Below the pieces are notes generated by a model that was not told where the DNA came from, did not search any database, and was given only the letters and a program-made list of their open reading frames with translations. Below, piece by piece: positions 1 to 35,055 of a DNA stretch of 35,055 nt. The first letter of the stretch is position 1. Each line of letters opens with the position of its first letter. The stretch comes from Deltaproteobacteria bacterium (GTDB lineage Bacteria; Desulfobacterota; RBG-13-43-22), in assembly GCA_016219225.1 (NCBI GenBank), contig JACRBX010000347.1, positions 1-35,055 of the forward strand, written 5' to 3'. The translations under genes were made by a program, and so were the position numbers.

Positions 1-1550
1 AATCCTTCTTTCCCCAATTCCGAGAGAAGCTGTGGAAGGTTGTTTTCGATCAATTCTTTTCCGATCGAATCGTTGACCATGATCTGGGCATGGAGATGAT
101 GATCCGTCATTTTCAACTCGATGTTCAATTTTCCCAGACCTTCCGGCTCAAGAAAGACCTCCAGAGAAGAGGGACCATGTCTCTTTACCGTGAAGATCTG
201 CTCCTGGGGAAGGACCATTTCCAGGGATCTCTGGAAGTGTGCCGAGGATGGTAATTTATGGGCCGGGTTATTTTCAGGATTAATCGAATTTCCAGGAGAA
301 CCATTGGGTTCAAAAAGTTGAGGTTGACCGGCCTCCACCTTCCAGGTGGTCTCTTGATTTTGGATCAAATCCTTTTTCTCCAGGCCTTCTTGAGCAAGGG
401 CCATCTGCCTATCTTCATTGACCCTATACAGGGAGGAAATCTTGGTTCCGGCATTAAAATCTCCTTCCTCTTTTGCATTACCTGTAGCGGGACTTAAATC
501 AAGGGGATTGATTAAAAAGCGTTTTTCTTCTTCTGATTCCCCGGTTTTGATGAAAACGCTATCCTTGAGTGAATCAACAGAAAACAACCTTTTCTGCTTC
601 TCCTGGGACACGAGAGGGACGATATTTATATCGGCTTTGCCGCCTTCTTTATTAACAGCTGGTGCGTTCGGAATAATCCTATCCGTTGATCCCGGATCAA
701 TGGAGTCCGCCAAAGCAGAGTTTTTTCTCCCCTCATCTCCGGCTTTGATAATAATTCCATCACCGAAAGATTCATCGGAAAACAACCCTTTTTGCTTCTC
801 TTGCGGCATGAACGGGACGGTAGTTAAACCGGCGTTGAGGCCTTCTTTTTTAACAGCAGGTGCGTCCGGAATTATTCCATTCGTCGATCCCGGATCAATG
901 AAGCCCGTCAAAACAGGGTTTTCTTCTCCCCCATCTCCGGCCTTGATAAAATTTCCATCCCTGGAAGATTCAACGGAAAACAACTCTTTTTGCTTCTCTT
1001 GCGGCATGAGCGGGACGGTAGTTAAACCGGCATTGAGGTCTTCTTTGTGAACAGCCGGTGCGTTCGGAACAATCCCATCTGTAGATCCCGGATCGATGGA
1101 GTCCGTTAAAACAGGGATTGTTTTTCCCGGTTCTTCAGCCTTGATTAAATGGCCATCCAGCATCGAGTAGACGGTAGTTCGAATAACTTTTCCCTCATCA
1201 CCACCGGCCCCTGTTTTAATTGCCCCTTGGGATTCTGATTTCCCCAACAAACCATCGACAGGATAAAAAAAGGGATCGAAAGCCTGTGTTACATCGACCT
1301 GCCCCGAAGTCGGTAGGGGGAGGGCTTCCTTCGTTTCTTTTGATTCTTTTTCGGGTTCTTTTGTCCCACCCGGTGCTCCTTGGCTTCCACCAGAACTCTG
1401 ACCCGTGCTATTTAGGAGCATTGAAAGAATCGCCATTAAAAAGTTTGAATTCTGGCCGTCCGCAGGGAGGATTGGCGTTGGGTTGACCGAACCGGGGTTC
1501 CCTTTTTCTATCAGATGACTTCCCAAATCCATCCCATTAACAGCCGACAT
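1..1550 (-). CDS. fliK: Flagellar hook-length control protein FliK (C-terminus cut by window edge)
   Basis: Reading leftward from the ATG at 1550-1548 gives an open frame of about 516 codons with no stop before the window edge. FliK is secreted through the flagellar export gate, measures the hook and switches export to filament-type substrates. The visible end holds the FliK C-terminal domain signature (SLEVFLEPEGLGKLNIELK, followed by the HAQIMVNDS and LPQLLSELGKEG blocks), which matches the family pattern LxLxPExLG. The N-terminal two thirds are low in hydrophobics and rich in Gly, Pro, Glu and Lys, as in the ruler part of FliK, and contain tandem 66-67 residue repeats (see separate entry). 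An AGGAA/GGAAAG purine stretch precedes the start. Unlike the compact operon upstream, this gene is set off from motE by 530 bases with its own promoter candidate. Confidence 0.88.
   Translation of the reverse strand, partial: MSAVNGMDLGSHLIEKGNPGSVNPTPILPADGQNSNFLMAILSMLLNSTGQSSGGSQGAPGGTKEPEKESKETKEALPLPTSGQVDVTQAFDPFFYPVDGLLGKSESQGAIKTGAGGDEGKVIRTTVYSMLDGHLIKAEEPGKTIPVLTDSIDPGSTDGIVPNAPAVHKEDLNAGLTTVPLMPQEKQKELFSVESSRDGNFIKAGDGGEENPVLTGFIDPGSTNGIIPDAPAVKKEGLNAGLTTVPFMPQEKQKGLFSDESFGDGIIIKAGDEGRKNSALADSIDPGSTDRIIPNAPAVNKEGGKADINIVPLVSQEKQKRLFSVDSLKDSVFIKTGESEEEKRFLINPLDLSPATGNAKEEGDFNAGTKISSLYRVNEDRQMALAQEGLEKKDLIQNQETTWKVEAGQPQLFEPNGSPGNSINPENNPAHKLPSSAHFQRSLEMVLPQEQIFTVKRHGPSSLEVFLEPEGLGKLNIELKMTDHHLHAQIMVNDSIGKELIENNLPQLLSELGKEG
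567..1163 (-). repeat. Tandem in-frame 66-67 residue repeats inside fliK
   Basis: Three consecutive units are clear at 1163-963 (201 bases), 962-765 (198) and 764-567 (198), and a fourth, degenerate unit begins at 566. Each starts with a D-G/S motif and I-K-A/T, passes through S/F-IDPGST and PAVxKE, and ends with QEKQKxLFS. The bases are highly similar as well as the residues, so the duplication looks fairly recent. The units lie between the N-terminal export region and the folded C-terminal domain, the part of FliK that acts as the ruler. Confidence 0.85.
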
Positions 1551-1677
1551 CTTTCCGATTCCTGTTCCTCTTGCTATAAGAAGCAAGCGCACTTTATACC
1601 GAATCTTCAGCCCAGTGAACGCCACGAAGCATGAAAATAGGTTTCGCCAGACCGCGATTTTAATTTTTTATTGTTTA

Positions 1678-1705
1678 CTTTGAGCTTTGGGCTTTCAGCT
1701 TTGAG
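1678..1705. repeat. Heptamer-periodic array (four units)
   Basis: Four contiguous 7-base units on the plus strand: CTTTGAG, CTTTGGG, CTTTCAG, CTTTGAG. The period is exact while two positions vary. The array falls just downstream of the sigma-54-type box at 1725-1740, so it would lie at the 5' end of the fliK transcript. A second array with a related unit is at 25579-25606. Confidence 0.7.
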
Positions 1706-1724
1706 CTATTTTCGAACTAAGAAT

Positions 1725-1740
1725 ATCAATTCCCGTGCCA
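1725..1740 (-). promoter_or_regulatory. Sigma-54-type promoter candidate for fliK
   Basis: On the minus strand the bases read TGGCACGGGAATTGAT. The -24 part TGGCACG matches the sigma-54 consensus fully; the -12 part is TTGAT where TTGCW is usual, so the pair is GG-N10-GA instead of GG-N10-GC. It sits about 175 bases before the fliK ATG. The same -12 variant occurs before flgB (8639-8654), which supports both calls, although activity is unproven. Confidence 0.45.
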
Positions 1741-1832
1741 AAGGCCTATGAGGTTTGTCAAATGGGACAGATCCAGATCTTGTTTTCAAATTTTAATTTA
1801 AAAATAGATAGCAAATTGAAAATAGATTAAAA

Positions 1833-1969
1833 TTGATGCTCTCGTAAAAACTCGTCATTCCCGCGCAGGCGGGAATCCAGGCCACACATAACCAGTTAAA
1901 AACACTGGATTCCCGTTTTCACGGGAATGACGAAAATGGACGTTCGGCGACTTTTTACGAATCCATCAA
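1833..1969. repeat. Palindromic MITE-like intergenic repeat, complete copy
   Basis: The element begins TTGATG then TCGTAAAAACTCGTCATTCCCG and ends with the inverted form (CGGGAATGACG, CTTTTTACGAATCCATCAA), giving terminal inverted repeats of TTGATG-N3-TCGTAAAAA. Two inner hairpins carry CATTCCCG...CGGGAATCCAG. It lies in the 530-base stretch 1551-2080 between motE and fliK, which has no convincing gene. Related copies occur at 13248-13455, 21830-21910 and 34971-35055. No transposase is present in any copy. Confidence 0.8.
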
Positions 1970-2028
1970 AATTAATAATTTTAGCGATTAATTTATCAGA
2001 AAAATTCAGGAAATGGTAATGAGATAGG

Positions 2029-2065
2029 AAAAAAAATAAAAGGCTATTTGGGAAATAGAGCCTTT
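2029..2065 (-). terminator. Rho-independent terminator after motE
   Basis: On the minus strand AAAGGCT and AGCCTTT form a perfect 7-bp stem, extended after a two-base bulge by ATTT/AAAT around a CCC loop, followed by a T-rich tail ending in eight T (2036-2029). It begins 16 bases past the motE stop and therefore closes the flgB-to-motE operon; fliK needs its own promoter. Confidence 0.85.
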
Positions 2066-2080
2066 ACGCGGGAAAAGTTT

Positions 2081-2554
2081 TCATTTGATGGGAAGTTTTT
2101 TCTCGGTCCTGGAAATCCCTTCAGTAAATTCGGCAACTTTTTTGGGTTCCATCGTGGATAACAAGGCCCCTGCTTTTTTGGTGTTCATTTTGAATATTAT
2201 TTGAATAGCAAGGGACTTTTCGAGTCCGGCCAGTCTGATGGCCCCTTCTTCCGGAGGCATGGCTTCAAATGTTTTCACCAGATGCCCTATCCGTTCCGAG
2301 CGAAACTCTTCCAATTTCTTTATTCCCTCTTCGACCTGGCTCAGCAACTGGTTCAGCTTTTGTATCTTGGCATCGACCTCTTTTTCGATGTTCTTTATTC
2401 GTTCTTCTTCTTTTTTGAGCCGTCCCTCTTTCTCGGTCAACTCTTGGCGTTTCTGTTCAACAGATTTGGCTGAATCCTCCAGCCCATAGGCGGTCGAATG
2501 TATTGAGACCAGCAGCCCCATCCCCATTAATAAGACCAATCGCATCCAGTTCAT
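2081..2554 (-). CDS. MotE-like periplasmic coiled-coil protein with MgtE_N-like tail
   Basis: This 157-residue protein opens with a hydrophobic signal or anchor segment (residues 4-23), then a charged coiled coil (about 28-85, rich in KEE and EK), then a domain with the pattern of the MgtE N-terminal fold (FEAMPPEEGAIRLAGLE, KMNTKKAGALLSTMEPKKVAEF). Proteins of this build sit between fliJ and fliK in many flagellar clusters and are named MotE, or YlxF in Bacillus; the rhizobial MotE is a periplasmic chaperone for a motility protein. The start overlaps the fliJ stop by four bases (ATGA), showing translational coupling. The role here is by family analogy, and the symbol is left blank because the precise partner is unknown. 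Confidence 0.75.
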   Translation of the reverse strand: MNWMRLVLLMGMGLLVSIHSTAYGLEDSAKSVEQKRQELTEKEGRLKKEEERIKNIEKEVDAKIQKLNQLLSQVEEGIKKLEEFRSERIGHLVKTFEAMPPEEGAIRLAGLEKSLAIQIIFKMNTKKAGALLSTMEPKKVAEFTEGISRTEKKLPIK

Positions 2555-2997
2555 TTTCGTGACCTTTTCACCAGGCTTAAATAATCCAGGGACTTTTGCT
2601 CCCCAAGGTCCCCTTCCCTTTTTTCCTGGAAAACCATTTTATTTTTAAATACTTCGAAGGCCTTCATTTTTTTATAGGCTTCCAGAAGGACGGCTTGTTT
2701 TTCATTTAACTCACGGTTGATACAGGCTATTTCTTTGTTTTTCCATTCGATCCTGGCAAGCAGAAAAGAAGAAATCCCATAGAGATAATCCACATCCTGT
2801 TGGTTAACAACCCATCGATTCTTAAGCCCTTCCTCAAAGCGACCGATGTTATCTTGAAGTTGATCGTCCAATTCTGTTAATCGGGTCTTTTCCTGGGTTA
2901 ATCGGCTCTGGATTTGATGGCATTGTAACTCGATGACCTCCTTTTGGTGATCGAGCAATTCCCCGATTCTGGAAACCGTTTTAAGGCGTTGGCTCAT
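2551..2997 (-). CDS. fliJ: Flagellar export protein FliJ
   Basis: A 148-residue, almost wholly helical, highly charged protein with long heptad patterns, the normal size and character of FliJ. FliJ inserts into the FliI hexamer ring like the gamma subunit of F-ATPase and escorts export chaperones to the gate. Sequence conservation in FliJ is low, so the call rests on length, coiled-coil pattern and position directly after fliI (11-base gap) and before motE (4-base overlap). The ATG is preceded by GGAAA. Confidence 0.82.
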   Translation of the reverse strand: MSQRLKTVSRIGELLDHQKEVIELQCHQIQSRLTQEKTRLTELDDQLQDNIGRFEEGLKNRWVVNQQDVDYLYGISSFLLARIEWKNKEIACINRELNEKQAVLLEAYKKMKAFEVFKNKMVFQEKREGDLGEQKSLDYLSLVKRSRK

Positions 2998-3008
2998 GGA
3001 TTTCCAGC

Positions 3009-4328
3009 CTAAATTTCTTCAGGGGTATCAAACAGGCAGTAAAGCCCTTGCAGACAATCGGAAAAATCTCTCTTTTCATCCATCTTCTGACGTAAGTAGG
3101 CCTTCATTTTTTCGATCATGGCAATGGCATAATCGACCTGCTGATTCGACCCTTCTTTGTACATCCCGAGATTGATCATGTCTTCGAGCTTTTTATAGCG
3201 GGCCAGAGTCTCCACAAATTTGCCGGCATATTCTTTATGCTTGGGATCGACGATGTCGGGCATTATTCGACTGATGGAATGGAGGACATCGATGGCCGGA
3301 TAGTGGTTCTCCATGGCCAGATCCCTGGAAAGGACAATATGGCCGTCAAGGATGGCTCGGGCAGCATCCGTAACCGGCTCGGTCAGATCATCCCCTTCCA
3401 CCAGGACGGTATATAAACCGGTGATGCTTCCCTTCCCCCCATCGTTACCTACCCTCTCCAGGAGTTTGGGAAGGAGGGCAAAAACCGAAGGCGTATATCC
3501 TTTGGTTGTGGGTGGTTCTCCAATGGCCAGTCCGACCTCCCGTTGGGCCATGGCTATCCGGGTTAAAGAGTCCATGAGGAGAAGGACGTCACGCCCCTGT
3601 TCTCTAAAATATTCGCCAATGGCCGTAGCCGTAAAAGCAGCCCGTACTTTGGCCAGAGGAGGTTGTTCCGCAGTTGAAACAACAACAATCGATCGCTCCA
3701 ATCCTTTTTCCCCAAGGTCTTTTTCTATGAATTCCCTAACTTCTCTGCCCCGTTCTCCGATCAGGGCAATGACATTAAGGTCGGCTTCCGTATATTTGGA
3801 AATCATGCCGAGTAGAACACTTTTCCCTACCCCGCTTCCGGCCATAATCCCCACCCTTTGGCCTTTGCCGCAAGTCATCAACCCGTTGATGGCCCGGATC
3901 CCCAAATCAATCGGCTCGCAGATTCTTTGCCTTTGAAGCGGATTGGGGGGAGAAGAAAATAAAGGAAACTCTTTCCCCCGTATGGGTCCTTTCCCATCCA
4001 AAGGTTCCCCGTGCTCGTTAACAATCCGGCCGATCAATTCGTTTCCCACCCGGATGGAGACCTTCTCTCCAGCCGGGAAAACCCGACTTCCCGGTCGGAG
4101 GCCGGAAAGTTCACTGGAAGCCATAAGCAATGTCTTTCCATCTTGAAATCCAACTACTTCGGCTTCCAGAGGATTTCCGCGATCCCCATAAATCGTGCAG
4201 GCTTCCCCGACCTGAACCTTTAAACCCAAGGCCTTGATCAGAATCCCTGTAACTTCATTTATCCGACCGAAGACCCTTAACGGTTCGGATTGATTGACTG
4301 CTTCAAGATAAGGGTTTAAATCAGGCAT
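3009..4328 (-). CDS. fliI: Flagellum-specific export ATPase FliI
   Basis: 439 residues, full length for FliI. The protein is the hexameric ATPase of the flagellar type III export apparatus at the cytoplasmic face of the basal body. Visible are the N-terminal beta-barrel part, the P-loop AGSGVGKS at residues 163-170, the catalytic GERGREVREF segment near 191-200, the Walker B LLLMDSLTR near 249-257 with Asp253, and the AQREVGLAIGEPPTTKGYTPSVF stretch shared by FliI and F-ATPase beta-like subunits. The ATG overlaps the fliH stop by eight bases. Confidence 0.97.
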   Translation of the reverse strand: MPDLNPYLEAVNQSEPLRVFGRINEVTGILIKALGLKVQVGEACTIYGDRGNPLEAEVVGFQDGKTLLMASSELSGLRPGSRVFPAGEKVSIRVGNELIGRIVNEHGEPLDGKGPIRGKEFPLFSSPPNPLQRQRICEPIDLGIRAINGLMTCGKGQRVGIMAGSGVGKSVLLGMISKYTEADLNVIALIGERGREVREFIEKDLGEKGLERSIVVVSTAEQPPLAKVRAAFTATAIGEYFREQGRDVLLLMDSLTRIAMAQREVGLAIGEPPTTKGYTPSVFALLPKLLERVGNDGGKGSITGLYTVLVEGDDLTEPVTDAARAILDGHIVLSRDLAMENHYPAIDVLHSISRIMPDIVDPKHKEYAGKFVETLARYKKLEDMINLGMYKEGSNQQVDYAIAMIEKMKAYLRQKMDEKRDFSDCLQGLYCLFDTPEEI

Positions 4329-4935
4329 TTCCTAAATGGTTCCTCAGCTCGTCGATAATATTTGAAAGTTGGAAGTCGAGGTCTGTCTGGATTTCCTCGG
4401 AGGGACTGCAGACAATTGCCCCGCCTTGCGGGACATTATTGTCGAGTTTAAAAATGAGGTCGGAAGATAATTCCAAAAATTCTGTTTTTTTCTCCATAAA
4501 CAGATCATAGAGAGAACGGTTTAATTTGATCGCAATCGGATCGGTTCGGCTTATTTTATTGATCGCCTCCTTGACCATTTTCTCAATGATCTCCGGATGC
4601 AGGGAGAGTTCTTCTTTTAAAATTTTTCTGGCCATGGCTACGGCCAGTAAAACGACCTGGGGTTCCAGCTCAGACAACTGTTTTTCTTTTAAGCTATTAA
4701 TTTTTTTAAATAAATTTTCAAGGTCGGTAATTAATAGGCCGGCTTTTTGTTTCCCCATTTCGTATCCGGCTTTTTCTCCGGAGGCATATCCTTTCTCAAA
4801 GGCCTGCCGTTCAATTTCTTCGGGATTGATCTTTACCGGATGGGCCTTTCCCGCCTTATCTTGGGAAAGGCCCTCCAAATAAGGCATGGAATAAGTGTCT
4901 ACTGAACATTTCTTGATGACCTTGGTCCTAAACAA
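4321..4935 (-). CDS. fliH: Flagellar assembly protein FliH
   Basis: 204 residues. FliH binds and restrains FliI and links it to the C ring, like the b/delta stator of F-ATPase. The middle has a GYASGEKAGYEMGKQKAG segment with the glycine spacing (GxxxG-type) typical of FliH, followed by a long helix and the conserved C-terminal block (VVLLAVAMARKILKEEL, then the VKEAINKI helix). The start codon is TTG at 4935, inside the end of fliG with eight bases of overlap; a GGAAG purine run precedes it. The later in-frame ATG at 4887 lacks a ribosome site, so the TTG is preferred. Confidence 0.9.
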   Translation of the reverse strand: MFRTKVIKKCSVDTYSMPYLEGLSQDKAGKAHPVKINPEEIERQAFEKGYASGEKAGYEMGKQKAGLLITDLENLFKKINSLKEKQLSELEPQVVLLAVAMARKILKEELSLHPEIIEKMVKEAINKISRTDPIAIKLNRSLYDLFMEKKTEFLELSSDLIFKLDNNVPQGGAIVCSPSEEIQTDLDFQLSNIIDELRNHLGNA

Positions 4936-5911
4936 TGAGTTCTTCCCCCCCCCGTCCGGCGATCATAATCTTTCCTTCGGTCTCCAGTTTACGGGCGATC
5001 TTGACGATGTTCTGTTGGGCCTTCTCCACTTCCGAAACCTTAGCAGGTCCTTTCAATTCCATTTCCTCCTTAAGGATTTGAGCCGCCCTCTGGGACATAT
5101 TTTTTAAGATTTTTTCTTTTAAACTGCTGGAGGCCGTCTTCAAGGCCAGGGACAGATCTTCCGTTCGGATTTCCTTGAGAATCATTTGGATCCCCTTATC
5201 ATCAACCTGGACCAGGTCGTCAAAAACAAACATCAATTGACGGATGGAATCAGCCAGTTTTTGATTTTCCTTTTCCATCTTTTCCAGGATCATCTGTTCA
5301 GTGGAGCGGTCGCTGTGATTTAAAATTTCAGCTACGGTCTTGATCCCTCCGATTTTCCGCCCTTTGGACTTTTTCATCTCCAGTTGCCCTTTTAACACCT
5401 CTTCCAGTTCGCTGATGGCGCTCTCGGGAATATTTTCAGTGGTGGCGATCCTTCGGGCCACATCGTCTTTCAAGTGATCCGGCATCAGGGACAAAACCTC
5501 CGCGGCCTGAGCGGAATCCAGTAAAGACAGGATCAGGGCCATGGTTTGAGGGTGTTCGGCTATCAGAAAATTAGCCAGAGTCTTGGGAGCCATCCACTTC
5601 AAGGCATCTAATGAAGTCTCCTTGGCGGCCAGCTCCAAAATCTTGCCGGCATTTTCCTCACCCAACCCCTTCTTCAAGACCTTTTTGACAAAATCGCCAC
5701 CAGTAAGAGGCATGTCCCCGCTGTTTATTTTCCCGTTCACTTCCTGGATGATCTCATCCACATCCTGTTTTTTGATCGTTTTTAATCGGGTGATGCAGGT
5801 GCTGATCATGCCCACCTGATGTACTTCCAGATTTTTCATGATCTCGGCAGCGGCTTCCTCTCCGATAGATAATAAAAAAATGGCCGCTTTTTCAACACCG
5901 CTGTAAGCCAC
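4928..5911 (-). CDS. fliG: Flagellar motor switch protein FliG
   Basis: 327 residues, normal for FliG. It forms the upper C ring, contacts FliF through its N-terminal domain and MotA through its C-terminal domain. The start MAYSGVEKAAIFLLSIGEE is the classic FliG N-terminus; the EHPQTMALILSLL motif of the middle domain (about 118-131) is present, as is the MFVFDDLVQVDDKGIQMIL segment of the C-terminal torque domain. The tail (GRGGEELIV) is read through nine consecutive G at 4953-4945. It begins three bases after fliF ends and overlaps fliH. Confidence 0.97.
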   Translation of the reverse strand: MAYSGVEKAAIFLLSIGEEAAAEIMKNLEVHQVGMISTCITRLKTIKKQDVDEIIQEVNGKINSGDMPLTGGDFVKKVLKKGLGEENAGKILELAAKETSLDALKWMAPKTLANFLIAEHPQTMALILSLLDSAQAAEVLSLMPDHLKDDVARRIATTENIPESAISELEEVLKGQLEMKKSKGRKIGGIKTVAEILNHSDRSTEQMILEKMEKENQKLADSIRQLMFVFDDLVQVDDKGIQMILKEIRTEDLSLALKTASSSLKEKILKNMSQRAAQILKEEMELKGPAKVSEVEKAQQNIVKIARKLETEGKIMIAGRGGEELIV

Positions 5912-5914
5912 CGG

Positions 5915-7453
5915 TTATTCCTCCGTCCAACCTTTAATGAGAGAAGCGGCTTGATCCGGATTTTTCTTGGCCCAATCGCGGACATCCTCTTCCATGGTTA
6001 AGGCTTTGGGTTTAGGGGAATCCATCCTCCTTTCAATTTCGGCCACGGTTTGGGGAAGGGCTAAAGAGCGGCCCCTGGAATCAGGGGGGGATGGAACCAG
6101 CAATACTTTGGTCAACGGCTTCAGGATAAACAAGAAGATCAGAAGAAAGGCCAGCACCGGTCCGGCATATCTGGCCCCGGAAAGGAGGATGGGCCAATAA
6201 TCCCTGGCGGGTTCAGGCAAATCTTCCATTGAGGCCACTTCAAAAGGCATGTTGACTACCCGGACCTCGTCACCCCTTTCCTGGGAAAAACCAATGGCCT
6301 TTTTAACCAGATCTTCATAGCGTTTGATCTCTTCTTCAGTCCTGGCCGTATATTTTTTTATTTTACTCCCTTGGGGAACCGCGTACGATCCATCGACCAC
6401 CACGGCCACAGAAATTTTTTTCAATTCCTGGGACGGACTGATCACCCGGCTAACGGTTTTACTGAGTTCATAATTAACTACTTCGCTCTGTTTTTGAACA
6501 GATCCCCCGGAGGAAGCTGTTTGAGGGGGCTTTTTATTGGGAAGGTTGGATGTCGCTCCAGGGACCCCCCCGGAAAGGCCGGAGATCGATTTTTCCTGAT
6601 TCTTTTGTTCGCTCCGGACCACCTGGCCGTTGGGGTCAAATTTTTCTTCGGTTTTTTCCGTTCGTGTAAAATCAAGGGTGGCAAAAACCTTGGCTTTGAC
6701 CTTATCTCTGCCGGTGATCGGTTCCAGGATATGGACCACGTGTGACTCAAGTTCTTTTTCATAATTGCGTTGCAATTCCAATTGGTTATTACTAAGCTGC
6801 ATAGTGTCGCCCTGGGTCGGACGGGTCAGCATGCCGCCCTGATTATCAATGACGGTTATTCCCTGAGGCATTAACCCTTCAACACTGCTGGAGATGAGAT
6901 GCACAATCCCTTGTACCTGATTCTGTGATAAGGCCCTTCCCGGCCTCAACTTTACCATGACCGAGGCGCTGGGTTTGGATTCCCTTTCCATAAAAAGATT
7001 CTTTTCCGGTACGGCCAAATGGACCCGGCAGCTCTCTATTTCCGGAAGGGCTTGGATGGTCCGGGAAAGTTCCCCTTGTAAGGCTCTGCGATAATTGAGC
7101 TTCTGGACAAAGTCCGAGGTTCCGAAATTGGTTTTATCAAAAATTTCAAAGCCTATTCCCCCCCCCTGGGGCAGGCCTTGGGCGGCCAATTGAAGTCTGG
7201 CCTCATAAACTTTTTCAACCGGGACCAGAATTCCCCCCCCCGCGACCTGATAAGGCACCTTGAGTTCCTTTAATTTTTGTATAATCTGTCCGGAGTCTGC
7301 TTCACTGATATTGGAGAAAAGGATCTGGTAGTTAGACTTCTGCGACCAGGAGAAGACGAATATCAAGCTGGCCACCATTATTCCGATTAAAACCAAAAGG
7401 CTTATTTTCTTGTTTATCGGCCAATTGGTTATGGTCTCTATTAAATTTCCCAC
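5915..7453 (-). CDS. fliF: Flagellar MS-ring protein FliF
   Basis: 512 residues. FliF makes the MS ring in the inner membrane, the base on which the flagellum is built. There is one transmembrane segment near 18-37 (SLLVLIGIMVASLIFVF) and one near 433-452 (PVLAFLLIFLFILKPL), with the ring-building YscJ/FliF domain between (LPQGGGIGFEIFDKTNFG, then ELSRTIQALPEIESCRVHLA) and a cytoplasmic FliG-binding tail. The start codon is GTG at 7453, preceded by AGGGGAT. Two nine-G tracts encode glycine runs at 7166-7158 and 7241-7233. Confidence 0.97.
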   Translation of the reverse strand: MGNLIETITNWPINKKISLLVLIGIMVASLIFVFSWSQKSNYQILFSNISEADSGQIIQKLKELKVPYQVAGGGILVPVEKVYEARLQLAAQGLPQGGGIGFEIFDKTNFGTSDFVQKLNYRRALQGELSRTIQALPEIESCRVHLAVPEKNLFMERESKPSASVMVKLRPGRALSQNQVQGIVHLISSSVEGLMPQGITVIDNQGGMLTRPTQGDTMQLSNNQLELQRNYEKELESHVVHILEPITGRDKVKAKVFATLDFTRTEKTEEKFDPNGQVVRSEQKNQEKSISGLSGGVPGATSNLPNKKPPQTASSGGSVQKQSEVVNYELSKTVSRVISPSQELKKISVAVVVDGSYAVPQGSKIKKYTARTEEEIKRYEDLVKKAIGFSQERGDEVRVVNMPFEVASMEDLPEPARDYWPILLSGARYAGPVLAFLLIFLFILKPLTKVLLVPSPPDSRGRSLALPQTVAEIERRMDSPKPKALTMEEDVRDWAKKNPDQAASLIKGWTEE

Positions 7454-7473
7454 CTTTATCCCCTATTATCGAA

Positions 7474-7764
7474 CTAAATTTGTAACCGCATCATCTCTTC
7501 ATAGGCACTAATCAACTTGTTTCGGACTTCAATCATAAGCTGAAAGGATACATCGGCTTTTTCCATGGCAATGACCGCGCTGGAGATATCTCCGCCATTG
7601 GAAAGTTCCTGAATGGCTTTTTCGGCCTCATTTTGGACGGAATTAACCTTAGTGACCGCATCTTTTAAAACGGCCTCAAAACCTTCTCCCCCTTCTTTTG
7701 GGGTTGATTTCCCCTGGATGCCGTTGGGAACGGCAATAGAGGTAATCCCTGCGAGTTCATCCAT
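7474..7764 (-). CDS. fliE: Flagellar hook-basal body protein FliE
   Basis: 96 residues. FliE joins the MS ring to the proximal rod and is the first export substrate. The conserved C-terminal half is clear: FEAVLKDAVTKVNSVQNEAEKAIQEL, then MEKADVSFQLMIEVRNKLISAYEEMMRLQI, matching the family end (VRNKLvxAYqEImrmqv). The ATG shares one base with the flgC stop (TAATG), and fliF follows after 20 bases. Confidence 0.96.
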   Translation of the reverse strand: MDELAGITSIAVPNGIQGKSTPKEGGEGFEAVLKDAVTKVNSVQNEAEKAIQELSNGGDISSAVIAMEKADVSFQLMIEVRNKLISAYEEMMRLQI

Positions 7765-8180
7765 TAGAATCTCCCTATTTCTAAGGCCTTAAGAAACATC
7801 GTCTTAGACATATTGAAAGTGGTTACATTGGCCTCATAGGCCCGAACCGCCATCATCATGTTGACCATTTCTTCCATGATATTGATATTCGGAACATTGA
7901 CAAAACCCTCCTTATCCGCATCGGGATGACCGGGATCGTAAATTTTTTTGAATGGCTCCTGGCTATCGACTATCTGAACCAGTTTAACGCCTTCCAAAGT
8001 GGTAGGGTTCTCCGAATCGATTGGAAGGGTAGAAAAAACACATTCCTTTTTTTTGTACGGCCCTCCGGCTTCGGTCTGCGTGGAATTAATATTGGCCATG
8101 TTGGATGCAATGGTATTCATTCGGCCCCGTTGAGCATCCAGGGCCGAGGCGCTTACCTTAAATATGGCAAAGCTGTCCAT
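7764..8180 (-). CDS. flgC: Proximal rod protein FlgC
   Basis: About 138 residues. Rod proteins polymerise in the periplasm above the MS ring. The N-terminal helix motif SASALDAQRGRMNTIASNMANINST and the C-terminal helix VRAYEANVTTFNMSKTMFLKALEIGR are diagnostic. Two in-frame ATGs lie at 8186 and 8180. A GGGAG ribosome site is six bases before the second and directly abuts the first, so 8180 is chosen; the first would give an ATGA overlap with flgB. Confidence 0.95.
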   Translation of the reverse strand: MDSFAIFKVSASALDAQRGRMNTIASNMANINSTQTEAGGPYKKKECVFSTLPIDSENPTTLEGVKLVQIVDSQEPFKKIYDPGHPDADKEGFVNVPNINIMEEMVNMMMAVRAYEANVTTFNMSKTMFLKALEIGRF

Positions 8181-8182
8181 AA

Positions 8183-8566
8183 TCATCTCCCTTTTATGGC
8201 ATTCTTAAACATCTGTAATTTTTTTGACAGCAGCTTGACCCCGGCCTCATATAAAAGAGAATTCTCGGTCATATGGGCTAATTCCATATCCAGGGCGACG
8301 TTGTTTCCATCCTCCCAGGAAGCCCGTTCCACCGCGGTCATCCCGCCGGTTTCTTTCAAATTGACAGGGCCTTGTTTATGCAGGGTGCTGGTTTTGGTTA
8401 AGCCGAGGGACGGGCCGAGAGAAGGGTTGTTCATGGAGTCTTTAAAGGAGACATCCTTGGCTTTATATCCCGGGGTATCGATATTGGCTATATTGGAGGC
8501 CAAGATCTTGTGTCGAAAAGCACTGGTTTTTATGATCTGTTCTAACACTTGAAATCCGAAATCCAT
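8183..8566 (-). CDS. flgB: Proximal rod protein FlgB
   Basis: 127 residues. First gene of the basal-body operon. The N-terminal region (residues about 18-34) carries HKILASNIANIDTPGYKA, the rod/hook family signature with the DTPGYKA loop. The C-terminal helix (MTENSLLYEAGVKLLSKKLQMFKNAI) matches FlgB. A clear AAAGGAAAA ribosome site precedes the ATG. Upstream, the 141-base gap to the regulator gene contains a sigma-54-type box. Confidence 0.96.
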   Translation of the reverse strand: MDFGFQVLEQIIKTSAFRHKILASNIANIDTPGYKAKDVSFKDSMNNPSLGPSLGLTKTSTLHKQGPVNLKETGGMTAVERASWEDGNNVALDMELAHMTENSLLYEAGVKLLSKKLQMFKNAIKGR

Positions 8567-8638
8567 GGTTGTTTTCCTTTAATTTGAAAAAAAGTTTCAA
8601 TGCCAGACCAGGCGGGCATGAGGCTTTAATATATTTAT

Positions 8639-8654
8639 ATCAAAATTCATGCCA
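8639..8654 (-). promoter_or_regulatory. Sigma-54-type promoter candidate for the flgB operon
   Basis: The minus strand reads TGGCATGAATTTTGAT: a good -24 (TGGCATG) and a -12 of TTGAT with the correct 10-base spacing but A in place of the usual C. It lies about 73 bases before the flgB ATG. The neighbouring operon encodes an FlrC-like sigma-54 activator, and middle-class flagellar operons are often sigma-54 dependent, so position and neighbours agree. The off-consensus -12 is the weakness. Confidence 0.42.
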
Positions 8655-8707
8655 TTTTTATATAGAACCGGTTTTGGGTTTTTGAAGCACACCACGGTTT
8701 ATTCCTG

Positions 8708-10000
8708 TTAGGAAGCCGGAAAAAAATTCCCATATTCATGGAGTTTATTCCTGATAGTCCTGACGCTGACGCCAAGGATCCGGGCGGCCTTGGTCTTGTT
8801 GCCATTGACTTCTTTCAAAGTTTTCAGGATCATGTCTTTTTCAAAATCCTTAATTTTTCCTTGAGAAGGTAAACCCGGAGGGGACTTTTCTTCGATCATA
8901 AAATCCATCAGATCAATGAAATCATCCTTGCACAGGTGAACGGAACGGTGGACCGTATTTTGAAGCTCCCGGATATTTCCCCGCCAGGTCCGTCCGATTA
9001 AAAAATCCATGGCCTGAGGGGTAAACCCCTGGATATTTTTACCAAGGACCTTGGAAAACTCTTTCAAAAAGTGATGGCCCAATAAAGAAATATCTTCGGG
9101 GCGTTCCCGTAAAGGGGGGATTTGGATTGGAAAGACGTTGAGCCGGTAAAAGAGGTCCTCCCGGAATCGGCCGTCCAGAGATTCTTGGTATAAATCCCGG
9201 TTGGTGGTCGCTATCACCCGGATATCGATAGGAATGGACAGGTTTCCGCCCACCCGGTTTATTTCCCTTTCCTGCAAAACCCGTAACAATTTGGCCTGGA
9301 GATTCAGGGACATTTCCCCGATCTCATCCAGAAGGATGGTGCCGTTGTTGGCGAACTCGAATTTCCCTATTTTTTTCTCCGTGGCCCCGGTAAAGGCCCC
9401 CTTTTCATGGCCGAATAATTCGGACTCCATCAGACTGTCGGGGATGGCGGCACAATTGATGGCGACCAAAGGTTTTTTGTTCCGGCCGCTTTTTTTGTGG
9501 ATGATCCCGGCCAGGAGTTCCTTCCCGGTCCCGCTCTCTCCATAAATTAAAACCGAGGTGTCACTCGGGGCCACTTCTTCGGCAATCTTCAAGACCCGCA
9601 TCATTTTTGGATTATCGGTCAGCAAGGTTCTTTCCTGATGAAGCCTTTCCATAAGGGATCGTATTTTATTCATCAGGGTTTCAAAGGAAAAAGGCTTCAA
9701 TAAATAATCCGAGGCCCCTTCCTTCATCACCTCTACGGCATCTTGAATGGTACCGAATCCTGTAATGACCAAAATAGGGATATTGCCGATCTTACGTCTA
9801 ATCTCCTTTAACAAAGAAAGGCCGTCCATCCTGGGCATTTTCATGTCCGTGACGATCATGGAAAAATGGGTCTGATCCAATTTGTGCAGGGCCTCTTGTC
9901 CGTCACCCGCCAGAATGGCTTGAAAACCGACCCTTGATATGGCTTCTTTCAAGGCCGTCCGCATTTGATGATCGTCATCAACAACAAGAATTGGATTCAT
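8708..10000 (-). CDS. Sigma-54-dependent response regulator, FlrC/FlgR-like
   Basis: 430 residues with the three NtrC-type parts. The receiver domain (1-115) has Asp10 in the acidic pocket, phosphorylation site Asp52 (VTDMKMP) and Lys102. The AAA+ domain has Walker A GESGTGKE (154-161), the sigma-54 contact loop GAFTGA (201-206), Walker B TILLDEIG (221-228) and the R-finger region (GRFREDLFYRLNVFP). A Fis-type helix-turn-helix (NKTKAARILGVSVRTIRNKL) ends the protein. It follows a PAS kinase by 45 bases and lies directly upstream of the flgB operon, so it is probably the activator of class II/III flagellar promoters, as FlrC is in Vibrio. Confidence 0.93.
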   Translation of the reverse strand: MNPILVVDDDHQMRTALKEAISRVGFQAILAGDGQEALHKLDQTHFSMIVTDMKMPRMDGLSLLKEIRRKIGNIPILVITGFGTIQDAVEVMKEGASDYLLKPFSFETLMNKIRSLMERLHQERTLLTDNPKMMRVLKIAEEVAPSDTSVLIYGESGTGKELLAGIIHKKSGRNKKPLVAINCAAIPDSLMESELFGHEKGAFTGATEKKIGKFEFANNGTILLDEIGEMSLNLQAKLLRVLQEREINRVGGNLSIPIDIRVIATTNRDLYQESLDGRFREDLFYRLNVFPIQIPPLRERPEDISLLGHHFLKEFSKVLGKNIQGFTPQAMDFLIGRTWRGNIRELQNTVHRSVHLCKDDFIDLMDFMIEEKSPPGLPSQGKIKDFEKDMILKTLKEVNGNKTKAARILGVSVRTIRNKLHEYGNFFPAS

Positions 10001-10045
10001 ACCGGGTCTCTTTCCTTATCCATTTTTTTTCGCTAATCCTTTGGG

Positions 10046-11221
10046 TTATGAGAGCAAACCCTCACCAGGCGTATTGAATTTGGGAAAAATAAGTTGAAAA
10101 CAGGCTCCTTCCCCTTCTTCACTTTGAACTTTGATGGTCCCGCCGTGGGCCTGCATAATATTGGCGGCTATGGACAGTCCCAATCCGGAGCCTTTCTCCT
10201 TCAAACTGAAAAAGGGGTCAAAAATCCTTTCCATAAATTCAGAGGGGATTCCCGGGCCATAATCTTTTATTTCAAGGACCGTCTCTTCCCCATTTCCTTT
10301 TTTAAGAAAAAGTTCAACGGCCCCTTCTTCCGGGGCGACCTCAACGGCATTCAAGAGGATATTTAAAAGCACTTGTTTAATGAGTTCCCGGTCACCCCAA
10401 AGCCGCCGATGTCCATTTAAATGTTTCCCTAATCGAATCCTTTTGATTTCGACCAAAGGCCGGAGCATAAAAAACAACTCCTCCAGGGTCTTTTCAAAAT
10501 CAATCCAGTCAAAGCAAGGTTTTTGAGGGATGGCAAAATAGTGCATGTTGGTCAGGACATGATTCAGACTGGTAATCCCCTGGGATATGCCTTTGGCCAG
10601 TTCGGAATGAACCGAATGTTCCAGATCCCCGGCCAGCATAGAGGCATAGAGTTCCATACTGCAAAGCGGATTTCGTATTTCATGAACCAGCTTGGCCGCC
10701 ATTTCACCCATAGCGATCAAGCGCTTATTCCTTTCCTTCTGGATTTCCAGCTCTTTTAAAAGGGAAATATCCTTAATAAGGACCGCATACCCCCTGACCA
10801 ATCCATCCGAATCCTTTATCGGAGAACGGGAAAAGATAACCTGACACCTTTTTTTATTGGTGACCAGAAATGTGGTTGTCCCTTCCTCCAGAATGACAAT
10901 ATCCAGGTCATGAAAAGGCCGGCCAATTATTCCAGGGGATTTCATACCCAGCATTTCTTCGGCCGCCCTATTGATCATGGTTACCCGTTCCCTGGGATCC
11001 AAAACGATGATCGCCTCTCCAAGGCTTTGCAGGATGCCGTTCAAAAAATCTTTGGCTTCTTCGGCTCTATTTAAGGCTGCTGAAAGTTGCAGATTGGTTT
11101 CCTCCAAAACACCGGTCAAATAATGGACTTCCTCCTGAAGTTTTTGGTAATAGGCTTCCAGACTCTTGGAGGCCGCGGTAAAATCGGAAAAGGCCGTTTG
11201 AAGGTGGCTGGCTTCGATCAT
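10046..11221 (-). CDS. PAS-domain sensor histidine kinase, FlrB-like
   Basis: 391 residues with no transmembrane segment, so cytoplasmic. A short N-terminal coiled coil (about 15-60) leads into a PAS domain (about 60-155: ILQSLGEAIIVLDPRERVTMINRAAEEMLG). The dimerisation H-box has the phospho-acceptor in KLVHEIRNPL (His180), followed by an ATPase domain with N box (LLNILLNAVEVAPE), G1 (KDYGPGIP), F box (IFDPFFSLKEKGSGLGLSI). Start shares one base with the TPR gene stop (TAATG). It most likely phosphorylates the following sigma-54 regulator, as FlrB does for FlrC. The signal is unknown. Confidence 0.9.
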   Translation of the reverse strand: MIEASHLQTAFSDFTAASKSLEAYYQKLQEEVHYLTGVLEETNLQLSAALNRAEEAKDFLNGILQSLGEAIIVLDPRERVTMINRAAEEMLGMKSPGIIGRPFHDLDIVILEEGTTTFLVTNKKRCQVIFSRSPIKDSDGLVRGYAVLIKDISLLKELEIQKERNKRLIAMGEMAAKLVHEIRNPLCSMELYASMLAGDLEHSVHSELAKGISQGITSLNHVLTNMHYFAIPQKPCFDWIDFEKTLEELFFMLRPLVEIKRIRLGKHLNGHRRLWGDRELIKQVLLNILLNAVEVAPEEGAVELFLKKGNGEETVLEIKDYGPGIPSEFMERIFDPFFSLKEKGSGLGLSIAANIMQAHGGTIKVQSEEGEGACFQLIFPKFNTPGEGLLS

Positions 11222-13023
11222 TAATAATGTTCTCCCATCTTTCGCTGCACATCTTTTTCCCGAAGGCTGACCTTGGCTAATTTACTCAAAATGGAATTAC
11301 TGGCCTTAATCCTACCTAATATCTTTTCGGCTTCTTCACCGGACGACAGGGTGCCTGCCCGATATAAGGCCCATTCATTTAAGGGGTCCTTTTCCAGGGC
11401 CTTTTGGTAATAGGTCAGGGCCTCTTTCTTTTTCCCTTGATCGTACAACAAATCCGCTAACTGAATATAAATATTGGCATTACCATCCAGTCTCCGGAGG
11501 TTTTTTTCAAAAACGGCTAAGGCCTTAGGTACATCCTTGGCCGAGGAAAGGGTATCTTCAAACAAAGGCAGATCTTGGGATTCCATCTTTTTTAAAGATA
11601 AAATGCGTTCAGAGGCCGCCCGGTACTCCATTCGGGCGTGAAGTATCCGGGCTTCCAAACGGAGGATTTGGTCTCCCGTAACTTTATGATTCTTTAAAGC
11701 GTTGAGACCCTCCAGGGCCAAATCCTGGTTTCCGGCCTCAACGTAATATTGGACCAGGGTGATCAGGCTTTGAATCTTGACCCTCCCTGATCCGTTTTTC
11801 ACCAACCATTGGAGAAGCGCGAGTTTTCCGGTCCCCTGCAATGATTCAGCCATGACCAGGAGGAAAGGTTCCCGGGAGGTATTCAGTAGCTTCTGGCCGA
11901 CAAGGCCCCAAAGGGAAGCCATACGGTTGGGATCTTTTTCCTTCATTTTTAAAAAGAAACCCTCTAATTCTGAAAGCGTCTCTTTTTTAAGGGGAGACCG
12001 AAGGCTCAAGGCTTTGATCCACCCACTGGCCTGTTCAAACCTCTCCCCTTGAATATCCAATCTGGCCAGTTTTATTAATATGTCCTCATAATTTTTCCCG
12101 GCTGGATACTTCCACTGATATTCTTGCAGGGTTTGTCTGGCTTCATTTATTTTACCGGCCCCGGACTGGGCCTCGGCCAAATTGAAAAGGGCCTCTTGCC
12201 CAATCTTGGTATCCGAAGAAGTCAAAGCGGATTTAAGATATTTTTGGGCTTCATCAAATTTCCGGGCTTTCAAGGCGACCTGACCCAAGGCAACCTCGGA
12301 ATTATTTTTAAAAACCGGGTCCTTTAATGACAAGGCAAGATATTGAACGGATTCCTGCTCTCTACCCATTAGTTGAAGGTTCTTTCCATAGTAATAAAGG
12401 TTCTCCCCGGATTGCATTAAATATTCCTTACCCCTCGAAATGCCCTCGGAATAGGCGGCATCGGCTTCCTTCAAGCGCCCCAGCCGATGGAGGATATTGG
12501 CCCTACCGAAGATCGCGTCCTGGCCTTTTCCCGCCTTCTCATAATGTTCCAGGGATTCCGGCAAAAGACCAAGGGCCGATAGGGTTTGGGCTGCCCCCAA
12601 GTGGGCTTTTCCCAAATATTTGGATTGATTAAATTGGGTCAGGAAGATCTTGTAAACCGTTTTGGCTTCATAATAATTTTTGATCCGATGATACCCTTCG
12701 GCCCTTTCCAGAAAGGCCAGTTCCTTCAGTTCTCCTTGGGGGGCCAAGAGATACGCCATCCGGTAATGCTCCATGGCTTCAAAAGGTTTTTGGACCCTTT
12801 CCAAGGCCCTTCCGTAACAAAAATGGTAATAAACCCGGGTTTCTGGAGCAGGGCGATAGGCGGCCAGGAATTGAATGGCCTCGGCCGGGCGATTGGCCTT
12901 AATCAAGGCCCAGGATTTTTGTAACCCCGGGTCGATAATCCCCTCCTCGAGAGACCGGGCCGGAAGAGAAGCCGGTATCGAAAAGATCAGGGTTATCAGG
13001 ATGAAAACAAGGTGCTTCCTCAT
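11221..13023 (-). CDS. Secreted TPR-repeat protein
   Basis: 600 residues with an N-terminal signal peptide (MRKHLVFILITLIFSIPASLPARS, cleavage likely near residue 22). The rest is tetratricopeptide-like helical pairs, clearest at the start (YYHFCYGRALERVQKPFEAMEHYRMAYLLAP) and the end (DLLYDQGKKKEALTYYQKALEKDPLNEWALYRAGTL). It is probably periplasmic and a scaffold. Its gene is first in an operon with an FlrB-like kinase (one-base overlap) and an FlrC-like activator, so it may tell the regulatory pair about the state of the envelope or flagellum; since the kinase is cytoplasmic the link would be indirect. A specific function is not recognisable. Confidence 0.8.
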   Translation of the reverse strand: MRKHLVFILITLIFSIPASLPARSLEEGIIDPGLQKSWALIKANRPAEAIQFLAAYRPAPETRVYYHFCYGRALERVQKPFEAMEHYRMAYLLAPQGELKELAFLERAEGYHRIKNYYEAKTVYKIFLTQFNQSKYLGKAHLGAAQTLSALGLLPESLEHYEKAGKGQDAIFGRANILHRLGRLKEADAAYSEGISRGKEYLMQSGENLYYYGKNLQLMGREQESVQYLALSLKDPVFKNNSEVALGQVALKARKFDEAQKYLKSALTSSDTKIGQEALFNLAEAQSGAGKINEARQTLQEYQWKYPAGKNYEDILIKLARLDIQGERFEQASGWIKALSLRSPLKKETLSELEGFFLKMKEKDPNRMASLWGLVGQKLLNTSREPFLLVMAESLQGTGKLALLQWLVKNGSGRVKIQSLITLVQYYVEAGNQDLALEGLNALKNHKVTGDQILRLEARILHARMEYRAASERILSLKKMESQDLPLFEDTLSSAKDVPKALAVFEKNLRRLDGNANIYIQLADLLYDQGKKKEALTYYQKALEKDPLNEWALYRAGTLSSGEEAEKILGRIKASNSILSKLAKVSLREKDVQRKMGEHY

Positions 13024-13036
13024 GCTTTATCCAGAA

Positions 13037-13052
13037 AGCAACAACTATGCCA
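13037..13052 (-). promoter_or_regulatory. Sigma-54 promoter consensus just before the TPR gene
   Basis: The minus strand reads TGGCATAGTTGTTGCT, a full match to the sigma-54 pattern (TGGCAY, ten bases, TTGCW). The expected transcription start, about 12 bases past the -12 GC, is near 13026, only three bases before the ATG at 13023. Either the transcript is effectively leaderless or the match is fortuitous; a weak GGAT stretch before the ATG would be excluded from such a transcript. Confidence 0.45.
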
Positions 13053-13152
13053 TGGGATTCAACTGGAAAATGGAAGGGTGGGAAGAGCCGACTTAGGGGG
13101 GCTGGGTCTTTCCAACTGCCGTGTTTATTAATATTTTTTTGTTTTTTCTCTA

Positions 13153-13194
13153 AACCCGGTTCGTTTTAGGCCTTCTTTAAAGAACCGAAGGGTT
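13153..13194. other. Intergenic hairpin between the regulator genes
   Basis: AACCCGGTTC (13153-13162) pairs with GAACC-gaa-GGGTT (13182-13194), a stem of two five-base blocks with a three-base bulge. On the minus strand it follows the second regulator gene but is followed by an A-rich stretch, not T, so it is not a canonical intrinsic terminator. The gap 13024-13451 otherwise holds the promoter box and palindromic repeats and no gene. Confidence 0.5.
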
Positions 13195-13247
13195 GTCAAG
13201 ATAATGACACCGGGGAAGAGGCGGCCAAGAAAACAACTATGGCAGGT

Positions 13248-13455
13248 CTGGATTCTCTCCTGCGCGGGAATGACGATTTTTTACGTGACCATCAATGATG
13301 ACGGATTCGTAAAAAGTCGCCGAAACCCGCATTGCGTCATTCCGGCGAAGCCGGAATCCAGATATTCAACCAATTCTGGACCCCGGCGCCTGTCCCGGAC
13401 CTGATCCGGGGTTCGCCGGGGTGACGACCTCGGAAATTTTTTACTTGTTCATCAA
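13248..13455. repeat. MITE-like palindromic repeats: half copy joined to a full copy
   Basis: At 13248-13295 lies a right half-element (CTGGATTC, CGGGAATGACGA, TTTTTTACG, ending CATCAA). It abuts a full copy at about 13293-13455, with left end TGATGACGGATTCGTAAAAA and right end TTTTTTACTTGTTCATCAA. The inner arms are GTCATTCCGGCGAAGCCGGAATCC and a CCCCGG-rich hairpin. The right end overlaps the stop codon of the regulator gene (TGA at 13454-13452). Confidence 0.75.
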
Positions 13456-14762
13456 AGATCGAGCTCTAATTTTTTGATCTTCTCCAATAAGGTGGTTCTC
13501 TTTAAACCTAAGAGCTCGGCGGCTTTGCTTTTAACGCCCTGGGATTTTCGTAAGGCCTGGCTGATCAAGTTCCTTTCTACCTCTTCCACCAAAGTATTCA
13601 GATTAACCCCCTTCTCGGTGAGTATAACCTCACGGGGGGATTCATCCGGTCCCGTTTGGCTTTCGGAAATCTCTTTTCGGGGAACAGTCTGGAATTCTTG
13701 AAACCTTTGAGGGAGATCTTTTGCGGTAATCAGACTGTCATCGTTTAAGATGACCATCCTCTCGATCAGATTCTCCATTTCACGAACATTCCCGGGCCAG
13801 GGGTATTGTAGAAAAAGCGCCATCACCTCCTGATCGATCCGGATAGGCTCTCTTTTTCTTTTTCGTGAAAAATAATTAATAAAATAGTCGGTCAAAACCG
13901 GAATATCTTCCGGCCTTTCCCTCAAGGGAGGAATGCGGAGGGGAATTACGTTTAAGCGATAAAAGAGGTCTTCGCGAAAATTACCGGCTTTGGTTTCCCT
14001 TTCCAGATTTTTATTGGTGGCTGCCAAAATCCGAACATCGACCTTAATGGTTTTGGATCCACCGACCCGTTCAAACCTTCCGATACGGGTATTGATGGCC
14101 CCGGTAAAGGCCCCCCGTTCATGTCCGAAGAGTTCCGATTCCAGAAGATCTTTGGGTATGGCCGCACAATTAAAGGGGACAAAAGGATTCTGACCTCTGA
14201 GACTGTTATAGTGAATGGTCTTGGCGATCAGTTCCTTCCCGGTTCCGCTTTCTCCCTCAATTAATATAGTCGCATCGGTATCGGAAATTTTTTTTATCAG
14301 CCCATAAACCTTCTGCATTTGTGGTGAATTTCCAATCAGGCCCTGATAATCATACCGTTGTTTCAACTGCTTTTTTAGAGAAAAGTTCTCTTTTTTTAGT
14401 TTTGAAAAATCAAGGGCTCTTTGAACGACCAACCAAAGTTCTTCTAAGACAAAAGGCTTGGTAATATAATCGAAGGCCCCTAATTTTATGGCTTCCACTG
14501 CTGTGGCAATGGCCCCGAATCCGGTGATGATAATCGCTGGGATATTGATGTTGAGGGAGGCTATTTTTTTCAAGACCTCCATGCCGCCCATGCCCGGCAG
14601 GACCAAATCCACCAAATAGAGATCTATTCCTTTTTCTTGAATAAGCTCGACGCCTATCTCGCCATCTTCGGCTACCGAGACCTCAAAGCCTTTTAAATGT
14701 AAAAATTCTTCCAAAATACTCCGGACCGCAGGATCATCATCAATCACTAAGATATGGGGCAT
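13452..14762 (-). CDS. NtrC-type sigma-54 response regulator lacking the Walker B segment
   Basis: 436 residues. The receiver (1-115, phospho-Asp52 in LVDLVLP), Walker A GESGTGKE (170-177), GAFTGA loop (217-222), R-finger segment (GNFREDLFYRLNVIP) and Fis-type helix-turn-helix (KSKAAELLGLKRTTLLEKI) are intact. Between residues 228 and 233 the protein jumps from GRFER straight to VGGSKTIKVDVRILAATN. The intact regulator at 8708-10000 has 33 more residues over the same span, including the Walker B ILLDEIG. The distance GAFTGA to ATN is 33 residues here and 66 there, so 99 bases are missing in frame. Without the Walker B Asp-Glu pair ATP hydrolysis, and so sigma-54 activation, should fail. It may still bind DNA or compete. 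An assembly error is possible. A GGAG site precedes the ATG. Confidence 0.9.
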   Translation of the reverse strand: MPHILVIDDDPAVRSILEEFLHLKGFEVSVAEDGEIGVELIQEKGIDLYLVDLVLPGMGGMEVLKKIASLNINIPAIIITGFGAIATAVEAIKLGAFDYITKPFVLEELWLVVQRALDFSKLKKENFSLKKQLKQRYDYQGLIGNSPQMQKVYGLIKKISDTDATILIEGESGTGKELIAKTIHYNSLRGQNPFVPFNCAAIPKDLLESELFGHERGAFTGAINTRIGRFERVGGSKTIKVDVRILAATNKNLERETKAGNFREDLFYRLNVIPLRIPPLRERPEDIPVLTDYFINYFSRKRKREPIRIDQEVMALFLQYPWPGNVREMENLIERMVILNDDSLITAKDLPQRFQEFQTVPRKEISESQTGPDESPREVILTEKGVNLNTLVEEVERNLISQALRKSQGVKSKAAELLGLKRTTLLEKIKKLELDL

Positions 14763-14810
14763 GGTCTCCTTTATTCCATTTCCAGATTATTTTGGTTTTG
14801 CCGCCTGATT

Positions 14811-14839
14811 TATTTTCGCACAACTATTTATTATGTCAA
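14811..14839 (-). promoter_or_regulatory. Possible sigma-70 promoter for the Walker-B-less regulator
   Basis: On the minus strand a perfect TTGACA (14839-14834) is followed after 17 bases by AAAATA, a poor -10. It lies in the 129-base gap between the second cheD and the regulator, about 50 bases before the ATG. Only the -35 box is convincing. Confidence 0.3.
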
Positions 14840-14891
14840 GAAAAAGGTGTATTAGAAATGACTTTATTGGAAAGGTGGCCGGAATGGGGTG

Positions 14892-15419
14892 CTATCGGGG
14901 TTCTTTTAAAACATAGGGATACCAATCTTCTTGCCTTAATCGGTCCACCTTAAGGACCATAACCTCATTGGTATCGGATTTAACAGCCAGTTTCCTCCCC
15001 TTGCCCCCCCCCACATCCTCTGAAATAATGGGGATACCTTCCCGGGCCAGAATCGTTTTGGCCATTAATATATTTTGTCCCCCCAGGGTGTTATCCGAAG
15101 AGGACCGGGGATCTGCGCCTCCGAATATCTGGGCCTCCAGAAAGGATTTCTCCGAACCGTCTGCCGTCATCAGCTTGATCAGGGTCAGAACAGCGACATT
15201 ACCATATTGGACTGTGGCCTTTTTCGGTTTGGAAATCCTCGGATAAAGGAAGTGGGACAGGCCGCCATACCGTTTCTGGCGGTCCCAGAGGTAAACCGTG
15301 ACGGCCGACCCCATAACCGAATAAACCAGGGTGGGCTCCCGGCTTAAAAAAATATAACCGGGTTTCAAAAAATATTGAACACGTTCGATTTCCTGGTTTT
15401 TGGGGTCTCCCAAAGACAT
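14892..15419 (-). CDS. CheD-family protein with degenerate active site
   Basis: About 175 residues from the ATG at 15419, 25 bases after the cheX stop; a longer frame upstream would overlap cheX and is not used. The CheD fold is evident: YFLKPGYIF, YGGLSHFLYP, IFGGADPRSS, GGQNILMAK, GIPIISEDVGGGKGRKL. CheD deamidates receptor glutamines with a Cys-His-Thr set. Here the GSC motif is GSA (Ala39, codon 15305-15303), the Thr position is Tyr33, and only His56 remains. It therefore should not deamidate. CheD also binds CheC-type phosphatases, and this gene directly follows a CheX/CheC-like gene, so a regulatory or scaffold role is a reasonable guess. A separate, intact CheD is at 17215-17694. Confidence 0.85.
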   Translation of the reverse strand: MSLGDPKNQEIERVQYFLKPGYIFLSREPTLVYSVMGSAVTVYLWDRQKRYGGLSHFLYPRISKPKKATVQYGNVAVLTLIKLMTADGSEKSFLEAQIFGGADPRSSSDNTLGGQNILMAKTILAREGIPIISEDVGGGKGRKLAVKSDTNEVMVLKVDRLRQEDWYPYVLKEPR

Positions 15420-15444
15420 CGAAGCAAATATTCCGGCACCAATC

Positions 15445-15954
15445 TTATTGATGGGGATCGAATTGAATTTGAAGAGTGATCGGTTGTCCCTCGGCCGAAA
15501 AATACAGGACAAGATCTGAAGGTTTATCCGGGGGGGCTTCGTCTGGAAAAGATATTTTTTGAATGGACGGAACACCTAAGGTGTAGACAGCCGTTTTATC
15601 GAAGACGGAAAATAGATTGCCGCAAATCATATTCGTCAATTCACAACCCATGTCCAACACCTGAGATTCACTCACCTCTTCCTCAAATCCCAGAAAATTC
15701 ATGGCCAGCGTTTCGCCAAGATCATAGGGGAGGATGAGTTGCAACTGTCCGGTCTGGGCCCCGGAAAAACGGATTTCACTTTTTAAAAACCAGGGCCCCT
15801 GGGGTTGCGGAAGGTAACCGGTCTCCTTTTCCGGTTCGGGCAAGACCTCCGGAGACAGCGGGTTCTCCTCTACCGGCTCTAAAAAGGTAAAAAACATGGT
15901 TTCAAAGATATTGAGAACAGCGGAAAGGGCGGCGTTTCGCATGGCGTCAGACAT
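15445..15954 (-). CDS. cheX: CheX/CheC-type CheY-P phosphatase
   Basis: 169 residues. CheC/CheX/FliY-family proteins dephosphorylate CheY-P through a helix with the pattern D/S-x3-E-x2-N followed about 20 residues later by Pro. Here the segment DMGCELTNMICGN supplies the Asp-x3-Glu-x2-Asn and VPSI supplies the Pro. Only one such helix is visible, as in CheX. The insertion of a Pro/Glu-rich loop (about 28-52) is unusual. The ATG overlaps the cheY end by eight bases, a natural pairing of phosphatase with substrate. Confidence 0.78.
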   Translation of the reverse strand: MSDAMRNAALSAVLNIFETMFFTFLEPVEENPLSPEVLPEPEKETGYLPQPQGPWFLKSEIRFSGAQTGQLQLILPYDLGETLAMNFLGFEEEVSESQVLDMGCELTNMICGNLFSVFDKTAVYTLGVPSIQKISFPDEAPPDKPSDLVLYFSAEGQPITLQIQFDPHQ

Positions 15955-16333
15955 AAGGTTTCTCCATGATACGAGTCAAAACATCTCGTAATCTTTCGGG
16001 ATGGAAAGGTTTTTGGATATAATCTTTAACCCCCAGGGCAAATAATTCCTGCAGACGGGTTTCACTGCCCTCGGTCGTAATCAGCACCACGGGAATGCCT
16101 TCATAGTGTTGGTCGCCTTTTAGTTTATGGACCAATTCCAATCCGTTCATCACCGGCATATTCAGGTCCGTCAGGATCAAATCAATCCAATGAGCAGACA
16201 GGACAGTCAAGGCCTCAGCGCCGTTACCGGCTTCCAGACATTCCCCCAAGTCAAAACCTGAAAGCGTCAGGGCCTTTAAAATGACCTTCCGCATCGTCTG
16301 GGAATCATCAACAATCAAAACATTATATGCCAT
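15947..16333 (-). CDS. cheY: Single-domain response regulator, CheY-like
   Basis: 128 residues, a stand-alone receiver domain. Acidic pocket Asp9-Asp10 (LIVDDSQTMRK), phosphorylation site Asp56 (ILTDLNMP), Thr86-Thr87 switch region (LITTEGSE) and Lys108 (YIQKPF) are all present. Such proteins carry the signal from CheA to the motor switch. A GAGGGA site precedes the ATG; the gene lies 36 bases after the HDOD gene and is coupled to cheX. Confidence 0.92.
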   Translation of the reverse strand: MAYNVLIVDDSQTMRKVILKALTLSGFDLGECLEAGNGAEALTVLSAHWIDLILTDLNMPVMNGLELVHKLKGDQHYEGIPVVLITTEGSETRLQELFALGVKDYIQKPFHPERLRDVLTRIMEKPYV

Positions 16334-16369
16334 GGTTGGTCCCTCATTAATGACCCGGTGGTTTCAAGC

Positions 16370-17218
16370 TTATTGCACCTGGATCATGGCTTCCACTTTT
16401 TGGATCTGATCCCCCAGTTGGGCCATAAATCGTTCAATGTCTTTTTCATCTAATCCAAAATGATGCATGACTTGATTAAAACCGGTATAGGATAATCCAT
16501 CGACCCCTCCACCGATACCGGTCAGCATGGCGATCAGGTCACACAAATAAATCTGGTAAACCAGTTCCTGTTCGGAATGGGCCGATAAGGGAGTATGATG
16601 GTACCGGATGGCCTGGATGATTCCCTGGGGAAAGTTCCATTCTTCGGTAATCAAAGCGCTCAGCTCGGCATGGTCGATGCCCAAAACATCTTTTTCTGCG
16701 GTCAGGAAGGAAATCCCTTTGGCTCGAACCTGTTCCTTTATGGCTTCAAATTGCTCTTCGACATAAGAATGCAGTAATACCTTGCCGATATCATGGATCA
16801 GGGCGGCCGTAAACAATAAGGGGCTCTGGTCTTTCTTTAATCGTTTAGAGATGATTTGAGATAAAAGGGCCGTACTGACCGAATGTTTCCATAATGCACC
16901 AGCCTCTAAATCATAGCCGGAAACGGCCTTCCCCAGGGTCGAACCGGACACCGTGGCCATGATAATCTCAAACAACTGGTTGAACCCCAAAAACATCAAT
17001 GCCTCCTGAAGGGATCCTACCGGATAGCGCAAACCGAACTGGGCCGAATTGCAGATCTTCAATACATTGGCCGTTATGGCCTGATCGTATTGAATCGTTT
17101 CAACGACCTCTTGAATGGAAGACTTAGGATTGTTTATCAAATCCAAAGCCTTATTAACAACCGCCGGAAAAGGGGGCAGTTGGCGGGTGGATTTGATAAT
17201 GGCCTCGACGAAACTCAT
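16370..17218 (-). CDS. HDOD-domain protein
   Basis: 282 residues made largely of one HDOD domain (LPPFPAVVNKALDLINNPKSS, VLKICNSAQFG, HSVSTALLSQII, LLFTAALIHDIGKVLLHSY, IDHAELSALI, IRYHH). HDOD is a non-catalytic relative of HD phosphohydrolases; some family members act in signalling with c-di-GMP or response regulators. HD residues are partly retained (HDIGK, DHAE), so residual metal binding cannot be ruled out. It is coupled to cheD (ATGA, four bases) and precedes cheY, so it is part of the chemotaxis operon. Its job there is unknown. Confidence 0.88.
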   Translation of the reverse strand: MSFVEAIIKSTRQLPPFPAVVNKALDLINNPKSSIQEVVETIQYDQAITANVLKICNSAQFGLRYPVGSLQEALMFLGFNQLFEIIMATVSGSTLGKAVSGYDLEAGALWKHSVSTALLSQIISKRLKKDQSPLLFTAALIHDIGKVLLHSYVEEQFEAIKEQVRAKGISFLTAEKDVLGIDHAELSALITEEWNFPQGIIQAIRYHHTPLSAHSEQELVYQIYLCDLIAMLTGIGGGVDGLSYTGFNQVMHHFGLDEKDIERFMAQLGDQIQKVEAMIQVQ

Positions 17219-17694
17219 AGTTCTTTTTCTCCCTCCCCGGAATAGCGAAGAAAGACTTTTCCGGTAGCCAGATCCATCCGTACGGTCCGGGACACCTGTC
17301 CCCCCACATCTTCGGCCTTGATCAGGACATTATTTTTCCAAAGGATCTTTCGCAGGGCCATATAGTTTCTTTTTCCGATATTAAAAAATCCGGAATCATC
17401 CAGGATTTGAGACCCGCCGGCCACCTTGACGATAATCCGGCTTTTAGATGCGCCCACTCGATAGGCCTCTTTAAAAAGCATTGGTATTCCGGTATCGGCA
17501 AACATAAAAGGATTCTTTTGAGCCTTATGGGGATCGATCTGTGATTCCGGCAGCATGTAGTGGAGAAGCCCCCCGACCCCCGCCACCGGATCGTAAATGG
17601 CAACCCCGATGCAAGATCCCAGGGAATAGGTAATTAATCCGGATTGCTGGTCCCGGCTGACCCCCATATCGGCGATTCCAATGATTATTTTCAT
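17215..17694 (-). CDS. cheD: Chemoreceptor glutamine deamidase CheD
   Basis: 159 residues, normal for CheD. The enzyme converts specific receptor glutamines to glutamate in adaptation. The catalytic set is intact: Thr22, Cys28 (YSLGSCIGVAIYD) and His45 (GGLLHYMLP), at nearly the same numbers as in the Thermotoga enzyme. The remaining family blocks VKVAGGSQIL, IGKRNYMALRKIL and EDVGGQVSRTV are present. The ATG overlaps the cheR stop by four bases. Confidence 0.95.
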   Translation of the reverse strand: MKIIIGIADMGVSRDQQSGLITYSLGSCIGVAIYDPVAGVGGLLHYMLPESQIDPHKAQKNPFMFADTGIPMLFKEAYRVGASKSRIIVKVAGGSQILDDSGFFNIGKRNYMALRKILWKNNVLIKAEDVGGQVSRTVRMDLATGKVFLRYSGEGEKEL

Positions 17695-18542
17695 GTTTTT
17701 TTATAAATAGCCGGTTTCACATAGTGGAAAGGATGTTCGATTCCGGTCAGACTTTCCGAGTGTCCGATGAAAAGGACCCCCCCTTTTTCCAGGTTTTCAT
17801 AAAAACGGTTTACCAACTGGGTCCTGGTTTCTTTGTCGAAATAAATCATCACATTTCGACAAAAAATACAATCAAAGGATTCATTGAATGAAAAGGATTC
17901 CATCAGGTTCAGCCGCTGGAATTGGACCGTGGATTTTATAATAGGTTTTACTTTTACGTGATTCCGCCACTGGTTTTCCCCGCGGAGAAAATATTTTTTC
18001 AATAAATCCATGGAGAGGGACTGCATTTTGTTTTTAAGATAAATTCCGGATTGGGCCACAGCTACCACCTTGGTAGAGATATCGGTGGCCAGGATCTTCA
18101 AATCCCAACCCGATCCGGGTGGCAATGATTCTAACAAAGTTATGGCAATGGTATAAGGCTCTTCGCCGGTAGAACATCCGGCGCTCCAGATCCGCAACTT
18201 CTTTGGGTTGTTTCCCTTTCCCCCCTTTAAAGAAGGAATGATTTCATTTTTAAGATAATCGAAGTGCTGGTTTTCTCTGAAAAAATGAGTGAAATTGGTG
18301 GAGATGGAATCCAGCAACTGGATCATTTCCTCCCCCGATGGGTCGTTGATGACAAAGTCATAATATTCGCGAAAGGATTGGAAATTGCCGTTTCGTATCC
18401 TTTTTCCCAAACGGGCCTTGACCAGCTCTTTTTTCCCGTCATGAAGATTAATTCCGGATTGGTCGTAAACCAGACGGCTGATCTTGACAAAATCGGCCTC
18501 GGTAAATTCAAGGGGCTGATACATGGAATAATTCAAGGACAT
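17691..18542 (-). CDS. cheR: Chemotaxis methyltransferase CheR
   Basis: 283 residues. CheR uses S-adenosylmethionine to methylate receptor glutamates. The N-terminal helical domain (ISRLVYDQSGINLHDGKKELVKARLGKR) and the methyltransferase core (IWSAGCSTGEEPYTIAI, LKILATDIS, FDCIFCRNVMIYFD, GGVLFIGHSESL) are complete. AAGGATCT precedes the ATG, nine bases after the MCP stop, so enzyme and substrate are co-expressed. Confidence 0.97.
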   Translation of the reverse strand: MSLNYSMYQPLEFTEADFVKISRLVYDQSGINLHDGKKELVKARLGKRIRNGNFQSFREYYDFVINDPSGEEMIQLLDSISTNFTHFFRENQHFDYLKNEIIPSLKGGKGNNPKKLRIWSAGCSTGEEPYTIAITLLESLPPGSGWDLKILATDISTKVVAVAQSGIYLKNKMQSLSMDLLKKYFLRGENQWRNHVKVKPIIKSTVQFQRLNLMESFSFNESFDCIFCRNVMIYFDKETRTQLVNRFYENLEKGGVLFIGHSESLTGIEHPFHYVKPAIYKKT

Positions 18543-18551
18543 AGGAGATCC

Positions 18552-20189
18552 TTAAAACTCCTGAAAATCTTCTTCGGTTAAGGGGATAATTTTCTCAGGG
18601 GATATTTCTTGCCCTTTTAAAGGGGTCTGATGTCCCGAGAGCCTTTTGGCAGGGATGGGGGATGGGATTCTCCTGGCCCCGGGGAGATGCCTTTCCTTCC
18701 CCTTGTGACCGTTATGGCTGATCTTAAACTCGGACATGATAGCCGCCAATTCCTCAGCACTGGCCGCATTGGTTTGGGTCCCGGAATTCATATCCGCCAC
18801 GGCTTTGTTGATCTGCTCAATCCCTTGTGACTGCTCTTTGGAGGCCGAAGCGATTTCACCCACTAAATCAACGGCCTTGGACGTGTTAGCGGCCACCTGT
18901 TTGAAATCCTGATCGGTCGAAGTCACCAACACAGCACCGCTTTTTATTTTCTTGACAATATCCTCGATCAGGTTGGAGGTGTTTTTAGCCGCCTCGGCGG
19001 CCCGCATAGCCAGGTTTCGGACCTCATCGGCCACCACGGCAAATCCTGCACCGGCCTCACCGGCCCGGGCCGCCTCGACTGCGGCATTCAAGGCCAGCAG
19101 ATTGGTCTGGAAAGCAATCTCATCAATGGTCTTGATGATCTTCTGGGAATGCTCACTGGCGACCACGATTTCCTTTATCGATCCACTGAGTTCATCCATG
19201 GAGATTTGGGTCTTGGCCATTTTTTCTTTGGCTAAGGACATGAGGCGGTCGGCCTCAGCGGCATTCCCGGCATTTTGTTTCGTCATGGAAGACAACTCCT
19301 CCAGAGAAGAGGAGGTTTCCTCAATGGAGGCGGCCTGTTGAGAAGCCGCACTGGAAAGGGTCTGGGACATGGCCGTAGACTGGCTGACCATTTCTCCCAG
19401 TTTATGCCGCATGGCATTGACCGATTGGGCCAAGGCACCGATTTCATCCTTGGAAATCAGGGTTATTTCCTGGGTCAGATCGCCATCAGCGACTTTTTTA
19501 ATGACTTCCATGGCCTGTTTGATCGGATTGGTTATAATTTTAGCCATATAAATTCCGATCACCAGGGAAAGGAGAATAGCCGCCATCATCACAAAAATCA
19601 GGATGGTTTTGACTAATTGGGAACTGGTAACCGTTGCGCCATACTGGTCCTTGCTTAATCGATTTTCCAATTCCATCAAATTTTTTACATGCTTATTTAA
19701 AATTTGAAATTTTTCATCGACCGAACCCATGAAGACCGTAGCGGTATTTAAATCGGCCATGGACATATCAATGGCATTTAAAGCCACTTTCTTATATTCC
19801 ATGAAGCTCGGTGCGATGGCCTGGATGAGTTTTTGTTCTTCCGGGGAAAACCCTTTGCCACCGACCATTTTTTGGAACGATTCCCATTCCTGATTAATCA
19901 CTTTAATTTCTTCGGTTCTGAGCTGATCAATCTTTTTTTCATCATAATTGGCATGGGCCCAGTTAATGATTTTATAAATATTAAAATTGATTTCAGTCAA
20001 GGCCGTCAATATCCTTGAAGTCCATTGATAGCTCTGGAATCGTTGATTAAAAAAGGAATCCATTGCCTCCTGCTGGATCTGAATCCCGCGATAGGAGACC
20101 GCGCCTAAAATAATCAATAACAGTAACACCAGGACCGGCCCGGCCAGGGATTTATTGATCATTCTTAAATTGCCCAGGATCTTTTTCAT
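18552..20189 (-). CDS. Methyl-accepting chemotaxis protein (four-helix-bundle type)
   Basis: About 545 residues from the ATG at 20189, chosen because AAGAGGAG lies just before it; an upstream in-frame start lacks this. Transmembrane segment 1 spans about 17-36 and segment 2 about 186-206. The periplasmic part between them is all-helical, of the 4HB type. HAMP follows (about 207-260, [19 protein letters not shown]), then the signalling hairpin with the conserved tip [25 protein letters not shown]. The end is a flexible tail finishing EEDFQEF, resembling the C-terminal tethers that dock CheR or CheB. It is the only complete receptor in the window and sits between a secreted Cache protein and cheR. 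Confidence 0.94.
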
Positions 20190-20239
20190 GGTTGCTCCTC
20201 TTACCGTCAAGGATTGGATTGATAATACTTCGGCTGGTA

Positions 20240-20277
20240 TCCGGGGGCCGAATAGGGATTTCCTATTGGTCCCCGGA
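20240..20277. other. Two-tier hairpin between Cache gene and mcp
   Basis: Outer arms TCCGGGG and CCCCGGA enclose inner arms AATAGG and CCTATT with a five-base loop. There is no T-run after it on the minus strand, so it is more likely an mRNA-stabilising or processing structure than a terminator. It lies in the 99-base gap between the Cache gene stop and the mcp start. Confidence 0.5.
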
Positions 20278-20288
20278 CGGAAAATGCT

Positions 20289-20741
20289 TTATTTATAAAT
20301 ACCGCAACAAAAGATAAGGTCATCCACCTTTTTAACAAAAGTGGTCTTGTCATCCATTTTTTTGGTAACCGGGTTAGTCCATTTATAATCCACCCAGCCG
20401 CTGCCTTTTGATTTGGCCAACTCCAGCCCATCCTTGACAAAAAGTTTGCCGTCGGCATCTTTTAATCCACTAACGTCTTTGCCGATCAATTTTTGATTGG
20501 TCCCATGGGCCAAAACCGTCCCGTTTACATCCCAGATAAAGATATACAACTCCCCCTTAACAAACTGCCCTTTAGGATTACTGAATTCAGCCAGGGCCTT
20601 ATCTTTCCCATTGGCCTTGTAAAATTGAATACCTTTTTCTACCAGCGTTTTGGCTTCATCGGCATTTCCGGCAGCCGAAGCGAACCCGATTAAACCCGTT
20701 AAGAAAAGACCCGCAATCAAGACCACAATCCACTTTTTCAT
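20289..20741 (-). CDS. Secreted single-Cache-domain protein
   Basis: 150 residues from the ATG at 20741, which has GGAGGGA upstream; the longer open frame starts inside the preceding gene and is rejected. A signal peptide (MKKWIVVLIAGLFLTGLIGFASA) is followed by a short helix and one Cache sensor domain: FVKGELYIFIWDVNGTVLAHGTNQ, LIGKDVSGLKDADGKLFV, GSGWVDYKWTNPVTKK, KTTFVKKVDDLIFCCGIY. Cache domains bind small ligands and usually belong to membrane receptors. Here no membrane anchor or output domain exists beyond the signal peptide. It is directly upstream of the mcp and may act as a periplasmic ligand-binding partner for it, which is inference. The vicinal Cys pair near the end is unusual. 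Confidence 0.88.
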   Translation of the reverse strand: MKKWIVVLIAGLFLTGLIGFASAAGNADEAKTLVEKGIQFYKANGKDKALAEFSNPKGQFVKGELYIFIWDVNGTVLAHGTNQKLIGKDVSGLKDADGKLFVKDGLELAKSKGSGWVDYKWTNPVTKKMDDKTTFVKKVDDLIFCCGIYK

Positions 20742-20769
20742 TCTTTCCCTCCATTTCTTGGGTTGATGA

Positions 20770-20786
20770 ACCCGGCCAGGCCGGGT
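20770..20786. other. Perfect palindrome before the Cache gene
   Basis: ACCCGGCC-A-GGCCGGGT, an exact eight-base inverted repeat with one central base, lies 29 bases before the Cache gene ATG and after the helix-turn-helix gene. It could be an RNA hairpin setting the level of the downstream genes, or an operator for a dimeric regulator such as the neighbouring HTH protein. There is no T-run on the minus strand. Confidence 0.5.
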
Positions 20787-20802
20787 GTAATACCGTTTTT
20801 TT

Positions 20803-20985
20803 TCAGGCCGTTTTTTTTGTTTTTTTAGCGGAATCGATGCGCTGGATAATTTCCTCCATATCAAATCTCCAGGATTTGCCGACCCTGAACCCGGGAATTT
20901 CACCGCTTAGCGCCAACTTATAAATGGTTGATTCCGTCAATTTTAAATAGTGTCCTACTTCTTTCGCTGTCACGATAGTGGCCAT
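20803..20985 (-). CDS. Small excisionase-like helix-turn-helix protein
   Basis: 60 residues: TAKEVGHYLKLTESTIYKLALSGEIPGFRVGKSWRFDMEEIIQRID is the MerR/excisionase-type winged HTH (HTH_17) almost end to end, with a Lys-rich tail. Such proteins bind DNA as architectural factors or regulators. It lies 37 bases after cheW and ahead of the Cache gene in the same orientation. No integrase, att site or phage gene is near, so it is not part of a visible mobile element. The target is unknown; the palindrome at 20770-20786 is a candidate. Two A8 runs flank its stop codon. Confidence 0.85.
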   Translation of the reverse strand: MATIVTAKEVGHYLKLTESTIYKLALSGEIPGFRVGKSWRFDMEEIIQRIDSAKKTKKTA

Positions 20986-21022
20986 AACGATTCCTTTTGA
21001 TTTTTCAATTTCGACACCCTTC

Positions 21023-21535
21023 TCAGGCCGCTTTTTCCATCTCGATCATTTCTTCATCGCCGAAGACTTTGTCGATGTCCAGAAGGATCTTGACCGCTCC
21101 CCCGGTTTTGGCCATACCAAGAATATAACCCGTATCCATTTGCGTCCCGAAAGCCGGCGTATCTTCTATTTCCCCGTTTTTGATGTTCAAGACCTCAGAA
21201 ACCGAATCGACCACCACCCCCATCAAAACATGTCCGGCACCGTCCTTAATTTCGACGACGATGATGCAGGTCCGTTCCGTATAATCCATCTCTTCCATAT
21301 CGAACTTCAGTCTGAGATCGGCCACGGGGATTACTTTCCCCCGAAGGTTTATCACCCCTTTAACATAAGACGGTGTTTTGGGGACCGGAGTTATAGGCAT
21401 CATTCCGATGATCTCCTTTACCTTCAGGATAACAATCCCATATTCCTCACCGGCCAGAGAAAAGGTCAGGTATTTCCCTTCGCGATCCAAGGAAGTTTTT
21501 TGACTCTTGTCCACTGATTCTACGATCTCTGCCAT
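21023..21535 (-). CDS. cheW: Chemotaxis coupling protein CheW
   Basis: About 170 residues from the ATG at 21535, chosen because GGAGGT lies seven bases before it. CheW links receptors to CheA. The fold is clear: YLTFSLAGEEYGIVILKVKEIIG, the VPKTPSYVKGVINLRGKVIPVADLR signature, CIIVVEI, GVVVDSVSEVL and the C-terminal KILLDIDKVF. It opens the che operon under a sigma-28 promoter candidate. Confidence 0.97.
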   Translation of the reverse strand: MAEIVESVDKSQKTSLDREGKYLTFSLAGEEYGIVILKVKEIIGMMPITPVPKTPSYVKGVINLRGKVIPVADLRLKFDMEEMDYTERTCIIVVEIKDGAGHVLMGVVVDSVSEVLNIKNGEIEDTPAFGTQMDTGYILGMAKTGGAVKILLDIDKVFGDEEMIEMEKAA

Positions 21536-21605
21536 TGTTGATACCTCCATTTGATTATACAGATGGTCTTTCCCCCTCGAGGTGAGGAGTTGCTAATTAT
21601 CTCTA

Positions 21606-21632
21606 TTATCGGTTTTCGAGAAAAAAACTTTA
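21606..21632 (-). promoter_or_regulatory. Sigma-28 (FliA) promoter for cheW
   Basis: Minus strand: TAAAGTTT, eleven bases, ACCGATAA. The -35 is identical to the sigma-28 consensus TAAAGTTT, the spacing is exact and the -10 differs from GCCGATAA by one base. It lies 71 bases before the cheW ATG, a normal leader length. Late flagellar and chemotaxis genes are commonly read by this sigma factor. Confidence 0.75.
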
Positions 21633-21694
21633 ATGCGAACAACAGGTCTGAACCCTATAAAAAAATAAAAATCAAAAAAAAAGGTCCAAATTGC

Positions 21695-21808
21695 TTAAAA
21701 CTCCTGAAACGACCCTTCTTCCAAGGAAATCATCTCCTCCGGTCCGGCACTTTTGACTTTGGCGGCCGGCGTTTTTCCCCTGGATTTTGGAGTCCTGATT
21801 AAAGAAGT
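21695..21808 (-). pseudogene. Orphan C-terminal tail of a lost methyl-accepting chemotaxis protein
   Basis: The minus strand from 21808 to the TAA at 21697-21695 encodes 37 residues ending EEMISLEEGSFQEF. The complete MCP at 18552-20189 ends [14 protein letters not shown], so the last 14 residues agree in pattern and the final FQEF is identical; the preceding part has the Pro/Lys-rich look of an MCP linker. There is no start codon or signalling domain. An in-frame stop lies at 21811-21809 and a MITE-like repeat begins just upstream at about 21830. This looks like the 3' end of an mcp gene once between cheB and cheW, removed by deletion or insertion. The cheW promoter lies downstream of it. 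Confidence 0.6.
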
Positions 21809-21829
21809 CTATTCAGGGACAGGAGTTAC

Positions 21830-21910
21830 ATGATGACTATGTAAAAACCCGTTATTCCCGATTCCGTCCCGTAGGGTACTACATCCCGGAGGGCGCCGGT
21901 GGGAATCCAG
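21830..21910. repeat. MITE-like palindromic repeat, one-ended copy
   Basis: Starts CATGATGACTATGTAAAAAC followed by CCGTTATTCCCG and ends GGGAATCCAG. Between these is an insert (TCCGTCCCGTAGGGTACTAC and onward) shared with the copy at 34971-35055. In the insert the stem GTAG/CTAC is kept while the loop differs between copies. No matching right terminal repeat is seen; the cheB stop follows within 20 bases. Confidence 0.7.
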
Positions 21911-21925
21911 GCTAATCATAATGGA

Positions 21926-25212
<3,287 letters not shown>

Positions 25213-25612
25213 TCGGTAATCCTTTCCTTTATTCTTCCAAAGGATTGTCAAAAAAATTTATCCTGAGAACATGGAGTCAGCATTTCAAATAGTTTTGGTT
25301 TGCTTTGTTGCAATAAATATACCGATAGCTATTTGGCTTGAAATTCTGCGGAATTGACGAAAAACGCAGTGTGACCGCACCAAATAACAAATTGATAAGT
25401 CAATATTTCGACGAAATCTGAGGACTCTTGACACTACCCCGAAGGATGCTGATAGATAACGAAGTAGGCGACAAAAATCAGCTTCCAGGGGTCGGGGGGC
25501 TGAGGTCTGGAAAAGGAGCACCAGGAACCACGAAAATATTTTAAAAGCGATGGGCAATGTTCAGGGTTCAAGACTTTTCTTGAATCTTGTATCTTGCAAC
25601 TTGAAACTTTTT
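25213..25612. other. Gene-free 400-base stretch between motB and cheA
   Basis: No convincing gene is visible; a 90-codon frame on the minus strand is Arg/Ser/Phe rich with no recognisable domain or ribosome site. Small inverted repeats occur (CTGCG/CGCAG near 25350, ATTGA/TCAAT near 25393). No sigma-54 or sigma-28 box for cheA was found, so cheA may be read through from motB or use a promoter not recognised here. Confidence 0.5.
25579..25606. repeat. Heptamer-periodic array (four units)
   Basis: Plus strand: CTTGAAT, CTTGTAT, CTTGCAA, CTTGAAA, an exact 7-base period with conserved CTTG and variable last three bases. It starts seven bases beyond the motB stop. The unit resembles that of the array at 1678-1705. 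Confidence 0.7.
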
Positions 25613-26341
25613 TTAAACACTGGAATGGTCATCCTTAAGCCGTATCTCCACCCGCCTGTTTTGGGCCCTTTGTTCAGAGCTATAATTTGGGGACAACGGC
25701 CTTTGTTCGCCATTCCCTTTAATGGTAAAACGGTCGGGCTCTATTCCCTGATGGGCAATCAGGTATTTTAAGACACTGGTAGCCCGGGCTACCGACAACT
25801 CCCAATTGGAAGGAAACCGCCGGTTATTAATGGGCAGATCATCGGTATGGCCGTCGATCTCCACCCGGAAAGAGGGATACCTTTTGATCACATCAGCAAT
25901 GGAATCCAGGATCGGTCCGGACGATTTCAGAATATCCGCCTCCCCGGTCAAAAAGGTTACGTTTTCTTTCATGGTTATCAGTATCTCTTGATTCATAACT
26001 TGGATCATCACCTGATCATCCAGGCTCAAGCTGGCCACGGTCGCCTTCATATCTTTTTGAATATCTTCGAGTTTTTTGTTCGTCGGCTGGTTCGTTTCAG
26101 GCAGGGGAAGCGCTGCCAGGACCGGAGGATTCCCCGCTTTGGGTTTGGGGGCCTCTTTCTTTCCTCCAGTCACCCTGGTCATGGCAAAGATGATAATAAA
26201 GAAGACCAGCAGTAAAGACAGTAAATCGCTTAAGGTAATCAGCCAGTTATGGTCACCGTCCATCGAGTCGGCCGAGGCCGAAATCATTTTTTGATATCGT
26301 CCCTCACGGGCTGTTATTATTTTATCCGGCATCCCGCTCAT
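25613..26341 (-). CDS. motB: Flagellar motor stator protein MotB
   Basis: 242 residues. The single transmembrane helix WLITLSDLLSLLLVFFIIIF (33-52) carries the ion-binding Asp39. After a Pro/Lys-rich plug and linker comes the OmpA-type peptidoglycan-binding domain (FRVEIDGHTDDLPI, NWELSVARATSVLKYL, GNGEQRP, AQNRRVEIRL). It anchors the stator to the wall and conducts ions with MotA. AGGGGA precedes the ATG, 54 bases after motA. Confidence 0.95.
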   Translation of the reverse strand: MSGMPDKIITAREGRYQKMISASADSMDGDHNWLITLSDLLSLLLVFFIIIFAMTRVTGGKKEAPKPKAGNPPVLAALPLPETNQPTNKKLEDIQKDMKATVASLSLDDQVMIQVMNQEILITMKENVTFLTGEADILKSSGPILDSIADVIKRYPSFRVEIDGHTDDLPINNRRFPSNWELSVARATSVLKYLIAHQGIEPDRFTIKGNGEQRPLSPNYSSEQRAQNRRVEIRLKDDHSSV

Positions 26342-26395
26342 CGTTTGGTCCCCTGCTCCCTTAAAAATTATTCACTGCCATTTGAAATTTCTCGG

Positions 26396-27184
26396 TTAAA
26401 CCTCACCCCAGGACAGTTTCTTCCCTAAAGGAATGGCTTGGGGCTGGTACAACCCGCCGACACCGGCCAACTTTTCCTCGATTTTGAGAGGATGTTCTCT
26501 TTCATTAATGGCTGTCAGGCCTTCAATGGTCATGGTCATCAAGGATTCGCTCAGGATGGCCTTTTCTTTTAATTTGGAGGAAAGGGGGAGCATGATCAAA
26601 TTGGCGATAATTACCCCGTAAAAAGTGGACATCAGGGCCACGGCCATCATGGGAGTCATGGTTTCCACCGACTGAAAATGGTCAAACATCTTTATTAAGC
26701 TGATAATCGTTCCGGCCAGACCGAGGGCCGGGGTAAGCCGGGACAGGGTCTTGAGAATGTTTTGACTCAGATTATAATTTACAATCCGGATAGCCATCTC
26801 CCTTTCCAAAATATTTTTTATTTCGTCAATGGGATGGTGATTGATCATTAAATGGATGCCCAGTCTTAAAAAATCGTCCTCGATCTCTCCCAGCCGGTGC
26901 TCCAATTCGCGAATATTCCCTTTTCGATAAATCCCGGCTAAAGTTAAGATATTCTTGAGCAGGGAGGCCCGGTCCTGGCGATCTTGAAAGGCTTCTTTGA
27001 GATGGATAAAGACGGCCTTAATCCTGTTGGTCGGAAACCCGACCAACAGACCGATCACGGTTCCGCTCCCGATGATCAACAAGGCATCGAGATTAAGAAA
27101 CATTTCCAGTCCGGCATTTCGGATGATCGGTAACATAAAGAAAAAAATTCCAGCCGAGACGGTTAAGGTAATGAGCAGGTTCAT
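26396..27184 (-). CDS. motA: Flagellar motor stator protein MotA
   Basis: 262 residues with four hydrophobic segments (about 2-21, 31-50, 150-170, 182-203). The channel prolines are in LTPALGLAGTIISLI and IMLPLSSKL, and the cytoplasmic loop between helices 2 and 3 is charged, for FliG contact. MotA with MotB forms the ion-driven stator. A strong GGAGGAA site precedes the ATG, and a sigma-54 box lies about 60 bases upstream. Confidence 0.95.
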   Translation of the reverse strand: MNLLITLTVSAGIFFFMLPIIRNAGLEMFLNLDALLIIGSGTVIGLLVGFPTNRIKAVFIHLKEAFQDRQDRASLLKNILTLAGIYRKGNIRELEHRLGEIEDDFLRLGIHLMINHHPIDEIKNILEREMAIRIVNYNLSQNILKTLSRLTPALGLAGTIISLIKMFDHFQSVETMTPMMAVALMSTFYGVIIANLIMLPLSSKLKEKAILSESLMTMTIEGLTAINEREHPLKIEEKLAGVGGLYQPQAIPLGKKLSWGEV

Positions 27185-27243
27185 TTTATTCCTCCTGAAC
27201 GGTTAAGGTTGCGTGAAACATTACGGAGTCAGACTTTTGATAC

Positions 27244-27259
27244 AGCAATCCTTATGCCA
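27244..27259 (-). promoter_or_regulatory. Sigma-54 promoter for motAB
   Basis: Minus strand TGGCATAAGGATTGCT matches the sigma-54 consensus at both elements (TGGCAY, GG-N10-GC, TTGCW). The predicted start near 27233 gives a leader of about 50 bases containing the strong motA ribosome site. It is the best sigma-54 site in the window. Confidence 0.68.
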
Positions 27260-27316
27260 AGATAGTCCTATGAAAGCTTTCAGCGATCGGTAATCAGTTT
27301 CAGGAATTTGCATTTT

Positions 27317-27403
27317 GGACGCCGATGAACGCAGATTGCCATGATTTTCAATATAGAGAGCTATAGAATAATTATCTGCGGGTATCGGCAAAAATCTGCG
27401 TCC
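27317..27403. repeat. Imperfect inverted repeat (second intergenic repeat family)
   Basis: The left arm GGACGCCGATGAACGCAGAT (27317-27336) faces a right arm at 27374-27403, whose reverse complement reads GGACG, a ten-base insert, then CCGATACCCGCAGAT. The arms enclose an AT-rich core. This lies in the 291-base gap between the flhB-like gene and motA, upstream of the motA promoter. No gene is visible in the gap. Confidence 0.55.
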
Positions 27404-27475
27404 CAATTTAAAACCGATTTGAAACCGAAAGGCTCAGGGAAAAAGACGGAAAAATTTTCCCCATCAGGAAAAATT

Positions 27476-27766
27476 TTAGGGGAGGGTGTGGCCGGCAGAG
27501 TTCAAGATTTTGTTGTTCATTTTATAAATAAAGACCAGAATCTCGGCTACTGCTTTGTAGAGGGCAGGCGGGATCTCCTCATAAAGATCCAGAGTGGAAA
27601 GAATTTCCAGCAAATGGGGATCTTCTTTTAACGGGATATTATGATCTTTGGCGGTTTGAATGATTTTTTCAGCCAGCCAGCCGCTCCCTTTGGCTACGAG
27701 ACGGGGGGCCGCGTCTTTTTCGCGTCGATACTGTATGGCGGCGGCTTTTTTGGAATCTTTATTCAT
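27476..27766 (-). CDS. FlhB C-terminal domain homologue (FlhB2/FhlB type)
   Basis: 96 residues. The protein corresponds to the cytoplasmic domain of the export gate component FlhB just after the NPTH cleavage site: AAAIQYRREKDAAPRLVAKGSGWLAEKIIQTAKDHNIPLKEDPHLLEILSTLDLYEEIPPALYKAVAEILVFIY. It has no membrane part and no NPTH motif. In several bacteria such a free copy can stand in for the FlhB cytoplasmic tail, and it commonly lies beside a second FliK-like gene, as here. Confidence 0.88.
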   Translation of the reverse strand: MNKDSKKAAAIQYRREKDAAPRLVAKGSGWLAEKIIQTAKDHNIPLKEDPHLLEILSTLDLYEEIPPALYKAVAEILVFIYKMNNKILNSAGHTLP

Positions 27767-27786
27767 TGATGTAAAACTTTTTTCTT

Positions 27787-27906
27787 ACTAAACCCTTATG
27801 CTCGCTTGTCACGAGCACCACGAAAAATGAAAATGTCTTTCGCCGACCCCCGATCCCTGACCCCCGATCCCTGAACGTTATTTTCGCACTAAACCCTGAT
27901 GCTCAC
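27787..27906. repeat. Direct repeats flanking an 82-base insert at the end of the second fliK
   Basis: A 19-base block at 27787-27805 (ACTAAACCCTTATGCTCGC) recurs at 27888-27906 with 17 of 19 bases matching; the second copy covers the last codons and stop of the gene. The insert contains a tandem 14-base repeat CCCCCGATCCCTGA at 27847-27860 and 27861-27874, and a 28-base block (27817-27844) that matches 1621-1648 upstream of fliK at 22 positions. Confidence 0.6.
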
Positions 27907-29208
27907 AATTGTCTCATCCGTCTCGATTCGGTTGATGGGGTCCTCCATCTCTTCCGATTCCCTGAGGAAAGTAAAGTTTTTCAGGTTCAACCCGGCCCGA
28001 TTAAAATTTTCCTTTAACTCTCCAAGACAGGAATGAATTATGGTATTCAGTCCGGGATGCCCCACCTTAAAGGTCAGGGAAAAATCCCTGTCCTGCATAA
28101 AGATGAAGGCCGAAACCGGTCCCAGTTTTTCCAGTTCAAGATGGATGCCACAGGAATACGAGGTCCCTCCTGACGGGGCCGTTCTCCTTTTAAAAATTAA
28201 TTCTCCCCTTTTTAATTCGGCCCATTGAACCGGCAAAAAGGTATAAAATGAGTCGGATATTTTTGAAAGGAGTTGGAAGGTCTCAATATCTTTTAAGAGG
28301 GTTTCTACCCCTCCTAAGGTCTTCTCATCGGGATGGGCTGTTCCCTGTCGGCCTCTTTCCGCCTCCCCCATGGTTTTTTGTTCAAGAATTTCTTGAAGTT
28401 GTAATAAAAAACCTTTAATATCTTTATTTATTTTACTTTCAATCTGAAAAACATCTTTTCCCCCAAGTGCGCCGGATCCGGCCATGGCCTTCAATTTGGC
28501 TTCCAAAACAATCCCGGAATTTTCTAAGGCATTCTTAAGTTGGTCGAAAGCCAGACCATCCATAGAAACCAGTAATTTTTCCTGAAGGTTTTGTAACAAA
28601 GGGGGGCTGCTTATTTCTTCCTTAGCCAGTTGGAATAATTGGGTTAACCTTTCCGTTATATCTAGGCCCGGCCCTTTCAAAGAAGTCTGCAGAACGTGTT
28701 GAATTTCATCCCGCAGGCTTTTCGGAAGCACCTTGATATCAGAAGGCAGGGTTTTGAAAAGAGATCCTAAAAGGTCCCTTTGCTTCCCCGACGGAATGGA
28801 TTCGGGAGGTTGACCCTCCTCAGCCCTGGCGTTGAAAAGATTGATGATTCTATCCGCTGCCTTCCTGGTCAGATCCTCTATTCTTTCATTTTCATCACCC
28901 GGAAAGGATTGGGTACGGTTTGCTTCTCCCGCCCCGGTTTTATTATCCAGTAATTGAAGTCTTAATTCTCCGGCTGCCCCTTTCCAGTCTAAGACCTTCA
29001 AAGAGAGGGTATCATTTTTTTCAAAGGCCAAATTCGTACGGGCCGGTAAATAGCCGCCTTTAACCTTAAGGGTAAGACCCCCGGACGGGAAAAGATCGAC
29101 TACCTGGGCCTCGATGATCTCACCTATTCGAACAGGAATCTCTCTCCCAACAGGTTTTATGAGGGTAAGTATTGGTCCGGCCGATGGAGTTTCCTGAATA
29201 CGAATCAT
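27889..29208 (-). CDS. Second FliK-like protein
   Basis: About 439 residues. The ATG at 29208 is preferred over that at 29217 because the GGGGA ribosome site nearly abuts the latter. The N-terminus looks like a small beta domain (GEIIEAQVVDLFPSGGLTLKVKGGYLPARTNL, SLKVLDWKG), the middle is helical, and the C-terminal part (LELEKLGPVSAFIFMQDRDFSLTFKVGHPGLNTIIHSCLGELKENFNRAGLNLKNFTF) follows the FliK C-terminal domain. This build is found beside flhB2-like genes, as in Bacillus ylqG-ylqH. Whether it measures hooks is unknown. It starts the minus-strand half of the window, divergent from the cyclophilin gene. Confidence 0.72.
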   Translation of the reverse strand: MIRIQETPSAGPILTLIKPVGREIPVRIGEIIEAQVVDLFPSGGLTLKVKGGYLPARTNLAFEKNDTLSLKVLDWKGAAGELRLQLLDNKTGAGEANRTQSFPGDENERIEDLTRKAADRIINLFNARAEEGQPPESIPSGKQRDLLGSLFKTLPSDIKVLPKSLRDEIQHVLQTSLKGPGLDITERLTQLFQLAKEEISSPPLLQNLQEKLLVSMDGLAFDQLKNALENSGIVLEAKLKAMAGSGALGGKDVFQIESKINKDIKGFLLQLQEILEQKTMGEAERGRQGTAHPDEKTLGGVETLLKDIETFQLLSKISDSFYTFLPVQWAELKRGELIFKRRTAPSGGTSYSCGIHLELEKLGPVSAFIFMQDRDFSLTFKVGHPGLNTIIHSCLGELKENFNRAGLNLKNFTFLRESEEMEDPINRIETDETIVSIRV

Positions 29209-29254
29209 TCCAACCATTCCCCTGAAGGATCGTCATTAATCTGCCACTTCTAAT

Positions 29255-29281
29255 TTATCGGTATAAAAAGGATAAAACTGA
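29255..29281 (-). promoter_or_regulatory. Weak sigma-28-like box before the second fliK
   Basis: Minus strand: TCAGTTTT, eleven bases, ACCGATAA. The -10 is the same ACCGATAA seen before cheW, but the -35 matches the consensus at only five of eight bases. It lies about 47 bases before the ATG. The surrounding 29218-29467 gap is a divergent intergenic region with no gene. Confidence 0.3.
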
Positions 29282-29467
29282 AACTTCAATTTTTTCTTGC
29301 CTTTATTTCTCTTAACATGGTATCCTTTCCCAAGGTGAGCAAGGACTATTGATCCAAATACCGGGTTTGAGACTAAGCCCCGGGGCGTCTGGAAAATCCT
29401 GTTTATCGGGAGCGCCGTCTCAATTATAGCATTGCTCGCCATTTCTATTTTTTAAGGAGGCATAAGA

Positions 29468-29956
29468 ATGGCCAATCGTCAAGCCGTCATTCAAACCAAT
29501 AAGGGGACCATCCGCTTTGAGTTGTTGGAAGCCGATGCCCCGAAGACCACTGAAAATTTTATCAAACTGACTGAAAAAAGCTATTATGACGGGGTCATCT
29601 TCCACCGGGTCATCAATGGATTTATGATTCAGGGGGGGGATCCTACCGGTACAGGTCGCGGAGGCCAATCGGCCTGGGGCGGCCGCTTTGATGATGAGAT
29701 CAATCCGGCCTCGGACCTTTACCGTCAGGGCTACCGGGCCGGAACCGTGGCCATGGCCAATGCCGGACCCAATACCAATGGGTCCCAGTTTTTTATCATG
29801 CATGCGGATTATGCCCTGCCCCCGAACTATTCCATTTTCGGGCGGGTCATGGAAGGCCAGGAGGTGGTCAACACCATTGCCTCCAGTCCAACGGATTCCA
29901 ACGATCGCCCTCTTTCCCAGGTGATCATGGAAAAAGTAATTATCGAACAGCAATAG
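29468..29956 (+). CDS. Cyclophilin-type peptidyl-prolyl isomerase
   Basis: 162 residues, a bare cyclophilin domain without signal peptide and so cytoplasmic. It catalyses cis-trans isomerisation of prolyl bonds. The catalytic and binding residues are in [19 protein letters not shown] (about 45-63), [18 protein letters not shown] (about 98-115) and [12 protein letters not shown] strong AAGGAGG site precedes the ATG. Only one base separates it from typA, suggesting co-translation. Confidence 0.95.
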
Positions 29957-29957
29957 T

Positions 29958-31745
29958 ATGCCTATACGTCAAGATCTGCGCAATTTGGCCATTATTGCCC
30001 ATGTGGACCACGGCAAGACTACCCTGGTGGATGCCATGCTCTGGCAGAGTGGCGTCTTCCGGGAAAACCAGCAGGTGGTTGAAAGGGTCATGGACAGTAT
30101 GGACCTGGAACGGGAAAAGGGCATTACCATCATGGCCAAGAATACGGCCATCGTCTATAAAGGGGTCAAGATCAATATCGTCGATACCCCCGGCCATGCC
30201 GATTTCGGCGGAGAAGTGGAACGGACTCTGAACATGGTGGACGGGGTCATGCTTTTGGTGGATGCCACCGAAGGCCCCCTACCGCAAACACGATTCGTCC
30301 TGGGCAAGGCCCTGGAGCGCCGGCTCCCTCCCATCGTGGTGATCAATAAAATTGACCGGCCGGACCGCCGGATCAAGGAAGTCCTGGATGAGGTCTACGA
30401 TCTGTTTATCGACCTGGAGGCTACTGAAGACCAGCTCGATTTTCCGGTCCTTTACACCAATGCCCGGGCCGGTATCGCCCTGACCGACCCCGAGGGTAAG
30501 GGCCAGGGACTCGCTCCCCTTTTTGAGGCCATTTTAGAAGCCATTCCGGCCCCGGCCTGCGACCCGGAGGCCCCTTTGCAGTTCCTGGTGACCAACCTGG
30601 ATTACAGCGATTATGTGGGCCGGATCGCCGTGGGTAAGATCGTCAGCGGTAAGTTAAAACAGAGGCAGGAGGTGGCCCTGCTCAAGGGCGGGGAAATGAC
30701 CGCCAAGGCCATCCTCAGCCAGGTTTATACCTATGAAGGACTCAACCGGGTGGAACGGGATCTCATCGAGGCCGGGGATATCGCTGCCGTGGCCGGTGTG
30801 CCCGATGTCTTTATCGGCGACACCCTGGGCGATCCCGAAGATCCCCGGCCTTTGCCGAGTATCACCGTGGAAGAGCCGACCCTGTCCATGGTCTTTTCCG
30901 TCAACACCTCTCCTTTGGCCGGGAAGGAAGGCCGTCTCCTGACCTCCCGCCATATCAAGGATAGGCTGGATAAAGAGTTGCTCTATAATGTCAGCATCGG
31001 CGTTGAACAGGCCGAACACCGGGATTCCTTTAAGGTCAGCGCCCGGGGTGAGCTGCAGTTGGCCGTGCTGGTGGAGATGATGCGCCGGGAAGGTTTTGAG
31101 ATTTCTCTTTCCAAGCCCAAGATCATCACCCGTGAAATGGACGGCAAGCTCATGGAACCTTTGGAGCTGGCCGTAGTGGATATCCCGGAAACCTATGTCG
31201 GAGTGGTCAGCGAGAAACTCAGCGCCCGGCGGGGAAAAATGACCAAGATGATCAACCACGGCTCCGGTCGGGTGCGGCTGGAATTTGAAATCCCCTCCCG
31301 GGGGCTGATCGGCCTCCGCAGCCAGTTTCTGACCGACACCCGGGGCACCGGGCTTTTCAACACCATGATCATCGGCCACACCCCTCATGCCGGGGCCATC
31401 CCGTCCCGGCCCAATGGGGTCCTGGTTTCCGATCGGCCGGGCAAGGCCGTGGCCTATGCCATTTTTCATCTCCAGCCCAGAGGCATCATCTTTGTCAACC
31501 CGGGGGATCCGGTCTATCCCGGCCTGGTCGTTGGTGAAAATTCCCGACCGGAAGACCTGTGGGTCAACATCACCAAGGAAAAAAAACTGACCAACATCCG
31601 GGCCGCCAATGCCGATGAAGCCCTGCGTTTAGTCCCCCCCCGTCGTTTTACCTTGGAGCAGGCCATGGAGTATATTAATGACGATGAACAGGTGGAAGTG
31701 ACGCCTCTTTCCATCCGTCTGCGTAAAGCAAAGACCACCCGATAA
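29958..31745 (+). CDS. typA: Ribosome-associated GTPase TypA/BipA
   Basis: 595 residues, full length. A translational GTPase of the EF-G group, linked to ribosome assembly and stress growth. The G motifs are AHVDHGKTT (P-loop, 14-22), [23 protein letters not shown]. The domain with [45 protein letters not shown] and the C-terminal [21 protein letters not shown] are specific for BipA. Its third positions are visibly richer in G and C than those of the flagellar genes. Confidence 0.98.
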
Positions 31746-31867
31746 AAAAATTTATAAAATTTAATCTTCCCGAAGCAAGCTGCAGAATCGAAACTCCTTG
31801 ACATCTCCTTCTTTCCTTGAGTAGTCTGATAAGATACCTGCAAATGTGATCTTGGAGGGATCGCTGA

Positions 31868-32983
31868 ATGATCAGCAAAAATCAAGTAATCGAAAAGGCT
31901 TATGAATTGGGTTTCGGGGATATCGGTTTTACCACGGCCGATCCTTTTGAAACTCAAAAAGAAATTCTACGGGAGCGCTACGAGGCCTATGAATGGGCCT
32001 TTAAAATGGGGCTGGACCTGATGACCGGCACGGACCCCAAAAAAATCCTGCCCCAGGCCAAGACTATTATTGTCCTCATGGAAGTCTATTTTCACCAGGC
32101 CTTTCCCAAATCCCTGGAACAACATTTCGGTCGCTGTTATCTGGATGACGACCGGGTCACCAAAGACCGCCTGGCTAAACGGGTCAAGGCCTTTCGTTCT
32201 TTTCTGACCGAAAACGGGATCGAGTCCAAGGTGCCCTTTTACCTGCCCCACCGGATCGCGGCGGCCCGGGCCGGCCTGGGGACCTTTGGGAAGAATTGCC
32301 TTTTTTATTCCAATCAGGTGGCCGGACAGGGTTCCTGGGTCTTACCGATTACCGTGGTGGTGGACCGGGAATTTGCCCCGGATGAGTCTTCCATGGAAAT
32401 CGGCTGCCCGGATTGGTGCCGGAACGCCTGCCTGACCGCCTGCCCGACCGGTGCCTTGAAAGGCCCCCGTCACATTGATCCCCGGAAATGTATTTCCTTC
32501 CTCACCTATTACGGCCAGGGCCTGACCCCCCTGGAACTGCGGGAACCCATGGGTTTATGGGTTTACGGCTGTGATCGCTGCCAGAATGTCTGTCCCCGTA
32601 ACGCCCCCTGGCTGGCCAAAGAACTGCCGGTGAATCCAAATGTCACGCCCATGGTCGATGATTTTAAACTCGCCAGGTTACTGCACATGGACCCCCAATA
32701 TTTCAACACGCGCATCTTTCCCCACATGTTTTATATGTCCGAGAAAGATCTCTGGCGCTGGAAGATGAATGTGGCCCGGGCCATGGGAAACACCTTGGAC
32801 CAACAATATATCCCGGAGCTGGCTAAGGCCTTTCAGGAAAATACAGACGAACGGGTCCTGGGCATGATTGCCTGGGCCTTGGGCCGCATCGGCGGCCCGT
32901 CGGCTAAAAAGGCCCTGAACGATGCCTTACCTAAAAGTGAAGGTCTGGTCCGCCGGGAAATAGAGCTTGCTTTGGAAAAATAA
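31868..32983 (+). CDS. QueG-like double [4Fe-4S] protein with HEAT-type tail
   Basis: 371 residues. The second half of the protein holds two ferredoxin-like cluster sites: Cys180, Cys184, Cys188, Cys192-Pro, then Cys208 and the YGCDRCQNVCP block (Cys235, 238, 242), as in epoxyqueuosine reductase. The segment AAARAGLGTFGKN also matches that family. Two differences matter: the first site has C-x3-C-x3-C-x3-CP spacing rather than C-x2-C-x2-C-x3-CP, and the segment before AGLG (KVPFYLPHR) lacks the Asp usual in queuosine enzymes. The tail has a HEAT-like pair (LGMIAWALGRIGGPSAKKALNDAL). It is thus a relative, not a sure QueG. A GGAGGGA site precedes the ATG. Confidence 0.75.
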   Translation: MISKNQVIEKAYELGFGDIGFTTADPFETQKEILRERYEAYEWAFKMGLDLMTGTDPKKILPQAKTIIVLMEVYFHQAFPKSLEQHFGRCYLDDDRVTKDRLAKRVKAFRSFLTENGIESKVPFYLPHRIAAARAGLGTFGKNCLFYSNQVAGQGSWVLPITVVVDREFAPDESSMEIGCPDWCRNACLTACPTGALKGPRHIDPRKCISFLTYYGQGLTPLELREPMGLWVYGCDRCQNVCPRNAPWLAKELPVNPNVTPMVDDFKLARLLHMDPQYFNTRIFPHMFYMSEKDLWRWKMNVARAMGNTLDQQYIPELAKAFQENTDERVLGMIAWALGRIGGPSAKKALNDALPKSEGLVRREIELALEK

Positions 32984-32993
32984 GGAGGAACTT

Positions 32994-33695
32994 ATGCCGA
33001 AAAAGAAAATCAACGCCTTTCCTTCCTGTGCTTCCTGTGAAACGGCCGTCCCCCAAAAAATCTGCTTTTCTTCCAAAGGAATCGGCGCCAAAGGCTGCCC
33101 AACCCTGGTAAAGAAAGAGGTGCTGCGCGAGGCCAACCGGGAATACGAAGACCCTCGAACCAAAGAGTTTGCCCGTCAGGCCTCCATCCAGGAAAGTGAA
33201 TGTTATGCCAACCGGCATCAACGGCCCTATGTCATGCAGCCCACCAAGACCCGGCTCGTGGAAATCTGCGAATTTGCCCGGAAGATGGGCTACCAGCGTC
33301 TGGGGTTGGCCTTTTGCATTGGTCTGGCCCAGGAGGCCAGGATGGTGGAAAAGGTTTTCAAGGCCCAGGGATTTGAGATGGTATCAGTGGCCTGCAAAGC
33401 CGGCCGAACCCTCAAGGAAAAAATCGGGATCAAGGAAGAGGAAAAAATCTATCAGGGCACGGAGGAGGCCATGTGCAACCCCGTCTATCAGGCCAGGCTT
33501 CTGAATGAAAGTGCAACGGAATTTAATGTCCTTTTGGGACTATGCGTCGGCCACGATTCCCTGTTTTTCAAATATGCCCAGGCCCCGACCACCGTCCTGG
33601 CCGTCAAGGACCGGGTGACCGGCCATAATCCCCTGGCGGCTATATATCTCTCGGAATCGTACTACCGGAAAATTTTCGAGTCCGTCAATCAATAA
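32994..33695 (+). CDS. Cysteine-rich DUF1847-type protein
   Basis: 233 residues from the ATG at 32994, which has AAGGAGGAAC directly before it. The N-terminus has a Cys cluster (FPSCASCETAVPQKICF, then GCPTL) that suggests metal binding. Further conserved blocks are RLVEICEFARKMGYQRLGLAFCIGLAQEA, VSVACKAGR, MCNPVYQARLLNE, NVLLGLCVGHDSLFFKYA and TVLAVKDRVTGHNPLAAIYLS. This matches the uncharacterised DUF1847 family as I recall it. It follows the QueG-like gene by ten bases, so the two metal proteins are probably co-expressed. Confidence 0.78.
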   Translation: MPKKKINAFPSCASCETAVPQKICFSSKGIGAKGCPTLVKKEVLREANREYEDPRTKEFARQASIQESECYANRHQRPYVMQPTKTRLVEICEFARKMGYQRLGLAFCIGLAQEARMVEKVFKAQGFEMVSVACKAGRTLKEKIGIKEEEKIYQGTEEAMCNPVYQARLLNESATEFNVLLGLCVGHDSLFFKYAQAPTTVLAVKDRVTGHNPLAAIYLSESYYRKIFESVNQ

Positions 33696-33730
33696 CTAAT
33701 TATCGATTCAATATTAACGGGAGCCAATAA

Positions 33731-34939
33731 ATGGTGAAAAAATGGATTGTCATCGGATTGATCATTTTATTTGCAGCGGGCCTGGCCCACAGCCGCTCAG
33801 TACCACCCAAAAAAATCAGGACAGCAAAAAAAACCGCCTCCCAGACCAAAGCAGTCAAGGCCGCGGCAGTCCCGGAGACCCCCTATAAGGCCTTTTTGGT
33901 GATGGATGCCAGAAACGGCAAAATCCTTGAGGAGGAGAATAGCCACATCAAGCGCCCTCCGGCCAGTGTGGTCAAGCTCATGGTGGCTTATATCGTGCTG
34001 GAAAAGCTGGCTAAGGATGAAGTGAAATTATCGGATCCCATCCCCGTCTCCAGGGAAGGTTCCAAGATGGGGGGAAGCCAGGTTTACCTGAAAGAAGGCG
34101 AAAGCTTTACCCTGGAAGAAATGATGAAAGCCCTCATGGTGGCCTCGGCCAATGATGCCGCCTATGCCATTGCCGAACATCTGGCCGGGTCCAAGGATGC
34201 CTTTGTTCAATTGATGAATCAGAAGGCCAAGGCCTTGAATATGGCCGATACGGAATTCCATTCCGTCCATGGACTCCCGCCTTCCAAGGGAGATTCGGAG
34301 GACCTCAGCTCTTGTAACGATTTGGCCCTCCTGGCCCGGGCACTTTTAAAATATCCGAAAATTCTGGAATGGACTTCCATCAAAACGGAAGGGTTCAGAA
34401 ACGGGCAACTGGTCATGAATAATCACAACAAACTCCTTTTCAGGATGCCGGAAGTAGACGGGTTGAAAACCGGTTATTACCGTGAAACCGGGTTTAATGT
34501 GGTGGTCACGGCCGCCAAATCGGATTTAAGAATCATCGTTGTGGTCCTGGGAAGCGACCGGGCCAGAACCAGGGACAATATTGCCCTGGAAAAATTAAAA
34601 AAGGCCTTCTCCCAATATAAAAGGATGGACCTGGTAAAAAAAGGAGCGGTAATCGATAGGGATATTCTCCTGCCGGATGGTGAAATCGGAAAGATCAAAG
34701 GGGTGGCCGGGGCGAATTTATCCTATTCAGTCCCTCTTGATAATAAAGGGACCGTCACCAGGGAACCCCTGGTACCGGGGAAGGTACCAGGGGAGATCAA
34801 GCTGGGTCAGAAACTCGGTGACCTGGTCATTAAGGTCGATAATGAGGTGGTCGGCAAAGTGGATATCATTTCCCCTCTGGCAGTGCCTGAAGCCAATCTG
34901 CTTAAAAAGCTTGCCCGAAAAATGGGAATCGACCTTTAA
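33731..34939 (+). CDS. D-alanyl-D-alanine carboxypeptidase, PBP5/DacA family
   Basis: 402 residues with a signal peptide (KKWIVIGLIILFAAGLAHS). The penicillin-binding motifs are S79-V-V-K82, S139-A-N141 and K246-T-G248. The PBP5 C-terminal beta domain follows (ISYSVPL-like strand pattern near 320-380), ending in an amphipathic helix (EANLLKKLARKMGIDL) that could lie on the inner membrane. The enzyme trims the terminal D-Ala of peptidoglycan stem peptides in the periplasm. A GGGAG site precedes the ATG, 35 bases after the previous gene. Confidence 0.95.
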   Translation: MVKKWIVIGLIILFAAGLAHSRSVPPKKIRTAKKTASQTKAVKAAAVPETPYKAFLVMDARNGKILEEENSHIKRPPASVVKLMVAYIVLEKLAKDEVKLSDPIPVSREGSKMGGSQVYLKEGESFTLEEMMKALMVASANDAAYAIAEHLAGSKDAFVQLMNQKAKALNMADTEFHSVHGLPPSKGDSEDLSSCNDLALLARALLKYPKILEWTSIKTEGFRNGQLVMNNHNKLLFRMPEVDGLKTGYYRETGFNVVVTAAKSDLRIIVVVLGSDRARTRDNIALEKLKKAFSQYKRMDLVKKGAVIDRDILLPDGEIGKIKGVAGANLSYSVPLDNKGTVTREPLVPGKVPGEIKLGQKLGDLVIKVDNEVVGKVDIISPLAVPEANLLKKLARKMGIDL

Positions 34940-34970
34940 TAACCTCTTAAAAATCATCGAAAGCACATTC

Positions 34971-35055
34971 TTGATGCCTATGTAAAAACTCGTCATTCCC
35001 GATTCCGTCCCGTAGAGTCCTACACCCCGGAGGGTGCAGGCGGGAATCCAGCCAG
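34971..35055. repeat. MITE-like palindromic repeat, cut by window edge
   Basis: Begins TTGATGCCTATGTAAAAACT then CGTCATTCCCG, the same terminal repeat as the copy at 1833, and continues with the TCCGTCCCGTAG insert found in the copy at 21830. It ends at CGGGAATCCAG near the window edge, so its right end is not visible. Confidence 0.75.

Follow-up and report, generated by a model that had tools for sequence, protein, structure and literature searches.

The window analysed here, a stretch of 35,055 nucleotides from a Deltaproteobacteria bacterium, encodes a CheD-fold protein (pCheD) that carries alanine in place of the catalytic cysteine. Judged from its sequence, pCheD is almost certainly dead as a Cys deamidase. 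That it is nevertheless a functional protein is well supported, and the CheD clade to which it belongs has repeatedly lost the nucleophile. The reading that we favour, with a probability of about 0.5, is that pCheD is a functional pseudo-deamidase, which would dock on the receptor without deamidating it and modulate receptor-CheA activity, with deamidation left to the intact CheD.

A Cys-less CheD at the end of a chemotaxis operon

The following features of the window were used in the analysis, and the basis of each assignment is given in brackets.

14892..15419, minus strand: pCheD, Cys-less CheD-fold protein, 175 aa (ORF and translation, Pfam CheD, AlphaFold2 model)
14913..14936, minus strand: clade signature R162-x-x-D165-W166-Y-P-Y169 in the C-terminal extension of pCheD (clade column conservation)
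15252..15254, minus strand: codon 56, CAC (His), catalytic His kept (alignment, codon comparison)
15303..15305, minus strand: codon 39, GCC (Ala), at the catalytic Cys position (alignment, codon comparison)
15445..15954, minus strand: CheX phosphatase with intact E105-x2-N108 (Pfam CheX 6e-9, alignment, structure match)
15947..16333, minus strand: CheY-like receiver (Pfam)
16370..17218, minus strand: HDOD domain protein (Pfam)
17215..17694, minus strand: second CheD (cheD2), canonical, Cys28 and His45 intact (Pfam CheD 4e-31, alignment)
17691..18542, minus strand: CheR methyltransferase (Pfam)
18552..20210, minus strand: chemoreceptor with 4HB, HAMP and MCP signalling domain, C-terminus ...EEDFQEF (Pfam, C-terminus)
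21023..21550, minus strand: CheW (Pfam)
21926..22972, minus strand: CheB (Pfam)
22975..25251, minus strand: CheA (Pfam)

The pCheD gene (start ATG at 15419, stop at 14892, frame confirmed) is the last in a minus-strand run of chemotaxis genes in the order cheA, cheB, cheW, chemoreceptor, cheR, cheD2, HDOD gene, cheY, cheX and pCheD gene, which together make up a complete chemotaxis operon. From cheR through cheX, neighbouring genes overlap or almost touch. The preliminary description had placed the pCheD gene 25 bases behind cheX and a second, intact CheD in the same operon, and both statements agreed with our gene map: the ATG lies 25 bases past the cheX stop at 15445, and cheD2 retains its Cys and His. 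No obvious ribosome-binding site was seen before the pCheD gene in this 25-base gap. A sigma-70-like site at 14812-14839, of a kind for which chance matches are expected in a region of this size, lies between the pCheD gene and the next gene and suggests that the operon ends at the pCheD gene.

Two further observations were made on the gene neighbourhood. In the NtrC-type response regulator downstream (13452-14762, minus strand), about 34 residues that are present in the L064 counterpart from the same genus are missing, the Walker B segment (GTVLLDEIGE) among them; the deletion sits between two FER repeats, so either it is genuine or the assembly has collapsed there. In L016, L023 and L028, CheD and HDOD are joined in one reading frame, about 450-500 codons long, which echoes the separate cheD2-HDOD pair of the window.

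The pCheD protein matched Pfam CheD (PF03975) with an E value of 1e-19 and 71.2 bits, against a curated cut-off of 25. Its AlphaFold2 model, built from 53 homologues, showed a mean pLDDT of 90.3 and superposed on Thermotoga maritima CheD (2f9z chain C) with TM-scores of 0.76/0.86 at 2.0 Å. Because of this model confidence and this structural match, the CheD fold is retained in pCheD as modelled. Thus, pCheD resembles the known CheD deamidases (T. maritima and B. subtilis CheD) in fold, Pfam membership, catalytic His and the cheR/cheB/cheA setting, and differs from them by Ala for Cys, by its R-x2-D-W-Y-P-Y extension and by the lack of the Met-Phe pair that contacts CheC.

Ala39 of pCheD aligns with Cys27 of T. 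maritima CheD, and His56 aligns with His44. The substitution of the Cys and the retention of the His and the fold, as first described, were confirmed by alignment, codon and model. Codon 39, GCC, is two substitutions away from either Cys codon and is also GCC in the same-genus relative L064 (71% identity), so a single-gene sequencing error was ruled out. The second proposed sign of inactivity, Tyr33 in place of the Thr, is uninformative: the intact-Cys relatives G003, G004 and G012 also carry Tyr at this position. Tyr33 faces Thr21 of T. maritima CheD in the gapless register, where the clade consensus is Ser. The conserved Thr of the subfamily lies one residue further on, where the window has Ser34. 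The register decides whether Tyr33 or Ser34 is the Thr21 equivalent, and the intact-Cys relatives vary likewise.

Repeated loss of the nucleophile in a CheD clade

Relatives of pCheD were gathered by a profile search of 395 phylum genomes and a scan of genome contigs. In the phylum search, clade CheDs were set apart from other CheDs by score (at least 182 bits versus at most 155). The clade boundary was defined by this score gap together with patterns requiring conserved stretches, and sampling may be biased towards members close to the window protein. The homologues came largely from metagenome-assembled genomes. By record titles, they were mostly Desulfobacterota, with some Hydrogenedentota, Fibrobacterota, Nitrospirota, Melainabacteria, Bacillota and others. 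In another genome of the same genus (G002, 96% complete), neither a clade CheD nor CheX was seen.

The clade is marked by a C-terminal extension, R-x2-D-W-[YFH]-P-Y, beyond the CheD domain, which the tails of the other CheDs from these loci lack. Within the clade, every member has R162 and D165, and W166 and Y169 are conserved at 94% and 91%. Conservation of the catalytic Cys is only 44%. Intact-Cys clade relatives in the operon slot of the window gene are 55-56% identical to pCheD. The members that keep Cys and His, including Desulfatibacillum alkenivorans L091, G003 and G012, share the C-terminal signature with pCheD, and G003 and G012 also have the CheY-CheX-CheD slot of the window.

Among 100 distinct clade sequences, the Cys was lacking in 54 and the Cys-His pair in 57; the Cys was kept in 46, and both residues were kept in 43. 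The Cys was replaced by Ser (35), Gly (14), Ala (4) or Asn (1), and the window adds a further Ala. In some members, the His was replaced (by Y, S, C, R, Q or N), either alongside the Cys or instead of it. By comparison, of 95 CheDs outside the clade, taken from these loci and genomes, 92 had both residues and three missed the pair (Fisher p 2e-16, a descriptive value that ignores relatedness).

The history of the Cys state was analyzed on trees inferred after removal of the two catalytic columns. Parsimony gave 13 changes on a quick tree and 16 on a careful tree, with a bootstrap range of 14-16, and at least four changes were forced by well-supported branches. Holding all Cys-less sequences together was rejected (AU p = 0.0007), and thus a single origin of the Cys-less state was ruled out. 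Because the outgroup and the deepest branches carry Cys, loss is the likely direction, although the parsimony counts from these sequences cannot separate loss from regain. Orthologues with an intact Cys at this position had been named in the preliminary description as evidence against its proposal. Such orthologues do exist in the same family and slot (G003, G004), and they show recurrent loss within one clade.

Several loci hold other arrangements of intact and altered CheDs. Tandem CheD genes, with the intact CheD directly upstream of the dead one, were found in G046 and G081; in L154:7845-8849 and L155:4053-5085, the upstream gene is intact and the downstream clade member has Ala or Ser. 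The reverse of the window was found in Desulfobacterales HSG16 (L069:2-463), where the canonical-type CheD has Ser and the neighbouring clade CheD is intact. Outside the clade, CheDs of L242:578-1069 and L252:512-967 have Gly at the catalytic Cys, which shows that loss occurs elsewhere but is rare. No previously described inactive CheD was found in the open-access papers searched.

The Cys-less copies are under purifying selection, as judged by dN/dS estimated with the Nei-Gojobori method. The dN/dS was 0.20 between the window gene and that of the same-genus L064 (dS about 1, near saturation), and 0.05 between L065 and L066. Inside the Gly-Ser group it was 0.055-0.10, and most values for Ser copies lay at 0.04-0.2. 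Over the measurable pairs of Cys-less copies, most fell at roughly 0.04-0.16. The close pair L094 and L076 gave 0.56, from few changes. Conservation outside the catalytic pair was 0.62 in the Cys-less set and 0.57 in the intact set, which spans more phyla.

These values bear on the possibility that a second CheD makes the deamidase activity redundant and that the Cys-less copies are heading for loss. An intact CheD with Cys and His was indeed present in every sampled genome holding a Cys-less copy, and one intact-Cys clade CheD in a same-family genome (G004:C330:10993-11490) has an in-frame TAG near residue 119. However, the dN/dS in Cys-less lineages is low, their frames are full-length, the Cys-less groups are old enough to cover several genera, and the other conserved positions are unaffected. 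Pseudogene decay was rejected on dN/dS, and redundancy with eventual loss is very improbable.

We also considered whether the pocket has been turned to a different reaction or ligand, in the Ser lineages at any rate. The His is kept in 81% of Cys-less members, Ser is the commonest replacement, and a Ser in place of the nucleophile might in principle remain active. However, the window has Ala, and because Ala, Gly and Asn occur, sometimes without the His, no new chemistry can be common to the clade; we give this reading very little credence. With slightly better than even odds, the whole clade is a CheD subfamily with a conserved non-catalytic function, in which the R-x2-D-W-[YFH]-P-Y block would be an interaction element and the deamidase site a remnant of the ancestor that could be dispensed with and was lost independently on many occasions. 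The enzyme role would be dispensable in the clade because another CheD supplies deamidation.

Relationship to the neighbouring CheX

By sequence and fold, the neighbour of pCheD is a CheX-type and not a CheC-type phosphatase. Its E105-x2-N108 site is intact, with E and N invariant across the CheX alignment, and its model matched CheX structures ahead of CheC. No CheC was found in the window genome (G000). The Met-Phe pair of CheD (M101-F102 in B. subtilis) marks CheC-containing species (PMC3513319), and it is absent from window pCheD, which has GADP at that site.

A dead CheD might still bind the neighbouring CheX and tune its activity as CheY-P phosphatase, like CheD with CheC. The two genes are 25 bases apart, and CheX lies directly upstream of a clade CheD in about 14 distinct loci. 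However, this survey of CheX neighbours found both states, with the Cys-His pair lost in eight of these loci and intact in six, so Cys-less CheDs do occur beside CheX, as do live ones. Other clade loci have the arrangement CheX-CheB-CheD or carry the CheD gene on its own, without chemotaxis genes, as in Desulfospira joergensenii and Desulfamplus magnetovallimortis, where it lies beside transporter genes. In two Desulfobacteraceae loci (L070:7971-8483 and L119:7965-8477), a Ser-type CheD stands alone by ABC-transporter-like genes, far from chemotaxis genes.

On the tree, the dead state showed no association with CheX in the locus, a comparison of little power with only three independent pairs on supported branches. 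It also showed no association with the exact DWxPY motif, where three independent supported pairs are too few to exclude one. In the phylum sample, CheX was present in 26/31 genomes that encode a clade CheD, compared to 213/395 overall, and the 26 include every one of the 14 genomes in which the copy is Cys-less. This difference is confounded by whether a genome has a chemotaxis system at all. No CheX was detected in the other five genomes that encode a clade CheD. The CheX of the window already has a complete E-x2-N site, and the CheC-contact Met-Phe of its CheD neighbour is missing. In addition, T. maritima CheX without CheD reportedly reaches the activity for which CheC needs CheD (Park et al. 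2004).

A role of pCheD as a CheX regulator is thus unlikely. Contact with CheX is possible, but it does not explain the dead site. The earlier proposal of a dead CheD kept for its contacts with the phosphatase stood in part: the protein is dead, it is under purifying selection, and an intact CheD is present in the operon. Its pairing with CheX as the cause was not sustained, since CheX adjoins the gene in a minority of loci, live and dead alike, and many dead copies stand alone or lack a CheX nearby.

A proposed receptor-docking role

In B. subtilis, the CheD-F102E protein keeps deamidase activity, shows the chemotaxis defect of the null mutant and binds CheC and the receptor more weakly; because of this phenotype, binding and not deamidation is the main CheD role there (PMC3513319). 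By analogy, pCheD would dock, like CheD, on the adaptation helices of the receptor, without deamidating them. It would modulate receptor-CheA activity stoichiometrically and would perhaps shield receptor glutamines, and the intact CheD of the operon would carry out deamidation. We infer the receptor as the target of pCheD. The clade-specific tail would give a clade-defining contact, with the receptor, CheB, CheR or CheX as candidate partners.

The proposed principle, binding over deamidation, is shared with the CheC/CheD/CheY-P adaptation system of B. subtilis (PMC3513319). However, wild-type CheD is still enzymatic there, whereas here the nucleophile was repeatedly removed. The analogy is qualified in that the B. 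subtilis case rests on CheC, which was not found in the window genome, and in that pCheD lacks the Met-Phe contact pair. A receptor role shared by all clade copies is not assured, since many Ser-type copies lie outside chemotaxis clusters.

The C-terminal block could also serve as a tether, if DW[YFH]PY mimics the C-terminal pentapeptide of receptors and brings CheR or CheB to the receptors via receptor-bound CheD. It fits the form x-[HFYW]-x2-[HFYW] near the C-terminus (NWETF in E. coli), a similar [DE]F[KQ]EF forms the C-terminus of most receptors in the window genome, and cheB adjoins the clade CheD in many loci. The published consensus, however, is acidic and has W at position 2 and F at position 5 (PMC7390727), whereas the clade motif has Pro-Tyr for acidic-Phe and is not on a receptor. 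The invariant Arg lies outside the pentapeptide, and the Tyr is missing in some clade members. Because the extension follows a few residues past the last strand of the AlphaFold2 model with fair confidence (block 161-170, mean pLDDT 83), it is probably packed and not a free tail. Thus, the aromatic spacing fits a tether, the acidity and the flexible linker do not, and we regard this function as quite improbable. Most of the 13 chemoreceptors in G000 (L210-L220 and window 18552-20210) have the pentapeptide-like tail PxQ(I/V)IP(L/M)...(D/E)F(K/Q)(E/D)F.

CheD was earlier viewed as an enzyme; in B. subtilis it was also seen to act by binding, and deamidation appeared to matter little there. Repeated loss of the nucleophile with retention of the protein would be evolutionary evidence for this binding role. 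Many genes of the clade are wrongly annotated as 'chemoreceptor glutamine deamidase'. The clade gives naturally separate catalytic and non-catalytic CheDs within one cell and points to a specific candidate contact, the C-terminal R-x2-D-W element. If the proposed role is true, these bacteria would provide a natural experiment that separates the binding role of CheD from its enzyme role.
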